From Flavobacteriales bacterium (lineage in GTDB: Bacteria; Bacteroidota; Bacteroidia; Flavobacteriales_F; PHOS-HE28), in assembly GCA_023382455.1 (NCBI GenBank), contig JAHDVX010000013.1, forward strand, positions 1-64,000: a stretch of DNA of 64,000 nt. The letters are read 5' to 3'. The notes beneath the pieces were generated by a model. It saw only the letters and a program-made list of their open reading frames with translations, ran no database searches and had not been told where the DNA came from. Positions within the stretch are counted from its first letter, which is position 1, and every line of letters begins with the position of its first letter. Below are positions 1-64,000 of this stretch, piece by piece. The translations under genes and the position numbers were made by a program.

Positions 1-1
1 G

Positions 2-2980
2 CTCACCGCCACGCCGCCCTGCACGGGCGACCAGTCGCAGGTGACGGTGACGATCGTGGCGGCGCCGGACGCTGGCAGCGACGGCGCGTTGACGGTGTGC
101 GACCAGGGATCGGCGGCCAGCCTCTTCGCTGCGTTGGGCGGCACGCCCGACGCGGGCGGCACATGGAGCGGCCCGAGTGCGGTCACCGGCGGCATGTACG
201 ATCCCGCCACGATGGACCCGGGCGTTTACACCTACACGGTGACGGGCATGGCACCCTGCACCAACGCGAGCTCCACGGTGACGGTGAGCGAGACGGGCAG
301 CCCGGATGCGGGCACCGATGGCGCGGTTGCGGTATGCTCGGACGGTACACCGATCGACCTGTTCAACTCGCTCGGCGGCACGCCGGATGCGGGCGGAAGC
401 TGGAGCGGCGGCCTGGTGAACGGCCTGTTCGATCCGGCGGTGAACACGGCCGGCACGTACACCTACACGCTCACGGCCACGGCTCCCTGCGCGAGCGCCA
501 CGGCGGACGTGACGGTGACGGTCGATGCCGCGCCGGAGGCGGGTGCAGATGGCAGCCTCACGGTGTGCGACCAGGGTGCGGCGGCCAGCCTCTTCGCTGC
601 ATTGGGCGGCACGCCCGACGCGAGCGGCACATGGAGCGGCCCGAGTGCGGTCACCGGCGGCATGTACGATCCCGCCACGATGGACCCGGGCGTTTACACC
701 TACACGGTGACGGGCATGGCACCCTGCACCAACGCGAGCTCCACGGTGACGGTGAGCGAGACGGGCAGCCCGGATGCGGGCACCGATGGCGCGGTTGCGG
801 TATGCTCGGACGGTACACCGATCGACCTGTTCAACTCGCTCGGCGGCACGCCGGATGCGGGCGGAAGCTGGAGCGGCGGCCTGGTGAACGGCCTGTTCGA
901 CCCGGCGGTGAACCCAGCCGGCACGTACACCTACACCGTACCCGCAACGACACCATGCAACGATGCAACATCAAGTGTCGTGGTTGCCGTGACCGACCCG
1001 TTTGATCCGGGCACAAGCGCCAGTGATACGCTTTGTGCAGGCGATGCGCCATTGGATCTCTTCAGCGTCCTGGGCGGTACACCGGACACCGGCGGTGCGT
1101 GGGTCGGGCCGAACGGGCCGATGAGCGGGCTCTTCGATCCAGAGACTTCCCCGCAAGGAACGTACACGTATCAGTTCACCGGTGGCGTTTGCGCCGATGT
1201 GTCGGCCACGGTGATGATGGTGGTGCTGGCAGGCCCCAATGCAGGTCAGGACAATGCAGTGGCTGTGTGCAGCTCGGGCCCTGTCCTGAATTTGATCGGG
1301 ATGCTCTCGGGCTCCCCGCAACCGGGCGGTACCTGGCAAGGGCCGGACGGTATCCAGGTTCCCGGTACGATCAATCCGGCAACGGCGGCCTCCGGGCCCT
1401 ACATCTACACGATCCCGGGCAATGCATCCTGCCCCGACGCTTCCGCAACGGTGACCCTTTCGATCAATCAAGCAGCCGATGCAGGGGAGGATGGTAGCCT
1501 AAGCCTGTGCAGCGATGGCCAGTCCATTTCCCTCATGGATGCCTTGGGCGGGGACCCGGATGCGGGGGGCACATGGAGCCTGTTGCCCGGAGGGGCGCTG
1601 GTAAGTGGCATGTTCGATCCCGCCGCCGATGCGCCCGGTACCTACGTCTACACGGTGCAAGGCCTTGCACCCTGCCCCGCGGCCACCGCCCAAGTGACGG
1701 TATCGGTCCAGCAGGCCCCGGATGCCGGAACGAACAGCACGGCCGCATTCTGCAGCACGGCTCCTGCGGTGAACATGCTCGGACTGCTCGGTGGCACACC
1801 CGATCCAGGCGGCACATGGGTCGCACCGGGCGGCAACGTCACCTCGGCCACCTTCCAGCCGGCGAACTCACAGCCCGGAGTGTATGCCTATGTCCTTCCC
1901 GCCATCGGCAGTTGCCCGGGCGATAGTTCAAGCCTTGATATCTCGGTCTCGCAGGCTGCACAGGCCGGAACGGGCGGAGATACCACCCTGTGTTCAAGCG
2001 GGGCGCCCTTCCCGCTGTCCTTGATGCTAAGCGGCCCGTACGACCTGGGAGGCCTGTGGACGGGGCCGGGAGGTGCACCATCCAACGGCGTGTTGGACCC
2101 TGCGGTGGCTGCAAGTGGAACATACAGCTACACAGTTGCTGCACCGGCCCCATGTCCGGATGCGGTTGCGACGGTTGAAGTGACGTTACAAGCCGTACCG
2201 GTCATCGCGCCTTCCATCAGTACGGGCGATGGATGTGCCCCGCTGGAGGTCACGCTCACCAGCGGCTACTCGGGCAATGGGATCTGCCACTGGGACTTGG
2301 GCGATGGCACGGACACCACGGCTTGCGGTCCGATCACGGTCACGTACGGGGAACCGGGTTCCTACACGGTCACCTTCACCGTCACCGGTCCTGACGGATG
2401 TGGCACCAGCGCACAAGTGGACCAATTGGTCCACGTGGTGGACCGTCCGGAGGCGGCATTCAGCATCGTGGGTTCCGGCATCAGTACCAGCAATCCCGTG
2501 GCCGCCTTTGCCAATGAAAGCACTGGTGCCGCGGATTTCCATTGGGATTTCGGGGGATTGGGTTCCTCCTCGGAGGTGAATCCGCAGTTCACTTTCCCGA
2601 ATGAAGCGGAGGCCGGCTGGACAGTATGTCTGATCGCCTACGCCTCGCCGGGTTGCGCCGATACCACCTGCACCGAGCTGCTCGTACCGGCCAGCGCCTC
2701 CGTGATGGTGCCCAATGCCTTCACGCCGGACGGCGATGGCCGCAACGACGGGTTCGCACCGGTCACCGTTGGCCTCGACCCGGACGACTTCCATTTCATC
2801 GTCATGGACCGATGGGGCAAGGCCGTATTCACCACGGAGGACCCGCAGGCCGTCTGGGATGGCAACTTCGGCAGCGGCGATGCCGCCCCGGTGGGCGTCT
2901 ATGTGTGGAAGCTCACCGGCCAGGACCTTATCGCGAAGACCCGCTTTGAGCGGATCGGCCATGTCACCTTGGTGCGCTGA
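2..2980 (+). CDS. T9SS type B secreted repeat protein (5' end outside window)
   Basis: The frame is open to the left edge, so the N-terminus and signal peptide are missing; 992 residues are visible. It consists of about nine ~78-residue repeats, each with a conserved LGGTPDAGGTW core and a VYTYTV strand with a nearby Cys pair. These are followed by a PKD-like domain (about residues 735-805, motif WDLGDG) and a second PKD-like segment. The protein ends in a gliding-motility-associated C-terminal domain (VPNAFTPDGDGRNDGF, then DRWGK and W-D-G-N), the type B signal for T9SS export and cell-surface attachment. It is probably a large surface adhesin-like protein; the ligand is unknown. Two adjacent 468-nt units are nearly identical, showing recent internal duplication. 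Confidence 0.9.
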   Translation, partial: LTATPPCTGDQSQVTVTIVAAPDAGSDGALTVCDQGSAASLFAALGGTPDAGGTWSGPSAVTGGMYDPATMDPGVYTYTVTGMAPCTNASSTVTVSETGSPDAGTDGAVAVCSDGTPIDLFNSLGGTPDAGGSWSGGLVNGLFDPAVNTAGTYTYTLTATAPCASATADVTVTVDAAPEAGADGSLTVCDQGAAASLFAALGGTPDASGTWSGPSAVTGGMYDPATMDPGVYTYTVTGMAPCTNASSTVTVSETGSPDAGTDGAVAVCSDGTPIDLFNSLGGTPDAGGSWSGGLVNGLFDPAVNPAGTYTYTVPATTPCNDATSSVVVAVTDPFDPGTSASDTLCAGDAPLDLFSVLGGTPDTGGAWVGPNGPMSGLFDPETSPQGTYTYQFTGGVCADVSATVMMVVLAGPNAGQDNAVAVCSSGPVLNLIGMLSGSPQPGGTWQGPDGIQVPGTINPATAASGPYIYTIPGNASCPDASATVTLSINQAADAGEDGSLSLCSDGQSISLMDALGGDPDAGGTWSLLPGGALVSGMFDPAADAPGTYVYTVQGLAPCPAATAQVTVSVQQAPDAGTNSTAAFCSTAPAVNMLGLLGGTPDPGGTWVAPGGNVTSATFQPANSQPGVYAYVLPAIGSCPGDSSSLDISVSQAAQAGTGGDTTLCSSGAPFPLSLMLSGPYDLGGLWTGPGGAPSNGVLDPAVAASGTYSYTVAAPAPCPDAVATVEVTLQAVPVIAPSISTGDGCAPLEVTLTSGYSGNGICHWDLGDGTDTTACGPITVTYGEPGSYTVTFTVTGPDGCGTSAQVDQLVHVVDRPEAAFSIVGSGISTSNPVAAFANESTGAADFHWDFGGLGSSSEVNPQFTFPNEAEAGWTVCLIAYASPGCADTTCTELLVPASASVMVPNAFTPDGDGRNDGFAPVTVGLDPDDFHFIVMDRWGKAVFTTEDPQAVWDGNFGSGDAAPVGVYVWKLTGQDLIAKTRFERIGHVTLVR
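61..996 (+). repeat. Two tandem 468-nt coding repeats
   Basis: Positions about 61-528 and 529-996 are direct repeats offset by exactly 468 nt (156 codons, two protein repeats). Identity is almost complete from about 120-460 versus 588-928, including silent positions. This indicates a recent duplication or gene conversion, whereas the later repeats of the same protein are strongly diverged. Confidence 0.85.
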
Positions 2981-3025
2981 TCCGTGCGGTCCGGCCATTT
3001 TCCGCCAACTTAGCGGCCCCGTTGG

Positions 3026-3751
3026 ATGAGCACGCGCCTGGTCATCATACCCACCTACAACGAAAAGGAGAACATCCGCGACATCATCGCGCATGTGCTG
3101 GGCCTGCAGCCGGATTTCCATGTACTGGTGGTGGACGATGGATCACCCGACGGTACCGCGGGCATCGTGAGGGAGATCCAGGCCGGCGCGCCCGGCCGCG
3201 TGCATTTGATCGAGCGCAGCGGCAAGCTCGGCTTGGGCACGGCCTACATCGCAGGCTTCAAGTGGGCGTTGGAGCACGGTTACGGCTTCATCTTTGAGAT
3301 GGACGCGGACTTCAGCCATGACCCCGATGACCTGGTGCGCCTCTACCGGGTCTGTGCCGATGGCGGGGCGGACATGAGCGTGGGCTCGCGCTACGTCAAG
3401 GGAGGCCAGGTACGTGATTGGGCCTGGGACCGCATCCTGCTCAGCTGGTGCGCCTCCCTGTACGTGCGCATGGTGCTGTGGCTGGGCGTGCGCGACACCA
3501 CTGCCGGATTCGTGTGCTACCGCGACAGCACCCTGCGGGCACTGCCGCTGGACGAGGTGCGTTTCATCGGTTACGCCTTCCAGATCGAGATGAAGTACCG
3601 CGTGAAGCTTGCGGGCTTGCGGATCGCCGAAGTGCCCATTACCTTCAAGGACCGCGTGAAGGGGAAAAGCAAGATGAGTGTGAATATTTTCCATGAGGCG
3701 TTCCTCGGCGTGCTGAAGATGCGCTTCACCATCAAGCATCCGAAGGCATGA
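3026..3751 (+). CDS. Polyprenol monophosphomannose synthase (GT2 family)
   Basis: 241 residues, a soluble GT-A glycosyltransferase of the dolichyl-phosphate mannose synthase type. It should transfer mannose (or another sugar) from a nucleotide donor to polyprenyl phosphate at the inner face of the membrane. Visible motifs are the N-terminal IIPTYNEKENI, VVDDGSPDGT, the metal-binding EMDADFSHDP and a C-terminal FKDRVKGKSKM basic patch. There is no C-terminal membrane domain, as in short bacterial DPM1 homologues. Its last four bases (ATGA) overlap the dihydroorotase start, so the two are translationally coupled. Confidence 0.9.
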   Translation: MSTRLVIIPTYNEKENIRDIIAHVLGLQPDFHVLVVDDGSPDGTAGIVREIQAGAPGRVHLIERSGKLGLGTAYIAGFKWALEHGYGFIFEMDADFSHDPDDLVRLYRVCADGGADMSVGSRYVKGGQVRDWAWDRILLSWCASLYVRMVLWLGVRDTTAGFVCYRDSTLRALPLDEVRFIGYAFQIEMKYRVKLAGLRIAEVPITFKDRVKGKSKMSVNIFHEAFLGVLKMRFTIKHPKA

Positions 3752-5085
3752 ACAACTGGTTGATCCGCGATGCGCGTGTGGTGGACCAAGGCCGCACCGT
3801 GCAGGCCGATGTACTTGTGCGGGACGGGGTCATCGAACGAGTGGCAACAGAAGGCATCGGTAGGGCCCGAGGGGTACAGGAGCTGGATGCGGAAGGCCGC
3901 CACCTGCTGCCCGGCGCCATCGACGACCAGGTGCATTTCCGCGAACCGGGCCTCACGCACAAGGAGGACATAGCGCACGGGTCCGCCGCGGCCGTGGCCG
4001 GCGGCATCACCACCTTCATGGAGATGCCCAACACCGTGCCCCAGACCCTGACGCAGGAGCTCCTGGAGCAGAAATACGCCCTGGGCGCTGCCTCCAGCGT
4101 GGCCAACTACTCCTTCTACATGGGTGCCAGCAACACCAACCTGGATGAGTTGCTGCGCACCGATCCCCGCACCGTGTGCGGCCTGAAGGCTTTCCTGGGC
4201 AGCAGCACCGGCAACATGCTGGTGGACGATCCCGGGACGCTGGACCACCTCTTCAAGGAGGCCCACCTGATCCTGGCCGTGCATGCCGAGGACGAGCCCA
4301 CCATCCGCCGGAACATGGCCGAGGCCGTGGCGAAGTACGGCGAGAACATCCCCATCGCGCAGCATCCATTGATCCGCAGCGCCGAGGCCTGCTGGCGCTC
4401 CAGCAGCAACGCGGTGAAACTGGCCCAGGAGCACGGCACACGTCTCCACGTGTTGCACATCAGTACCGCGCGGGAGCTGGAGCTTTTCGAACCCGGACCG
4501 ATGGAAGGAAAACGCATCACTGCTGAAGCCTGTGTACACCACCTTTGGTTCACGGATGCGGACTATGCCACCAAGGGCAACCTGATCAAGTGGAACCCCG
4601 CGGTAAAAACCCGCGAGGACCGCGAGGCCATTCGCCAGGCCGTGAGAGATGGCCGCATCGACGTGGTGGCCACCGACCATGCGCCGCACACGATGGAGGA
4701 AAAGGCCATGCCCTACGCGCAATGCCCAAGCGGCGGCCCGTTGGTGCAGCACGCGCTGCCGGCCATGCTGGAGCTGATGCACCAGGAGGTGTTCACCCTG
4801 GAGGAAGTGGTGGAGAAAATGAGCCACGCACCGGCACGCCTGTTCCAGGTGAAGGACCGCGGCTTCATCCGCGAGGGTTTCTTCGCCGACCTGGTGCTGG
4901 TGGACCTGGACGCTCCGTGGACCGTGGAGAAGAAGAACCTCCTGTACAAATGCGGCTGGTCGCCTATCGAGGGGCAGCGCTTCCGCTCCCGGGTGCTACG
5001 CACATGGGTGAACGGGCAACTGGCCAACGCCGACGGGAAGGTGGACAACACCGTGCGCGGCATGCGCGCCACCTTCGACCGATGA
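3748..5085 (+). CDS. pyrC: Dihydroorotase
   Basis: 445 residues. It catalyses reversible cyclisation of carbamoyl aspartate to dihydroorotate in pyrimidine synthesis. The amidohydrolase metal motif is DDQVHFREPG (HxR form), followed by HKEDI and the GGITTFMEMPNT segment. A metal-binding His lies in LHVLHIST and the catalytic Asp in VVATDHAPH. This is the class I-like Bacteroidota form (about 420-450 aa). It overlaps the glycosyltransferase upstream and the DUF4296 gene downstream, each by ATGA, making a tight three-gene operon. Confidence 0.93.
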   Translation: MNNWLIRDARVVDQGRTVQADVLVRDGVIERVATEGIGRARGVQELDAEGRHLLPGAIDDQVHFREPGLTHKEDIAHGSAAAVAGGITTFMEMPNTVPQTLTQELLEQKYALGAASSVANYSFYMGASNTNLDELLRTDPRTVCGLKAFLGSSTGNMLVDDPGTLDHLFKEAHLILAVHAEDEPTIRRNMAEAVAKYGENIPIAQHPLIRSAEACWRSSSNAVKLAQEHGTRLHVLHISTARELELFEPGPMEGKRITAEACVHHLWFTDADYATKGNLIKWNPAVKTREDREAIRQAVRDGRIDVVATDHAPHTMEEKAMPYAQCPSGGPLVQHALPAMLELMHQEVFTLEEVVEKMSHAPARLFQVKDRGFIREGFFADLVLVDLDAPWTVEKKNLLYKCGWSPIEGQRFRSRVLRTWVNGQLANADGKVDNTVRGMRATFDR

Positions 5086-5417
5086 GGCTGCCCGTGCTGT
5101 TGATCGCTTCGGCCCTGATGGCCTGCGGCGGAAAGCCGGAACCGCCGAAAGGCCCGCTGTCACCGGAAAAATTCGAGCGGGTGCTGATGCGCTCGCTGCT
5201 GATCGAGGCGCGCACCGGGCAAAGCATCGCCTTGGACCAGGCAGGCCCCGACATCCACGCCGCGTACGACAGCATGTTCAGCGAAGAGCACGTGACGCGC
5301 GCGGATTTTGACAGCACTTACCGGGCCTGGCTCCACCAACCCGAGGCCTTGAAGGGCATGTACGAGAAGGTGCTGAACGACCTGCAGCAGATGGCGGACA
5401 CGGCGCAGGCGCGGTGA
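5082..5417 (+). CDS. DUF4296 lipoprotein
   Basis: 111 residues. The start is set by the ATGA overlap with dihydroorotase. The N-terminus is a lipoprotein signal (LIASALMACGG, Cys about residue 15), so it is probably anchored in a membrane. The rest is helical with the pattern SPEKFERVLMRSLLIEA and a YxxxF...H segment typical of the small Bacteroidota DUF4296 family, which is commonly found beside dihydroorotase. No biochemical role is known. Confidence 0.8.
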   Translation: MRLPVLLIASALMACGGKPEPPKGPLSPEKFERVLMRSLLIEARTGQSIALDQAGPDIHAAYDSMFSEEHVTRADFDSTYRAWLHQPEALKGMYEKVLNDLQQMADTAQAR

Positions 5418-5456
5418 ACCGGTGCCAGCGGATTGACCTGTGCTGCGAGAGTTCCG

Positions 5457-5801
5457 TCAATGCATCTGGCTGGAGTTGTTCACCAACACATAGCTGTAGC
5501 CCAAGTCCAATTTCTTCGCATCCAAGGTATCCAACATGCCTTGTGTAACACGTAGCGGGAAAAGCGTGCGGTTTGCCGGAATCTCCATCAGTTTCAGCCA
5601 TTCGGCTTCATTCATGCCTTTGGGGCAGTTGGCCCGCAGCACAGCCAGCGTGGTTGCATTAGTCCCCTCAAGATCTCGCGCAGCGGATCTTGAGGCACCC
5701 AACTCCCGCGCCGCGGATCTCGGGGGATCCAACTCCTGTGCTTGCCCCATGGCCACCAACGGCAGCAGGCCCAGCAGCGCTATCAAGCTGTATGTTCTCA
5801 T
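5457..5801 (-). CDS. Small secreted protein of unknown function
   Basis: 114 residues with a clear signal peptide (MRTYSLIALLGLLPLVAMGQ). Not recognised. Just after the signal peptide there are two copies of an RSAAR(E/D)L peptide, which are the translation of a palindromic DNA element (see repeat at 5666-5695). The remainder (residues about 45-114) looks like a short globular domain. The start overlaps the stop of the upstream T9SS gene as ATGA, so it is the last cistron of the minus-strand secreted-protein operon. Confidence 0.6.
   Translation of the reverse strand: MRTYSLIALLGLLPLVAMGQAQELDPPRSAARELGASRSAARDLEGTNATTLAVLRANCPKGMNEAEWLKLMEIPANRTLFPLRVTQGMLDTLDAKKLDLGYSYVLVNNSSQMH
5666..5730. 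repeat. Coding palindromic element, tandem pair
   Basis: Positions 5666-5695 form a perfect 10-bp inverted repeat (arms CCTCAAGATC and GATCTTGAGG, 10-nt spacer). A second, degenerate copy with the same GCGGATCT core lies at about 5702-5730. Both are in frame inside the small secreted protein and encode the repeated RSAAR(E/D)L peptide. The arrangement resembles mobile palindromes that insert into reading frames in other bacteria. Confidence 0.7.
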
Positions 5802-7318
5802 GGCGCTGCAAGGATCACCCGTGTACTTATGGTTTCCATCCCCCAGCGCAAGTTGCACTGGTACATCCCTGCCGCTTGGCCTGCCAGATCAACTTGGTGC
5901 ATGGTGCTCCACTGCGGAATGCGCTCCCGCAGCACCACGCGGCCTTGCAGGTCCCACACCTCCAACTGTCCCGCCACCGGTTGGGCCGGGTAGCCCAGCA
6001 TGAACGCCCCCGCGGAAGGGTTGGGGGAGACCACCACACCCCTCTCCCCCGGGGAGGGGCTGGGGGTGAGGGTATTGATCCCCAAGCTATCGCACACGCT
6101 CCCGTCCACAGGCCCCAGGAAGTAGTTGGGGTGGTTGGGCAAGGAGTTCACATAGTAGGTGGGCAGGGTGATGCCATGCTGCACCATGCCGCAGGCTAAA
6201 CCGGGCTGGTCCGGGTGGTTGATCACATGGAGTTTGTCCGTTCCATTCCCAGTGCCGATGTAGATCTTGCCGTCCGGGGCCAATTGGGCGATGTCGAACA
6301 GGGTGGCAAAGGGCGGCGACGGTGAATAGGTGCTGTCCCAGTGGGCGATGTGGACCATCGAGGCCTCCACGTCCGGCACCGTGACATCATACTGGTACAC
6401 GTCTAACACGGACGAAACATAGAGGAACTGGCTGCTGGGGGAAAAGGCCACGCCGCCCATGGAATTCGCATCATCGATCGGGATATGCACGGGATTGGAG
6501 AAGAGGCCCGTGCAGCGGTCGAAGTCGAAGATGTCCAGGTCGCTCCCGTCCCCCCAGTAGTAGGCGAACTTGCTACCGTCCGGGGAGAAGCAGACCTGGC
6601 CGAGGTCATTGGGACGAACCGTACCGACACTTTGGGTCTCGGGGGCGCTCACGCCTTCCGGCGTAAGCAACAGCCGATAGAAGGTGTTGGAGTCGACCTT
6701 GTGGCAGAACACCCACCAATCGCGTCCGTTGGCATGCCGCACGGCGGTGATCTTGCCAATGTTAAGCAGATCATCAATGAGCACCTGGTTCTTGGACACC
6801 ACCCCACCAAGCCCGTTGTTCAGTGTCATGTCAATGATGGTAAGGTACAGGTATTGTGCAGTGCCCCAGGGGGGGTGGTCATACGTGCCATGGAACAAGA
6901 GGTAGATGGCCGGGTCATCCGGCTTGGGCAAAAACAAATCCGCTTGGGGAAGATGCAGTCCTTCAGGGAATTGGGTCGTGTAAGAACTTGGGTTTAAGCC
7001 CGATCCATTCGGCATGGTGTCTCCACTGGCATCAACTATGTAATATCCATTGGTAGCAGCCACCAATGACCCTGAGCTTCGGGTGATATCCGCGACGGTT
7101 CGGCCAAAGCTCATTTCCCGGTTCACGTAATAGATAGCGACAGGGATAGAGTCGAATTCCAAATTGGTCCCTCCGTATGGCAGGCCACCTTCACTGTAGT
7201 AGCCTCCCATCCATAAGTTGTTCAAGCCTTGGCACACGCCTGTATTGGCCAGTCCAAGTGACAGAACCAGCGAGAATGCCGCATGCACAGCAAAGTTGCA
7301 TGGCATGCGGCATTCCAT
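5798..7318 (-). CDS. T9SS type A sorted secreted protein
   Basis: 506 residues starting at the ATG at 7318 (an ATG at 7306 is an alternative); the signal peptide ends near GVCQG. The middle has weak WD/PD40-like repeats (VCFSPDGSKFAYYWGDGSDLDIF, VAFSPSSQFLYVSS, LAPDGKIYIGTGN), so a beta-propeller fold is likely. A low-complexity linker precedes a type A C-terminal sorting domain (VVSPNPSAGAF, then VWDLQGRVV and AGMYQCNL). It should be exported by T9SS. It lies 17 bp behind the beta-helix gene and overlaps the small secreted gene by ATGA. Confidence 0.8.
   Translation of the reverse strand: MECRMPCNFAVHAAFSLVLSLGLANTGVCQGLNNLWMGGYYSEGGLPYGGTNLEFDSIPVAIYYVNREMSFGRTVADITRSSGSLVAATNGYYIVDASGDTMPNGSGLNPSSYTTQFPEGLHLPQADLFLPKPDDPAIYLLFHGTYDHPPWGTAQYLYLTIIDMTLNNGLGGVVSKNQVLIDDLLNIGKITAVRHANGRDWWVFCHKVDSNTFYRLLLTPEGVSAPETQSVGTVRPNDLGQVCFSPDGSKFAYYWGDGSDLDIFDFDRCTGLFSNPVHIPIDDANSMGGVAFSPSSQFLYVSSVLDVYQYDVTVPDVEASMVHIAHWDSTYSPSPPFATLFDIAQLAPDGKIYIGTGNGTDKLHVINHPDQPGLACGMVQHGITLPTYYVNSLPNHPNYFLGPVDGSVCDSLGINTLTPSPSPGERGVVVSPNPSAGAFMLGYPAQPVAGQLEVWDLQGRVVLRERIPQWSTMHQVDLAGQAAGMYQCNLRWGMETISTRVILAAP
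6037..6073. repeat. GC-rich palindromic repeat in coding linker
   Basis: A 37-nt element built on CCCCTCCCCGGGGGAGAGGGG symmetry (read on the minus strand). It encodes the peptide TPSPSPGERG between the propeller and the sorting domain. Closely similar CCCTCACCCCC...GAGAGGGG texts occur as intergenic repeats in many bacterial genomes (established knowledge), so this is probably an inserted repeat tolerated in a linker. Confidence 0.55.
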
Positions 7319-7335
7319 CTTGGGCACAGAGCGGA

Positions 7336-10300
7336 TCAACGGATGATGCTCAGCTTGCCATCGGATACTTTGCCCGAGGGGCCGCGTACCCGGTAGTGGT
7401 ACATCGCCGGGGCCAGGGCAGCGGTGCTGAACTCCCAGTGCGGCGTGTAGGCCGGTACCTCGGCCCGCATCACTTCCGCACCCATGGCATCGTACACAAC
7501 GAACACACCGGGGGCATCCCATGCTTCATCCAACACTAAGCTGGCATGGTCCGTGGCCGGGTTCGGGACCACGGTGATGGCATGGTCGCCCACCTGCTGC
7601 ATGCTCCGGTAGATCAAGCCATGCTGCAGGCATAGCACCGGGTCGTCGTAGTCCTGTTCATCATCGATCAGGGCATACAGGGCACGGGCGCGGTACACCG
7701 CGTTGCCACCCGTCAGGGGGCACTGGTTGGCGATGGCGAAGAGTGTGGTGGACTGCTCCGGTGTAAAGCCGTCGATGCCCTTGGCCACCGTACTTAGGTA
7801 AATGCCGTTCACCTGTTTCTCATTGGCCTCGATCAGCTCGCTGGTGGCGATGCTGGCGTTGGTGGCCTTCACGCCTTCGGCCGTCAGCGCCCGGCTGGTG
7901 TCCGCCAGTGCCAGGGCTTGGTTGTTCAGCGCTGTGAGGGAGCTGATGTTCTGCTGCAGGCCCCCGATGGTGGCCTGTAAAGCCATGTGTTCCGCGCTGG
8001 TGAGGCCGGGATCACGCAAGCTGTCCATGGCCAACTTCAACTGGTCCATCAAGTCCTCCAATTGCGCTTTGTTCTGGGCTAAGTAGTCCAGCACGGTGCT
8101 GTCCAAGTGGAAGAGCGCCAGGTAATCGTCGTTGATCAGCTTGAACTGGGCGGTGGTGGTGCCCTGCATGGTCGCGTAGAAATCGGCCAGTTCCTGGTCC
8201 GTGGCCATCAGCGATGCGTCGTTGTCCAATTTCCCGTACAGGTCGCCCTCCATCACCCACTTGGTCTCCTCGGTGTAAGGGTCATTCGCCAAGCTGTCCG
8301 CCGCGATCTTCCCGTCCAGCCCCGTGATGCATCCCACGCAAGCCTCCCGGACCACATGCCCGCAATAGCCGCTTTGCTCATCCCCGCATTGGTAATTGGT
8401 TCCAGGATGGGGGATGAACCAGCCTAATGGGACCCACGATGGTGGTTCGGTATTTCCACCTGTGATGTATTCCTGTTCATAGAGGAACGGGTATGCGCCG
8501 GCATTGGTAGTATTCTCATACCACGCCCCCAGTCCGCCGTTCACCGGCGCATTGTACCACAGGTTCCCCTTGAAGTCCTGCTCCTCGATGATGGCGTTGT
8601 TGTCCAAGTGCAGGCCCCATTGGTGCCGCTTGATGTTGTTGCCGCTGAGGTCGGTGCCGTAGCACGGGCCGCTGAAGTAGATGCCGTTGGTGGTGCCGTC
8701 CACCGTGTTGCAATAGAGGGTGGCATGGTCGCCCATGTTGCTGCGGATGGCACTTTGGCCCTGAAGGACGCCATAGTTCGTGGCCGAGCCGTGTACGTCG
8801 TTGCAACTGATAAGGGGCCTGCGGCAGCCGGCGGCAATGATGCCCATGCGGTTCACCGCGTTGTTGTCCATGAGCAGGGTATTGCCCAGCACCTGGTAAT
8901 CACTGGCGGACAGCAGCGCGATGCCGTTCGCGGCGTAGAGCGATCCATGCCGGTAATGGATGGTATTCCCCTGGATCACGGAGGCAGGGTTCGCCGCGTT
9001 CCCCTCCTGCACGTTGATGGCCGTATAGCCCTTGGTGTTCTCGTGGTGCAGGCTGCCGAAGGTGATGTCGTTGTCCGCCACCAGCAACTGCACGGCCCCG
9101 TCGTTAAAGCGCAGGTCTATGCTGTTGTAGCGGGTGTCCAGCTTGTTGCCGGTGATGTGTACCTTCCTGCCGCCGCTCCGGTCCACGCGGTAGGCCGTGC
9201 CCATGTCCACCATGCGGTTGGCGGTGGAGTACACGTTCATGTACTCCGTATAGATGCCCCAGCGGCACTTGGTGAAGCTGGCCGCAGCGAGGTTGCCTAT
9301 GCCGTAGCCGCTCTGTTTCAGGGAGAAGGAGCCGTGGTCCCCGCGCGCGTAAATGCCGGCACCGTTGCCCGTGTAGGCATAAGCGGCATCCGGCTGGATA
9401 TCGTGCATGGCGCAGTTGGCCACGCGAACATTGCACCGGCGGGCCACGATGCCGTTGCTGAGGTGGTGCAGCACATTGGCCTGGCCCGTGAAGTCAAGGG
9501 TCATGTTGTATACCTCCAGGGCGGCAAAACCCTGCTGGCCCAGCACCGAGGTTTGCCCCGGATAGGGCTGTGCCAGCGGACCCTCCGCGTGGAACTCGCT
9601 GTTGTCCGCATGGATCGACACGCTGTTGAAATCCACCCCGGGGATGGCAGGAACGGAAATGGCCACCCTGTTGTTCGCGAACTCCGAGGCGCTCACCAGC
9701 AGGATGGAATTGTTCATTCCCGTCCAGCCTGATTCGGCGTCCGCCAGATAGGAATTGTCCACCTGCACGATGGTGCCGACTTGCGCCGTGATGCCCCGCC
9801 ACATCACCCCTTGGCAGCTTTCAATGGTGCTGTTGAACACGTTGAAGTTCCGCCCCGGCTGCACGATGATCTCCGCCCCGGGCTCGGTGGTCACCTGCGC
9901 ATTGCTGAAGGTGAAGTCCTGGTCGATGATGAACTGGCCTTGGATGTCCACCGTGCCGCTGATGGTGGAGCCGAAGGTGCTGCTGTACTTGCCGTCCTGG
10001 ATCACCGTGACCGCCGGGCAGCACTCCGTAATAGTGACCTGTTGGGTGCTGGTGCCCACCACGCCGTCCACGATCACCGTGTGGGTGATGGTGTAGGTGC
10101 CTGGCGCGGCGGGGGGGATGTTCACTGGCCAGCCCTGGTTGTCGGTGATCGGCCCGAAGTAATCGTAGGTCCAGTTCGGTGCGCCGTTGGTGGGCGTGGT
10201 GCGCTCATCGCCCCAGGTCCAAATGTGGATGGCATCCGGGTCGCCCAGGGCCGCCGCGACGGACACCTCGCCGCCGCAGTTGGGCACCTCCACGGTAAAG

Positions 10301-11841
10301 TTGGCGTTGGGGGCATTGATGCCTTCACAGCCGGTGAAGAGGATGTGATAGGCCTGCGTCCAAAGGTCCGCGCTGCCTCCGGCCATGTTTACGGTAACGC
10401 GGTTCCAGCCCGCCTCGGAAGGCGTGGTGCTCGCCCAGGTCCATTCGGCGTTCACGCCGGGGGGCACGCCGCCAGTCCCCACGGTAAAGCCGATGCAGAA
10501 GAACGTATAGGGCGGCGAGGGGCTTACCGGCGTGCTGAACGCCACGTGTACGGGCACGGCACTGTATCCGGGCGGCCAGGACAAGCCCGTGGGCGTGCCC
10601 ATGGTGGCCGATGCGATGGGGAACGGGCCGGTGATGTTCCCCAGGATGCTACCCGGCGCGGGCGGTTCCAGGAAATCCGGGTAAATGATGTAGTAGTCAA
10701 TGGACTCCACGTCCGTAAGCTGCGTGTGCATGCCCAGGCACAGGTTTACCGGGTCGCCCGGCTGGCAACCGCCGTTGCCGGAAACGAGCATGGGGCAGCC
10801 TTGCAGCAAGTTCACGGTGGCATCGGCGGAAAGGGAAACGCCGGGGGCCTGCTCCAAGGTTGCCGTATTGGTGTGCGGCCCGATCTGCGTGAAGTAGCCG
10901 GTGATCTCGGTGGTAATGCACTGTCCCGCCGGGATGGTCACCGTGGCCGTGGGCCAATACGGGTCGTTGGGGCTGTTGAAGGCGGGCACGAAGCCTGCGG
11001 GCATCTCATCGGTGATGTCCACCACTTGATCCGACGCGTCGTTGTTGCAGGCCTGTATGGTGAACATCACCGGAGCGCCCGCGTAGGTGTTGGCGGGGTT
11101 GTTGGGGGTAACCCATTTGGTGAGGGTGAAGGGGCCGGCGCAGTCCGCATTGCCCACCACGTAGCTTTCCGTGAAGGTGGCACAGCCCAGCTCCGTATCG
11201 GTGATGGTCACGGTGTAGGTGCCCGGCGCCAAGTCCGCAAGCGTCGCCGTAGTGGCACTCGTATTCCACAGGATGGAATAGCTGCCGGGATAGTAATGCA
11301 CATCCAGCGCGATGGAGCCATTGTTCTGGCCGTTGCAGGAGGGGGTGATGGTGGGGGTGGCGGTGATGATGGGGCGGATGGCAAGATCATCGACCGATAG
11401 TGAACCAAATGTTGGACCGGAGGAAAGCACAACGAGCCAATTTCGTGGGCTTCCGGTGAACGTGAACGCGATAGAATGGAGCTGCCACGGTGAGGAGGAT
11501 ACGGTTTGTAAGGGCACACATTCGATTGGCACCACGCCACCGTTGCACGGATCCGCAACGGCAAAATTCGTTAGGCCCTGAAGTGGGTTGCACGGCCGAT
11601 CATGGAACGCATAGAATCTCAGGTCCCGCGCACATCCACCCGTCCTGGCCTTGTACTCCACTGAATAGGTGACCCCATCCAGCAACGGTCGACACAATTC
11701 GAAGAGCAAACCTTCATTATTCGCATTTGCAGGAACCGAGGCAATCATGGTCAGATACCGTTCATTCGGAGGCAGACCTGCACCAGGTACGATAAGCATG
11801 GGAGGGCCGCACATGCCGACCATGGTAGTGTAGGAGTTCAT
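7336..11841 (-). CDS. C-terminal part of split secreted protein: DUF11-like, beta-helix and T9SS type A domains
   Basis: 1501 residues with no signal peptide. The ATG at 11841 is in the same frame as the upstream metalloprotease gene and is separated from it only by TAG-CTC-GAA. Both halves probably formed one ~2060-residue protein. Order: the rest of a jelly-roll domain (residues 1-155), an SprB-like strand set, a DUF11-like domain (about 225-350), Ig-like segments, a long right-handed parallel beta-helix with His/Asn-rich turns (about 620-1120), a coiled coil (about 1250-1360), and a type A sorting domain (VVPNPATDHASL to the end). If made alone it would lack an export signal. It may be expressed by readthrough, or be the dead half of a pseudogene. 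Confidence 0.75.
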   Translation of the reverse strand: MNSYTTMVGMCGPPMLIVPGAGLPPNERYLTMIASVPANANNEGLLFELCRPLLDGVTYSVEYKARTGGCARDLRFYAFHDRPCNPLQGLTNFAVADPCNGGVVPIECVPLQTVSSSPWQLHSIAFTFTGSPRNWLVVLSSGPTFGSLSVDDLAIRPIITATPTITPSCNGQNNGSIALDVHYYPGSYSILWNTSATTATLADLAPGTYTVTITDTELGCATFTESYVVGNADCAGPFTLTKWVTPNNPANTYAGAPVMFTIQACNNDASDQVVDITDEMPAGFVPAFNSPNDPYWPTATVTIPAGQCITTEITGYFTQIGPHTNTATLEQAPGVSLSADATVNLLQGCPMLVSGNGGCQPGDPVNLCLGMHTQLTDVESIDYYIIYPDFLEPPAPGSILGNITGPFPIASATMGTPTGLSWPPGYSAVPVHVAFSTPVSPSPPYTFFCIGFTVGTGGVPPGVNAEWTWASTTPSEAGWNRVTVNMAGGSADLWTQAYHILFTGCEGINAPNANFTVEVPNCGGEVSVAAALGDPDAIHIWTWGDERTTPTNGAPNWTYDYFGPITDNQGWPVNIPPAAPGTYTITHTVIVDGVVGTSTQQVTITECCPAVTVIQDGKYSSTFGSTISGTVDIQGQFIIDQDFTFSNAQVTTEPGAEIIVQPGRNFNVFNSTIESCQGVMWRGITAQVGTIVQVDNSYLADAESGWTGMNNSILLVSASEFANNRVAISVPAIPGVDFNSVSIHADNSEFHAEGPLAQPYPGQTSVLGQQGFAALEVYNMTLDFTGQANVLHHLSNGIVARRCNVRVANCAMHDIQPDAAYAYTGNGAGIYARGDHGSFSLKQSGYGIGNLAAASFTKCRWGIYTEYMNVYSTANRMVDMGTAYRVDRSGGRKVHITGNKLDTRYNSIDLRFNDGAVQLLVADNDITFGSLHHENTKGYTAINVQEGNAANPASVIQGNTIHYRHGSLYAANGIALLSASDYQVLGNTLLMDNNAVNRMGIIAAGCRRPLISCNDVHGSATNYGVLQGQSAIRSNMGDHATLYCNTVDGTTNGIYFSGPCYGTDLSGNNIKRHQWGLHLDNNAIIEEQDFKGNLWYNAPVNGGLGAWYENTTNAGAYPFLYEQEYITGGNTEPPSWVPLGWFIPHPGTNYQCGDEQSGYCGHVVREACVGCITGLDGKIAADSLANDPYTEETKWVMEGDLYGKLDNDASLMATDQELADFYATMQGTTTAQFKLINDDYLALFHLDSTVLDYLAQNKAQLEDLMDQLKLAMDSLRDPGLTSAEHMALQATIGGLQQNISSLTALNNQALALADTSRALTAEGVKATNASIATSELIEANEKQVNGIYLSTVAKGIDGFTPEQSTTLFAIANQCPLTGGNAVYRARALYALIDDEQDYDDPVLCLQHGLIYRSMQQVGDHAITVVPNPATDHASLVLDEAWDAPGVFVVYDAMGAEVMRAEVPAYTPHWEFSTAALAPAMYHYRVRGPSGKVSDGKLSIIR

Positions 11842-11847
11842 TTCGAG

Positions 11848-13524
11848 CTAATTTGGCGGTGGCAGTGAAGGATCCAGCGCGAAGAGGTCCGGTGAGTTGG
11901 AACTGGCCCCGGTACGTTGATAGCTATCGTATGGTGCCCCGGTCCTGCTTTGCAAGGGCAAACCCTCGAAAGTGCCCCCGTTCAGGATATTGCATGGCTC
12001 CACACCACAGACATCAGGTGGCCATACCTCCACGAAGATGTACGTGATATTGCCAAGCCGTCCATCCACCGAAACAGGTCGGTAGCGGATGATCGCCCAG
12101 CCTACATAGCCTGGATCGGGGCGATATTGGAAGCTCGTGCTGCCACTTGCAGGTGGAGGGATGCCATTGTCCCCACCGAGGATTACTTCCATACAGGCAT
12201 AACTTTGGGGTGTCCCTATGATACCAAGCGTCGTATTGGCTTCATCTTCATCATTCTCGAGGAAATTATCGATTGTGATCGGAAGTGCTTGCCCCTGCTT
12301 ATAGGTGTAGAATGGTCTTGTAGTACAATCGCTGATCAGATCATCAACTCCGGCCAATCGCTTTCCACAAGAGGTACGCACATGGTATGTATCGTCCCAA
12401 CCGCTTCCCGATGTGCCATGCTGGGTGGTCGTGTGGTAGTCGATATCGCATAGCACGTTCACCTCTTCCTGGAGCGGCACACGTGACATGCCGAACGGAT
12501 TGAGGTTGTTGTGATGCATCAGGTACGGAAGGCTCCCGCAATCACCATCCAAGTGGGACAAGCTGCTTCCATTCCATGGTGTTGGCGCATGCACGGGCTG
12601 GGGCACCGTCGTATAGTTGCCTGAAACGGTCGTGCCACAACCGCCCGGACCAAGGTCGAATGCCGGGTCAGTATTCGTGTCCCAATCAGAACAGAGCAAA
12701 GGATCGACGATCCAGGCCGTTCCGCCTTGCCCAAGGAGCAGATCGTACCTGGAGTAATAGCGTGAGTTCAAAAAACCAAGCCCGGCTTGTGTCGTGAACG
12801 TGTGGAAGCCCAGCATGTGCGTTGCCTCATGGGCTATGACGCTGTATAGATCGGCCATTCCTGCGGGGACCGGAAGTGATGTGCCGGTGTAAAACGGCGC
12901 AGCATTGAAGTCAAAACTGACAAGTCCGTGGTTCAGGAACTGAGGAAGTCCGGCCGCACCTCGACGAATCGCATAGTTGATGGACCGCCATGAATCCATG
13001 CCACCATTGATCGTTCTCCAAACTTCTCCGTCGAGAACCCCCTCTTGTAGGCTTGCGGGTGTGAAGTCGTCGTACGGTATCGCTGAATTGTTGATGGTCA
13101 CATAGTTGTAGAATGACGAGCCGACCCCAGCCGCTCCTGGCGGAACGATACCGGAGGGGGCGGGAAACCACACGCGAACGAACGGAGCCAGGTTCGGCCC
13201 ATTGCAAGGATCGTCCGCAGGAACGATCAACTGCGAATAATCCTCGAACACCTGCCGGGCCACTTCTTGGCGGGCAGGCCCATCAATGGGGTCATCAAAT
13301 CCTGAACCTGCAGCAAAGTCCAACAGGAAGATACCCGCTGCACATGGCGAAGGACACCCTCCACCACCCATGGACATCATGGCGGGTGAGTTATCCGCTT
13401 CGATCTGGTCGGCCGTATAGGTCCGGCCGAAGCGATCAACGGCCACGACATTTTGGGCTAAGGCATCTGCATGAAGCGCAAGGAATGCCAATGCAATAAC
13501 TGGAGTAAGTGATGGATGTTCCAT
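11848..13524 (-). CDS. Secreted HExxH metalloprotease, N-terminal part of split protein
   Basis: 558 residues with a signal peptide ending at ALAQN. The zinc motif HEATHMLGFH (about residues 234-243) is HExxH followed by Gly and a third His one position earlier than in classical metzincins. A hydrophobic SxxxY pattern follows, and a GMSR segment could supply the Met-turn. The frame stops at TAG (11848-11850) in the middle of a C-terminal jelly-roll domain (NGGTFEG...LPPPN), and the same domain continues in frame in the gene at 7336-11841. It begins 10 bp after the stop of the upstream secreted protein. Confidence 0.75.
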   Translation of the reverse strand: MEHPSLTPVIALAFLALHADALAQNVVAVDRFGRTYTADQIEADNSPAMMSMGGGGCPSPCAAGIFLLDFAAGSGFDDPIDGPARQEVARQVFEDYSQLIVPADDPCNGPNLAPFVRVWFPAPSGIVPPGAAGVGSSFYNYVTINNSAIPYDDFTPASLQEGVLDGEVWRTINGGMDSWRSINYAIRRGAAGLPQFLNHGLVSFDFNAAPFYTGTSLPVPAGMADLYSVIAHEATHMLGFHTFTTQAGLGFLNSRYYSRYDLLLGQGGTAWIVDPLLCSDWDTNTDPAFDLGPGGCGTTVSGNYTTVPQPVHAPTPWNGSSLSHLDGDCGSLPYLMHHNNLNPFGMSRVPLQEEVNVLCDIDYHTTTQHGTSGSGWDDTYHVRTSCGKRLAGVDDLISDCTTRPFYTYKQGQALPITIDNFLENDEDEANTTLGIIGTPQSYACMEVILGGDNGIPPPASGSTSFQYRPDPGYVGWAIIRYRPVSVDGRLGNITYIFVEVWPPDVCGVEPCNILNGGTFEGLPLQSRTGAPYDSYQRTGASSNSPDLFALDPSLPPPN

Positions 13525-13534
13525 GGCGGATCCT

Positions 13535-14629
13535 TTAGTGTATGATGCACACGGGCACTTTCATTCGAAGGGCTTGTCTGTCTTGGAACTGGAATACGGC
13601 GATACGAGGCCCCATGCTGCTCCATGCAGGAATGGGTAACCCGGATACGGGGACCGGGGTTTCCATCAGGGTCCGTCCCATTGCATCGCTCAGTGTCAGG
13701 TCGCATGGCCCAGCATCATTGGCCCGCAGAATCTGGAGTTCACCGCTGGCGGCATCGCAGGACCAGCGGATGAGCTGGGGTCTTCGTATCTCGTCGCCGG
13801 ATGGTGTGGTCAGGTCAAGCGTGATCGTATCCGAGGTGACACACCCAACACCATCAGTAATGGAGTACCCATATGATCCAGCCCCTAATCCGGTGCGCAG
13901 GAAGGTCGTACTGCCATCGTCCCAAAGGATGGTGTGGGGCGGGTTGCCTTCCAAAATGACGATTTCGATAATACCGTCTTCTGTGCCAGAACCCGAAGGT
14001 TGAACCACTGTAACGGAGTCCTTAAAACAGATCACCGGCGTAGGATCCGTGTAGGTGAACGGGACACCTCCCACGATAACCCCGTAATATGCCCAGCAGG
14101 CATCGAAGTGGATGTCCACCGCTGGATCCTTGGCGATAACTTGTATGCGGAACTGGTCCGACTCGGTCAGAGTGGGTAGCTGAACCTGCATGTAGGTCGG
14201 AGTATTCGGTAACAACGTGTAACATTCCAAGGGGGCGAGCGTGCCGCAATCCCCAACCCACCAACTGACGTGGCAAGTATCCGAACAGGTCATTTCCCAC
14301 ATGTATGTATTGGCCCATCCGGAGGGATGGAACCAAACATCCCTTCCCGGAGGCCCCATGGAAGTGGTATAGCCTGAGCAAGGGTTGGGATTGGAGGGAT
14401 AAGGGAAATTTACAAGCGCGTTATGCGTGGAGTCCCCTTCCCAGTAATTGGCTTCAGCAAACCCAGGTAATGGACAGTGTACGGTTTGCCAGATTGTGAC
14501 AGGAATGGCGTTGGCGCAATCATCATTCGCCACCTGCGCTTTGCCGCCCAGCCAGCAGCCCAAGCAGGCCGCCACACATGCCACTCGCCAACCGGCATTC
14601 CATGGTGAAGCAGTGTTCGGCGTTTGCAT
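13535..14629 (-). CDS. Secreted protein with SprB-like repeat, unknown function
   Basis: 364 residues. The N-terminal export signal (ACVAACLGCWLGGKAQ) is followed by a Cys-rich domain (NDDCANAIPVT...) of a type common in Bacteroidota secreted proteins, with DVWFHPSGW. Residues about 205-275 resemble an SprB-type repeat (PPHTILWDDGSTTFLRTGL, GSYGYSITDGVGC). The C-terminal ~80 residues have sorting-domain-like strands (DLTLSDAMGRTLMETP) but a weak PNP box, so T9SS export is likely rather than certain. It is the first gene of a five-gene minus-strand operon. Confidence 0.7.
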   Translation of the reverse strand: MQTPNTASPWNAGWRVACVAACLGCWLGGKAQVANDDCANAIPVTIWQTVHCPLPGFAEANYWEGDSTHNALVNFPYPSNPNPCSGYTTSMGPPGRDVWFHPSGWANTYMWEMTCSDTCHVSWWVGDCGTLAPLECYTLLPNTPTYMQVQLPTLTESDQFRIQVIAKDPAVDIHFDACWAYYGVIVGGVPFTYTDPTPVICFKDSVTVVQPSGSGTEDGIIEIVILEGNPPHTILWDDGSTTFLRTGLGAGSYGYSITDGVGCVTSDTITLDLTTPSGDEIRRPQLIRWSCDAASGELQILRANDAGPCDLTLSDAMGRTLMETPVPVSGLPIPAWSSMGPRIAVFQFQDRQALRMKVPVCIIH

Positions 14630-14896
14630 GGTGTGGGTTGTTTACATCGCTCCTTCAGGTTCCCATATCCAACACGAACCTAACGCGCCTGTCAGGAAAT
14701 TACAAATTTCTGTCAAGGCATCTGGTATTGCGGTTCCGATCTGCGAAACGTGTGCGCCCCAGCCGCACGCGTCCATGCTTGAGCGCATAAGACATGGAAG
14801 GCACGAGCGTGGACGCGCCAGTTGGGGGGGAAGTCCTCGAAAACACGGATAGCCACTTGCTGCCATCCCTTCAGGGCACCTCACCAGGATTGAACC
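14630..14896. promoter_or_regulatory. Intergenic region with operon promoter
   Basis: 267 bp between the epimerase stop and the first gene of the secreted-protein operon, both on the minus strand. The part nearest the operon start (about 14640-14740) is markedly AT-richer than its surroundings and probably holds the promoter, but no convincing -33/-7 pair was fixed. No RNA gene was seen. Confidence 0.35.
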
Positions 14897-15895
14897 TTAT
14901 TTGCCCAGGAACGCGGCCACATTGGCCACGGCCTCTTCCGCCGCTCGGAAGTGCATGCCTAACAACTTCGTGGCCTTGGAGCCGTCGTAATGCCGGGTCC
15001 GTGAGGCCGTGCGCGCCGTGTTGCGCGTCACCAAGGGCCTGCCGCCGAACAGCGTGCGCATGGCTTCCGCGCGCCAAGCCAGCTCCAACGTCCAAGGCGG
15101 CAATTCCATGGAAGGTGCAGCTTTGCCGTTGCTGGTGGCGATCAGCGTGAAAAGCTTGCGGTAGGGGAGGTTCTCGCCGATCAGCAGGTAGCGTTCACCC
15201 GTGGCACCCTCGGTGATCAAGCGCGTCATGGCCGTGGCCACGTCGCGGGCGTCCACCACGGCGTTGCTGCCTTTGGGGAAGAAGCGCGTGCCCTGGCGCA
15301 CCCGCTCGATCATCGTCATGCTGCTGCGCCCGGGCAGGCCCGGCCCGATCACCACGCAGGGGTTCACCATCACGGCATCCAAGCCTTCGGCGATGCCGCG
15401 GTGTATTTCCAGCTCCGCCTGCGCCTTGCTGATCGCGTACGCCGAGGAACGCTTCTCCTCCGTGAACGCCTTCGTTTCGTCGCCTGTACCGCCGTCCAGG
15501 GCCCCGCCGATGGTGGCCGTGGAGCTTACGTGGCACAGCCGCCGCACACCGCATTCCAATGCCGCATCCACCACATTGGCCGTGCCCTGCACATTGGTCC
15601 GCAGCAGCGCGTCGCGGTCGCGCGGGTCGAAGCTGACCAGCGCGGCGCAGTGGTACACGTGCTCCACGCCTTCCATGGCCCCACGGAGCTGGTCCACATC
15701 GAACAGGTCGCCTTCCACCCACTGGATCCGTTGAAAGCGCACGTCTCCGTCCGCGTGGTAATGCCGCAGGATGCGCCGAACAATAGAGGCATCGCCGCCC
15801 TGGCGCAGCAGCGCACGTACCTCACGGCCCTGCGCCAGCAAGGCGTCCAGCACATGCGCCCCCACGATCCCCGTTCCTCCGGTCACCAGGTCCAT
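14897..15895 (-). CDS. NAD-dependent epimerase/dehydratase (extended SDR)
   Basis: 332 residues from the ATG at 15895, which places the Rossmann motif VTGGTGIVGAHV at the very N-terminus. An upstream start at 15934 would add 13 unrelated residues. The active-site YAISKAQAE gives YxxxK, with the catalytic Ser in HVSSTAT. NPCVVIGPG is the usual substrate-side motif of 3beta-HSD/dihydroflavonol-reductase-like SDRs. The substrate cannot be told from sequence; a sugar-nucleotide or sterol-like ketone is possible. It lies 78 bp downstream of a T9SS gene. Confidence 0.85.
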   Translation of the reverse strand: MDLVTGGTGIVGAHVLDALLAQGREVRALLRQGGDASIVRRILRHYHADGDVRFQRIQWVEGDLFDVDQLRGAMEGVEHVYHCAALVSFDPRDRDALLRTNVQGTANVVDAALECGVRRLCHVSSTATIGGALDGGTGDETKAFTEEKRSSAYAISKAQAELEIHRGIAEGLDAVMVNPCVVIGPGLPGRSSMTMIERVRQGTRFFPKGSNAVVDARDVATAMTRLITEGATGERYLLIGENLPYRKLFTLIATSNGKAAPSMELPPWTLELAWRAEAMRTLFGGRPLVTRNTARTASRTRHYDGSKATKLLGMHFRAAEEAVANVAAFLGK

Positions 15896-15973
15896 ACTAC
15901 CATGATTGGCGGGCCAAGGTATCGCCCGATCCATGGCCCGTTTCCGATCCGGTTGGAGAGCCGGATCTTTTTC

Positions 15974-17347
15974 TCAGAAGGTGTTGATGAAGCGGGCCGA
16001 ACCGATGTACCCGGCGCCTGTTGCCCTCAGGAGATACAGGCCGGGAGCGTGCGTGATATGTTCCATTTGAGCGCGGCCGTCGTGTGAGTTGATCCAGTGG
16101 GAGGCGACCTGCCGGCCGGTGGCATCGAAGACCGTAACTTGGAAGAAGCCGTCCGGCAGGCCGAAGATCGTTCGACCTCCTCCTCCTTCGGGGCCAATGG
16201 TGATTATTGCGTTCGGTAGGGAAGCCTCTTCCGCAATGCCCACCTGCTCGCAGATCTGTTCAAATGCGCCACCCACCCAGCGCGCAACGTAGTTGGCCGG
16301 CTCTCCATTCAGCGAATCGCCGCAGGTGATGAACAGCGTGTCGTGGTAGAACGCCATGCTTTCCACCTTATGACCTATGCTATCCCCGGTGGCGCACCAC
16401 TTCTGGCCATCCCATATCGCGAATTGGTTGGCATGCAGGGTGCCCGCATAACCGAAGGCCCCGCCCACGAGCAGCTTGTCATCGTTTACCAGGAGGCTGC
16501 TGGCACTGGCGTTGTACTCGGTCGTTCCATAAATGTCGCGCATGCTGCCGCCCACGTCACGCCATTCGGTCCCATTCCACCTGACCAGCCCATGCGCTGG
16601 GCTTCCGGCCCCCACATACAGGCCGCCGCCCACGTATAGTTCATCGTGGTACACAGCCAAGCAGGTCACGGCACCCACCCCGTCCAGCAGACCGTCGCCC
16701 ACATTCACCCAATTGGTGCCATCGAACTGGATCAGGTCGTTCCCCAAGCCGACCGGGTTCAGCTCACCCCCAACTACAATGTTGCCTTGGTATTCGCATA
16801 CATCGAGAACGATGGGTTCGTCTCCTACAGGATAGTTTATTGACCCCAAGTTCTCCCAATGACCTCCTACGCGCTTAGCCACCCCGTGGCAGGTGTGGCC
16901 GTCCACGGAGATGAAGGAACCGACGGCATACAATGAACCATTCAGAACGCGAAGTTTGCGCACCACCCCATCATCAGTTGGAAAGGCTCCGAAGGCATGC
17001 CACGCGGAATCATACCACGCACCTATCAGGTCAATAGGCATGCCGCCAATCTGGTGGAAATATCCTCCAGCTAAAAGGGTGTCACCATAACGGATCACAG
17101 TATAGATGCCGCCACCCGCAAAGCCATCTATGTATGTCCAATGTCCGGAGTCATATTGCGCGATCACCGGAGAATTGAAATCGTTCACAAGCGCGATGTA
17201 CCCTACCGCCAATAGTTGGTCGGCCACTGTGTCTGAGAGCAACTGCCGTACTCCATAACTCAGGTACGGCATTCCCGCATCCACCCAGTTATTCTGGGCG
17301 GATGCGGAGGTAGTGGCCAGCACGGCCAAGGCTATAAGAACACGCAT
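15974..17347 (-). CDS. T9SS type A secreted protein with propeller-like repeats
   Basis: 457 residues; signal peptide MRVLIALAVLATTSASAQ. About eight repeats of ~45 residues follow, with cores such as GDTLLAGGYF, YVGGGLYV and LLVGGAF, each followed by a W-containing strand (kelch/delta-60-like). They probably form one beta-propeller. The C-terminal domain (FGLPDGFFQVTVFDATGRQVASHW...GLYLLRATG) is a type A sorting signal, although the usual PNP box is replaced. It starts 11 bp after the stop of the upstream T9SS gene and its sorting domain closely resembles that gene's (FGLPDG...VFDATGR), so the pair may be co-exported. Confidence 0.8.
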   Translation of the reverse strand: MRVLIALAVLATTSASAQNNWVDAGMPYLSYGVRQLLSDTVADQLLAVGYIALVNDFNSPVIAQYDSGHWTYIDGFAGGGIYTVIRYGDTLLAGGYFHQIGGMPIDLIGAWYDSAWHAFGAFPTDDGVVRKLRVLNGSLYAVGSFISVDGHTCHGVAKRVGGHWENLGSINYPVGDEPIVLDVCEYQGNIVVGGELNPVGLGNDLIQFDGTNWVNVGDGLLDGVGAVTCLAVYHDELYVGGGLYVGAGSPAHGLVRWNGTEWRDVGGSMRDIYGTTEYNASASSLLVNDDKLLVGGAFGYAGTLHANQFAIWDGQKWCATGDSIGHKVESMAFYHDTLFITCGDSLNGEPANYVARWVGGAFEQICEQVGIAEEASLPNAIITIGPEGGGGRTIFGLPDGFFQVTVFDATGRQVASHWINSHDGRAQMEHITHAPGLYLLRATGAGYIGSARFINTF

Positions 17348-17358
17348 GGCCCCTAATC

Positions 17359-19908
17359 CTAATGCTCGGACACAAAGCGTGCCGTCGCCCGGAAGCCCTC
17401 GGCCAAAGCTTGCACCATATACACACCTGATGCGGGTTCAGGGATATGCATGGATGCATGTCCTGCCATGGATACCACAGTCCCGGTGGTGACCAAGCGT
17501 CCGGTGGCATCGAAGACCCGCAGTTGAACTCGGCCATCCGGCAGGCCGAACAGCTCGCGGCCATCGCCATCCAAGGCACCTATCCCGAATGTGGCATTAG
17601 CAGTTCGGACTACTTCCTCAATGCCCACCATGCCAGTACAGATGGAAGCAACAAACGCATCGCTGTTGTTCTGGTTCACCCCGCCCGAGTTGGGGACGAA
17701 TTGATAAGTGCCGTCGAAATAGGCGGGGAGACCGGGGTTGACCAGCGGAAAAAAGGTAGTAACATCCTGCCCCTTGGCGGTGATGCCTGAGAGGTACAGG
17801 CGTTGGTGGCCCCACGCAGCGGTGGTGATCTGATCATGCGTAACGCCGCCTTCGTCACCCCCATAATACGTGCCATAGTATTGAAGGTGCTCACCAGTCA
17901 GCCCCAATTCATAGCCGAGCACCACCCCATCCCCTTCACCATACCACGTGGATTGGTTGTAATAGGGAGCGTAATTCACCAGTGGAAATGTGCCTGGTGC
18001 ATTCTCAATGGTCGTGCCTACGGCGAATATGTGGCCTTGGTCATCCAGGCAGGCGGCATAAAGTGGGGCGTTCACAAAAGTGCTCCAGGTCAACTCCAGG
18101 TTCTGGTGGTGGATGAAAGCAATGAACCCGTTGGAGGTGCCGGTGTTCACTTGGTCGATGAAGCCGCCGTCATCCACCAAGGGGAAATCAGTTGTGCTCT
18201 TCGTGTGGCCCACGAAGTAGAGGTCACCGTCCTTGTTCACGGCAAGGCTGTTGATGCCGGGGATGTCGTCATTGTTGCCGCCGAATTTGGTCGTGTGGTC
18301 GCAGTGCGCGGCCGTGTTGAATTTCATCAGCAGGCAGTCCTTCCCGCCCTTGTTTGCGGGGTCGAAATACGCCACGCCGCCCTGGTCGATCATCGGGCTG
18401 TTGGAACCAGCGATGGCAGAGACGTAGAAGCCGCCTGCAAAGCACTTGATATCCCCTGGGCCACCGTCAGTTTGGGCAGCGGTACCGCTGTTGTAGGGCG
18501 TACACCAATTGATGGCATCGGCCGGGGTGAAGCGGGCAAGGATGGTATTCGTGGTGGTGCCTGTGAAAGGCCAACTGGTGGCACCTGCTAAGGGCGTGAT
18601 AGGGATGCCCTGGTTGGTGGAATAACCCATGATGTGCAAGCGGCCGTTCACGTCCACGTCAATTCCCTTGATCCCCGATTCTCCGTTGCCGAAGTAGGTG
18701 CTCCAGTATATTGCTCCGGTCAGATCGAATTTCGCAATGAAAGCGCGCGAATAGTTGCCGGGGGAAACGGTTTGAAGATTGTAGGCACCGGTTTCTACAA
18801 CTCCGAATAGATTCGCTCCATAGGTGGACCCGCCTATATAGATTCGTTCTGGAGGACCCTCGCGAACCGCAATTGCCTCAGCCCCACCCGTTGCTCCATA
18901 GTAGGTCAGCCAATCAAGGTGGTAGTTGTCATGGAACCGGGCCAACAATGTCAATTGCCCGCCATTTATCGTGGTGGTTCCGGGATTGTCCGGTATGGTG
19001 TTGAAATCACTGCTAGTGGATCCTGTTACGAAATAGTTGCCAGCGGCATCCAAGGCACTGGTAGTCGCCTGGTCGAAATTGGTGCCGCCGAGGTAGGTGG
19101 ACCAGCAGAGGTTGTCCAATGGGTCCGTGCCCCCCGCCGGCAGGGCACCCACTTGAAAGACCAGTGGTTGGGCGGCGTTGTACGAGCTGAAGTTGAACTT
19201 CACCACGCCGCCCCCACTGACCAAGGAATAGCTGGCGGACCAATTGATGGGGATGATGGTGTTACCCGTGCCCACCTGGTAGGCCACCGCCTGGGGCAGG
19301 ATGTAGTACTGGCCGTTGTAGTAAACCTTCAAGTTGCCCCAAAGGTCCACTTTCAAACTGTCCTGTCCTGTGAATTGGAGTTGCAGGTCGGCGGGGTTGG
19401 CGCCGGGGCGCATGACGAATGCCATTTTCTGGCCACCGCTGCCGCTGTAAAAGTGCATGTCAATGCGATCGTAGATGCTCTCATAGATCACCCGGCTATA
19501 GCCAAGGACTTGGCTTGCCCCCGCAGGGGCCGTTTGGGGCAGGTAGAAGTTCTGGTACCAATCCTTGACCGCCACGCCCTCCGGATTAACGCGTTTTGCT
19601 TTGCCAACCGGGCGCATTTTCACCTGCATCACCGTTACAGGGTCAGTAGGGGTGGCACCATGCTCGTAAGTCAGGAATGAGACAATGGAGTTTTGCCCAA
19701 GGCACGCCTTGGGCACGCATCCCACACTGGAGAACATGATATCATTGCGCGGGTTCCCGTTCTCATCGATCAATTGGCCTTGGTTCTCAAACCAACCGAT
19801 CGGGTTCTTGTAGGGTTCGTTGTACCTGTCCGGAGGCACGTATGGTTGGGCCTTGGCCGTAGTGGCCAGCAGTGCAACTGATCCGAGAAGGGTAGATAGG
19901 TTATTCAT
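17359..19908 (-). CDS. T9SS type A secreted SBBP-repeat protein
   Basis: 849 residues from the ATG at 19908, which gives a proper signal peptide (NLSTLLGSVALLATTAKAQ). Residues about 25-260 form the N-terminal beta-rich domain usual in SBBP-type proteins (GWFENQGQ, YESIYDRIDMHFY). About seven beta-propeller-like repeats follow, with the WSTYLGG/WSTYFGN and LDAAGNYFVTGST pattern. The end is a type A sorting domain (FGLPDGRVQLRVFDATGRLV...GVYMVQA). Predicted surface or secreted location; role unknown. It heads an operon with the gene at 15974-17347 and possibly the epimerase. Confidence 0.82.
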   Translation of the reverse strand: MNNLSTLLGSVALLATTAKAQPYVPPDRYNEPYKNPIGWFENQGQLIDENGNPRNDIMFSSVGCVPKACLGQNSIVSFLTYEHGATPTDPVTVMQVKMRPVGKAKRVNPEGVAVKDWYQNFYLPQTAPAGASQVLGYSRVIYESIYDRIDMHFYSGSGGQKMAFVMRPGANPADLQLQFTGQDSLKVDLWGNLKVYYNGQYYILPQAVAYQVGTGNTIIPINWSASYSLVSGGGVVKFNFSSYNAAQPLVFQVGALPAGGTDPLDNLCWSTYLGGTNFDQATTSALDAAGNYFVTGSTSSDFNTIPDNPGTTTINGGQLTLLARFHDNYHLDWLTYYGATGGAEAIAVREGPPERIYIGGSTYGANLFGVVETGAYNLQTVSPGNYSRAFIAKFDLTGAIYWSTYFGNGESGIKGIDVDVNGRLHIMGYSTNQGIPITPLAGATSWPFTGTTTNTILARFTPADAINWCTPYNSGTAAQTDGGPGDIKCFAGGFYVSAIAGSNSPMIDQGGVAYFDPANKGGKDCLLMKFNTAAHCDHTTKFGGNNDDIPGINSLAVNKDGDLYFVGHTKSTTDFPLVDDGGFIDQVNTGTSNGFIAFIHHQNLELTWSTFVNAPLYAACLDDQGHIFAVGTTIENAPGTFPLVNYAPYYNQSTWYGEGDGVVLGYELGLTGEHLQYYGTYYGGDEGGVTHDQITTAAWGHQRLYLSGITAKGQDVTTFFPLVNPGLPAYFDGTYQFVPNSGGVNQNNSDAFVASICTGMVGIEEVVRTANATFGIGALDGDGRELFGLPDGRVQLRVFDATGRLVTTGTVVSMAGHASMHIPEPASGVYMVQALAEGFRATARFVSEH

Positions 19909-20047
19909 GGTTTTTGGGAATTGTGGGGTTGGGGTGAAAAACGGAGTAACGAAGGTATTCGTGATTACCACGGATCGCAAATCAGTATAGGCTTGGCCAA
20001 AATGTGCCGGATCACTGCCCCTTCCCGTTCTTTGCAGCGAGGAACAC

Positions 20048-21328
20048 ATGATGGCCAAGACCGATTTCATTGAGGCGCTCCGCTGGCGCGGCATGCTGCA
20101 GGACAGCACGCCCGGCGTGGCGGAACATTTGCAAAAAGGCCCGGCCAGCGGCTACATCGGCTTCGACCCCACGGCGGATTCGCTGCACGTGGGCCACTTG
20201 GTGCAGGTGATGACGCTCACGCATTTCCAGCGCTGCGGCCACCGGCCCATCGCCTTGGTGGGCGGCGCCACCGGCATGGTGGGCGACCCCAGCGGCAAGC
20301 GCACCGAGCGCAACCTGCTGGATGAGGACGCGCTGCGCCACAACCAGGAATGCGTGCAGAAGCAACTGGAGCGCTTCCTCGATTTCAGCGGCACCAACGC
20401 TGCCCGCATGGTGAACAACTACGACTGGTTCAAGGACATGGGCTTCCTGCGCTTCATCCGCGAGGTGGGCAAGCACATCACCGTGAACTACATGATGGCC
20501 AAGGACAGTGTGAAGAGCCGCTTAGAGAGCGGGCTGTCCTTCACCGAGTTCAGCTACCAGCTGGTGCAGGGCTACGACTTCCACTGGCTGAACAAGCATG
20601 AGGGCTGCACCGTGCAAATGGGGGGCAGCGACCAGTGGGGCAACATCACCACGGGCACCGAGCTGATCCGCCGCATGGGCGGGGGCGAGGCCTACGCCGT
20701 CACCACGCAGCTGCTCACCAAGGCCGACGGCACCAAGTTCGGCAAGAGCGAGGGCGGCAACGTGTGGCTTGATGCAGCGCGCACCTCGCCGTACAAGTTC
20801 TACCAGTTCTGGCTGAACACCGCCGATGCCGACGCCGCGCGCATGGCCGCCATCTTCACCCCGTGGAGCCAAGCCGAGGTGGAGGCCTTGACGGAGGAAC
20901 ATGCCAAGGCCCCGCACCTGCGGCAGTTGCAGAAGGAGCTTGCGGCGCACATCACCACGCTGGTGCACGGCAAGGGTGAACTGGACGCGGCCATCCAGGC
21001 CAGCACCATCCTCTTCGGCAATGCGGCCGAAGGCTTAGGCACGCTCAGCGAGCGCCAATGGCTCGATGTGTTCGACGGCGTGCCGCAGGCGGAAGTGGCC
21101 CGCACCGCAATCGAGGCCGGCATCCCCATCGCGGACCTGCTGAGCGAGACCACGGGCTTCCTGCCCAGCAAGGGCGAGGCCCGGCGCGCGTTGAAGGAGA
21201 ACAGCATCAGCGTGAACAAGGCGAAGGTGGACGACGGCCGCACCGTGAACGCGTCCGACCTGATCAACGGCAAGTTCATCCTGCTGCAGCGCGGAAAGAA
21301 GAACTACTTTTTGGTGAAGGCGGGGTGA
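20048..21328 (+). CDS. tyrS: Tyrosine-tRNA ligase
   Basis: 426 residues, class Ic aminoacyl-tRNA synthetase of the TyrRS bacterial type. It charges tRNA-Tyr in the cytoplasm. The HIGH motif appears as HVGH (residues 47-50) and KMSKS as KFGKS (about 231-235), with the tyrosine-binding GGSDQWGN segment between. A C-terminal S4 RNA-binding domain ([16 protein letters not shown]) ends the protein. Two adjacent ATGs (20048 and 20051) are possible starts. Hairpins follow the stop. Confidence 0.96.
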
Positions 21329-21363
21329 CCGGCCTGGCGGGGCTTGGGCCCCGCGAATAGCAC

Positions 21364-21385
21364 GCGCACGGCTGGGGCCGTGCGC
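21364..21385 (+). terminator. Hairpin after tyrS
   Basis: A perfect 9-bp stem (GCGCACGGC / GCCGTGCGC) with a 4-nt loop, 35 bp after the tyrS stop. A second GC-rich hairpin (GCGCGGC / GCCGCGC) sits at 21416-21433. Neither is followed by a clear T-run, so they are terminator-like structures or copies of a palindromic intergenic repeat. Confidence 0.5.
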
Positions 21386-21468
21386 GAACTGAAGTATTAA
21401 TCCGGCTTTGCTGCTGCGCGGCCCCAGCCGCGCGGCACCTATTCGGTCGCCCCATGGCGACTCCCCCT

Positions 21469-21538
21469 TCACCCCACCAACAGATTGCAGCCCCTGAGGT
21501 CGCTGTGGTCGAAACGGCCGAGCACCTCGAAGCTTCCG
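21469..21538 (-). pseudogene. Detached copy of the 3' end of the LuxE-like gene
   Basis: 70 nt that match 22892-22961 (the end of the LuxE-like acyltransferase gene) with three mismatches. It translates on the minus strand to FEVLGRFDHSDLRGCNLLVG plus stop, identical at protein level to the intact gene. Similarity ends sharply upstream at GGAAGCTTC and downstream just after the stop. The DUF4143 ATPase gene lies between the two copies. Confidence 0.88.
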
Positions 21539-21608
21539 GTGCGGTCGAGCTTGGTGTGCGCATTGGGTCGAAGCTGGCGGTCGGGTCGGTGACCGGTGGT
21601 GCTTGGCA

Positions 21609-22796
21609 TCATTCCACCTGCTGGCCCAGCCAGCCGGGAAACTGCTGCCACGGCAGCGCCGTAACGCCATGGGGCAACGGCTGCTCCTTGGGGACACGGC
21701 AGACGAGCACACCGGCACTGCACCGGCCTTCGCCGGCCAAGGCACGGAAACGCCTGAGGCTTTCGGTGTGCTGCGCCTGCGGGGTGGCGGTCAGCTTGAT
21801 CTCGATCGGAATCAGGGTGCCTTTGCCCTGGATGATCAGGTCCACCTCCAGCCCGTCGTGCGAGCGCCAATACCAGAGGGCAGGCTTGCGGCCCTTGTTG
21901 GTGAAGGCCTTCAGCGCCTCGATCACCACCAGCCCCTCAAAGAGCGCCCTGCCCATGGCTCCGGCCAGGGCAGCCCCCGCGTCGGGTTGGCGGGTGAGGA
22001 AGCACACGATGGCCGGGTCCAGCACATACAGCTTGGGCGATTTGGTGATGCGCTTGCCGAGGTTGTTGAAGAAGGGCGGCAGCAGGTACAGGAGATAGGA
22101 GGCTTCAAGCAGGCCCGCCCATGCCCTGGCGGTGGGCACCGCGATGCCGACCTCGCGTGCGAATTCGCTGCCGTTGAAGCCCTGCGCATGGCGGGCGCAG
22201 GCCAGTGCCACGAATTGCTCGAAGGCACGCAGGTCGCGCACTTGCTGCAACTGGCGCACGTCGCGTTCCAAGTAGGTCTGTACATAAGCGCGCAGCCACA
22301 GGTCGCGTTTGGCCGGGTACAGGGCCGGCTCGGGATAGCAGCCGTTCCATAGCACCTGTTCCAGCGGCGGAGACTTCTTCGCAGAAAGTTCACCAACGCT
22401 GAACGGCAGTTGGTCCAATATGGCGATGCGCCCTGCAAGGGATTCACTGATGTCGCGCATGACATGGAATTGCTGCGAGCCGGTGAGCAGCCAGCGGCCA
22501 TTGTGGCGGCGTTCCTTGTCGATGCGCAACTTCAACGAGCCCAGCAGCCCGGGCACGTATTGGATCTCGTCCAAAATGACGGGCTGCCCGGCAAAGCGGT
22601 CCAGAAAACCCGCCGGGTCCTCGACCGCGAAGGAGCGTTCCACCGGATCATCGAAGGTGACGTAGGCCAGATCACCCCCGGTCTCGTGTTGCAGCAGGGT
22701 GGTCTTGCCCGCTTGGCGCGGACCAGTCACCAGCACGGCGGGGAATTGCTGCATCGCCCGGCGCAGGGTGGAGGAGATGTTGCGCTGGATATACAT
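21609..22796 (-). CDS. AAA family ATPase with DUF4143 domain
   Basis: 395 residues from the ATG at 22796; an upstream TTG would add seven residues. Walker A is GPRQAGKTT (about residues 25-33), Walker B-like is PVILDEIQYVP and sensor is LLTGSQQF. The C-terminal half is the DUF4143 winged-helix plus nuclease-like fold, with DGLEVDLIIQGKGTLIPIEIK giving a D...E-x-K constellation. These ATPases are widespread accessory genes of unclear function in bacteria and archaea, often behaving like mobile or toxin-antitoxin-like cargo. A 9-bp inverted repeat lies immediately before the start codon. The gene lies between an intact LuxE-like gene and a detached copy of its tail. Confidence 0.88.
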   Translation of the reverse strand: MYIQRNISSTLRRAMQQFPAVLVTGPRQAGKTTLLQHETGGDLAYVTFDDPVERSFAVEDPAGFLDRFAGQPVILDEIQYVPGLLGSLKLRIDKERRHNGRWLLTGSQQFHVMRDISESLAGRIAILDQLPFSVGELSAKKSPPLEQVLWNGCYPEPALYPAKRDLWLRAYVQTYLERDVRQLQQVRDLRAFEQFVALACARHAQGFNGSEFAREVGIAVPTARAWAGLLEASYLLYLLPPFFNNLGKRITKSPKLYVLDPAIVCFLTRQPDAGAALAGAMGRALFEGLVVIEALKAFTNKGRKPALWYWRSHDGLEVDLIIQGKGTLIPIEIKLTATPQAQHTESLRRFRALAGEGRCSAGVLVCRVPKEQPLPHGVTALPWQQFPGWLGQQVE

Positions 22797-22833
22797 TCTG
22801 ACAAATCTAATATTCAATCTTCATTTTGTCAGA
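22797..22833 (-). promoter_or_regulatory. Inverted repeat and -7 box at the ATPase start
   Basis: TCTGACAAA (22797-22805) and TTTGTCAGA (22825-22833) form a perfect 9-bp inverted repeat around an AT-rich 19-nt core. On the minus strand the proximal arm overlaps TAGATTTG, an exact match to the Bacteroidota -7 consensus TAnnTTTG, and the ATG follows within a few bases. It could be an operator for autoregulation with a nearly leaderless transcript. Confidence 0.5.
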
Positions 22834-22891
22834 GCGCTTTCAACCGGCGGCGATTGCGCCCCTGATATGCAATTGCCCGCTCGCCCCACGC

Positions 22892-22961
22892 TCACCCCAC
22901 CAACAGGTTGCACCCCCTGAGGTCGCTGTGGTCGAAGCGGCCGAGCACCTCGAAGCTTCCG
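22892..22961 (-). repeat. Tail of LuxE-like gene, intact-gene copy of the 70-nt repeat
   Basis: The 3' terminal 70 nt of the acyltransferase gene including the stop codon, matching 21469-21538 in the same orientation with three mismatches. The two copies are direct repeats about 1.42 kb apart and flank the DUF4143 ATPase gene. Confidence 0.88.
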
Positions 22962-23905
22962 TCGGCATGGACGCGCCCCAGGTCCTGCGTGCTGATGAAG
23001 GGGCAGCTGGCGATGTTGCAGAGGTCGATCACGTCCAGGCCGCCGGTGCGGCCGGGCGGCACCCGGGTAAAGGGGTCGTTCACGTCGCGGGCAAAGACCT
23101 TCATCCACGGTGGGCAGCGGTAGAGGCCACCACCTTGTGACCAGGCCTGGGAGAGCAGTTCCGTCATGCCGTATTCGCTGTGCACGGCGGGCACCCCGAA
23201 GGCTTCCTTGAGGATGCTGTGCAATTCCTCGCGCACCATCTCGGGGCGGCGCCCCTTCATGCCGCCGGTCTCCATGATCACCAGTTCGGGCAATGGCATG
23301 GGGTGCTTCTCCGCCAGGTCCAACAGGGCGAAAGGCACGCCGAAGAGCATGGTGCGGATGCCTTCCGCCTCGCTTTCCTTCAGAAGCGCGGCCAATCCGT
23401 CCAGGTCGTGCAGCCAGGTGCCGCTTTTCACGTCGCCACTTTGGGCGATCAGCTTTTCCACCATGTACACCAAGGAACTGCCGGGCCGCTCCAGGTAGGC
23501 GGGCAGCAGGGCCAGGATGCGCCAACGCGATGGACGGCCGTATTCCGCGCCGAAGGAGCTGAGGAAAGACCGCTCGTACAGCGCTGGCCACGGCACATGG
23601 TGCGTGCTGGTGATGCTGCCGGTAGTGCCGCTGCTGGTGAATTGCAGGTCGGACTCAATTCCTTCCAGCAGTACGCGGCGGTTGCGGAACTGCCCGATGG
23701 GCAGGAAGGGAATCTGCTCCACCTGTGCCACTTGTGCCACATCGATGCGAAGGGTGCGCAAGTATTCGCCATAGACCGGGTTGTGCGCGGCATGCAGGCG
23801 CAACAGTTCCAGCGCCAGGGCCTCGAACGCGGCTGGCCCGTCCACTTGGAAAGGCTTTTCCAGCAGGGCAGTTGGCACAATGGGACCGGACGGCGCGGCG
23901 TTCAT
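22892..23905 (-). CDS. LuxE-like acyl-protein synthetase / acyltransferase
   Basis: 337 residues starting at the ATG at 23905. It belongs to the adenylate-forming LuxE family, which activates acyl groups. Visible features are the nucleotide-binding FTSSGTTGS loop (about residue 91), ETGGMKGRR, HSEYGMTELLSQ (the A5-like motif) and the C-terminal GRFDHSDLRGCNLLVG. Flavobacterial members are of unknown substrate. The start codon is only 17 bp from that of the divergent lipoprotein gene. Its last 70 nt exist again at 21469-21538. Confidence 0.85.
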   Translation of the reverse strand: MNAAPSGPIVPTALLEKPFQVDGPAAFEALALELLRLHAAHNPVYGEYLRTLRIDVAQVAQVEQIPFLPIGQFRNRRVLLEGIESDLQFTSSGTTGSITSTHHVPWPALYERSFLSSFGAEYGRPSRWRILALLPAYLERPGSSLVYMVEKLIAQSGDVKSGTWLHDLDGLAALLKESEAEGIRTMLFGVPFALLDLAEKHPMPLPELVIMETGGMKGRRPEMVREELHSILKEAFGVPAVHSEYGMTELLSQAWSQGGGLYRCPPWMKVFARDVNDPFTRVPPGRTGGLDVIDLCNIASCPFISTQDLGRVHADGSFEVLGRFDHSDLRGCNLLVG

Positions 23906-23912
23906 AGCTTTG
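23905..23912 (+). promoter_or_regulatory. -7 box (TAGCTTTG) of the lipoprotein gene
   Basis: TAGCTTTG is an exact TAnnTTTG match inside the 17-bp gap between the divergent LuxE-like and lipoprotein genes. It is followed 10 bp later by the ATG at 23923, so the leader would be only a few nucleotides long. A promoter on the other strand must overlap it. Confidence 0.5.
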
Positions 23913-23922
23913 CAAGTACAAG

Positions 23923-24417
23923 ATGCGTACGGTGGCAAAGGTACCGGGAGCCCTGTTGGCGGCCATGCTGCCCATGCTGCTTGCGTCGTGCCTGAAGACG
24001 GAGGAGTTCCCCAAGGAGCCGCACATCGCGTTCAAGTCGTACGAGCAGCATGCGGATTCCGCGCGGCTCACCATTTCATTCACCGACGGTGACGGCGACA
24101 TCGGGCTCGATCAAGGCGACACGCTGGCCCCGTTCAACCCGGGTAGCCAGTGGTACCACAACTTTTTTGTGGACTACTACAAGAAACAGGGAGGGGAGTG
24201 GGTGTTGCAGCAATTCACGTTGCCGCTGTACTACCGTATCCCGGTGATCACCCCCACAGGGCAGAACAAGGCGCTGCAAGGGGATATTTCGGTGAAGATC
24301 GCCTCCCAGGTGCTGCCTCAGGTGCCGGGCGACACGGTTCGGTTCAGTGTGCGCATCGCCGACCGTGCCTTGCACGAGAGCAATACGGTGTACACCAACA
24401 CGATCGTGGTGCAGTAG
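23923..24417 (+). CDS. Putative lipoprotein, unknown function
   Basis: 164 residues. The N-terminal signal has a lipobox (MLLASC, Cys 23), so it is predicted to be lipidated and membrane anchored. The mature part is beta-rich with ISFTDGDGDIG (an Asp/Gly turn that could bind calcium) near residue 50 and a C-terminal strand pattern SVRIADRALHESNTV. Not recognised beyond general similarity to Bacteroidota surface lipoproteins. Divergent from the LuxE-like gene. Confidence 0.75.
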   Translation: MRTVAKVPGALLAAMLPMLLASCLKTEEFPKEPHIAFKSYEQHADSARLTISFTDGDGDIGLDQGDTLAPFNPGSQWYHNFFVDYYKKQGGEWVLQQFTLPLYYRIPVITPTGQNKALQGDISVKIASQVLPQVPGDTVRFSVRIADRALHESNTVYTNTIVVQ

Positions 24418-24468
24418 GCCGGAGGGGGCTGCTTGGGCCTCCACCCATGTACGTCCGGTCCGGGGTCC

Positions 24469-25719
24469 CTAGCGTTCCGACCCTTGGATCACGTCCTCCC
24501 AAAAGGTAATCGCGTCCTCGTTGTTGATGCTGATGCGTGCGATGTCGCTGAACACCGTGATCAGGCCGGTGACGCAGATCTTCCGCCCCTTCAGGTAGGT
24601 CTCCGGGTCGTAGGAAAAGTTAGGTCCATTGTACTCCCACACGGTCGCATAGAAGTCCTGGTTGGGGTACATGCGGTCGAAGTTCAGGTAGAGGGCGTTG
24701 GATTTCTTGGTGCGCCTGGTGCTCACCACGGTGCCGCAGATGGTGGCCTTGTTGCCGATGTGATACTTGGCCTGCGTGGTGTTCAGGCGGCCGCCGGGCA
24801 GCGGGGGTGGGAGCGGGGCCACTTCGCCCATGGCCTTGTCGCCCTCACCATACCAGTCCTGCGCATCGTTCATGCGCTCAATGCGGTTCTCCAGCGTGTC
24901 GTCCAGGGCGGGGAAGAGGTCCAGGCCGGAGATGGCCTCCGCACTGTCGATGGAGCAGGCGTAACTCAGCAGGCCGCGGTCGTTCAGGCCGTTGGTCATC
25001 ACGAAGGCGATGCCCTTCTTCACCGGCCCGTCGATGTCCACCATGGCCTTCAGGAAGGCGGGCGGGATGCTCACGTCGGCGGTGGCGCCGGGCATCTTCA
25101 GCAAGGGCATGTCCGGTGCCTTGATCGGTGCGGTGACCACGAAGACGCGATGGCCGGAGAAGTGCACGTAGCGGCGCATCCAATCCTCCAGGTCGGCCCA
25201 AGTGCCGCGGTTCATCTCGGGTTTTTGCGGGGCCACGTTGCTGTACAGGTAGGTGGCCTCCAGCGTGGGTTTGCTCCAACGCATGTCCGCGCTGGGCACC
25301 ATGTGGCCACGGTCGTAGCCGCTGTTCCAATAGTTCACCACCAGGGCCGTGTTGCCCTTCACCAGCGGGTCCGGCAGGAAGGTGTCGATGCGCGCCAGGT
25401 TGCCCTCCATGATGTCCGGCACGATGATGTGGGCGGTCCATTTGGGGAGCTTGTGTGCATCGTCCCACACCAGCGCATGCCCGGGGTGCACCACCACCTC
25501 GTCACCGGGGGCCAGGGCCGGATAGCCCCATTGGGCCAGATCGTGGCGCATCACGGCCAGTTTGGCGGCCTCCAGCTCGCCACGCACCTTGTCCAGTTGG
25601 GTCTTTGCATCGGCGAAGCGCCCCTCGGCCTTTTTCAGTGCGTCCGCTTCCGGGGATTGGGCCATGGATGCCGCTGCGGCCAGGCCGGCGATGGCGAAGA
25701 GGATAAGGCGTAGAGTCAT
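24469..25719 (-). CDS. Secreted DNA/RNA non-specific endonuclease (NUC1 type)
   Basis: 416 residues. A signal peptide (AIAGLAAAASMAQ) and a short coiled coil (residues about 25-60) precede a NUC1/endonuclease G domain with the active-site DRGHMVPSADM (about residues 135-145) and the metal-ligand Asn region NVAPQKPEMNRGTW. Residues about 320-410 form an extra OB-fold-like domain (GNKATICGTVVSTRRT, FYATVW). Probably secreted or periplasmic and used for nucleic acid degradation. Its ATG overlaps the stop of the upstream glycosyltransferase (ATGA). Confidence 0.87.
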   Translation of the reverse strand: MTLRLILFAIAGLAAAASMAQSPEADALKKAEGRFADAKTQLDKVRGELEAAKLAVMRHDLAQWGYPALAPGDEVVVHPGHALVWDDAHKLPKWTAHIIVPDIMEGNLARIDTFLPDPLVKGNTALVVNYWNSGYDRGHMVPSADMRWSKPTLEATYLYSNVAPQKPEMNRGTWADLEDWMRRYVHFSGHRVFVVTAPIKAPDMPLLKMPGATADVSIPPAFLKAMVDIDGPVKKGIAFVMTNGLNDRGLLSYACSIDSAEAISGLDLFPALDDTLENRIERMNDAQDWYGEGDKAMGEVAPLPPPLPGGRLNTTQAKYHIGNKATICGTVVSTRRTKKSNALYLNFDRMYPNQDFYATVWEYNGPNFSYDPETYLKGRKICVTGLITVFSDIARISINNEDAITFWEDVIQGSER

Positions 25720-26798
25720 GGGTGTGCGGGGAGGGAAGTGATCAAGGATGCAAGATCGGCCATGGCATCGAGAAGTGCATTGTTTTTTCCGGCGGGGGTG
25801 GAGGATGCCGGCGGCTGTTGAAGTGCACGGGCAATATCCAGGCCATCCTGGTCCTGCACGGCATGGTGCCCGCCGGCCGCGTGCAGGCGGCCGAGGTATT
25901 CCTGCTCGGGCTGGCCGGGCGTGGGCACCAGGAGTGCTCCGCGGCCAAGGGCCTCCAGGTCCATGAGCGTGGAATAGCCGGTGCGGCTGACGATCAAGTC
26001 GGCGGAAGCCATGGCAGCCTGCAGTTCGGCAGCGGGAAGATGGCCGGTGATCTCGATCGGGCCTTCCGTGCGCGGCGTGTTGCCAGGTTGGCCGGTTACG
26101 ACCAGGTGCCGTCCTTCGATGGAACGCAGTTGTTGCAGTGCGGCCTGCTCAAACAATGTCCGCTGTGGTTCCGGCCCGCTGATGACGGATACGGTGCGCC
26201 ACATCGTATGGCCGGTCGCTGCCGGAGCCTTGGTAAACCGGCTCAAGGGGCCGATGTAGCGCGCCTGCGGCGGAAGCCGGTCACCGTGCGACAAGTCGCC
26301 GGCCAGTCCGGGCGCTTCGGCATGGTCCGGTATCCAGCAGCGGTCGAAGCGATCGATGCGGCGCCGGTTGATCCGCCGTGCATTGGATTGGACGAAAGGG
26401 GAGAAGGGGGACACCTGATGTGTCACGAGCACGCTGGGCAGGCCGTCGGCGCGGATGCCGAAGCGCTGGTCGCTGATGACGGCGTGCAGCTGCATGCGCC
26501 GGCGGACGGAGGTGAGCAGGCCTTGCTCTTCACGCACCTGGAGCAACATGCGGGGCAGCTGCCGTGCCATGGCCCAGGCCTGCGAGCGCCCGGCGGCATA
26601 GCGCACCTCCATGCCGGGGAGGCGGACGTGCTCCAGCGTGGGGAACTCCTCGCGCAGCAAGGCCAAGGGAGCCTTGTCGGCACCGATCACCGGCACGGCA
26701 TCCTGTTCCAGCAGGGTGCGGATAATGGGGACGCAGCGTGCAGCGTGGCCTAGCCCCCAATCCAAGGGGGCCACCAGGATGCGCGCGCCGCGGAACAT
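25716..26798 (-). CDS. Glycosyltransferase, MurG/GT28-like
   Basis: 360 residues from the ATG at 26798, chosen because the glycosyltransferase fold starts there (ILVAPLDWGLGHAARCVP, a donor/acceptor loop with GLGHAxR). The C-terminal GT-B half has SVISGPEPQR, VVTGQPG and the donor motif ADLIVSRTGYSTLMDLEALGRGALLVPTPGQPEQEYLG, typical of UDP-sugar transferases of the GT28/PF13528 kind. A role in cell envelope sugar transfer is likely; substrates are unknown. Coupled to the endonuclease gene. Confidence 0.82.
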   Translation of the reverse strand: MFRGARILVAPLDWGLGHAARCVPIIRTLLEQDAVPVIGADKAPLALLREEFPTLEHVRLPGMEVRYAAGRSQAWAMARQLPRMLLQVREEQGLLTSVRRRMQLHAVISDQRFGIRADGLPSVLVTHQVSPFSPFVQSNARRINRRRIDRFDRCWIPDHAEAPGLAGDLSHGDRLPPQARYIGPLSRFTKAPAATGHTMWRTVSVISGPEPQRTLFEQAALQQLRSIEGRHLVVTGQPGNTPRTEGPIEITGHLPAAELQAAMASADLIVSRTGYSTLMDLEALGRGALLVPTPGQPEQEYLGRLHAAGGHHAVQDQDGLDIARALQQPPASSTPAGKNNALLDAMADLASLITSLPAHP

Positions 26799-27069
26799 GT
26801 TGCGAAGGTCGCACACGCCGTGGCACCGGGCACTCCGCCAGGGATTGCAGCGGCAGCCCGGCGAAGCGACGGGCCATGCGGGGCCGTGCAGCGAGCAGGC
26901 GACGGGTTCACGCCGCCGAAGCACGGCGAAGGCGCGAGGAGCCCGCACAGCGCCGGCACCGCGGCACGCCGCAAGACGGCTAAAGCGGAAAGCCCGCAGG
27001 CGGCCAAACAATCTGCCAATGCAGCCATTCACCACGAGCCCTTCCTTTGTTTCTTCGCGCCCCGGAACC
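26799..27069. other. Divergent GC-rich intergenic region
   Basis: 271 bp between the divergent glycosyltransferase and trmB genes. It is more GC-rich than typical intergenic DNA here, with many short inverted GCGGC/GCCGC motifs between about 26860 and 27000, and it is open in frames on both strands. No conserved protein is visible. It may be a repetitive intergenic element plus two promoters; only the last ~60 bp before trmB look promoter-like. Confidence 0.4.
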
Positions 27070-27750
27070 ATGGGCAAGAACAAGATCCGCCGCTTTGCCG
27101 AGAACGCCACGTTCGCGCACGTGGTGCAACCCACGTTCGAGGAGCTGCGGGCGGGCGGCCTGGCGCAGCGGGGTCGGTGGAACAGCGATTTCTTCAAGCG
27201 GGAGGCGCCCCTGGTGCTGGAGCTGGGCTGTGGCGGCGGCGAATACACGGTGGGCCTGGCGCAGCTGCGGCCGGAGAAGAACTACATCGGCGTGGACATC
27301 AAGGGTGCGCGCATCTGGCGCGGCGCGAAGACGGCCCAGGAGCTCGGCCTGGCGAACGTGGGCTTCCTGCGCACCCACGTGGATCATATCCTGCATTGTT
27401 TCGGCCCCGGCGAGGTGGACGAGATCTGGCTCACCTTCAGCGACCCGCAGATCGGCAAGGCGCGCAAACGCCTCACCAGCCCGCTGTTCCTGGCGCGGTA
27501 CCGGCAGATCCTGCGGCCGGGCGGCCTGATCCACCTGAAGACGGACAGCCCACTGTTGTATGAATACACGCTGGAGCAGATCGCGGAGCACAAGCTGCAC
27601 GTGCATGAGCAAAGCGGCAACGTGTACGCGGACCTGGTGCGGCGCGTGCCGCCGGAGGAGCAGGCGGTGCTGAACATCCGCACGCGCTACGAAAGCATGT
27701 GGCTGGCCGAGGGCCGGACGATCCACTACGTGCGTTTCGGGGTGAGGTGA
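27070..27750 (+). CDS. trmB: tRNA (guanine-N7)-methyltransferase
   Basis: 226 residues starting at the ATG at 27070 (GKNKIRRFAENATF is the usual Bacteroidota N-terminus). It transfers a methyl group from S-adenosylmethionine to G46 of tRNA. The SAM-binding loop is LELGCGGGEYTVGLA, then IGVDIKGARIW. The family signature FSDPQIGKARKRL corresponds to the DPWPKKRH motif. Longer in-frame extensions upstream are GC-rich intergenic sequence. Confidence 0.93.
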   Translation: MGKNKIRRFAENATFAHVVQPTFEELRAGGLAQRGRWNSDFFKREAPLVLELGCGGGEYTVGLAQLRPEKNYIGVDIKGARIWRGAKTAQELGLANVGFLRTHVDHILHCFGPGEVDEIWLTFSDPQIGKARKRLTSPLFLARYRQILRPGGLIHLKTDSPLLYEYTLEQIAEHKLHVHEQSGNVYADLVRRVPPEEQAVLNIRTRYESMWLAEGRTIHYVRFGVR

Positions 27751-27760
27751 TCTGAGTGCG

Positions 27761-27915
27761 CCACAGAGGCACGGAGAACACAGTGGTGATTTTTGGCCAC
27801 GGTGATGAGCGAAGCATAGCTTTGCACGTGTGGCATGCATGACTCCGTGCCCTCTGTGCCTCTGTGGTGAACAGCCCATGACTCTGTGCCCCCTGTGCGT
27901 CCGTGGTGAATAGCG
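27761..27915. repeat. 39-bp tandem repeat plus inverted partner before the alkyltransferase-like gene
   Basis: Positions 27838-27876 and 27877-27915 are 39-bp direct repeats (CATGACTCCGTGCCCTCTGT and the related CATGACTCTGTGCCCCCTGT start them). An inverted copy of their middle part (CCACAGAGGCACGGAG) lies at 27761-27776, so RNA from here could fold into a long hairpin. The second repeat runs directly into the start codon at 27917. Similar texts occur as dispersed repeats in many genomes. Confidence 0.75.
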
Positions 27916-27916
27916 C

Positions 27917-28285
27917 ATGACCAAGAAGAAGCAACTGGTCAACGGCGCCGTGCAGGAGCGCGACTTCTTCCGCGATGTGATGGACGTGGTGCGCCAGGTG
28001 CCCAAGGGCCGCGTCACCAGCTACGGGGCCATTGCCAAGTACCTCGGCGCGCCGCGCAGCGCCCGCATCGTGGGCTGGTGCATGAACAACGCGCATGCAG
28101 CGCAGCCGCCGGTGCCGGCGCAGCGCGTGGTGAACCGCATCGGCCTGCTCACCGGCAAGCACCACTTCACCACGCCCACGCAAATGGAGGAACTGCTGGC
28201 GAAGGAAGGCGTGCAGGTGAAGAAGGACCAAGTGGTGGACTTCGCCAGGAAGTTCTGGGACCCGGCGGTGGAGTTGGGGTTCTGA
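27917..28285 (+). CDS. Alkyltransferase-like protein (MGMT fold, no acceptor Cys)
   Basis: 122 residues. The MGMT DNA-binding domain is clear: VMDVVRQVPKGRVTSYGAIAKYLGAPRSARIVGWCMNN, followed by PVPAQRVVNRIGLL. The PCHR active site is PAQR here, so the alkyl-accepting Cys is absent. By family knowledge this is an ATL protein that binds O6-alkylguanine and flags it for nucleotide excision repair rather than repairing it. The last 69 nt (28217-28285) recur as detached copies at 29059-29127 and 29785-29856. Confidence 0.87.
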   Translation: MTKKKQLVNGAVQERDFFRDVMDVVRQVPKGRVTSYGAIAKYLGAPRSARIVGWCMNNAHAAQPPVPAQRVVNRIGLLTGKHHFTTPTQMEELLAKEGVQVKKDQVVDFARKFWDPAVELGF

Positions 28286-28303
28286 AGTACAACCGATGGA
28301 ACG

Positions 28304-29041
28304 ATGAGATTCCCGACTTCCGTGGTGATCGCCCTCGGGTGTGCTTCGGCCTTTGCACAAGCGGCGCCCCAGCTACCGATGGACCGCTATGATGTCCACT
28401 TCGGGGAGCAAGAGGGTGAATACTACTTCTACATCGCGCCGGACAGCCTTACATCGCATGCTGCATGGCATCCCAGGGATACGGCGATGTGGGCGTTTGA
28501 CCTGTACCTCTTCGACAACTACGCCGAGGCGGCGTATGAGCAGTACGCCTGGGAGGACCTGTTGCCCGATACCGCACGGGTCCGGTCGGCCTTTCAGCAC
28601 GCCCTGGGGAAGGACACGGCCTTTGCCAAACTGTACCAACGGTCATTCCGTTCCGGCAGTACCTCGACCGTCCTTATCGACACGCTGATGCGGATCGCTG
28701 CACGATTCTATTACCTGCATCGCACGGGCACCACCGGGCTAGACCTGCATCTCTGCACGGGGATCAATCGAGTAAAGGAACTGGCGCACGATGGGGATGG
28801 ACCCTATTACGCCGCATTCTGTTACCAGGCCATCCGGGACATGGATGACCCCTATCTATATTACCGCAAGGCCAAGGAAGCCCTGCCTGATTCATTATAC
28901 AGCGACATGCCGACGGACCGGGTCTTGGCTGCGGAACAGGGCCTTTACGACCTGATCGCCGAAGACATCGGATTGCGCGAGTTTCTGCTGGCCGAATATG
29001 CCCGGAAAGAACCATGGCTCTGCTTCCGGTTGGCCCGATAG
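28304..29041 (+). CDS. Secreted protein of unknown function (cargo behind ATL gene)
   Basis: 245 residues with a signal peptide (VVIALGCASAFAQA). The mature part is mostly alpha-helical, rich in Tyr and Asp, with helix-turn pairs like GPYYAAFCYQAIRDMDDPYLYYRKAKEALPDS that resemble tetratricopeptide-like packing. No family recognised. It starts 18 bp after the ATL stop and is followed at 29059 by a degenerate copy of the ATL 3' end, so it lies between two ATL tails. Confidence 0.65.
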   Translation: MRFPTSVVIALGCASAFAQAAPQLPMDRYDVHFGEQEGEYYFYIAPDSLTSHAAWHPRDTAMWAFDLYLFDNYAEAAYEQYAWEDLLPDTARVRSAFQHALGKDTAFAKLYQRSFRSGSTSTVLIDTLMRIAARFYYLHRTGTTGLDLHLCTGINRVKELAHDGDGPYYAAFCYQAIRDMDDPYLYYRKAKEALPDSLYSDMPTDRVLAAEQGLYDLIAEDIGLREFLLAEYARKEPWLCFRLAR

Positions 29042-29058
29042 AGTGGTGTGAGGGGTTC

Positions 29059-29127
29059 GTAAGGAACGATCAAGTACCGAACCCTGTCAGGAAGTTCCGG
29101 GATCGATTGGTGGAACTGGGGTTTTGA
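29059..29127 (+). pseudogene. Second, degenerate copy of the ATL gene tail
   Basis: Reads VRNDQVPNPVRKFRDRLVELGF plus stop when split into short segments; 13 of 22 residues match the ATL end at 28217-28285, with no gaps and the stop in the same place. Weak similarity may begin earlier, at about 29050. It has no start codon or upstream coding part. Confidence 0.8.
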
Positions 29128-29131
29128 ACCA

Positions 29132-29479
29132 TCAGCGGAGCTGGTCCCTGATCTCGGCCAGCTGTTCACGCGCCCCAGGCAGCACACGCTCTACGGTCAG
29201 CCATACCGCGATCTTGTCAATGCCCATGTAGTCGTGCACGAGCTTGTCGCGCATCCCGGCGATCTTCTTCCAAGGCATGTCCGGATGGCTTTCGCGCAAC
29301 GAAGTGGAAAGGCGCTTGACCGCTTCGCCCATCACCATGAAGTTGCGGATCACGCCATCCTGCACCAAGCGGTTGTCCAGAAAACCGTGCATATCCATGC
29401 CCCGGGTATAGGACAAGACTTGATCGATGGCGTCAATAATGTCGTCCAACAACACGAGGTCGGAACGTTCACTGGTCAT
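29132..29479 (-). CDS. hepT: HEPN (DUF86, HepT-like) toxin of a MNT/HEPN module
   Basis: 115 residues, all-helical. The HEPN RNase motif RX4HXY is present as RDKLVHDY (about residues 78-85). In established HepT/MntA pairs this protein is the toxin, an RNase or AMPylation target, and the nucleotidyltransferase neutralises it by AMPylating the motif Tyr. It overlaps the mntA-like gene by ATGA. The stop codon lies 4 bp from the second ATL tail copy. Confidence 0.88.
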   Translation of the reverse strand: MTSERSDLVLLDDIIDAIDQVLSYTRGMDMHGFLDNRLVQDGVIRNFMVMGEAVKRLSTSLRESHPDMPWKKIAGMRDKLVHDYMGIDKIAVWLTVERVLPGAREQLAEIRDQLR

Positions 29480-29766
29480 GCTTGTGCGTCAATGCGCACA
29501 AGGTCGCGCGTGATGAATGGCCGAAGACGGGGGTTCACAGCCCGGTCGGTGACCAGATCAACGGCGAAGCCCAACTTTTCGCTCAATTCCTGCTCAATCC
29601 CGACCAATTCCAAGAAATCCACTTGGGCGGAAAGATCCACCAGGAGATCAAGGTCGCTGTCCGCACGGTGGTCGCCGCGTGCGCGCGATCCGAAGATGGC
29701 GATCAACTTCGGCCCAAAGGGCGCCAAGGTTTCGCGAACCACCTGTTGTTGTTTCAGGTCGAGCAT
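29476..29766 (-). CDS. mntA: MNT-type nucleotidyltransferase antitoxin
   Basis: 96 residues. The minimal nucleotidyltransferase motif is AIFGSRARGDHRADSDLDLLVD (GS...DxD, about residues 25-43), which is the catalytic site that AMPylates the HEPN partner. The C-terminal half gives a third acidic strand (VDLVTD). First gene of the two-gene module; it lies 18 bp from the third ATL tail copy. Confidence 0.88.
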   Translation of the reverse strand: MLDLKQQQVVRETLAPFGPKLIAIFGSRARGDHRADSDLDLLVDLSAQVDFLELVGIEQELSEKLGFAVDLVTDRAVNPRLRPFITRDLVRIDAQA

Positions 29767-29784
29767 GTTTCAAAGGTAAGGGAG

Positions 29785-29856
29785 ATGGCGAAGAAGGAAC
29801 AGGTGGTGTACTTCGTGAAGAAGTTCTGGGACCCGTCGGTGGAGCTGGGGTTTTGA
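29785..29856 (+). pseudogene. Third copy of the ATL gene tail
   Basis: Reads MAKKEQVVYFVKKFWDPSVELGF plus stop (in short segments). Over the last 69 nt it differs from the intact ATL end at ten positions, several of them silent (TTG/CTG, TTC/TTT), so it looks like the tail of a related allele rather than a fresh copy. After the stop a few more bases (A-A/G-TAC) also match. There is no upstream coding sequence. Confidence 0.85.
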
Positions 29857-29955
29857 AATACCCTGACCTCCAAGCCCCGAACCCGGGCTTCCAGGCAAGC
29901 CGGGATCAGCTGTCCCACCCCTGATGTTCCTCAGTTCCGGCACCTTTTCATGCGG

Positions 29956-29963
29956 TAAATTCG
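29956..29963 (+). promoter_or_regulatory. Putative -7 box of the mrp-nifU operon
   Basis: TAAATTCG, one base away from the TAnnTTTG consensus, ends 7 bp before the mrp ATG. A matching -33 TTTG is not clear, so confidence is modest. Confidence 0.35.
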
Positions 29964-29970
29964 CGGCATC

Positions 29971-31107
29971 ATGGAAATCACGGAAAAGGCCTTGTTCGAT
30001 GCCCTGAGCAAGGTGATCGAACCCGACCTGAAGAAGGACATCGTGGAGCTGGACCTGGTGAAGGATGTCACCATTGACGAGCGCACCATCACCGTCATCG
30101 TGGAAGTAAGCAACCCCGCGATGCACAGCCGCAAGCGCATGGAGGAGGCGGTGAAGTTCCAGCTGAAGCAGGCCTTTGGCGACGATGTGAAGGTGAAGGT
30201 GAGCGTGCGCCCCATCAGCGGCGAGCGCGGCGGGCTGCGCAAGGTGCTGCCGTTCGTGAAGCACGTGGTGGCCGTGGCCAGCGGCAAGGGCGGCGTGGGC
30301 AAGAGCACCATCACCGCCAACCTGGCGGCGGGCCTGGCCCAGCGCGGCCTCAAGGTGGGCCTGGTGGATGCCGACATCTACGGGCCCAGCATGCCGCTGA
30401 TGTTCGACGTGCAGAAGGAGCGCCCGCGCGTGAAGCAGCTCGACGGCAAGAACGTGATCGTGCCCGTGGAGAGCTACGGCGTGCAGCTGCTCAGCATCGG
30501 CTTCTTCGCCGACCCCAGCCAGGCCATCGCCTGGCGCGGGCCCATGGCCAGCAAGGCCCTGGACCAGCTCTTCAAGGATGCTGACTGGGGCGAGCTCGAC
30601 ATCATGCTGGTGGACATGCCCCCCGGTACCGGCGATATCCACCTGCAACTGGTGCAGGCCGTGCCGTTGAGCGGCGCCATCATCGTAAGCACCCCGCAGC
30701 CCGTGGCCCTCATCGATGCACGCAAGGGCGTCAGCCTGTTCCAGATGGACGCGTTGAAGGTGCCCGTGCTCGGCATCGTGGAGAACATGTCGTGGTTTGC
30801 CACGGAGGAGGCGCTGAAAGGCCGCCGCCTGCAGGATATCCCCGAGGGCGAGCGCCAGTACATCTTCGGCAAGCACGGCGCCAAGGCCTTGGCCGAGGAA
30901 TTGAATGTGGCCTGCATGGCCGAGGTGCCGCTGGTGCAGAGCATCCGCGAGGCCGCCGATGTGGGCCGCCCGGCCATCCTGCAAGGCGATACCCCGGCGG
31001 CCCAGGCCTTTCAGCCCATGCTGGACGCCATGGAGCGTATCTTGGCAGGGCTGGGCGACGGCCCGAAAAAAACCGTTGACCCCGCCCACGAAATGTTGGT
31101 GAAGTGA
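29971..31107 (+). CDS. apbC: Mrp/ApbC-type iron-sulfur carrier ATPase
   Basis: 378 residues. An N-terminal DUF59/MIP18 domain (residues 1-90) is fused to a P-loop NTPase of the Mrp/NBP35 family with the deviant Walker A GKGGVGKST (about residues 108-116), VDADIYGPS and DMPPGTGDIHL. A C-terminal CxxC is not evident in the usual place, although members vary. The family carries and delivers 4Fe-4S clusters to apoproteins. The downstream nifU gene begins inside its stop codon region (TGATG). Confidence 0.9.
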   Translation: MEITEKALFDALSKVIEPDLKKDIVELDLVKDVTIDERTITVIVEVSNPAMHSRKRMEEAVKFQLKQAFGDDVKVKVSVRPISGERGGLRKVLPFVKHVVAVASGKGGVGKSTITANLAAGLAQRGLKVGLVDADIYGPSMPLMFDVQKERPRVKQLDGKNVIVPVESYGVQLLSIGFFADPSQAIAWRGPMASKALDQLFKDADWGELDIMLVDMPPGTGDIHLQLVQAVPLSGAIIVSTPQPVALIDARKGVSLFQMDALKVPVLGIVENMSWFATEEALKGRRLQDIPEGERQYIFGKHGAKALAEELNVACMAEVPLVQSIREAADVGRPAILQGDTPAAQAFQPMLDAMERILAGLGDGPKKTVDPAHEMLVK

Positions 31108-31370
31108 TGCCCTCCAACGTGTTGATCGACACCAAGCACCTCGGTGAGTTGAAGCAGCGCATCCAAGGCGCGCTCACCGAGATTCGCCCCTTTCTCCAAG
31201 CCGACGGCGGCGATATTTCACTGGAGGAGGTGAATGGAAAAGGTGAGGTGAAGGTGAAGCTCCACGGGGCCTGCAGCACCTGTACCATGGTGGCCATGAC
31301 CATGAAGGCCGGCGTGGAAGAGGCCATCAAGCGCGTGGCACCCGAGGTGGTGAAGGTGGAGGCCGTATAG
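31107..31370 (+). CDS. NifU C-terminal domain protein
   Basis: 87 residues, a stand-alone Nfu domain with the cluster-binding motif CSTC (about residues 56-59) in HGACSTCTMVAMT. It serves as an Fe-S scaffold or carrier. The start at 31107 overlaps the apbC stop as TGATG; a GTG at 31104 is also possible. Pairing with Mrp supports a joint role in Fe-S delivery, which the nitrate reductase encoded nearby requires. Confidence 0.9.
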   Translation: MPSNVLIDTKHLGELKQRIQGALTEIRPFLQADGGDISLEEVNGKGEVKVKLHGACSTCTMVAMTMKAGVEEAIKRVAPEVVKVEAV

Positions 31371-31396
31371 GCGATACCTGAAACCGATGGATGCTC

Positions 31397-31426
31397 CATC
31401 AACGTCTCGCGTAGCGAACGTTGATG
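31397..31426. terminator. Strong hairpin between convergent nifU and rsgA
   Basis: CATCAACGT and ACGTTGATG form a 9-bp stem extended inward by TCGC/GCGA with one bulged base and a GTA loop. It lies between the convergent stops of nifU and rsgA. There is no T-run on either strand; a bidirectional terminator or palindromic repeat is likely. Confidence 0.5.
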
Positions 31427-31433
31427 CCAACAG

Positions 31434-32462
31434 CTATCCCGCCCTATACGGATCATCCTCCTCCACGCCTTCCACCATGTCCACGTAGCTGGTGTAGCGG
31501 CTGGCGGCGATGGTGCCTTCCTCCACGGCCTTCAGCACGGCGCAGCCCGGCTCCTTCAAGTGCGTGCAGTTGCCGAAACGGCATTCGCCTTTCCGTGCGA
31601 AGAACTCCGGGAACTGGTCCGCGATCACGTCCTGCTCCATATCCACCAGGCCGAAGCCCTTCACGCCGGGGGTGTCGATGAGGAAGGTGGGTGCGTAGTT
31701 CGTAGTTGATAGTTCGTGGTTTGCAGGGCCCTCCGAACTACGAACTACGAACTTTTCACTATCCCGTTCCATCTCCACCTCATACATCCGGGCCACCGTG
31801 GTGGTGTGTTGCCCCTTCTCCGTGCTGGCGCTCACCTCCCAGGTGTGCAGGTCCAGCGCGGGATCGATGGCGTTCACCAGCGTGCTTTTGCCCACGCCGC
31901 TGTGGCCCACCAGCAGGGTGACCTTGCCATGCAGCAATTCCTTCACCTCGGCCATACCGGTGCCCTTCAGCGCGGAGGTGATCAGCGTGCGGTAGCCCGC
32001 GCCTTGATAGACGTCCTCGTATTCCGCCAGCAGGCCCAGTTCCTCATCGCCCAGGTCGTCCACCTTGTTGAAGACGATCACCGGCGGGATCTGGTAGGCC
32101 TCGGCCGTCACCAGCACCCGGTCGATGAAGCCGAACGAGGTGAAAGGCCGCGCCACGGTCACCAGCACCAAGCACTGGTCCATGTTGCTGGCGATCACAT
32201 GCTTGTGGTGCGACAGGTTCACGCTCTTGCGCACCAGGTAGTTCCGCCGGTCGTGCAGGTGGGTGATGGCCCCCACCAGTTCGTTGCCCACCGTCTCCGC
32301 GGCCGGCTCGAAGTCCACCACATCGCCCACCGCCAACGGGTTGGTACTGCTGAACCCCTTGATGCGCAGCTTGCCCTTGGCGATGCACTCGTGCAACGTG
32401 CCGTCCTCGCCGCGCACGGTGTAGCGGCTGCCGGTGGAACGCATCAGGAGGCCGGTGGGCAT
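31434..32462 (-). CDS. rsgA: Ribosome small-subunit-dependent GTPase A
   Basis: 342 residues, a circularly permuted GTPase that helps late 30S maturation. An N-terminal OB fold (residues 1-75) is followed by G4 NKVD, G5 TSALKG, G1 GHSGVGKST, the G2 Thr in TTTVARMY and G3 DTPG. The C-terminal zinc knuckle is CRFGNCTHLKEPGC. Between G2 and G3 there are about 25 extra residues (roughly 237-262) encoded by an inverted-repeat DNA element at 31695-31761, absent from ordinary family members. The frame is kept, so the protein is probably functional. Confidence 0.93.
   Translation of the reverse strand: MPTGLLMRSTGSRYTVRGEDGTLHECIAKGKLRIKGFSSTNPLAVGDVVDFEPAAETVGNELVGAITHLHDRRNYLVRKSVNLSHHKHVIASNMDQCLVLVTVARPFTSFGFIDRVLVTAEAYQIPPVIVFNKVDDLGDEELGLLAEYEDVYQGAGYRTLITSALKGTGMAEVKELLHGKVTLLVGHSGVGKSTLVNAIDPALDLHTWEVSASTEKGQHTTTVARMYEVEMERDSEKFVVRSSEGPANHELSTTNYAPTFLIDTPGVKGFGLVDMEQDVIADQFPEFFARKGECRFGNCTHLKEPGCAVLKAVEEGTIAASRYTSYVDMVEGVEEDDPYRAG
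31695..31761. repeat. Palindromic element inserted in frame in rsgA
   Basis: The left part (31695-31722) repeats GTAGTTC-type heptamers and the right part (31735-31761) repeats the complementary GAACTAC, with AGGGCCCT at the centre. The imperfect palindrome spans about 67 nt. The same GAACTAC/GTAGTTC text is a familiar intergenic repeat in bacterial genomes; here it is translated as part of RsgA. Confidence 0.8.
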
Positions 32463-32564
32463 TAGGGCAAAGATCGGCCGGAACCCTTGAAACGGACAGC
32501 GGCCCGATGAGGCCGATGGCCTTGCACGAATGCGTGCGAACTACGGACCTTCGCGGGCTTACCC

Positions 32565-32855
32565 ATGGGCAACCCGGAAGATGGCATAGGCGACGTGATG
32601 CTGGCGCTGCATGTGCAGCCCGGCGCGAAGCGCACGGAGGTGGTGGGCCGGCATGGTGACGCCTGGAAGGTGAGGCTGGCGGCACCGCCGGTGGACGGCA
32701 AGGCCAATGAGGAATTGATCGGGTTCCTGGCGGGGCTGTTCGGTGTGCCGAAGCGCCAGGTGGAGATCACCGCCGGGGCCACGGGCCGCCGAAAGCGTGT
32801 GCTGGTGCGGGGGGGCGTGAGGTGGCCGGCGGAGATCCCGCGGGCGTTGCCTTGA
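32565..32855 (+). CDS. DUF167 (YggU family) protein
   Basis: 96 residues. Signature elements are LHVQPGAKRTEVVG, the core LAAPPVDGKANEELI and the C-terminal ITAGATGRRKRV, which match the small alpha/beta DUF167 fold. The function is unknown. The gene stands alone, divergent from rsgA and convergent with the Crp/Fnr regulator. Confidence 0.88.
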   Translation: MGNPEDGIGDVMLALHVQPGAKRTEVVGRHGDAWKVRLAAPPVDGKANEELIGFLAGLFGVPKRQVEITAGATGRRKRVLVRGGVRWPAEIPRALP

Positions 32856-32860
32856 GGGTT

Positions 32861-32929
32861 CCTCCAAGAACCTGGAACGGATGGCGCGCGCCACTATCAT
32901 TCGTCCAAATGGAGCGAGGTTCTTCGAGG
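32861..32929. terminator. Long-loop inverted repeat between convergent genes
   Basis: CCTCCAAGAACCT (32861-32873) pairs with AGGTTCTTCGAGG (32917-32929) with one mismatch. A smaller hairpin GGTTC/GAACC lies within the left arm. It is placed between the ends of DUF167 and the Crp/Fnr gene and may be a bidirectional terminator. Confidence 0.4.
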
Positions 32930-32943
32930 CACCCGGGAGGTGT

Positions 32944-33639
32944 TCAGCCGCCGACGATCTTGCGCAGGGCTGCCTCGTTGCGGATGCGGATCTCCTTGCC
33001 GACGAGCCCGATGATCCGGCGGCGGTGCAGGGTGGCCAGGGTGCGGATCACGCTCTCGTAGGTGGTGGCGGCCGCGTTCGCGATGTCCTTTCTCGAAAGG
33101 GTGAAGGCAAGCTTGGTCTTGTCCTCGGTATCGTAGCCGTAGGTCTCCAGGTCCAGGATGAGCACTTTGGCCACGCGTTGGCCCACGTCCATGGTCATCA
33201 GGTCGTGCATGTGGCTTTCCAACCGGCGCATCTCCGCGGCGAACCCGAGCAGGAAATGGTAACAGAAAACGCCGTTGGCCTTCAGCGTGCTGAGGAAGAG
33301 CCCCATGGGAATGGAATTCACCGTGCAGGCGCTGAGCGCGGTGGCGGTGGCGGTGTACACGGGTTCATGGCCGAGTGAGCGGTGCCCCAGCACTTCACCG
33401 GGTCCGGCGAAACGCAGGATGCGCTCCCCGCCGATGCCGTCGGGTGCGGTCACCTTCACGGCGCCTTGCTGGATCATCAGCATGCGCTCGGCATGGTCCC
33501 CCGTGGAGAAGATGGTCTCGCCCTTTCGGAAGGTGAGCGCGGTGTTGCGTTCGCGTAGCAGCTGTTTCCACTCCGGCGCGCAATGCGCCTTGATCAGGTC
33601 GTTCAGGCGGGCAGCCGCAGGTTCGTTCAGGTAAGGCAT
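32944..33639 (-). CDS. Crp/Fnr family transcriptional regulator (DNR/NNR-like candidate)
   Basis: 231 residues. A cyclic-nucleotide-binding fold (residues about 30-140, FRKGETIFSTGDHAERMLMIQQGAVKV) precedes a long dimer helix and a C-terminal winged helix. The recognition helix is TTYESVIRTL, keeping the Glu and Arg that in FNR contact the TGA half-site. The four N-terminal Cys of oxygen-sensing FNR are missing, so it is more like DNR/NNR-type NO or redox sensors. It is the obvious candidate for binding the TGAT-N4-(A/G)TCA sites in the nitrate region; this is inference. Confidence 0.87.
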   Translation of the reverse strand: MPYLNEPAAARLNDLIKAHCAPEWKQLLRERNTALTFRKGETIFSTGDHAERMLMIQQGAVKVTAPDGIGGERILRFAGPGEVLGHRSLGHEPVYTATATALSACTVNSIPMGLFLSTLKANGVFCYHFLLGFAAEMRRLESHMHDLMTMDVGQRVAKVLILDLETYGYDTEDKTKLAFTLSRKDIANAAATTYESVIRTLATLHRRRIIGLVGKEIRIRNEAALRKIVGG

Positions 33640-33679
33640 GGAGGAGAGATGGCGGCCAAGGTACAGGGCGCCGGCCGGA

Positions 33680-34072
33680 TCATCTACCGGCCGGAAGGCT
33701 GTCCACCGCCCGGTCGTTCTTGTAGATCACTGTACGCAGCACCACATTGCCCGGACCGTAGTCCGTGCTCGGGCCGTTGAGGCAGTCGGCGGAGTACCAC
33801 GCCTTGTGCAGGGTGTCGCCGTTCGGTGAGAACAGCAGCCACAGGCCCTCGCGCTTTCCGCGGTCGAACCGGCCCTCCATCCGTTTCCGGCCGTTCTCAT
33901 GGTACCAGGTCCAAAGGCCTTGGTTGAGGTTGTCAACCTGTCCGCCGCTGCTTTTCACTTGCCCGTTGGGATAGCGCTCCGCCGCCGGGGGGCGCACCAG
34001 GAAATGCCACACGGCCCACACCAGGAGGGCTATGCCCGTAATGACCTTGTGGCGGCTGTTGTACTGGAACAT
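33680..34072 (-). CDS. MORN-variant (YwqK-like) repeat membrane-anchored protein
   Basis: 130 residues. An N-terminal membrane segment (VITGIALLVWAVWHFLV) is followed by YwqK-like repeats: YPNGQVKSSG, GLWTWYHENGRKRMEGRFDRGKREGLWLLFSPNGDTL. These repeats are of unknown function and common in Bacteroidota. An FNR-like palindrome at 34131-34142 lies 58-70 bp upstream of the start, with TACATTTA (34105-34098 on the minus strand) at the -7 position, so it may belong to the nitrate regulon. Confidence 0.7.
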   Translation of the reverse strand: MFQYNSRHKVITGIALLVWAVWHFLVRPPAAERYPNGQVKSSGGQVDNLNQGLWTWYHENGRKRMEGRFDRGKREGLWLLFSPNGDTLHKAWYSADCLNGPSTDYGPGNVVLRTVIYKNDRAVDSLPAGR

Positions 34073-34130
34073 GTGGCTTCGGGCTGCAACGGCGACCTAA
34101 ATGTATCGTCGCCCAAGGTGCAATGGAACA

Positions 34131-34142
34131 TGATGTGGATCA
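34131..34142 (-). promoter_or_regulatory. FNR-like site 1 (TGATGTGGATCA)
   Basis: A TGAT-N4-ATCA palindrome with AT flanks. Its centre lies about 31 bp upstream of a minus-strand TACATTTA (near TAnnTTTG), the spacing expected for activation of the MORN gene at 34072. It could also act on the divergent cytochrome c promoter. Confidence 0.6.
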
Positions 34143-34310
34143 TATAGAGGCCTCTGTTGGATCAAGATGGGGTTGGTACAGGGACGGCGAAGTGGGATTG
34201 TCGCGAATGCAGTATTGACGTGTGGTATGCGATGATAAGTGCATTCCGGAGCAGGGTGCAGGATGGTCGCAATGGTGCTTATTCAGAATGATCCAAAATA
34301 GCAGAACAAA

Positions 34311-34322
34311 TGATATACGTCA
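34311..34322 (+). promoter_or_regulatory. FNR-like site 2 upstream of the cytochrome c / nar operon
   Basis: TGATATACGTCA, centre 34316.5, lies 72 nt before the ATG at 34389. A -7-like GAACATTG begins 29.5 bp downstream of the centre (34346-34353), matching a class II activator at about -41.5. The 316-bp gap 34073-34388 holds this site, site 1 and no gene. Confidence 0.65.
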
Positions 34323-34388
34323 TAAAACACTTCAGGACAGCCTCCGAACATTGTCACGAACTGAAGGAAACGATCCACCCCGTACGCG

Positions 34389-35246
34389 ATGAAGAGCATC
34401 CCCTCCGCCCGCCTCCTTCCTTGGCCGTTCCTGTTCCCGTTCATCCTGCTCCAAGGCCCGGTGCAGGCACAGGACGGCGAGGCCCTGTTCCGCCAGAACT
34501 GCGCCGCCTGCCATAAGATGGGCAAGCGTTTCGTGGGCCCCGACCTCACGGGCGTGAACGAGCGTCGGGACAAAGCCTGGCTGCACAAGTTCATCCGCAG
34601 CTCGCAGACCTTGATCAAGGAAGGTGACCCCACCGCCGTGGCGCTGTTCAACGAGAACAACCAGCTGGTGATGACGGACCAACCCTTGGATGAAGGGCAG
34701 ATCGACCAGGTGCTGGCCTACCTGGCCACGTTCAGCAAGCCGGCCGAAGCCACGGCTTCCGCGGCGCCGGCGGGGCCGGAGAAGCCCATCGTGTACACCG
34801 CGGATGACCGGGCAGCGGGCCACGCGCTCTTCATTGGTACCCGGCCACTCGCATCCGGCGGGGCGGCCTGCATCAGTTGCCACAACGTGAACGGGGCCTC
34901 CGCCGTGCCGGGCGGCGGCTTGGCCAAGGACCTCACCGACGTGCATGGCCGCATGGGGCACGCGGGCATCGCCGGCATCCTGGGCGCACCGCCCTTCCCG
35001 GCCATGGCGGCGGCCTACGCCCGGGCGCCGCTCACCGAGGCGGAAATGCACCAGCTCTCGGCCTACCTGGAAGAGGCCGGCAAGGCGCAGGCAGGCCGCA
35101 AGCCGCGAACGGCCTTGGGCACCTATGCCCTGTTCGGCGGCGGCGGACTTTTCGTGATCCTGGCCGCCATCGGCCTGCATTGGCGCAAACGCCTGAAAGG
35201 CTCCGTGAAGCAGGACATCCTGGACAGGCAACTACGCTCCATCTGA
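34389..35246 (+). CDS. Diheme c-type cytochrome, membrane anchored
   Basis: 285 residues. A signal peptide ([15 protein letters not shown]) precedes two cytochrome c domains with heme sites CAACH (about residue 38) and CISCH (about residue 160). A C-terminal membrane helix ([18 protein letters not shown]) anchors it, facing the periplasm. Likely axial Met ligands are in LVMTDQP and FPAMAAA. It ends 25 bp before narG and probably feeds or takes electrons in the nitrate reductase chain; this is context-based. Confidence 0.88.
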
Positions 35247-35271
35247 CCACCCATCCTTCAAACGCACGACA

Positions 35272-38200
35272 ATGAGCTGGATCGAGGACATCATTTCGCC
35301 GAAGACGCGGCAATGGGAGGAGTTCTACCGCAACCGCTGGCAGTACGACAAGGTGGTGCGCAGCACCCATGGCGTGAACTGCACCGGCGGCTGCTCGTGG
35401 AACATCCACGTGAAGGACGGCATCGTGGTGTGGGAGATGCAGGCCCTGGACTACCCGCTGCTGCAGGAAGGCCTGCCGCCCTATGAGCCCCGCGGCTGCC
35501 AGCGCGGCATCAGCTACAGCTGGTACCTCTACAGTCCCATCCGCGTGAAGTACCCGCTGATGCGCGGTGCGTTGCTGGACCTGTTCAAGGCCGAGAAGGA
35601 AAGGACCAAGGGCGACACCGTGCAGGCCTGGGCCAACCTGCAGAACGACCCTGAAAAGCGCGCGCGCTACCAACGTGCCCGCGGCAAGGGCGGCTTCCGC
35701 CGCGTGCACTGGGACGAGGCGCTGGAGCTGATCGCCGCGGCCAACATATACACGGTGAAGACCTACGGCCCGGACCGCATCATCGGCTTCTCGCCCATCC
35801 CGGCCATGAGCATGCTGAGCTACGCCTCCGGCGCACGCTACCTGCAACTCATGGGCGGCGTGAACCTGAGCTTCTACGACTGGTACTGCGACCTGCCTTG
35901 TGCCTTCCCAGAGGTGTGGGGTGAGCAGACCGACGTGTGCGAGAGCGCCGACTGGTACAACAGCAAGTTCTGCGTGAGCATGGGCGCCAACCTGGGCATG
36001 ACCCGCACGCCGGACATCCACTTCTTCAGCGAGGCGCGCCACAACGGCACCAAGACCGTGGTGATGTCGCCCGACTTCAGCATGGTGGCCAAGCACGCCG
36101 ACCAGTGGATCCCCTGCCACGCCGGCAGCGACGGCGCCTTCTGGATGGCCGTCACCCACGTGATCCTCAAGGAATGGCACGTGGACAAGCACACGCCCTA
36201 CTTCCACGGTTACGTGAAGCGCTACACCGACAGCCCCTTCCTGGTGGAGCTGGAACCGCACGGCGACAGCTTCCGCCCAGGCCGCCTGCTGCGTGCCAAC
36301 CGCGTGGACCGCTTCAAGGACATCAGCAACGGCGACTGGAAATTCCTCTGCTACGACAGCGGCACCGGTGATCTGGTGACCCCCAAGGGCACCATGGGCT
36401 ACCGCTGGGATGAGAAGAAGGGCAACTGGAACCTCAAGTACGAGAACGGCACCGACGACCGTCCGTACGATCCCGAGCTCACCCTGATCGACAAGAACGA
36501 CGGAAGCCTGCCCGTGGAGTTCACCGAATTCGGCCTGCGCAAGAAGGCCCTGCGCCACCTGCCCGTACGCTACATCAACACGCACGACGGGAAGCGCGTG
36601 GCGGTGACCACCATCTACGACCTCACCATGGGGCACTACGGCCTGGGGCGCGGCCTGCCGGGCGATTACCCCACCACGTACGACGACAAGGAGCAGGCCT
36701 ACACCCCGGCCTGGCAGGAGATCTTCACCGGCGTGGGCCGCAAGACCGTGATCAAATTCGCCCGGGAGTGGGCCAGCACCGCCGAGGCCACCGAGGGCAA
36801 GTGCATGGTGATCGTGGGCGCGGCCATCAACCACTGGTTCCACGGCAACCTGATGTACCGCGCCAGCATCATGGCGCAGATGCTCACCGGCTGCAACGGC
36901 CGCAACGGCGGCGGCATGAACCACTACGTGGGCCAGGAGAAGCTGGCACCCGTGGACAGCTGGGGCACCATCATGGCCGCCAAGGACTGGCAGGCCGCCA
37001 ACCGCCTGCAGCAGGCCCCCATCTGGCACTACATCAACAGCAACCAATGGCGCTACGACAATAACCAGGCGGACTACAACCTCATTCCCGACGGGGTGGA
37101 CCCACAAGCCCGCATGCACACCGCCGACTGGGTGGTGAAGAGCGTGCGCAACGGCTGGATGCCCTTCTACCCGCAGTTCAACAAGAGCAACCTCGACATC
37201 GTGAAGGAGGCCCGTGCCGCCGGCGCCACCAACGACGATGACGTGCGGAAGTATGTGGTGGACCTGCTCAAGCGGAAGGAACTGGTGCACAGTGTGGTGG
37301 ACCCCGACGATCCGGTGAACTTTCCCCGCAACTGGTTCATCTGGCGCGGCAACGCCCTGATGAGCTCGGCCAAGGGCCACGAGTACATGCTGAACCACTA
37401 CCTGGGCACCCACCACAACGACATCGCCGACGAGGTGGCGGGCGAGGTGGTGGAGGACATCATCTACCGCGAGAAGGCGCCCAGCGGCAAGATGGACCTG
37501 GTGGTCGACCTCAACTTCCGCATGGACACCTCGGCGCTCTACTCGGACATCGTGCTGCCCGCCGCCAGCTGGTACGAGAAGGCCGACCTCAACAGCACCG
37601 ACCTGCACTCGTTCATCCACCCCCTGAGCGAGGCCGTGGCGCCGGTATGGGAAGCCAAGACCGACTGGCAGATCTTCCGCTGCATCGCCGAGCAGGTGAG
37701 CAAACTGGCCAAGCACCACCTGCCCACGCCGGTGACCGACCTGGTGAACGTACCCCTGCAGCACGACAGCGCCGACGAGATCACCCAACCCACCATGAAG
37801 GATTGGGCCAAGGGCGAATGCGAGCCCATCCCCGGCAAGACGATGCACAAGATGGTGCTGGTGGAACGCGACTACACGAAGATCCACGACAAGTACATCG
37901 CCCTTGGCGAGCGCCTGCTCAACAGCACCCTCGGCGCGCACGGCAACAGCTACATGGCCGACGACGTGTACAAGGAGATGCAAGCCGATAAGCGCCACGT
38001 GCAGCGTTTCAACGGCACGGAGCTGCCCAGCGTGCGCGAGGACGTGGAGGCCTGCAACGCCGTGCTGCGCCTGAGCACCCTCACCAACGGCAAGCTGAAC
38101 GACCGGGCCTACAAGAACATGGAGGTGAAGAGCGGCCTGGTGCTCGCCGACCTGGGCGAAGGCAGCAAGGACGTGGCCATCGACTACAAGGACCTGCAGG

Positions 38201-38898
38201 CCCAGCCTCGCCGGTACAACACCTCACCTCTGTGGAGCGGCCTGATGAACAACGGCCGTGCCTACGCCGCCTACACCTACAACGTGGACCGCCTGGTGCC
38301 CTGGCGCACCCTCACCGGCCGCCAGCACGTGTACATGGACCACGAGGGCTACATCATGTTCGGTGAGCACCTGCCCACCTACAAACCCTCGCCCACGCCA
38401 CAGGTGTACGGAGACCTGCGCAAGACGGTGAACGACGGCAAGGCCCGCATGCTCAATTGCCTCACGCCCCACGGCAAGTGGCACATCCACAGCACCTACG
38501 GCGACACCCTGCGCATGCTCACCCTCAGCCGCGGCATGGAGCCCTGCTGGATCAACGAGAAGGACGCCGCCGCCCTCGGCATCAAGGACAACGACTGGGT
38601 GGAGGTGTACAACGACCACGGCGTGTACTGCACCCGCGCCTGTGTGAGCGCCCGCATCCCGCCCGGCGTCTGCATCGTGTACCACAGCCCGGAGCGCACC
38701 TACACCGTGCCCAAGAGCCAGGTGCGCGGCGGTCGCCGTGCCGGGGGCCACAACAGCTTCACCCGCGTGCACCTCAAGCCCAACCTGCTCGTGGGCGGCT
38801 ACGCCCAGTTCAGCTACCACTTCAACTACTGGGGCCCCGTGGGCGCCAACCGCGACACCCACGTGCTGGTGCGCAAAATGGACAAGGTCGAATTCTGA
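35272..38898 (+). CDS. narG: Respiratory nitrate reductase, alpha (molybdopterin) subunit
   Basis: 1208 residues. It reduces nitrate to nitrite at a bis-MGD molybdenum site. The FS0 cluster ligands H33-x3-C37-x3-C41-x34-C76 have exactly the spacing of E. coli NarG. The Mo-ligand Asp is in FYDWYCDLP (about residues 200-208). The C-terminal pterin-binding part includes [16 protein letters not shown] and ANRDTH. No Tat leader precedes the FS0 motif, so the catalytic side faces the cytoplasm (inference). It is followed 22 bp later by narH. Confidence 0.96.
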
Positions 38899-38920
38899 TC
38901 AACCTGAAACCGTCCCGACG

Positions 38921-40414
38921 ATGAACATCCGATCACAGATCTCCATGGTGTTCCACCTCGATAAATGCATCGGGTGCCACACCTGTTCCATCGCCTGCAA
39001 GAACATCTGGACCGACCGGCGCGGTGCGGAGTATATGTGGTGGAACAACGTGGAGACCAAGCCCGGCACCGGCTACCCCACCAAGTGGGAGGACCAGGAC
39101 ATCTACCAGGGCGGCTGGAAGAAGGACGGCAACAGCGTGTCGTTGCGCGGCGCCGGCAAGCTCAAGGGCCTGAAGAACCTCTTCCACAACCCGGCCCTGC
39201 CCGTGCTGGAGGACTACTACGAGCCGTGGACCTACAAGTACAGCGACCTGTTCACCGCGCCCGAGGGCAACGACCAGCCCACCGCGCGGCCCGTTTCGTT
39301 GGTCACCGGCGAGCCCATCGACGTGAAAGCGGGCCCCAACTGGGATGACGACCTGGGCGGATCGCCTGACTACGCCCGCCAGGACGTGAACTTCAAGGAC
39401 CTGAGCCCCGCCGAGCAGGAGAGCCTCTTCCAGCTGGAGCGCATGACCTTCCACTACCTGCCGCGCATCTGCAACCACTGCCTCAACCCCGCCTGCGTGG
39501 GCAGCTGCCCCAGCGGGGCCCTCTACAAACGCGGCGAGGACGGCGTGGTGCTGATCAACCAGGAGCGCTGCCGCGCCTGGCGCATGTGCGTCACCGCCTG
39601 CCCGTACAAGAAGAGCTACTACAACTGGCACACCGGCAAGAGCGAGAAGTGCATCCTGTGCTACCCCCGCCTGGAAAGCGGCCAGGCACCTGCCTGCATG
39701 CACAGCTGCGTGGGGCGCATCCGCTACCTGGGCGTGATGCTCTACGACGCCGACCGCATCCACGAAGTGGCCGCCTCCGAGGAGAAGGACCTGGTGGACG
39801 CCCAGCTCGGCATCTACCTGGATCCCTTCGATGAGAACGTGATCGCCGCGGCCAAGGCCAACGGCATCGCCGACAGCACCATCCGCGCCGCGCAGCTCTC
39901 CCCGGTGTACAAGTTCGTGAAGCAATGGGGCATCGCCCTGCCGCTGCACCCGGAGTTCCGCACGCTGCCCAACCTGTTCTACGTGCCGCCCATGCTGCCC
40001 GCCATGGCCAGTGTGGACGCCGACGGCGTGTACGACAGCACCACCAAGAGCCTCTGGGGCGGGGTGGAGACCGCGCGCCTGCCCATGAAGTACCTCGCCA
40101 GCCTGTTCACCGCCGGCGATGAGGAGAAGGTGCGCAACGTGCTGCGCAAGCTGCTGGCCGTGAAGATCCACCGCCGCGACGCCACCGTGGGCGATCTGCC
40201 GAAGGAGGAAGTGGAGGAGGCCCTGAACATCGGGCGCACCAACGCGGCCGAGGCCGATGCCATCTTCCGCCTCACCAGCCTGGCCACCTTCAACGAGCGC
40301 TTCGTGATCCCGCCCGCGCACCGCGAGGAGAGCATCGAGATGATGGAGGCCACCGCCGACACCAAGGGTGAGACCGGCTTCGGCTTCAAGATGCGCCCCG
40401 CACGCGGCCTCTGA
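38921..40414 (+). CDS. narH: Respiratory nitrate reductase, beta (Fe-S) subunit
   Basis: 497 residues from the ATG at 38921. Four cluster-binding motifs are visible: C16-x2-C19-x2-C22-x3-C26; CNHCLNPACVGSCP; CRAWRMCVTACPYKK, where Trp replaces one Cys as in the 3Fe-4S cluster of NarH; and CILCYPRLESGQAPACMHSC. It passes electrons from NarI to NarG. narJ begins 3 bp after the stop. Confidence 0.96.
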   Translation: MNIRSQISMVFHLDKCIGCHTCSIACKNIWTDRRGAEYMWWNNVETKPGTGYPTKWEDQDIYQGGWKKDGNSVSLRGAGKLKGLKNLFHNPALPVLEDYYEPWTYKYSDLFTAPEGNDQPTARPVSLVTGEPIDVKAGPNWDDDLGGSPDYARQDVNFKDLSPAEQESLFQLERMTFHYLPRICNHCLNPACVGSCPSGALYKRGEDGVVLINQERCRAWRMCVTACPYKKSYYNWHTGKSEKCILCYPRLESGQAPACMHSCVGRIRYLGVMLYDADRIHEVAASEEKDLVDAQLGIYLDPFDENVIAAAKANGIADSTIRAAQLSPVYKFVKQWGIALPLHPEFRTLPNLFYVPPMLPAMASVDADGVYDSTTKSLWGGVETARLPMKYLASLFTAGDEEKVRNVLRKLLAVKIHRRDATVGDLPKEEVEEALNIGRTNAAEADAIFRLTSLATFNERFVIPPAHREESIEMMEATADTKGETGFGFKMRPARGL

Positions 40415-40417
40415 CCG

Positions 40418-41098
40418 ATGAACCACCTGGCCAAATACCGCCCGTTCACGCCCCTGGTGTCCTACCCCGATGCCGGGCTGCCCGCCGCCGTGGAGCGCTG
40501 CACCGCCATGCTGGGCCTGCACTGCCCGGAGGCCGCGGCGACCCTCGCCCCCTTCGCACAATGGCTCGCGGCAACCCCCCTGCACGACCAGGAGGAGGTG
40601 TACGCGCGCACCTTCCACATCCAGGCCATCTGCTACCTGGACCTGGGCTTCGTGCTCTTCGGTGAGGACTACAAGCGCGGCGAGTTCCTGGTGAACATGA
40701 AGCGCGAGCAGGCCCTGGCCGGCAACCACTGCGGCGACGAGCTGCCGGACAACCTGGCCAACGTGCTGAACCTGCTGCCCCTGCTCCAGGACCGCGAGCT
40801 GGTGGCCGACCTGGGCAGCCGCGTGATGGTGCCCGCACTGCGCCGGATGCTCGAGGAATTCGAGAGCGCCCGCATGACGATGCGCGACCGCATGCTCAAG
40901 CGCAAGCACAATGCCATCCTGCTGGAGGGCCGCACCGACCGCAACATCTACGCGCACGTGCTGCAGGCCCTGCTCCAGCTGCTGCTCACCGACTTCGAGG
41001 AGCGCAAGGCGCCGGCCGTGCCCTCCTCGCAGGCCTTCATCCACGGTGCCTCATCCTGCGGCACCTGCACCACCCATTCCAAGCCATCAAATCCCTGA
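40418..41098 (+). CDS. narJ: Nitrate reductase assembly chaperone NarJ
   Basis: 226 residues, all-helical TorD/NarJ fold with LVSYPDAGLPAAV, EEVYARTFH (the E-x-Y-x-x-TF signature), LGFVLFGEDYKRGEFL and ELPDNLANVLNLL. It guides Mo-cofactor insertion into NarG before membrane attachment. The C-terminal tail SSCGTCTTH is Cys/His rich and unusual. Tightly packed between narH and narI. Confidence 0.9.
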   Translation: MNHLAKYRPFTPLVSYPDAGLPAAVERCTAMLGLHCPEAAATLAPFAQWLAATPLHDQEEVYARTFHIQAICYLDLGFVLFGEDYKRGEFLVNMKREQALAGNHCGDELPDNLANVLNLLPLLQDRELVADLGSRVMVPALRRMLEEFESARMTMRDRMLKRKHNAILLEGRTDRNIYAHVLQALLQLLLTDFEERKAPAVPSSQAFIHGASSCGTCTTHSKPSNP

Positions 41099-41101
41099 GC
41101 C

Positions 41102-42061
41102 ATGTACCTCCTGACTATGGATCCCCCGCAAGGCTTTGCGCTCCTCTTCATCATTGCCGTGGCACTGCTCCTGATCCTGTCCTTGCCCACCATCATCGGT
41201 GCCCGCCGCCTGGCCGCTGGGCTGGCCCCGGCTTCGCGTATGGAACAGACCAACTACCCGCGCGTCTTCCTGGTGATGTTGGCGGTGGCCGGTGCGGCCA
41301 CCTACGGCCTGAAGGTGGGCTGGGATGAAAACATCCCCATGCTCAACACGTTCTCCTTCCTGGTGTTGCCGTACGTGGCCACCGCCGTCTTCCTGATCGG
41401 CTCCATCTACCGTTACATCAACCGCGGGTTCCAGGTCTCCTCCTTGTCCAGCAATTTCCTGGAGCGCAAGCGACTGTTCTGGGGAAGCCAGCCCTTCCAC
41501 TACGGGCTGCTCTTCCTGTTCACCGGCCATCTGGTCGCCTTCCTGTTCCCGGCCTCGGTGTTGGCATGGAACCGCATGCCGGTGCGCCTGCTCATCCTGG
41601 AGATGTCGGCCTTCGCTTTCGGCCTGGCCACGCTGCTGGGCCTGGTGTTGCTGGTGCGGCGCCGTTTGGCCAGCCGCCGTGTGCTGATGGTGACCAACCG
41701 CATGGACATGCTGGTGTATGTGATCCTGCTCGTCCAGATCGTGAGCGGCCTCGCCGTGGCCTACTTCAACCGCTGGGGCAGTTCCTGGTTCGCCAGCTCG
41801 CTCACGCCCTACCTGCGATCCATCTTCGCCTTCGATCCCGACATCGCTGCCGTGAGCGCCATGCCGTGGACGGTGAAGCTCCACATCTTCTCGGCCTGGT
41901 CCATCGTGGCCATCATTCCCTTCACGCGCTTCATGCACTTCCTGGTGGCGCCCATCGACTACATCTGGCGCAACTACCAGCTGGTGATCTGGAACTGGAA
42001 CCGCAGGAGCATCCGCAACGCCAAGGCGTGGCACATGGGCCAGCGCCCGCGCAACCACTGA
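41102..42061 (+). CDS. narI: Respiratory nitrate reductase, gamma (cytochrome b) subunit with N-terminal extension
   Basis: 319 residues, about 90 more than typical NarI. The canonical part starts near residue 85 (LNTFSFLVLPYVATAVFLIGS) and carries the heme b His ligands in QPFHYGLLFLFTGH and in KLHIFSAW / FTRFMHFL. The extra N-terminal region adds two predicted membrane helices (about 11-35 and 52-70). It oxidises quinol, or accepts electrons from the cytochrome c, and passes them to NarH. An internal ATG at 41117 would barely shorten it. Confidence 0.92.
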   Translation: MYLLTMDPPQGFALLFIIAVALLLILSLPTIIGARRLAAGLAPASRMEQTNYPRVFLVMLAVAGAATYGLKVGWDENIPMLNTFSFLVLPYVATAVFLIGSIYRYINRGFQVSSLSSNFLERKRLFWGSQPFHYGLLFLFTGHLVAFLFPASVLAWNRMPVRLLILEMSAFAFGLATLLGLVLLVRRRLASRRVLMVTNRMDMLVYVILLVQIVSGLAVAYFNRWGSSWFASSLTPYLRSIFAFDPDIAAVSAMPWTVKLHIFSAWSIVAIIPFTRFMHFLVAPIDYIWRNYQLVIWNWNRRSIRNAKAWHMGQRPRNH

Positions 42062-42072
42062 CCGTCCAGGCG

Positions 42073-42552
42073 TCAAGGCAGCTCAAAGCGCGTGCTCCAC
42101 GTTTCCCCCGTGGCCTGGCGCTTGGCGGTCACTTCCATGAAGGCGTCCTTGCCCTCGTGGCAAAGCTTGCGGGCGGTGACCGTGCTGTCGGCCTCCGTGC
42201 AGCCTGCTTTCATGATGGGGTCTCCGGGGCGCGGCAGGAAAGGGTAGAGGAGGGTGTTCCGCTCTTCCTCCGTCTGCGCCATCTCCAGGCCGGCCTTGAA
42301 CAGCAGTTCCTCCAGCTTGCCGCTCACCGCATCATCGTTCACCAAATGCCGCGCTTGATGGTCCAAGGTGTTCAACCAGGCATGGAAGCGGTCCAGGACG
42401 AGCTCTTGCAGGGCATCGTGCCAAGCCGGGGGGAAAGGGGATCGGAGATGCGCGCTCCCGTTGAACCAGAAGCCGATCGTGGTGGTGAAAAGCGAACTGG
42501 CCCGCACCTGTTCACGGGTGGGGCCGATGGGGCGTTGTTCCGAGGTGCTCAT
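42073..42552 (-). CDS. Unknown protein inside the nitrate region
   Basis: 159 residues from the ATG at 42552. Soluble, no signal peptide. Residues 1-105 are helical (WHDALQELVLDRFHAWLNTLDHQ), and the C-terminus has a Cys pair separated by ~14 residues and a strand-rich end (TGETWSTRFELP). Not recognised. It is the only gene on the opposite strand between narI and narK. The FNR-like site at 42651 could serve it as well as narK. Confidence 0.6.
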   Translation of the reverse strand: MSTSEQRPIGPTREQVRASSLFTTTIGFWFNGSAHLRSPFPPAWHDALQELVLDRFHAWLNTLDHQARHLVNDDAVSGKLEELLFKAGLEMAQTEEERNTLLYPFLPRPGDPIMKAGCTEADSTVTARKLCHEGKDAFMEVTAKRQATGETWSTRFELP

Positions 42553-42650
42553 GGCGTTGGCTTGCCGGGCCAAGTTGTGGAAACCGGTCGGTCCGTGGGC
42601 TGATGGGCATCAGGGCGTGGAGGGATGGGGCGTTTGTTTTTGCTGATATA

Positions 42651-42662
42651 TGATACAAATCA
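42651..42662 (+). promoter_or_regulatory. FNR-like site 3 upstream of narK
   Basis: TGATACAAATCA, centre 42656.5, with AT flanks. A -7-like TCAATTTG starts 29.5 bp downstream (42686-42693), the same spacing as site 2, and the narK ATG follows at 42737 (80 nt from the centre). Confidence 0.7.
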
Positions 42663-42736
42663 TATAAGGAGTGAATGCTGGATCCTCAATTTGTAGAGGT
42701 GCCCGATTCCCGGGTGTGCAGCAACAACAAGGCAAC

Positions 42737-44230
42737 ATGGCAAGCTCGCACCGTATGTTGATCCTCAGCACGCTGGCGTTCACGGTATGCTTCGCGGCGT
42801 GGATGATCAACGGCGTACTGGTCACCTTCCTGGTGGACAACAAAGTGTTCCCGTGGTCGCCGGTGCAGGTCGGGTTCCTACTCGGTGTACCTGTGCTGGT
42901 GGGGGCTGTGATGCGGCTGCCCATAGGCCTGCTCACCGACCGATTCGGCGGGCGCTGGGTGATCTCTGCGATCTTGTTGGTCAGCGCCGTGCCCATGTTC
43001 CTGCTTTCCGGGGCCGATAGCTACGCCGCCTTTCTCTGGCTGAGCATGTTCTTCGGTCTGGCGGGCAGTGCATTCGCCGCGGGAGTGCCGTTCGTGAGCT
43101 TGTGGTATCCGAAGAACAAGCAGGGAACGGCCTTGGGGATATTCGGAGCGGGCAATCTAGGCGCCTCGCTGACCACGCTCATCGCTCCCACGCTTTTGGA
43201 CCGGTTGACACTTCAAGGCACTGAAATGGACGGCTGGCGGGCATTACCGCAGCTTTATGCCGCCATCATGGCAGCCACGGGAATCATCTTTTTTGCGGCA
43301 ACGCGGAACAGGACACCGGCGGCCATGATGAGCCTGGCGCAGCGGCTCGCACCGCTGCGGGACATGCGGGTGTGGCGCTATGGATGCTTCTACTTCCTGG
43401 TGTTCGGTGGGTTTGTGGCCCTTGCCCAATGGTTGATCCCCTACTATGTGAACGTTTACAGCCTGTCCATAGTAGCAGCGGGCTTCATGGCCACGGCATT
43501 CAGCTTGCCCTCCGGCTTGGTCCGCATGGTAGGCGGGTGGCTGGCCGACAGGGTAGGTGCGCGGAAGTTGCTCACCCGGGTGTTCTGGGTTTGCCTGGTG
43601 GCCATGCTGGTGCTGCTGCCGCCCCGTATGGAGATCCTGGCTCCCGGCGAGGGCATCATTGCGCGCAATGCCGGGGTGGTCACGGAGCTCACGGCGGAGG
43701 AGATCGTGGTGGATGACGCACGGTATCAGCTCAAATGCAAGGGAGGGAAGGATTCCGGGACGATCCTCTATTATGGGGTGCACCGCGACCAGGAGGATTT
43801 CCTGTTGCTGCCGAACACCTCCTTCTGGCACGAGCCGCGGGTGCGCTTGGGTGATCCGGTGTCCAAGGGACAGTTGCTGGCGAAGGGAGCCACCCACATC
43901 TATTTCCAGGCCAACATTTGGATCTTCTTCAGTTTGGTGTTCCTCATCGGGATCATGATGGGCATGGGGAGTGCCGCCGTGTTCAAGCACGTGGCGGAGG
44001 ATTTCCCGACGAACATTGGCACCGTGGGCGGCATCGTTGGCGTGTTGGGTGGGCTGGGCGGTTTCTTCGGCCCGTTGCTCTTTGGGGCGCTGCTGAAAGC
44101 CACCGGCGTGTGGACCACATGCTGGCTTATACTGGCAGTGGCCACGGTAGGCTGCATCTGGTGGCAGCGAATTCCGGACCGTCCAGCGCACATGGGAGGC
44201 CAACAGCCGGTGAACCATGCAACAGCGTAA
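42737..44230 (+). CDS. narK: Nitrate/nitrite MFS transporter with inserted soluble domain
   Basis: 497 residues from the ATG at 42737; a GTG at 42671 would place the start between the -7 box and the FNR site and is rejected. The first half is a normal NarK/NNP transporter (AAWMINGVLVTFLV, RLPIGLLTDRFGGR, GNLGASLTTLIAPTL). Between two later helices, residues about 299-388, there is a soluble insert (GVVTELTAEEIVVDD, VRLGDPVSKGQLLAKG) with a barrel-sandwich look. The last helices resume at IWIFFSLVFLIGIMMG and include the second nitrate signature-like GTVGGIVGVLGGLGGF. It overlaps the next gene by 14 bp. Confidence 0.9.
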   Translation: MASSHRMLILSTLAFTVCFAAWMINGVLVTFLVDNKVFPWSPVQVGFLLGVPVLVGAVMRLPIGLLTDRFGGRWVISAILLVSAVPMFLLSGADSYAAFLWLSMFFGLAGSAFAAGVPFVSLWYPKNKQGTALGIFGAGNLGASLTTLIAPTLLDRLTLQGTEMDGWRALPQLYAAIMAATGIIFFAATRNRTPAAMMSLAQRLAPLRDMRVWRYGCFYFLVFGGFVALAQWLIPYYVNVYSLSIVAAGFMATAFSLPSGLVRMVGGWLADRVGARKLLTRVFWVCLVAMLVLLPPRMEILAPGEGIIARNAGVVTELTAEEIVVDDARYQLKCKGGKDSGTILYYGVHRDQEDFLLLPNTSFWHEPRVRLGDPVSKGQLLAKGATHIYFQANIWIFFSLVFLIGIMMGMGSAAVFKHVAEDFPTNIGTVGGIVGVLGGLGGFFGPLLFGALLKATGVWTTCWLILAVATVGCIWWQRIPDRPAHMGGQQPVNHATA

Positions 44231-45314
44231 GGCCCCCCTTCCGGGAACAGTACTGCTGGCGAACATGCGTGACGGCATCCGTCAACTCGCACCTTCCTAT
44301 TTCGGGATGGTGATGGCCACGGGCATCGTCTCCAATGCCGCGCACCTGTTGCACATGCCCTTGATAGCCATGGCACTGTTCCGGTTGAACATGGCCGCGT
44401 ACGCCGTGCTTTGGGCCTGCACCATCCTGCGGTTGCTGTACCACGGTCGGGAACTCCGCAACGACCTCTTCGACCATGCGAAAGGCCCCGGGTTCTTCAC
44501 GGCCGTGGCCGCCACATGCATCCTCGGCATGCAGTTCATCCTGCTTCAGGGTGATTTCCGCACCGCTGCGATCCTGTGGGCCGCCGCCGTGGTTCTCTGG
44601 TTGTTGATCACCTACACCATTTTCGCCACGTTCACCGTGAAGGAGAACAAGCCGGGGCTTTCCGAAGGGATCAACGGTGCATGGCTGCTGGCCGTGGTGT
44701 CCACGCAGGCATTGGCCGTGCTCAGCGCCAAGCTCTCCGAGCATTTCGAAACCCATCGCCTCATCCTGAATTTCTTCGCCTTCTCCATGTGGCTCTGGGG
44801 CGGCATGCAGTACATCTGGATGATCTCCCTGATCTTCTACCGCTACACCTTTTTCAAATTCTCCCCCGGGGATCTTTCCCCGCCGTATTGGATCAACATG
44901 GGCGCCATGGCCATCTCCACCTTGGCCGGCTCATTGCTCATCATCAACACCCCGCATGCACCTTTCCTGCTGTCCACCCTGGCCTTCCTCAAGGGCTTCA
45001 CGGTCTTCTACTGGGCCACTGGCACCTGGTGGATCCCCATGCTGGTGATCCTCGCCTTCTGGCGCCACGTGCGAAAACGGTTCCCGCTCGCCTATGATCC
45101 GCTCTATTGGGGCGCGGTATTCCCCTTGGGCATGTACACCGCTTGCACCCATGAGATGGCCGAAGCCATGGACCTTTGGTTCCTGAAGCCCCTGCCCATG
45201 TACTTCATCTACGTGGCGTTGACGGCGTGGGGGCTCACCTTCTTCGGCTTCGTGCGCCATTTCACAAGGCTCCTGCTCAAACCGGTTGATCAACTTCCCG
45301 GCTTGGGCAAATAA
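44217..45314 (+). CDS. TDT/SLAC1-type transporter
   Basis: 365 residues with about ten predicted membrane helices. It belongs to the tellurite-resistance/dicarboxylate (TehA, SLAC1) channel family: PSYFGMVMATGIVSNAA at the N-terminus is the typical first helix and GTWWIPMLVILAFWRHV a later one. The family carries small anions in other organisms. It overlaps narK by 14 bp, so it is co-translated and presumably moves an anion linked to nitrate respiration; the substrate is unknown. Confidence 0.82.
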   Translation: MQQRKAPLPGTVLLANMRDGIRQLAPSYFGMVMATGIVSNAAHLLHMPLIAMALFRLNMAAYAVLWACTILRLLYHGRELRNDLFDHAKGPGFFTAVAATCILGMQFILLQGDFRTAAILWAAAVVLWLLITYTIFATFTVKENKPGLSEGINGAWLLAVVSTQALAVLSAKLSEHFETHRLILNFFAFSMWLWGGMQYIWMISLIFYRYTFFKFSPGDLSPPYWINMGAMAISTLAGSLLIINTPHAPFLLSTLAFLKGFTVFYWATGTWWIPMLVILAFWRHVRKRFPLAYDPLYWGAVFPLGMYTACTHEMAEAMDLWFLKPLPMYFIYVALTAWGLTFFGFVRHFTRLLLKPVDQLPGLGK

Positions 45315-45315
45315 A

Positions 45316-45327
45316 TGATACAGGTCA
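45316..45327 (+). promoter_or_regulatory. FNR-like site 4 upstream of the hemerythrin gene
   Basis: TGATACAGGTCA, centre 45321.5, begins 1 bp after the transporter stop. A TAACTTG -7-like box lies at 45350-45356 and the ATG at 45401, 79 nt from the centre, in line with sites 2 and 3. Confidence 0.62.
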
Positions 45328-45400
45328 TATTCCCGGTTGCAGTGGAAACTAACTTGCGAGGGCGCCGCGAGATCCCAGAACCAATAGCTTTTCATAACCT

Positions 45401-46108
45401 ATGAAGATCATCGACCCCACCACCGGCAAGCGCATCGACGGTCGGGGGGCCAGCGAGCTGGACCTGAAGAAGCTGAAGCACACCGACCCGCTCCAGCGTG
45501 AAGTGGAGAAGGAGATCAACGCCTCGGAACACTCGCCCATGGACCCGCCGGACGCCTACGGCGGCCAGGTGATCGACGCGGTGGCCTATGAGGAGATGCC
45601 CGCCTTGCTGCAGCGCTACATGGACGAGCACCGCAAGGCCGAGGCGCAGATCCATGCCTTCGAGGAGGCCATGGCCCGGTACAAGGAAACGGGCTATAAG
45701 CTGGACCCGTCCATCAACGAGACCTTCCGCGCCTTCTTCACCTTCTTCGATGACAAGGTGCTGGACCACAACCGGCGCGAGGAGCGCCAGCTCTTCCCGT
45801 TGCTGCACCGGCGACTGGTGGAGAGCGGCGAGCGCAGCACCGGCCCGGCACCCACCACCGCCGTGGACCTCATGGAGGACGACCACGTGAAGTTCATCCA
45901 GCTCGGCGCCCTGGCCTTCAACCTGCTGGGCCTGGCCGCCCGCCTGCCCGACGACCGCTCGGCGATGTTCACCTACGACGCCGCCTACGACGCCTCGCGC
46001 GAGCTCACCGAGGCGCTGCGCCTGCACATCCACCGCGAGGACAACATCCTGTTCCCGCTGGCCTGCAAGCTGATCGACCGCGCGGAGATGGACCGCCTGG
46101 CCTCCTGA
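45401..46108 (+). CDS. Hemerythrin-domain protein
   Basis: 235 residues, soluble. A helical hemerythrin-like bundle is supported by the spaced ligands in MDEHRKAEAQ, DHNRREERQLFP, MEDDHVKF and HIHREDNILFPLA. Such di-iron proteins bind oxygen or nitric oxide, or help repair Fe-S clusters. Its own FNR-like site suggests a role in nitrosative stress during nitrate respiration. moaA starts 5 bp downstream. Confidence 0.85.
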   Translation: MKIIDPTTGKRIDGRGASELDLKKLKHTDPLQREVEKEINASEHSPMDPPDAYGGQVIDAVAYEEMPALLQRYMDEHRKAEAQIHAFEEAMARYKETGYKLDPSINETFRAFFTFFDDKVLDHNRREERQLFPLLHRRLVESGERSTGPAPTTAVDLMEDDHVKFIQLGALAFNLLGLAARLPDDRSAMFTYDAAYDASRELTEALRLHIHREDNILFPLACKLIDRAEMDRLAS

Positions 46109-46113
46109 ACCGC

Positions 46114-47127
46114 ATGAGCATGGACGTCCCCGCCACCACATTGACGGACCGCTTCGGCCGGAGGCACGACTACCTACGCATCTCCCTCACCGAGCGCTGC
46201 AACATGCGCTGCACCTACTGCATGCCCGAGGAGGGCATCCCCCTGCGGCCCCGCGAGCAGTTCATGCGCCAGCAGGAGGTGCTGGCCATCGCCGAAGTGT
46301 TCGCCGGTCTCGGGGTGCGCAAGGTGCGCCTCACCGGCGGCGAGCCCCTGGTGCGGCGCGATGCGGAGGCCATCATCCGCGGACTGGCGCGGCTCCCCAT
46401 GGAACTGGCCATCACCACCAACGGCGTGCTGGTGGACCGCTTCATGACCGCCTTCCACGCAGCGGGCCTGCGCAAGGTGAACGTGAGCCTGGACAGCCTG
46501 CGCCCCCAACGCGTGGCCGCCATCACCCGCCGGGACCACCACCGGCAGGTGATGGGCAACATCGAACTGCTGCACCGTGAAGGCTTCGACCTGAAGGTGA
46601 ACACGGTGCTGTTGCGCGGAGTGAACGACGACGAGATAGCCGACTTCGTGCAATGGGGCGCGGACCATGGCATCCCGGTGCGCTTCATCGAGTTCATGCC
46701 CTTCGACGGCAACCGGTGGAACCTGGAGCGCACCGTGCCCCAGGCGGAGGTGCTGCGCACGCTGCGCGAACACTTCGGGGAGGACGCATTGGAGCCTGTA
46801 CTCGGCGAGGCGCACGACACCGCCCGCCACTACCGGCTGCGCGGTGCCACGGCCACCTTCGGCATCATCGCCTCGGTGAGCAACCCCTTCTGCGACAACT
46901 GCAACCGCCTGCGCCTCACCGCCGACGGCAAACTGAAGAACTGCCTCTTCGCCGGCACCGAGACCGACCTGCTCGCCGCCCACCGGCGCGGGGAGGACAT
47001 CGTGCCGGTGATCCTTCGCAGCGTGCTGCACAAGGCCCGCCGCCGCGGAGGCATGGAAGAGCTGGAACAGTTGAGCGACCCCGCGCTGCACGGCGCCAAC
47101 CGTGCCATGGTGGCCATCGGTGGGTGA
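46114..47127 (+). CDS. moaA: GTP 3',8-cyclase (molybdenum cofactor synthesis)
   Basis: 337 residues. A radical-SAM cluster motif CNMRCTYC (about residues 29-36), the second 4Fe-4S site CDNCNR with a later Cys in LKNCLF, and the C-terminal Gly-Gly end identify MoaA. It makes the first Moco intermediate from GTP with MoaC. Placed directly after the hemerythrin gene, probably cotranscribed, so that cofactor supply follows NarG demand. Confidence 0.95.
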   Translation: MSMDVPATTLTDRFGRRHDYLRISLTERCNMRCTYCMPEEGIPLRPREQFMRQQEVLAIAEVFAGLGVRKVRLTGGEPLVRRDAEAIIRGLARLPMELAITTNGVLVDRFMTAFHAAGLRKVNVSLDSLRPQRVAAITRRDHHRQVMGNIELLHREGFDLKVNTVLLRGVNDDEIADFVQWGADHGIPVRFIEFMPFDGNRWNLERTVPQAEVLRTLREHFGEDALEPVLGEAHDTARHYRLRGATATFGIIASVSNPFCDNCNRLRLTADGKLKNCLFAGTETDLLAAHRRGEDIVPVILRSVLHKARRRGGMEELEQLSDPALHGANRAMVAIGG

Positions 47128-47161
47128 GGGTGGGCTCCGGCGTCCCAACGCGGACCGGACC

Positions 47162-47169
47162 TAATTTCG
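47162..47169 (+). promoter_or_regulatory. Putative -7 box of gldA
   Basis: TAATTTCG, one mismatch to TAnnTTTG, ends 5 bp before the ATG at 47175. A transcript from here would be almost leaderless. No clear -33 box. Confidence 0.35.
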
Positions 47170-47174
47170 CCCCC

Positions 47175-48083
47175 ATGTCCATCTCCGTCCGCCACGTCAC
47201 CAAGCAGTACGGCGCCCAAAAGGCGCTGGACGATGTTTCCTTCGAGATCGGCGGAAGCCAGGTGGTGGGCTTCCTCGGTCCGAACGGGGCGGGCAAGAGC
47301 ACCATGATGAAGATCCTCACCTGCTTTTTGCCGCCCACCAGCGGCAATGCCAGCGTGTGCGGCTTCGACATCCGTGAGGCCAGCATGGACGTGCGCCGAA
47401 ACGTGGGCTACCTGCCGGAGCACAACCCGCTGTACACGGACATGTATGTTCGCGAGTACCTCGAGTTCACCGCCGGGATGTACGGCCTGGCGAACAAGGC
47501 GGCCCGTGTGAAGGAGATGATCGGCACCGTGGGCCTGGAGCGGGAACAGCACAAGAAGATCGGCGCCCTCAGCAAGGGATACCGCCAACGCGTGGGCCTG
47601 GCCCAGGCCATGATCCACGACCCCAAAGTGCTCATCCTGGACGAGCCCACCAGCGGCTTGGACCCCAACCAGCTGGAGGAGATCCGTGGCCTGATCAGGC
47701 AGCTTGGCGAGGAGCGCACCGTGATGCTCAGTACGCACATCATGCAGGAGGTGGAGGCCATCTGCAGCCGCGTCATCATCATCAACCAGGGGCGCATCGT
47801 GGCGGACGACCATGCCGGGCACATCCGTGGCCTGGGCGGTGGCCGGCAGGCCATCCTGGTGGAATTCGATGGCCGCGTCCGCAGCGATGAGCTGCAAGCA
47901 CTGCCCGGCGTGGTGGGCGTGGAGCGCGGCGAGGGCAACACGTGGACGCTCACTTATGATGCGGAGCACGACATCCGCCCCGTACTTTTCCAGTTTGCCG
48001 TGGACAAAGGTGTGAAGGTGCTCACCCAGCAGCGTGTGGAGCGCGACCTGGAAAGCGTCTTCAAGGAGCTCACCGGCAAGTGA
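47175..48083 (+). CDS. gldA: ABC transporter ATP-binding protein, GldA-like
   Basis: 302 residues from the ATG at 47175. Walker A GPNGAGKST, the Q-loop region GYLPEHNPLY, signature LSKGYRQRVGLAQA, Walker B VLILDEPTSGLDPNQ and the switch His in STHIMQEVE are all present. The C-terminal ~80 residues match the extension of Bacteroidota GldA, the ATPase linked to gliding motility with GldF/GldG. Those partners are not next to it here. Confidence 0.85.
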   Translation: MSISVRHVTKQYGAQKALDDVSFEIGGSQVVGFLGPNGAGKSTMMKILTCFLPPTSGNASVCGFDIREASMDVRRNVGYLPEHNPLYTDMYVREYLEFTAGMYGLANKAARVKEMIGTVGLEREQHKKIGALSKGYRQRVGLAQAMIHDPKVLILDEPTSGLDPNQLEEIRGLIRQLGEERTVMLSTHIMQEVEAICSRVIIINQGRIVADDHAGHIRGLGGGRQAILVEFDGRVRSDELQALPGVVGVERGEGNTWTLTYDAEHDIRPVLFQFAVDKGVKVLTQQRVERDLESVFKELTGK

Positions 48084-48210
48084 TGGAGCACACCATTGCC
48101 GTGTGCACCCAGTGATTCCCAAGGTGGATGGCCGGCGGTGCCATCATCCCGCTTAAACCCGTTTCTTTGCGCTCCGTTCTCCGGTTGAACGTCCGAACCA
48201 GACACCTTAC

Positions 48211-49470
48211 ATGCCTTACCTCTTCACCTCCGAAAGCGTCAGCGAGGGCCACCCCGACAAGGTAGCCGACCAGATCAGCGACGCCCTCATCGACCACTTC
48301 CTGGCCTTCGACCCGCAGAGCAAGGTGGCTTGCGAAACCCTGGTGACCACCGGGCAGGTGGTGCTGGCCGGCGAGGTGAAGAGCGAAGCATATCTGGACG
48401 TGCAGCAGATCGCCCGCGACGTGATCAAGCGCATCGGCTACACCCGCAGCGACCTCATGTTCGAGGCGGACTCCTGCGGGGTGTTCAGCGCCATCCACGA
48501 GCAAAGCCCGGACATCAACCAGGGCGTGGTGCGCAAGAAGCCCGAAGACCAGGGCGCGGGCGACCAGGGCATGATGTTCGGCTACGCCTGCCGCGACACC
48601 GACACCTACATGCCCTTGGCCTTGGAATTGAGCCACCTGCTGCTGAAGGAGCTGGCTGCGATCCGCCGCGAGAAGAACAGCAAGATGCCCTACTTGCGGC
48701 CCGATGCCAAGAGCCAGGTGACCATCGAGTACAACGACGACCACACGCCCAAGCGCATCGACGCCATCGTGATCAGCACCCAGCACGATGAATTCGACAC
48801 CGAGGCCAAAATGCTGGCCCGCATCAAGAAGGACGTGATCGAGATCCTCATCCCCCGCGTGAAGAAACAGCTGCCCAAGCGCGTACAGGCCCTGTTCAAC
48901 GACAAGATCACCTACCACGTGAACCCCACCGGCAAATTCGTGATCGGCGGACCGCACGGCGACACCGGCCTCACCGGCCGCAAGATCATCGTGGACACCT
49001 ACGGCGGCAAGGGCGCCCACGGCGGCGGGGCCTTCAGCGGCAAGGACCCCAGCAAGGTGGACCGCAGCGCGGCATACGCGGCGCGCCACGTGGCCAAGAA
49101 CCTGGTGGCGGCCGGCGTTTGCGACGAGGTGTTGGTGCAGGTGGCCTACGCCATCGGCGTGGCCAAGCCGGTGGGCTTCTACGTGAACACCTACGGCACC
49201 GCCAAGGTGAAGATGAACGACGGGGCCATCGCCAAGACCCTGGCCGGCATGAAGGAGTTCGACATGCGGCCCTACGCCATCGAGACCCGCTTCCGGCTGC
49301 GCACGCCCATCTACAGTGAAACCGCCGCCTACGGGCACATGGGCCGCACGCCTCGCACGGTGACCAAGAAGTTCGACAACGCCGGCAAGAAGGCCTCCCT
49401 CCAAGTGAAATTGTTCCCTTGGGAGGAGCTGGATGCCGTACCTGCCGTGAAGAAGGCCTTCGGACTGTGA
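48211..49470 (+). CDS. metK: S-adenosylmethionine synthase
   Basis: 419 residues. It makes SAM from methionine and ATP. Motifs: [17 protein letters not shown] at the N-terminus, [12 protein letters not shown], and [19 protein letters not shown], the P-loop-like signature. Length fits the Bacteroidota type. The 127 bp upstream carry small hairpins (48088-48106 and 48128-48145) but no recognised SAM riboswitch. Confidence 0.96.
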
Positions 49471-49547
49471 GCCTCGCCCGGACCGGTTCGCCGGTCCACG
49501 GGGCAGGCCGACCATGGTGGGAAGGAAACCCGAATACCTGACCATTA

Positions 49548-49578
49548 TTTGGCCATTCACAAAGAACCCTTACCTTCG
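49548..49578 (+). promoter_or_regulatory. Promoter of rplU-rpmA
   Basis: TTTG (49548-49551), a 19-nt spacer, then TACCTTCG (49571-49578), one base away from the Bacteroidota consensus TTTG-N19-TAnnTTTG. The rplU ATG follows at 49599. Confidence 0.65.
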
Positions 49579-49598
49579 CAGCCCATTTTTCAGGAACC

Positions 49599-50126
49599 AT
49601 GTACGCCATCGTAGAGATCGCCGGCCAGCAGTTCAAGGTGCAGGCCCCGCAAAAACTGAAGGTTCACCGCCTCGAACTGGAGGAAGGCAAGCACGTGGAG
49701 CTCGGCAACGTGCTCCTGGTGAGCGATGGCTCCAAGACCAGCGTGGGCACCCCCGTGGTGGATGGCGCCCGGATCGCCGCCAAGGTGCTGTCCCACAGCA
49801 AGGGCGACAAGGTCCTGGTGGGCAAGAAGAAGCGCCGCAAGGGCTTCCAAAAGCTGAACGGCCATCGCCAATACCTCACCGAGCTGTGGGTGGAGGCCAT
49901 CCTGGCCAAGGGTGAGAAGTTCGATGCCAGCAAGAGCACGGCCCCGAAGGTGGTACCCTACACCCCTCCGGTGAAGAAGACCCGGGCCACCGAGGAGGCC
50001 GCCCCGGCCAAGAAGGCCCCGGTGAAGAAGGCCGCCGCCAAGAAGGCAGCCCCCGCCAAGGCCAAGGCCGCCCCGAAGAAGGCCGCCGCCAAGAAGGCAG
50101 CCCCGAAAAAGGACGACAAGAAGTAA
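49599..50126 (+). CDS. rplU: Ribosomal protein L21 with basic C-terminal tail
   Basis: 175 residues. The first ~102 are a normal L21 (MYAIVEIAGQQFKVQ, KKKRRKGFQKLNGHRQYLTELWV). The remaining ~70 form a Lys/Ala/Pro tail with repeats of KKAAAKKAAPAK type, resembling histone H1-like tails and probably disordered. It is followed by rpmA after 58 bp, the usual order. Confidence 0.95.
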   Translation: MYAIVEIAGQQFKVQAPQKLKVHRLELEEGKHVELGNVLLVSDGSKTSVGTPVVDGARIAAKVLSHSKGDKVLVGKKKRRKGFQKLNGHRQYLTELWVEAILAKGEKFDASKSTAPKVVPYTPPVKKTRATEEAAPAKKAPVKKAAAKKAAPAKAKAAPKKAAAKKAAPKKDDKK

Positions 50127-50184
50127 CTCCTCGACTGCGCTCGGAGTGACATTCCCTTAAGTAGACAGACAAGATCCATTAGCG

Positions 50185-50454
50185 ATGGCACACAAGAAAG
50201 GTGAAGGCAGTACCCAGAACGGCCGCGAGTCGCACTCGAAACGGCTCGGCGTGAAGATCCCCGGCGGCAGCATCGCGGTGGCCGGCAACATCATCGTGCG
50301 CCAGCGCGGCACCAAGCACAACCCCGGCAAGAACGTGGGTATCGGTGTGGACCACACCCTCTACGCACTGGTGGACGGCACCGTGGAGTTTCGCCGCAAG
50401 CGCGACAACAAGAGCTACGTGAGCGTGATCCCGGCCGAAGGTGCCGCGAACTGA
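50185..50454 (+). CDS. rpmA: Ribosomal protein L27
   Basis: 89 residues. [24 protein letters not shown] followed by [19 protein letters not shown] is the standard L27 pattern near the peptidyl transferase centre. There is no cleaved Firmicutes-type leader. A strong terminator follows 28 bp after the stop. Confidence 0.97.
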
Positions 50455-50482
50455 ACCGATCAGGCTTCCTGATGCGTCATGC

Positions 50483-50514
50483 AAGGCCTCCCGGACGGGA
50501 GGCCTTGTTTTTTT
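50483..50514 (+). terminator. Rho-independent terminator of rplU-rpmA
   Basis: AAGGCCTCCC and GGGAGGCCTT form a 10-bp stem with a 4-nt loop, immediately followed by G and a T-run. Confidence 0.88.
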
Positions 50515-50999
50515 GAAGGACCAAGGCCGCACCGTCAGTAGGGCCAAACTGGTCGCCGCAGGCAGGTGGGGCAATATGAAAACTTGGCAGGACGGGCTGG
50601 ATGGCGGGAAGTAATTCCCCATGGACCGGAATCGAAAGGGCCACCTCGCGAGGGTGGCCCTTTTTTGTTGCCTCCCTGTTGGTGTCATGAGCCTGAACCG
50701 CCCAATGGCGCCATGAGCAAATGGGAGGTCCGGATGGAAAAGAACATGCTTGGGGCGGCAGTGCACCTGATTCCGCGTCTTGTGGATCTTGGAACGCACA
50801 GCTAAGTTTACCATACCTTTCCGTGCACGATCAAACCGGCCTCGTTTAAGCAATCCTCACCGATGAAAGCTGGCCTTCCCCTGTCCATCCCGGCCAAGGG
50901 CCAGCGCTTGTATGCGGGATCCGCCCGTATTGCCTGTATCGTGACCCCACCCAGGCAATTTTTTCATGACGTCCTAAACACCCGAAAATCTTCCTCGAG
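50515..50999. other. 485-bp gene-free stretch with a second terminator
   Basis: No supported gene. The stretch 50515-50637 ends in its own terminator (50638-50666), so a short independent RNA may be made there. The part 50790-50999 is AT-richer and probably carries the promoter of the repeat protein at 51000 (an ATACCTTTC text near 50812 is one option). No tRNA was found. Confidence 0.5.
50638..50666 (+). terminator. Second rho-independent terminator
   Basis: GGGCCACC (50638-50645) and GGTGGCCC (50653-50660) form an 8-bp stem followed by six T. It lies 124 bp beyond the rpmA terminator with no coding sequence in between. Confidence 0.8.
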
Positions 51000-53432
51000 A
51001 TGAAGCAGGCCAAACTCCGCCTTGTCCCGTGCTGGCTTCTCGCATGGACCTTCCTTTCAGCCAATGCCCAGCAGTGGCTGCCCTTGGGGCCTAACGACGG
51101 CAACTGGGCTTCCACCGGACGAACCGACTTCTTTTCCCTGAAGCTGGATGCTGGCGGCAACCCGGTATTGGCCTTTCAGGATTGGGCCAGCGGCAGGGCC
51201 ATGGTGAGGCGCTGGGACGGCAGCACGTGGGGTTTCGTGGGCGGCCCGGCCATTTCGGCGGGCTATGCCTATTCCCCGAGCTTGGCCCTGGATGCATCCG
51301 GCAACCCGGTCGTGGTCTATGAAGATGTGGAGAACGATGGGAAGGCCACGGTGATGCGCTGGGACGGCAGCAGCTGGGCCGCGGTAGGCAGCCCCGGTTT
51401 CTCGGCGGGCAATGCCTATTACATCAGCTTGGCCTTGGACGCCTCCGGCAACCCGGTGGTGGCCTATGGAGATGTGGAGAACGATGGGAAGGCGACGGTG
51501 ATGCGCTGGGATGGCAACAGTTGGAACCCGGTGGGCAGCCCGGGCTTCTCGGAGGGGTATGTCAACTCTCTGAGGTTGGCCTTGGATGCGTCCGGCAATC
51601 CCGTCGTGGCCTTTACGGGTGCGACCAATGATGGCAAGGTCACGGTGATGCGCTGGGACGGTAGCAATTGGAACCCTGTGGGCGGCCCGGGCATCTCGGC
51701 TGGCCATGCCTCCGATCCCAGCTTGGCCTTGGATGCGTCCGGCAACCCGGTGGTGGCCTATCGTGATGATGCCAACGGACATAAGGGCACGGTGATGCGA
51801 TGGAATGGCAGCAGCTGGTCCTCCGTGGGCAGCCCGGGCTTCTCGGTGGACTGGGTCAACTACATCAGCTTGTCCCTGGATGCTGGCGGCAACCCGGTGG
51901 TGGCCTATAATGACCACTTCTACATGAATAAGGCCACTGTGATGCGCTGGGACGGCAGCAGCTGGAATTCCATAGGTGACCCGGGCTTCATGGCGATCGG
52001 GAGTGAGGCCGGCCTCAGCTTGGTTATGGACGTGTCCGGCAACCCGGTGTTGGCCGTTCAGGCCGCGGCCAACGAAGACAAGGCCACCGTGATGCGCTGG
52101 GACGGCAGCAGCTGGAGTCCGGTGGGCGACGTAGGCTTCCCGGCGGGCTGGCGCTATTGCCCCAGTTTGGCCTTGGACGCATCCGGCAACCCGGTGGTGG
52201 CCTATCAGGATGAGGCCAACGGGCAGAGGGCCACGGTGATGCGCTGGGACGGCAGCAATTGGAGCCCCGTGGGCAGCCCGGGCTTCTCGACGGCCTGGGT
52301 TGGCAGCCCCAGCTTGGCCCTGGACGCAACCGGCAATCCCGTGGTGGCCTATGTGGATTGGGCCACCAACGAAAGGATTACGGTGATGCGCTGGGACGGC
52401 AGCAACTGGGGCCCTGTAGGGAGTCCTGGCTTCTCGATGGGCTCTGCCTATTCCCCCAGCTTGGCCTTGGATGCATCGGGCAACCCGGTGGTGGCCTTTA
52501 CGAATATCTGGACCATCGGGGGGGCGGTGATGCGTTGGGACGGCAACAACTGGAATCTCTTGGGTGGCCCGACCATCTCAACTTCTCCGGTCCATGCCCC
52601 CAGCTTGGCCTTGGACGCGTCCGGTACCCCGGTGGTGGCCTATGCGGATGGAGCCTACGGCCAGAGGGCCACGGTGATACGCTGGGACGGCAGCAACTGG
52701 AGCCCCGTGGGCGGCCCAGGTTTCTCCGTGGGCGGGACAGCATATACCAGCTTGGCCTTGGACTCCTTGGGTAACCCGGTTGTGGCCTTTTATGATGGGG
52801 CCAATGGTGGCAGGGCCACGGTGATGCGCTGGGATGGCAGCAGTTGGAACCCGGTGGGCAGCCCGGGCTTCTCGGCTGGCGAGGCCAAATACACCAGCTT
52901 GGCCTTGGACACTTCCGGCAATCCGGTGGTGGCCTATCGGGATGGGGCCGCTTGGAACAGGGTCACGGTGATGCGGTGGGATGGCAGCAGCTGGAACCCC
53001 GTGGGCGATCCGGGCTTTTCTACACCCATAAGTCCCTACTTCACCGGAAGTGATTGGCTGAAGCTGGATGCCGATGGCAATATGGTCGTGGCCTATGTCA
53101 GCGGTTACGGTTATGTCAAACGCTATTCGGGGCAGGAGGTCGGCATCCAGCCACAAAGCGGCCGTGAAGGCTTTTCCTTGGCCGTGCATCCCAATCCGAC
53201 GGCAGGCCGGTTCACCATCGGGATCGAAGGCTTGCCCGCAACGTGCCCCAGCGCCACGATCGCCGTGTTCGATGCCGCCGGAAAGCTCATCCACGGGGAG
53301 GACCTGTCCTTGGCCAATGGAAAGGGGATGCATGAACTGGACCTCACCGGCCGCATGCGGCAGGGCTTGTATGCCGTGCGCGTCACGGCCGGCGACCTGC
53401 ATCTGGTCCGGCGCTTGTGCGTGGCTTGGTAG
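51000..53432 (+). CDS. T9SS type A secreted protein with 14 tandem repeats
   Basis: 810 residues. A signal peptide (LVPCWLLAWTFLSANAQ) is followed by 14 repeats of about 49 residues, each with SLALDASGNPVVAY and ATVMRWDGSSWNPVG cores. They probably form one or two beta-propellers. The C-terminus (VHPNPTAGRFTIGI, VFDAAGKLIHGE, GLYAVRVTAG) is a type A sorting domain. Exported to the surface or medium; ligand unknown. The repeats stay 70-90% alike, which implies ongoing homogenisation. Confidence 0.85.
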   Translation: MKQAKLRLVPCWLLAWTFLSANAQQWLPLGPNDGNWASTGRTDFFSLKLDAGGNPVLAFQDWASGRAMVRRWDGSTWGFVGGPAISAGYAYSPSLALDASGNPVVVYEDVENDGKATVMRWDGSSWAAVGSPGFSAGNAYYISLALDASGNPVVAYGDVENDGKATVMRWDGNSWNPVGSPGFSEGYVNSLRLALDASGNPVVAFTGATNDGKVTVMRWDGSNWNPVGGPGISAGHASDPSLALDASGNPVVAYRDDANGHKGTVMRWNGSSWSSVGSPGFSVDWVNYISLSLDAGGNPVVAYNDHFYMNKATVMRWDGSSWNSIGDPGFMAIGSEAGLSLVMDVSGNPVLAVQAAANEDKATVMRWDGSSWSPVGDVGFPAGWRYCPSLALDASGNPVVAYQDEANGQRATVMRWDGSNWSPVGSPGFSTAWVGSPSLALDATGNPVVAYVDWATNERITVMRWDGSNWGPVGSPGFSMGSAYSPSLALDASGNPVVAFTNIWTIGGAVMRWDGNNWNLLGGPTISTSPVHAPSLALDASGTPVVAYADGAYGQRATVIRWDGSNWSPVGGPGFSVGGTAYTSLALDSLGNPVVAFYDGANGGRATVMRWDGSSWNPVGSPGFSAGEAKYTSLALDTSGNPVVAYRDGAAWNRVTVMRWDGSSWNPVGDPGFSTPISPYFTGSDWLKLDADGNMVVAYVSGYGYVKRYSGQEVGIQPQSGREGFSLAVHPNPTAGRFTIGIEGLPATCPSATIAVFDAAGKLIHGEDLSLANGKGMHELDLTGRMRQGLYAVRVTAGDLHLVRRLCVAW

Positions 53433-53503
53433 AGGTGGGCAGTTGATCGCCCATGGATCCTTCATGGGCATGAATGGATCAGGCTCCGGATCCGAGCGCA
53501 ATC

Positions 53504-54586
53504 TCACGGCACCAAGCGTCTCCGAGCCTGTTCCGCATAGAACCCACCCTCACTGGCGATGCGTTCAAACGCCGGGCGCGCGGCCTCGGAGCCTTCCATC
53601 CGCTCCATGGTCAGGGCCCCGTACCACTCGGCCTCCTCGTTGAAGCTGTCCACCGGATTGCCGGCCGCCGCCCGGAGCAGCTTGGCCGCACGGGGATAAA
53701 GACCGAGGTGGTAGCAGGCCAGTCCGGCATAGAACTGGGCGTTCACATCGTCCGGATGTTGTCCGAGGATGAAGTAGAGGTCGTCCAAGGCCCGCCGGTG
53801 CTCGTTGCGGGCAAAGGCTCCCATGGCCTCGTCCATCAGGTCCAGGTATGGCCGGGCCGCGGGGCCGGAGGGGATGCGGTCACGGGAGGCCTGTTCGGAA
53901 TTGGCCGGGCTTCCGGGCGATCCCTGCACATCGGTCTGCGCCCAAGGGAGCTCAGAGGGGTGCACCAATTTCATCCCGTGCAGGAAGACCAGTTGGCGGG
54001 AGGTGCGGTTGCCGCCCGCCGGTTTTCTGGCCGTTGGCCGCTCCGGTGCGCTCCCGGGCACGGTGGGCTGTACCTCCAACCGGTCCACGCTTGCGCGGGC
54101 CGTGCCGCCCTTGGCTGCGGCAGGTTGCCTGAAGTTCTCCTCGCGGTCGGCTTCAGGCTCCGGCAGGGCTGGCCGTTGTGCCAGCACCTCCAGTTCCTGG
54201 TCCACCACCTTCAGGGTGCTTTCCACGGCTGCCGGCACCAGCTGTGGGGCATCCACGGCGGCAACGCGTCCCGGGTGCGGCTTGGGATCGCGCTGCGCCT
54301 GCCATACGGTGAACAGGGTCCCGCCGACCAGCAGCGCACCGGCCAGGATGCGCACGGGCCATCGCCCCGGACCGGCGGACGGGGGCGGGCGGTGCAGGCT
54401 TCGGGCCGCCTCCACGGCCCCCGGCGCCATCAGGCCTTCCAAGGCCTCGCGCAACAGCGGGTCGCGCTCCAGGTGGAGCTCCACCTCGTGGCATTCCTCC
54501 GCACTCAGGAGGCCTTGGGCATAGCGCTCCAGCGTATCACGGTCCAAGGGGCCGCGCGGGGTGAAGGGATCAGTGTTGCGTGCCAT
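53504..54586 (-). CDS. Anti-sigma-like membrane protein with TPR-like domain
   Basis: 360 residues from the ATG at 54586. Residues 1-60 form a helical cytoplasmic domain (LERYAQGLLSAEECHEVELHLERDPLLREALEG) like anti-sigma N-termini. A membrane helix follows (ILAGALLVGGTLFTVW, about residues 80-95), then a Pro/Ala/Glu-rich linker and a C-terminal TPR-like array (ALDDLYFILGQHPDDVNAQFYAGLACYHLGLYPRAAKLL). The start overlaps the sigma factor end by 17 bp, which supports sigma/anti-sigma pairing. Confidence 0.8.
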   Translation of the reverse strand: MARNTDPFTPRGPLDRDTLERYAQGLLSAEECHEVELHLERDPLLREALEGLMAPGAVEAARSLHRPPPSAGPGRWPVRILAGALLVGGTLFTVWQAQRDPKPHPGRVAAVDAPQLVPAAVESTLKVVDQELEVLAQRPALPEPEADREENFRQPAAAKGGTARASVDRLEVQPTVPGSAPERPTARKPAGGNRTSRQLVFLHGMKLVHPSELPWAQTDVQGSPGSPANSEQASRDRIPSGPAARPYLDLMDEAMGAFARNEHRRALDDLYFILGQHPDDVNAQFYAGLACYHLGLYPRAAKLLRAAAGNPVDSFNEEAEWYGALTMERMEGSEAARPAFERIASEGGFYAEQARRRLVP

Positions 54587-55130
54587 GGCGTTCAAGTATG
54601 ATGCGCAGCTTGCGCCGTCCGTTCTGCAGGTGGCTCCGCACCTGTTCCACCGGCATGCCGGTCATTTGGGCCACTTCCGCGTAGCTCTTGCGCTCCAGGT
54701 GGAACAGGCGGATACATCGGGCCTGCCCCTCAGGAAGTTCGTTGATGGCGGCCTCCAGGGCCTGGAGCGAGGCTTCGCGGAGCACGGCCTCATCGGTATC
54801 GGCGTCCGCCAAGGCCGCTTCGTTGCGCAGCCCGGCATGCGGGTCCTTTTTGCGGAGCTCCATCAGGCAGCGGTTCCGCACCACGGCATGCACCCAGGGC
54901 CGGAAGGCGCGCACCTCATGCTTGGCGGCCAGGGCGGGCAGGTCGGCGAAGAACTCCATCACCAGGTCCTTGGCCCGTTCGGTGTCCTGCAGGTATTTCA
55001 TGGCCACGCCAAAGAGCAGGTGCGCGTACCGGTCCCACAGGGGCCCCCATGCACGGCGCTTGCCCGCACGGAGCTGTGCGAGCAAGTCCTCATCACTGGG
55101 GCGTTCGCTATCCGGGCGTCGCAGGAACAT
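54570..55130 (-). CDS. ECF-type RNA polymerase sigma factor
   Basis: 186 residues from the ATG at 55130. Region 2 is WDRYAHLLFGVAMKYLQDTERAKDLVMEFFADL; region 4 is INELPEGQARCIRLFHLERKSYAEVAQMTGMPVEQVRSHLQNGRRKL, a standard sigma-70 HTH. It directs transcription of an unknown regulon, possibly its own operon. It lies 37 bp behind the plug-only gene and overlaps the anti-sigma-like gene. Confidence 0.92.
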   Translation of the reverse strand: MFLRRPDSERPSDEDLLAQLRAGKRRAWGPLWDRYAHLLFGVAMKYLQDTERAKDLVMEFFADLPALAAKHEVRAFRPWVHAVVRNRCLMELRKKDPHAGLRNEAALADADTDEAVLREASLQALEAAINELPEGQARCIRLFHLERKSYAEVAQMTGMPVEQVRSHLQNGRRKLRIILERHGTQH

Positions 55131-55167
55131 GCGGTGGTCGGGGGCTGCATGCGAAGGTCTGCACCGA

Positions 55168-55881
55168 TCAGCGCTTGTGCTGTTGGTACAGCTCGAAATA
55201 GCTCTTGGTCTCAATGGCCACCACCCCGCCGGTCACATCCCCATACTTTGCGGGCAGCCCGCCGGTGTACACGCTCACGCGGCTGATGGCCTCCGAGGAA
55301 ACGCCGGGGTTGCTGCCGGTGACCTTCACCCCGTCCACATAATAGGCCATGCTGCCGGCCCGCGCACCGCGGAAGTAGAGCTCATCGCTGTCCTTCGCCT
55401 TGGTCACGCCGGGGGTCATGCTCGCGATCATCCGCACGGGTTCCTTGCGGATGGCGTTGTTCTTGATCTGTGTGGAGGTGATCACCATCCTCGAGGGGTC
55501 CTCGGGCCTGATCAGCGGTTCCTCCCACTTGATCCGTTCCACCACCACCACATCGAGCATGTCATTCAGCACCACATCGGGCAGCCGGGTGAGTAGGCCG
55601 GGGTCCACGCGCACACCGGTGATCACCCGGGTGTTGTAGCCGATGCACTGCACAGTGAGTTCGTAGGTGCCCGCCACCAAAGGCCTCAGCACGAAGCGCC
55701 CCTCGTCGTTGGTCTGCGCGCCGCTGATGGTGCTGCCTTGTTCGGCGCGGACAATGGCGTAGGGTACCGGTTCCCCCCGTTCGTCCATCACCTTGCCGTG
55801 CAGCTCGCCGGGGTCTTGGGCCGTTGCGGCCATGCACAGGCCCGCCAAGGCCAGGGTGCTCATCCATTTCATCCTTTTCAT
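55168..55881 (-). CDS. CarboxypepD_reg plus TonB plug protein without barrel
   Basis: 237 residues from the ATG at 55881; signal peptide ending at MAATAQ. A carboxypeptidase-like regulatory beta-sandwich (residues about 25-105, GKVMDERGEPVPYAIVRA) is followed by a TonB-receptor plug domain (about 125-225, ending YGDVTGGVVAIETK). It stops right where the beta-barrel should begin. It may be a stand-alone periplasmic signalling or adaptor protein rather than a truncated receptor. First gene of the operon with the ECF sigma factor. Confidence 0.8.
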   Translation of the reverse strand: MKRMKWMSTLALAGLCMAATAQDPGELHGKVMDERGEPVPYAIVRAEQGSTISGAQTNDEGRFVLRPLVAGTYELTVQCIGYNTRVITGVRVDPGLLTRLPDVVLNDMLDVVVVERIKWEEPLIRPEDPSRMVITSTQIKNNAIRKEPVRMIASMTPGVTKAKDSDELYFRGARAGSMAYYVDGVKVTGSNPGVSSEAISRVSVYTGGLPAKYGDVTGGVVAIETKSYFELYQQHKR

Positions 55882-55983
55882 GGTCGTTTTGTTTAACGGG
55901 TTCAACCATGAGGATGCCGAAAGGACCCGGATCGCATAAAACCGGTTTTCCGGGCTGCCGGGCAGCACCGGTGCAGGGCGCCC

Positions 55984-56598
55984 CTACAGCTCTTCGGCCA
56001 CCACTTCCCGCACGCCGGGCACCATCTCCTTCATCAGGTTCTCGATGCCGTCCTTGAGTGTGACCATGCTGCTGGGGCAGCCGCTGCAGCTGCCGCGCAG
56101 GGAAACGGCCAGGATTCCGTCGCGGAACGATTTGAAGGCGATGTGGCCGCCGTCCATGGCCACGGCCGGGCTCACATACTCGTCCAGCACGGCGATGATC
56201 CGTTCCTCATCCGCGTTCGCGGGCTTGGCGTGGGACACGGCCCGCTCGTTGGCGTCGGCCAGGTGTTGCGCGGGGGCATCGGTCAGCACCACGCGGCCGT
56301 CGGTTTGCAGGAACTCCTGGATATATGCGCGAAGCTCCAGCACCACCAGGTCCCAGTCAATGCTGTCGTTCTTGGTCACGGTAATGGAGTTGCCGCTGAT
56401 GAGCACGCCGGTGACAAAGGGCAGGTTGAACACCCGGGCGGCCAGCGGGCTCACCAGCTCAGCCTGCTCGGGGGTGGTGAACTCCAGCAAGCGGCCTTCC
56501 GGTACCAGGTTCCTGTCCACCACAAAGCGCATCGTGGCCGGGTTGGGCGTATTTTCGGCGTACACCTGTGCGGGCGGGAGCTTGGTCGTGGGTTCCAT
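55984..56598 (-). CDS. NfuA-like Fe-S scaffold protein
   Basis: 204 residues from the ATG at 56598. An Nfu_N domain (residues about 10-95, ENTPNPATMRFVVDRNLV) is joined to a C-terminal NifU domain with the cluster motif CSGC (GSCSGCPSSMVTLK). It assembles or carries 4Fe-4S clusters. This is the second Nfu-type protein in the window, besides the short one at 31107. A monocistronic unit, divergent from the copper-type operon. Confidence 0.9.
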   Translation of the reverse strand: MEPTTKLPPAQVYAENTPNPATMRFVVDRNLVPEGRLLEFTTPEQAELVSPLAARVFNLPFVTGVLISGNSITVTKNDSIDWDLVVLELRAYIQEFLQTDGRVVLTDAPAQHLADANERAVSHAKPANADEERIIAVLDEYVSPAVAMDGGHIAFKSFRDGILAVSLRGSCSGCPSSMVTLKDGIENLMKEMVPGVREVVAEEL

Positions 56599-56679
56599 GG
56601 TGCAAAGGTAGCCCGGTGGGCGGGTGTTGGGTTCCCAAGCATGGGACCATCCTGCCGGAACCATCTTGGGGCCTCCACG

Positions 56680-56687
56680 TATCTTTG
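56680..56687 (+). promoter_or_regulatory. -7 box (TATCTTTG) of the metal-uptake operon
   Basis: An exact TAnnTTTG match 6 bp before the ATG at 56694. No -33 TTTG at the ideal 19-bp spacing was found, so activator dependence is possible. Confidence 0.5.
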
Positions 56688-56693
56688 GGCATC

Positions 56694-57098
56694 ATGACCG
56701 TGATGCGCCCGCTTCGTGCCCACTGCTTGTCGGTGCTGGCCATGCTGGTGCTGCTGCTCGGCACTGCGGCACCGGCCTTGGCACGCATGACCTGCGTGAT
56801 GGACGGCCATACCGTGATGAGCGTGGGGCAGCCGGAGGATTGCTGCCCGGATGAGCAACCTGACCAGGCCGCGCTGAAAGCCACCTGCTGCGAGGTGCTG
56901 CAGGCCCAGCCGCTGCGTTCGGCTTTCATTCCCGTGGTTTCCGCCATGGTGCCCGTGCCGGTGGCCATCCTGCCCCGGGTGACGGTCTGCCTGCCGCAGT
57001 TGATCGCGTCGATCACCCCGGAGGAGATCGACGGTGCCGCACCACCTCCCTTGGAACGCTCGCAGCGCTTGGCCGCCACGGGCGTGTTCCGCATCTAG
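56694..57098 (+). CDS. Small Cys-rich secreted protein (HYC_CC_PP-like)
   Basis: 134 residues. An N-terminal signal segment (LSVLAMLVLLLGTAAPALA) is followed by Cys clusters (MTCVMDGH, EDCCPDE, ATCCEVL) and a C-terminal PPP...GVFRI end. The pattern matches small Bacteroidota proteins found just upstream of TonB receptors for copper-like metals. A periplasmic metal-binding or sensing role is likely. It is followed 76 bp later by the TonB-dependent receptor. Confidence 0.65.
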   Translation: MTVMRPLRAHCLSVLAMLVLLLGTAAPALARMTCVMDGHTVMSVGQPEDCCPDEQPDQAALKATCCEVLQAQPLRSAFIPVVSAMVPVPVAILPRVTVCLPQLIASITPEEIDGAAPPPLERSQRLAATGVFRI

Positions 57099-57174
57099 AA
57101 GTCTCCTTCCCGGTGAAGGCCGCGGCAAATGCCGCCGGCCTGTTTTTCCTGTTTCACCCCGAAGGAACTTTTGA

Positions 57175-59433
57175 ATGCGATCCAAACGAACATTGATCTT
57201 CACCGCCCTGGCCCTGCTATCGGCCCGGGCACTCCTGGCCCAGGAGTTCGTGCAGGGCACCGTGAGCACCCGCGGCGCCGAGCAGCGGATAGAGCCGCTC
57301 CCCGATGCCCGCGTGGGCTGGGTGGACGGCGTGGCCGTCATGACCGACCTGGACGGGCACTTCAAGCTGGCCATGCCGGCCGGCTGGCCGGCCCGCCTGG
57401 TCACTTCCTCGTTCGGCAATACGCCGGACACCCTGGTGCTGGACGGGCCGCCCACGAAGCCGCTGTCCATCACCCTTTCCGGGTCCGTGCAGCTGGCGGC
57501 CGCAGAGATCAGCGAGCGGCAGGCCAGCACCCGGCTGAGCCTGCAGACCTTGCAGGCCATTGAATCCATCGGGGCGCGCGAGCTCAAGCGGGCCGCTTGC
57601 TGCGATGTCAGCGAGAGTTTCATGACCAATGCCACGGTGGATGTGAGCTACAGCGATGCCGTGAGCGGCTCGAAGACCATCCGCATGCTCGGCCTGGACG
57701 GCAAGTATGCCCAGCTCAGCATGGAGAACATCCCGTTCGTGCGCGGCCTCTCCTCCAACAGCGGGCTCACCCTGATCCCCGGCCCGTGGATACAGGACAT
57801 CAACGTGAGCAAGGGCATCGGCACGGCGGTGAACGGCCCCAACGCCATGACCGGCCAGATCGACCTGTGCCTCCTCGATCCGGCCACGGCCCCCGGTTTC
57901 TTCGTGAACCTGTATGGCAATACCCATGGCCGGGCCGAATTGAACGTGAACGCAGCGCAGCATCTGGGCAAGGGTGGGGACAACCTGCTGATGGTGCACG
58001 GCAGCGTGCTGCAGAGCGAGCAGGACGGCAACCACGACGGGTTCCGCGACCAGCCGCTGGGCAAGCGTTTCAACATCATGGACCGCTGGATGCAGCGCAC
58101 GGACAAGCGCACCAGCCAGGTGATCCTGCGCTACGTCACCGATGAACGCAACGGCGGCCAGATGGACGATGCGCACCGGAGCGAGCTTTCCGGCGGCCGG
58201 CGCTACGCCGTGGACATCAGCGACGAGATGGTGGACGTTATCGCCAAGAACGGATGGATCCTGAACGATCCCGCCAAGAGCATCGGCGTGCTCACCGCCG
58301 CGCGCTACCACACCGTTTCCTCCGTGTTCGGCAACAACGACTACCAAGGCACCCAGCGCAGCGCCTACGCCAGTGTGGTGTACCAGCAGTTGCTCAAGAA
58401 CAGCGATCAGTTCAAGGCCGGTGGGTCGTTCCAGTTCGATGACTACGAGGAGCTGTTCCACCAGCCAGCCACCGGCCGGATGGACCTGGGCCGCACCGAG
58501 CGCATGCCGGGGATGTTCGCCGAGTATACCCGCCACCGGGCCCGCTTCACCATGGTGGCCGGCCTGCGCGCCGACTTCAACGACACGTACGGGGAGGCCA
58601 TCAGCCCACGCCTGCACCTGAAGTATGACGTGGCGCCGCTCACCACCATCCGCTTCTCGGCCGGGAGCGGGTTCCGCAGCGCCAATCCCATCGTGGAGAC
58701 CTCCGCTGCCTTGGCCAGTTCACGCCGGGTGAGCTTCGAGGGTGAACCGGGCTTCGAGCGCTCCTGGAACACGGGCGTCTCCATCCTGCACAAGTTCAAG
58801 TGGCTGGGCAAGAAATGGTCCGTAGGTGCCGACCTGTACAGGGCCGATTTCGTGGATCAGCTGGTGGCCGACCTGGACCGGGACCCGCAGCAACTCGTGT
58901 TCTACATGCTCGATGGCAGGAGCTTCGCCAACAGCCTGCTGGTGGACCTGCAGGTGCAGCTCAGCAAGCGGGTGGAGATGAAGGGCAGCTACCGCTATTA
59001 CGATGCCCGCACCACGTACAGCGGGGTGCTCCGCGAACGTCCCTTGGTGCCTGCCCACCGTGGCCTGCTAGACCTGGGCTACATCTCCGGCAACGAGCGG
59101 TGGCGCTTCGACATCACCCTCAACGGCTTCGGTACCAGCCGCCTGCCCTCCACGGATGCCAACCCGGAAGGTTATCGCATGGGGAATGAGGCACCGGCCT
59201 TCGCCACCCTCTACGCACAGGTCACCCGCGTGCTCGGGGCCTGGGAGGTGTACCTGGGCGGCGAGAACATCACCGGCACCATGCAGCGCCAACAGATCCT
59301 CTCGCCGCACGACCCGTTCGGCCCGTATTTTGACGCATCATTGATCTGGGGACCCACCAGCATGCCGATGTTCTATGCGGGTTTCCGGTTCACCTTGAAG
59401 GAAAAAGCAACCCCGAACCCAAGCACACACTGA
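57175..59433 (+). CDS. TonB-dependent outer membrane receptor
   Basis: 752 residues. Signal peptide (LALLSARALLAQ), a carboxypeptidase-like beta domain (residues about 25-105), a plug domain (about 130-230, DVSYSDAVSGSKTIRMLGLDG) and a C-terminal beta-barrel ending in an aromatic strand (MPMFYAGFRFTLK). Cys pairs at RAACCDVSE are unusual in the plug. With the Cys-rich protein before it and the HMA protein after it, uptake of copper or another soft metal is the best guess. Confidence 0.88.
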   Translation: MRSKRTLIFTALALLSARALLAQEFVQGTVSTRGAEQRIEPLPDARVGWVDGVAVMTDLDGHFKLAMPAGWPARLVTSSFGNTPDTLVLDGPPTKPLSITLSGSVQLAAAEISERQASTRLSLQTLQAIESIGARELKRAACCDVSESFMTNATVDVSYSDAVSGSKTIRMLGLDGKYAQLSMENIPFVRGLSSNSGLTLIPGPWIQDINVSKGIGTAVNGPNAMTGQIDLCLLDPATAPGFFVNLYGNTHGRAELNVNAAQHLGKGGDNLLMVHGSVLQSEQDGNHDGFRDQPLGKRFNIMDRWMQRTDKRTSQVILRYVTDERNGGQMDDAHRSELSGGRRYAVDISDEMVDVIAKNGWILNDPAKSIGVLTAARYHTVSSVFGNNDYQGTQRSAYASVVYQQLLKNSDQFKAGGSFQFDDYEELFHQPATGRMDLGRTERMPGMFAEYTRHRARFTMVAGLRADFNDTYGEAISPRLHLKYDVAPLTTIRFSAGSGFRSANPIVETSAALASSRRVSFEGEPGFERSWNTGVSILHKFKWLGKKWSVGADLYRADFVDQLVADLDRDPQQLVFYMLDGRSFANSLLVDLQVQLSKRVEMKGSYRYYDARTTYSGVLRERPLVPAHRGLLDLGYISGNERWRFDITLNGFGTSRLPSTDANPEGYRMGNEAPAFATLYAQVTRVLGAWEVYLGGENITGTMQRQQILSPHDPFGPYFDASLIWGPTSMPMFYAGFRFTLKEKATPNPSTH

Positions 59434-59435
59434 CC

Positions 59436-59831
59436 ATGAACAACCTGATGAAGACCACCGTGCTCCTCGTCCTCCTCCTCCTGGCGGGCACCACCTGGGC
59501 ACAACACGATGACCACGGCAAGCTCGCCTCGGTGGACATCCACACCAACGCCGTGTGCGGCGATTGCAAGCACCGGATCGAGACCGAGCTGGTCTACGCG
59601 AAGGGCGTCCAGGGCGTGACCGTGGACCTGGCCAAGGAGATCATCCATGTGAATTACAAGCCGAAGAAGACCGATCCCGCCAAGCTGCGACTGGCGGTCT
59701 CCAAGATCGGCTACCTGGCCGATGACGTGCAGCCGGATCCCCAGGCCCGCGCCGCCTTGCCGGCCTGCTGCCAGATGACGCGGGAGGAGCATGACGCCAC
59801 CCCGGCGCCCGCAGCGCCGTCCGCCCAGTGA
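59436..59831 (+). CDS. Secreted heavy-metal-associated (HMA) domain protein
   Basis: 131 residues. Signal peptide ending at TTWAQ, then an HMA fold with the metal motif CGDC (NAVCGDCKHRIETEL) and GVQGVTVDLAKEIIHVNY. A C-terminal His/Ala/Pro tail follows an extra Cys pair (PACCQM). Likely a periplasmic copper-type chaperone linked to the receptor 2 bp upstream. Confidence 0.88.
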   Translation: MNNLMKTTVLLVLLLLAGTTWAQHDDHGKLASVDIHTNAVCGDCKHRIETELVYAKGVQGVTVDLAKEIIHVNYKPKKTDPAKLRLAVSKIGYLADDVQPDPQARAALPACCQMTREEHDATPAPAAPSAQ

Positions 59832-59834
59832 GCC

Positions 59835-60353
59835 ATGGCCTTGGTACGCACCTTGAACGGGATCACGCCCAGATTCGGGCGTGATCCCTTTTTGGCGGAG
59901 ACCGCCGTGGTGGTGGGCGACGTGGTGATGGGCGACGGCTGCAGCGTGTGGTACCATGCGGTGGTGCGCGGCGACGTGAACAGCATCCGCATCGGTCACC
60001 GGGTGAACATCCAGGACGGGGCCGTGCTGCACTGCACCTACCGCAAATGCGGCCTGGTGATCGGCAATGACGTGAGCATCGGCCACAACGCCATTGTGCA
60101 TGGTTGCACGGTGGAGGACAAGGTGTTGATCGGCATGGGGGCCATTGTGATGGACCAGGCGGTGATCGGCACCGGCAGCCTCATTGCGGCGGGTGCCGTG
60201 GTGACGCAGGGCACCGTGGTGGAGCCGGGCAGCCTGATGGCCGGGGTGCCGGCGCGGCGTGTGGGCCCGGTGGGCCGGGCGTTGGCCGAGGGCGAGATCG
60301 AGCGGATCGCGGCGAACTACGGGCTTTACGCCAGTTGGTACAAGCAAGGCTGA
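59835..60353 (+). CDS. Gamma-class carbonic anhydrase family protein
   Basis: 172 residues, a left-handed beta-helix of hexapeptide repeats. Zinc His ligands are visible in GAVLHC and IGHNAIVHG, with Arg/Asp in VVRGDVNSIRIG. Hydration of CO2 is the family reaction, but many members are of uncertain activity. It starts 3 bp after the HMA gene and its end lies 1 bp from that of murI on the opposite strand. Confidence 0.88.
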   Translation: MALVRTLNGITPRFGRDPFLAETAVVVGDVVMGDGCSVWYHAVVRGDVNSIRIGHRVNIQDGAVLHCTYRKCGLVIGNDVSIGHNAIVHGCTVEDKVLIGMGAIVMDQAVIGTGSLIAAGAVVTQGTVVEPGSLMAGVPARRVGPVGRALAEGEIERIAANYGLYASWYKQG

Positions 60354-60354
60354 A

Positions 60355-61176
60355 CTACGGCAGGGCCAGCGAGCCGTCCGGCAGCCACACCCCCTTGCGC
60401 ACGGTGCCGCATTGCAGGCCGAGCAGGGCCGGTACGGCGTGGAAGCGCTCGGGTTCGCCGCTGGTGAAGCACTCCATGGCCCCGTTTCCGGCACCGGTGG
60501 CCAGGCCATCCTCGGCCAGCACCTGCACCAGGCGGCGCGCCACGGCATCGGAAGGGTCGATCACGCGCACGGCAGGCCCGGTGATGCGCTCGATCAGCGG
60601 GCGTACCAGCGGGTAGTGGGTGCAGCCCAGCACCAGCGCGTCGATGCCGCGCTCCAGCATCGGCTCGATCCAATTGCGCAGCAGCGCCTCGGTCTCCACG
60701 CTGTCCAGGTCGCCGTTATCGATGCGTTGGGCCAGTCCGGGGCAGGCCTGGCGGATCACCTCCACGCCATGGGCGAAGCGCTCCACCACATCGGCGAGGC
60801 TGCGGCCTTCCACAGTGGCCTTGGTGGCCAGCACGCCCACCACGCCGGAACGGGTATGCTCCACGGCGGGCTTCACGGCGGGTTCCATGCCCACGAAGGG
60901 AATGTGCGGGAAGCGCTGGCGCAGGGGCTTCAGGGCGGCGCTGGAGGCGGTGTTGCAGGCGATCACCACGGCTTTGCAGCCCTTGGCCACCAAGGCCTCG
61001 GTGATGGCCACGCTGAAGGCCAGGATCTCCTCGGCGGTGCGGTCGCCGTAGGGCACGTGCGCGTTGTCGCCGAAATAGAGCAGGCGCTCCCGGGGGAGCG
61101 CCTGCCGGATGGCTGCCGCCACGGTGAGCCCGCCGATGCCGGAATCGAAGATGCCGATGCCCGGGGCGGGGGCCAT
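60355..61176 (-). CDS. murI: Glutamate racemase
   Basis: 273 residues. It converts L- to D-glutamate for peptidoglycan. FDSGIGGLTV, the catalytic Cys pair in ACNTASS and LGCTHYPLV, and YFGDNAHVPYG are all present. It is the last gene of the bamA-ompH-ompH-murI set, 10 bp after ompH. Confidence 0.95.
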   Translation of the reverse strand: MAPAPGIGIFDSGIGGLTVAAAIRQALPRERLLYFGDNAHVPYGDRTAEEILAFSVAITEALVAKGCKAVVIACNTASSAALKPLRQRFPHIPFVGMEPAVKPAVEHTRSGVVGVLATKATVEGRSLADVVERFAHGVEVIRQACPGLAQRIDNGDLDSVETEALLRNWIEPMLERGIDALVLGCTHYPLVRPLIERITGPAVRVIDPSDAVARRLVQVLAEDGLATGAGNGAMECFTSGEPERFHAVPALLGLQCGTVRKGVWLPDGSLALP

Positions 61177-61186
61177 GCGCCGCGGG

Positions 61187-61696
61187 TCAGGGGATCTGCA
61201 GCTTGGCCTTTACCAGCGGCAGGATGTCGGTGCCGCCGTCGGAGAACAGCACCACGCCCGTGCTGGTGTCGAAGATGTAGGTGAAATGGCCTTCGGCGGC
61301 CACGTCCTTGATGGCCTTGTTCGTGCGCTCGATCATGGGCGCGAGCAGTTCGTTCTCCTGCTTGGCCAGGTCCTCCTTGGCCTTGTCCTGCGCGTCGCTG
61401 ATGCGTTGCTCCAGCTCCTGGATCTCGCGCAGGGCCACCTGCTGTTCGGTCTTGGTCATGGTCTCGGCCTTGGCCTGTGCGTCGGTCACCTTGTTCTGGT
61501 ATTCCTGGCCCATGGCCTTCAGGCGGTCGTCCAGGGTCTTGGCGAACTCCTGCATCTTGGTTTCGGCGGCCTTGCGCTCGGGGAGCATCAGCATCAGGGC
61601 CTGGCGGTCGATGTGGCCGAGCTTCACGCTGTTCTGCGCCTTCATCGCGGTGGAGGCGGCGAAGAGCATGCAAATGATCAGGATGGACTTCCTCAT
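61187..61696 (-). CDS. OmpH/Skp-like periplasmic chaperone, second copy
   Basis: 169 residues from the ATG at 61696. Signal peptide (ILIICMLFAASTAMKAQ) then the Skp fold: a VKLGHIDRQALM strand, a long coiled-coil hairpin (about residues 45-120) and a C-terminal strand (YIFDTSTGVVLF). It escorts unfolded outer membrane proteins to the BAM complex. Confidence 0.88.
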   Translation of the reverse strand: MRKSILIICMLFAASTAMKAQNSVKLGHIDRQALMLMLPERKAAETKMQEFAKTLDDRLKAMGQEYQNKVTDAQAKAETMTKTEQQVALREIQELEQRISDAQDKAKEDLAKQENELLAPMIERTNKAIKDVAAEGHFTYIFDTSTGVVLFSDGGTDILPLVKAKLQIP

Positions 61697-61710
61697 GATG
61701 GTGGTCGGGT

Positions 61711-62391
61711 TCACTGCTTGGGTTTGGTGTCAATGGTTCCGCGGTCGCCGCCTCCCCGGTTCGGTGGGCTCATGCGGTTGTTCTGGTCGTTGCGTTGGTC
61801 GGGCGCGGCATCGCCGTCATCCTCGGGCTCCCCGCTCCCGCGCAGGTTGCCGGGGTTGTTGCCGTCCTTGTCGGGGCGGATGCCCAGCTTGCGCAGCACG
61901 CTGTCGCTCTTGTCGTATTTCTCGCTGGCGTAGAGCACGTTGTTGCCCACGCCGCCGATGTCGAAGATGGCCACGTAGCTGGTGCCGGCCACTTCCTTCA
62001 CGGCCTCGTACACGCGGTCCTGGATGGGCTGGATCAGCTCCTGCCGCTTCTTGAACAGGTCGCCGCCCACGCCGAAGCGTTTCTGCTGAAGGTCGCGGGC
62101 CTCCTGCTCCTTCTTGTCGATCTCGGCCTGGCGCGACTTCTTCATCTCCTCGGTGAGCAGGATGGCCTCGGCATTGAAGGCCTCGCGCAGGTGCTGGATC
62201 TGTTTCCAGCGTTCGTCGATCTCGTCCTGCCACTTCTTGCTGTTGCGGTCCAGCTCCTGCTGGGCCGCCGCATATTCGGGCATCTGCTCCAGGATGTACT
62301 TCGTGTCCACGAAGGCGATGCGCTGGGCTTGCGCGGTGGCGCCTGCCAGCAGCAGGGCCATCAGGACGGTGCGGAGGAGGTTCGGGTTCAT
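61711..62391 (-). CDS. OmpH/Skp-like periplasmic chaperone, first copy
   Basis: 226 residues. Signal peptide (LLRTVLMALLLAGATAQAQ), RIAFVDTKYILEQMPEY, long charged coiled coil and VAIFDIGGVGNNVLYAS. About 45 C-terminal residues are a disordered Asp/Asn/Pro/Gly tail (PEDDGDAAPDQRNDQNN) absent from the second copy. It lies between bamA and the second ompH. Confidence 0.9.
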   Translation of the reverse strand: MNPNLLRTVLMALLLAGATAQAQRIAFVDTKYILEQMPEYAAAQQELDRNSKKWQDEIDERWKQIQHLREAFNAEAILLTEEMKKSRQAEIDKKEQEARDLQQKRFGVGGDLFKKRQELIQPIQDRVYEAVKEVAGTSYVAIFDIGGVGNNVLYASEKYDKSDSVLRKLGIRPDKDGNNPGNLRGSGEPEDDGDAAPDQRNDQNNRMSPPNRGGGDRGTIDTKPKQ

Positions 62392-62421
62392 GGGAAGGCC
62401 GTCGAAAGTAGGCGATCGCCG

Positions 62422-64000
62422 TCAGAGCTCGCCAAGATCCATGCCAATGGTGAAGTGGAACTGGCTCTTGGCCATGTTGGGCTGCCCGGGCACGTCGTCG
62501 AACCGCCAGCCGTAATCCAGGCCCATGGGCCCGAACATGGGCAGGAACAGGCGCAGGCCGATGCCGGCGCTGCGGTAGACCTTGAAGGGGTCGTACCGGT
62601 CGATCTCGTTCCAGGCATTGGCCGCCTCGGCGAAGCCCAGGGCGAAGATGGTGGCCTGGGGGTTGAGCGAGACCGGGAAGCGGAGCTCGGCGGTGTATTT
62701 GTTCACGAAGAAGCTGCCGAAGTTCGGCGAGAGGGAGAGGTCGTCGTAACCGCGCAGGGCGATGATCTCGCGGCCGTCCAGCTGGAAGCCGGTGAGGCCG
62801 CTGCCGCCGAGGTAGAAGCGCTCGAAGGGCGAATCGCCCTTGCGGGTGTTGTAGCGGCCGATGAAGCCGAAGCCCACGCGGCCCATCAGCACCAGGTCGT
62901 GCTTGCTCTTGCTGCTGGTGAGCTTGGTGAACCACTGGCTGGTGAACTTCCATTTGTGGAACTCGGCCAGCTTGTATTGCTCGCTCGCGGGCAGCTCGGT
63001 GTAGATGGTCTCCGGGTGGAAGTAGGAGAAGGGGGGCGTGGCCTTCACGGTGATGCCCGTTTCCGAACCCTGGGTGATCCAGAACGGCTCGGCGATGGAG
63101 CGGCGCACGAAGCGGAGCTGCAGGGCGTACACGTCGCTTTGGCCGTCGCTGAAGGCGAAGAGCGAGTTCCAGTTCTTGAGCACGTAGCGTTGGTAGCTGC
63201 CGGTGAGGTTGAGGAAGAAGTAGTCATCGGGCCAGCGCAGCCGTTTGCCCAGGCCCACGCTGGCGCCGTAGATGCCCAGTTCCTGGAAGAGGGGATTGTC
63301 CCGGGTGACGCCGTTCGTCTGCCGCGTGTAGTAGCCGCCCAGGCTGAGCGAATTCGGTTTGCGCCCGCCCAGCCACGGCTCGATGAAGGAAAGGCTGTAG
63401 CTCTGGTAGTAGCTGCCGTTGGTCTGGGCCCGCAGGCTCAGGGTTTGTCCGTCGCCGGCCGGGAGGGGGGTCCAGGCTTTCTTGTCAAACGCCTTGCGGA
63501 TGCTGAAGTTGGTGAAGGAGAGGCCCAAGGAGACGAGCACGCGGCCACCGCCGTAGCCGCCGCTGAGTTCCAGGCGGTCGCTGGGCTTTTCCGCCACGAT
63601 GTAGTTCATGTCCACGTTGCCGGTGGCCGGGTCTGGCGTGGGGATCACATTCACTTGGGCGGGGTCGAAGAAGCCGAGGCTGATCAGTTGCTGCTGGGAG
63701 CGGATCACCTCGCTTCGGTCGAAGAGGTCGCCGGGCCGGGTGCGGATCTCGCGCCGGATCACATGGTCGAAGGTCTTGGTGTTTCCGGAGATGCTGATGT
63801 CGCGCACGCGATACTGCTTGCCTTCGCGGATGCGCACCTCGAGGTCGATGCTGTCGCCCTCCACGCGCTCCACCGGGTCGGGGTTGAAGCTCAGGTAGCC
63901 GCGGTCCATGTACAGGGAGCTGATGTCCACCCCGCTGGGGTTCATGTACAGGCGGCTGTCCAGCTTTTTCTTGTTGTAGGGGTCGCCGCGGCGGATGCCC
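62422..64000 (-). CDS. bamA: Outer membrane protein assembly factor BamA (5' part outside window)
   Basis: The frame is open to the right edge; about 525 C-terminal residues are visible. The last POTRA domains (for example RVRDISISGNTKTFDHVIRREIRTRPGDLF) are followed by a 16-stranded barrel of the Omp85 family, with the L6 motif in ALRGYDD. It inserts beta-barrel proteins into the outer membrane. ompH follows 30 bp downstream. Confidence 0.95.
   Translation of the reverse strand, partial: GIRRGDPYNKKKLDSRLYMNPSGVDISSLYMDRGYLSFNPDPVERVEGDSIDLEVRIREGKQYRVRDISISGNTKTFDHVIRREIRTRPGDLFDRSEVIRSQQQLISLGFFDPAQVNVIPTPDPATGNVDMNYIVAEKPSDRLELSGGYGGGRVLVSLGLSFTNFSIRKAFDKKAWTPLPAGDGQTLSLRAQTNGSYYQSYSLSFIEPWLGGRKPNSLSLGGYYTRQTNGVTRDNPLFQELGIYGASVGLGKRLRWPDDYFFLNLTGSYQRYVLKNWNSLFAFSDGQSDVYALQLRFVRRSIAEPFWITQGSETGITVKATPPFSYFHPETIYTELPASEQYKLAEFHKWKFTSQWFTKLTSSKSKHDLVLMGRVGFGFIGRYNTRKGDSPFERFYLGGSGLTGFQLDGREIIALRGYDDLSLSPNFGSFFVNKYTAELRFPVSLNPQATIFALGFAEAANAWNEIDRYDPFKVYRSAGIGLRLFLPMFGPMGLDYGWRFDDVPGQPNMAKSQFHFTIGMDLGEL

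Follow-up and report, generated by a model that had tools for sequence, protein, structure and literature searches.

How did a single ATPase gene come to lie between the intact 3′ end of a LuxE-like gene (luxE) and a detached copy of that same gene end? The locus is part of the window, by which we mean the whole stretch of 64,000 nucleotides of Flavobacteriales DNA that was analyzed, and it comprises the following features, with the evidence for each in brackets.

20048-21328, plus strand: tyrS, tyrosine--tRNA ligase (NCBIfam TIGR00234, 2.3e-119; Pfam; synteny)
21469-21538, minus strand: detached luxE tail, a second copy of the gene's final 70 nt with its stop codon (direct repeat, 67/70; encodes GSFEVLGRFDHSDLRGCNLLVG and a stop)
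21539-21608, no strand: unique spacer from the ATPase stop codon to the detached tail (sequence; not kept in foreign homologs)
21609-22796, minus strand: the inserted gene, an AAA_14 + DUF4143 ATPase of PADLOC class PDC-S01 (Pfam; PADLOC, 6e-99; predicted model; motifs; foreign homologs)
22797-22833, minus strand: inverted repeat TCTGACAAA...TTTTGTCAGA right before the ATG (folds, z = -4.0; similar dyad in other phyla)
22834-22891, no strand: spacer from the dyad to the luxE stop codon (sequence)
22892-22961, minus strand: attached tail of luxE, partner of the detached copy (direct repeat and self-comparison)
22892-23905, minus strand: LuxE-like gene, intact, acyl-protein synthetase family (Pfam PF04443, 1.1e-6; present in 90 of 98 relatives)

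Two copies of the luxE tail enclose one gene

An earlier note on this DNA had claimed that the last 70 nt of luxE are repeated in the same orientation, with three mismatches and with the stop codon in both copies, and a repeat search of the window recovered exactly these two intervals as a direct repeat with 67 of 70 nucleotides identical. Because the pair has an E-value of 3.7e-25 when the window is compared with itself, it is not a product of chance. Read on the minus strand, both tails give GSFEVLGRFDHSDLRGCNLLVG followed by a stop codon, and each of the three mismatches falls on a third codon position and is synonymous. The similarity does end abruptly on both sides of the 70 nt, as had been stated, and the DUF4143 ATPase gene said to lie alone between the tails proved to be the sole gene there (DUF4143 at 1e-40, AAA_14 at 3e-25); no integrase or recombinase gene was found within the insert, nor did Rfam give a match within it. 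The detached tail sits between the ATPase gene and tyrS; synteny shows tyrS and the LuxE-like gene to be convergent in relatives. The attached and detached tails are about equally close to relatives. Between tyrS and the detached tail lies a large GC-rich hairpin (21345-21454), of which a stretch of ~50 nt is found again with 90% identity at G000:C5:7562-7612 and possibly belongs to a repetitive element.

The enclosed gene is of foreign origin

Judged by its closest relatives, the window ATPase is foreign, i.e. horizontally acquired, because its best matches (74-81% identical), when bacterial and archaeal genomes were scanned, fall in Proteobacteria and Geobacter-type genomes, including Pseudomonadales, Betaproteobacteria, Geobacter, Trichlorobacter and others, many of them MAGs. 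Congeneric DUF4143 proteins are no more than ~43% identical to it, except for one in G032 at 78%. Similarity to the foreign homologs at the DNA level starts at ~22835 and stops near the ATPase stop codon, and the conserved unit therefore consists of the dyad and the ORF only. Homologous genes in other phyla are preceded at the same position by a dyad of this type, and that of the window (22797-22833) is probably the promoter or operator of the ATPase unit. That the dyad directly precedes the ATG in several phyla (the window and loci L365-L372) is suggestive of a leaderless, self-regulated promoter. No long flanking repeats were found at the proteobacterial homologs' own sites. The ATG of the ATPase is at 22796, and the translations that were used began at 22799, giving one extra N-terminal residue.

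The predicted model of the protein is confident, with a mean pLDDT of 93, and over roughly its first 270 residues it is similar to archaeal/STAND-type ATPases (2qen and 2fna, Z of 16.5 and 15.6), the structural matches spanning mainly residues 1-306; a sequence search of the PDB found no relative. Both the Walker residues and a C-terminal ExD...ExK motif are invariant in an alignment of 40 homologs, and in the model this motif lies on adjacent strands that are followed by a helix. Such an arrangement, with the motif on neighboring strands and a helix after it, is the core topology of PD-(D/E)XK proteins. The C-terminal domain is accordingly a putative PD-(D/E)XK-type nuclease, an assignment based on the motif, the predicted secondary structure and the literature, since the structural matches are largely confined to the ATPase portion. 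By its PADLOC class, the window ATPase is a putative phage-defense candidate. It resembles PDC-S01 both in its match (6e-99) and in combining an ATPase with the ExD...ExK motif of that class (PMC12988326). PDC-S01 has been described as the fourth most common defense system across prokaryotes, transferred across domains and yet uncharacterized, in which one protein joins an ATPase to a domain of the PD-(D/E)XK superfamily, and experimental validation is pending for most PDC-type candidates (PMC12988326). Insertion scars like those seen at the window gene are not mentioned for PDC-S01 in the published accounts consulted.

Related genomes carry the site without the ATPase

The arrangement without the insert is common in the genus. 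Among the 23 congeneric loci with tyrS and luxE both in view, the two genes face each other in 19, with their ends 8-215 nt apart (measured between the ends of protein matches); the other four gaps are 392-836 nt long, and one of these contains an IS200-type transposase gene. The ATPase is absent from between tyrS and luxE in all 23, and the 19 closely spaced loci have a single luxE tail, a comparison made at the level of the genus rather than of the strain. It had been proposed that an empty site, with tyrS directly facing luxE, would define the inserted segment exactly; the empty site was indeed found at genus level (19/23), which places the limits of the insert approximately. Close facing of tyrS and luxE is well supported as the likely state before insertion, again for the genus and not for the strain. 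In the nearest species, G017 and G032, rearrangement downstream of luxE (G017:C134, L066; G032:C247, L067) has abolished its adjacency to tyrS, luxE in G017 adjoining a gene that was read as frr, and the luxE 3′ end is therefore also a rearrangement breakpoint.

Relatives that lack the ATPase and nevertheless possess both tails were the finding that the earlier note had singled out as adverse. Two ATPase-free relatives do possess an additional stretch resembling the luxE tail, in each case with other cargo in between: in G043, antitoxin-like ORFs and Fic/Doc lie between luxE and a copy of its tail, and in G029, a small ORF and a GNAT gene lie between luxE and a short tail-like copy. These copies look like further insertions at the luxE end and do no serious damage to the insertion reading. 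A double luxE tail without cargo was not found among the relatives surveyed.

Flanking repeats recur at other genes and with other cargo

Direct repeats spanning the gene were sought at a further 61 DUF4143 genes from the genus, with 135 other ORFs from the same loci as controls. Strong flanking repeats were present at 23 of the DUF4143 genes and at two of the control ORFs (p = 1.3e-11). Because about 13 of these 23 genes have palindromes on both sides, several of them being orthologous, the cleaner figure is that for long non-palindromic repeats, which flank 10/61 DUF4143 genes as against 2/135 controls (p = 1.8e-4). Inspection revealed that the non-palindromic repeats are mostly the ends of neighboring genes, namely those of mfd (147 nt), nuoF (72 nt), an SRPBCC-like gene (63 nt), an efflux gene (53-66 nt) and valS (38 nt). 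Besides these ends, the head of hemW (101 nt), one intergenic stretch and some less certain cases are duplicated. Of the genes listed, nuoF was named by Pfam and the others by our reading of the sequences. The DUF4143 gene may be oriented either way relative to the duplicated gene, and no target sequence shared among the duplicated gene ends was seen. Across the phylum, flanking repeats were found at 6 of 30 DUF4143 genes, a lower rate than in the genus.

The same scars accompany other cargo. PIN genes have flanking repeats in 6 of 30 cases and Fic genes, not every one of which is a toxin-antitoxin gene, in 4 of 29; luxE, which served as a core-gene control, has them in 0 of 28. A repeated nuoF tail accompanies a DUF4143 gene in G027 and a PIN gene in G031. 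Several genomes have detached mfd tails, some with open frames kept across 95-100 codons, in the vicinity of PIN, HTH or DNA methyltransferase genes. This recurrence at defense-like and toxin-antitoxin genes points to a common route by which they may spread. The mfd end in G019 (C1:1-8000, L348) displays two detached mfd tails together with PIN genes, a RhuM-like ORF, a C-5 cytosine methyltransferase and a large ATPase-like ORF.

A second example lies within the window itself, at an MGMT-like gene:

28216-28290, plus strand: attached tail of the MGMT-like gene (27917-28285) (self-comparison, 75 nt, 85%; Pfam PF01035)
29091-29127, plus strand: short detached copy of the MGMT tail, RKFRDRLVELGF and a stop (self-comparison)
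29132-29766, minus strand: HepT-like and MNT nucleotidyltransferase genes between tail copies (Pfam PF01934, PF01909)
29787-29861, plus strand: long detached copy of the MGMT tail, in frame with its stop (self-comparison, 85% identical)

Between the tail copies of this locus (27917-29861) are an unknown ORF (28304-29041) and the HepT/MNT module. In several relatives mrp closely follows the MGMT-like gene, and in G017 HepT/MNT directly follows it. The simplest reading is that of two successive insertions at one gene end. Self-comparison of the window also revealed long tandem repeats at 51144-53020 and 1-936, with units of ~146 nt and a 468-nt pair.

Origin of the duplicated gene end

Two copies of the tail, a near-empty site in relatives, a foreign ATPase and recurrence with other genes and other cargo are the direct observations that bear on a one-gene insertion. 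We consider it probable that a PDC-S01 gene inserted by itself at the luxE 3′ end with a 70-bp target duplication. A unit made up of the dyad and the AAA_14/DUF4143 ORF, ~1.23 kb long with short spacers, would have entered at this end, doubling the last 70 bp of luxE and leaving the detached tail on the tyrS side, and luxE would have stayed intact because the insertion duplicated those 70 bp. We infer that the duplication was made in the insertion event itself. It would have been the work of host repair, which either filled in widely staggered nicks or switched templates, rather than of an encoded integrase; host repair is preferred as the agent because cargo without a DNA nuclease exhibits the same scars. 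The preference for gene ends would then reflect survival, insertions gathering there without target specificity because a duplication of 30-170 bp at a gene end keeps the gene whole, and the cargo would persist as a selfish or a defensive element.

Several points weigh against target duplication. The luxE mismatches, all synonymous though few in number, fit an allelic origin of one tail better than unconstrained decay; about half of the strong DUF4143 repeats are palindromes, a different pattern; the proteobacterial ATPase genes lack repeats of this sort where they stand; and the empty site is known at genus level only, G017 and G032 being rearranged at luxE.

The synonymous differences count in favor of homology-facilitated illegitimate recombination, in which DNA of another strain, already carrying luxE followed by the ATPase, recombines homologously within the resident luxE while its far end joins illegitimately inside the resident tail. 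The attached tail would then come from the donor and the detached tail from the resident, much as the mobile ORFs of fungal mitochondria do it. The detached mfd tails that remain open over 95-100 codons agree with this history as well. When tail pairs were pooled, 36 synonymous and 56 non-synonymous codons were counted, with a mild third-position excess, and these counts do not decide between decay and allelic origin. The similar closeness of the two luxE tails to relatives lends such recombination no support and is neutral at luxE, while most comparisons at the MGMT locus put the attached tail at least as close to relatives as the detached tail; moreover, an earlier insertion beside the donor luxE would still be required. 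All told, we think this origin, the main rival to target duplication, unlikely. A foreign attached tail was rejected as a general rule, since relatedness did not separate attached from detached tails.

It is less likely still, and in our view distinctly improbable, that the ATPase gene is an element of homing or transposon type, with the duplication caused by its own PD-(D/E)XK domain when this cuts the target. The invariance of the ExD...ExK motif would be consistent with such a role, as would the existence of one DUF4143 subfamily in the form of palindrome-gene-palindrome units of ~1.27 kb with differing flanks; however, PIN, Fic and HepT/MNT genes, which lack such a DNA nuclease, show the same tail duplications, and the duplicated gene ends have no evident target sequence in common.

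Many integrative elements are bordered by a direct repeat at the 3′ end of a gene that is left intact. The luxE locus has this appearance, and several relatives carry other cargo at the luxE end, which would be expected if that end were an attachment site, the two tails attL and attR, and the insert an integrase-borne element reduced to one gene. Yet the insert holds no integrase, and the ends duplicated at other DUF4143 genes are unrelated and include gene heads. Given the lack of an integrase and the diversity of targets, we discarded att sites as a very remote explanation. Finally, a partial tandem duplication of luxE with later, unrelated entry of the ATPase between the copies, which nothing in the two copies alone excludes, has next to no likelihood in view of the want of cargo-free double tails among the relatives and the association of tail copies with mobile cargo across the genus.

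Relation to known systems

Insertion with long target duplication has been described for restriction-modification genes of Helicobacter pylori (Nobusato et al. 2000, as described in PMC1643837 and PMC3031569). The likeness extends to a selfish or defense-type gene, long and variable direct repeats derived from target DNA, the absence of a transposase and a near-empty, one-copy site in relatives. Both the flanking direct repeats and the one-copy site in relatives are present at luxE. The cases described here differ in their cargo, which is PDC-S01 at luxE and PIN, Fic or HepT/MNT elsewhere in the genus, in that the repeats are found mainly at the ends of core genes, and in that one gene end can bear several insertions in layers.

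Mobile ORFs of fungal mitochondria, such as that at atp6 of Allomyces, duplicate the C-terminus of their host gene (PMC3630166). As at luxE, a single inserted gene adjoins the 3′ end of its host gene, which remains intact, with the displaced C-terminal copy downstream; in the fungal case, however, the attached end is foreign, the displaced end is native and a homing endonuclease is carried (PMC3630166), whereas the luxE tails are about equally close to relatives. In Microcystis, a toxin-antitoxin module beside MaOC1 is likewise bordered by long direct repeats, of 152 bp, but the first of these starts 14 bp past the stop codon of the neighboring gene and is thus no copy of a gene end (PMC7935541). 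Within the literature consulted, three features appear to be new, namely PDC-S01 as cargo, recurrence at gene ends throughout the genus and layering at one end.

Scars of this kind offer a means of studying, from sequence, how single genes and toxin-antitoxin modules gain entry to genomes with neither a transposase nor an integrase, and they bear on why such genes accumulate at the ends of core genes. Layered tail copies allow insertions to be ordered in time, and the many natural replicates make the mechanism of long-target-duplication insertion testable. They also call for caution, in that genes moving in this way may look defense-associated merely through shared insertion sites.

Palindrome-bounded DUF4143 units

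Another form of DUF4143 unit is bounded by palindromes, at which similarity ends, the flanks beyond them being different. Some such genes may therefore be mobile elements themselves. It is conceivable, though doubtful, that PDC-S01 genes are mobile elements of one gene each, autonomous in that insertion is driven by the ATPase/PD-(D/E)XK protein they encode, one subfamily being palindrome-ended and others duplicating gene ends; if so, one of the commonest "defense candidates" would be first and foremost a selfish mobile gene. Units of ~1.27 kb with the same ~37-nt palindrome at both ends occur in several contexts (L142-L147, L151). A further group (L157, L162, L168, L170, L178, L179, L182) has palindromes on both sides with the core CGCCACG.CGTGGCG, the outer arms of which vary and yet stay complementary.
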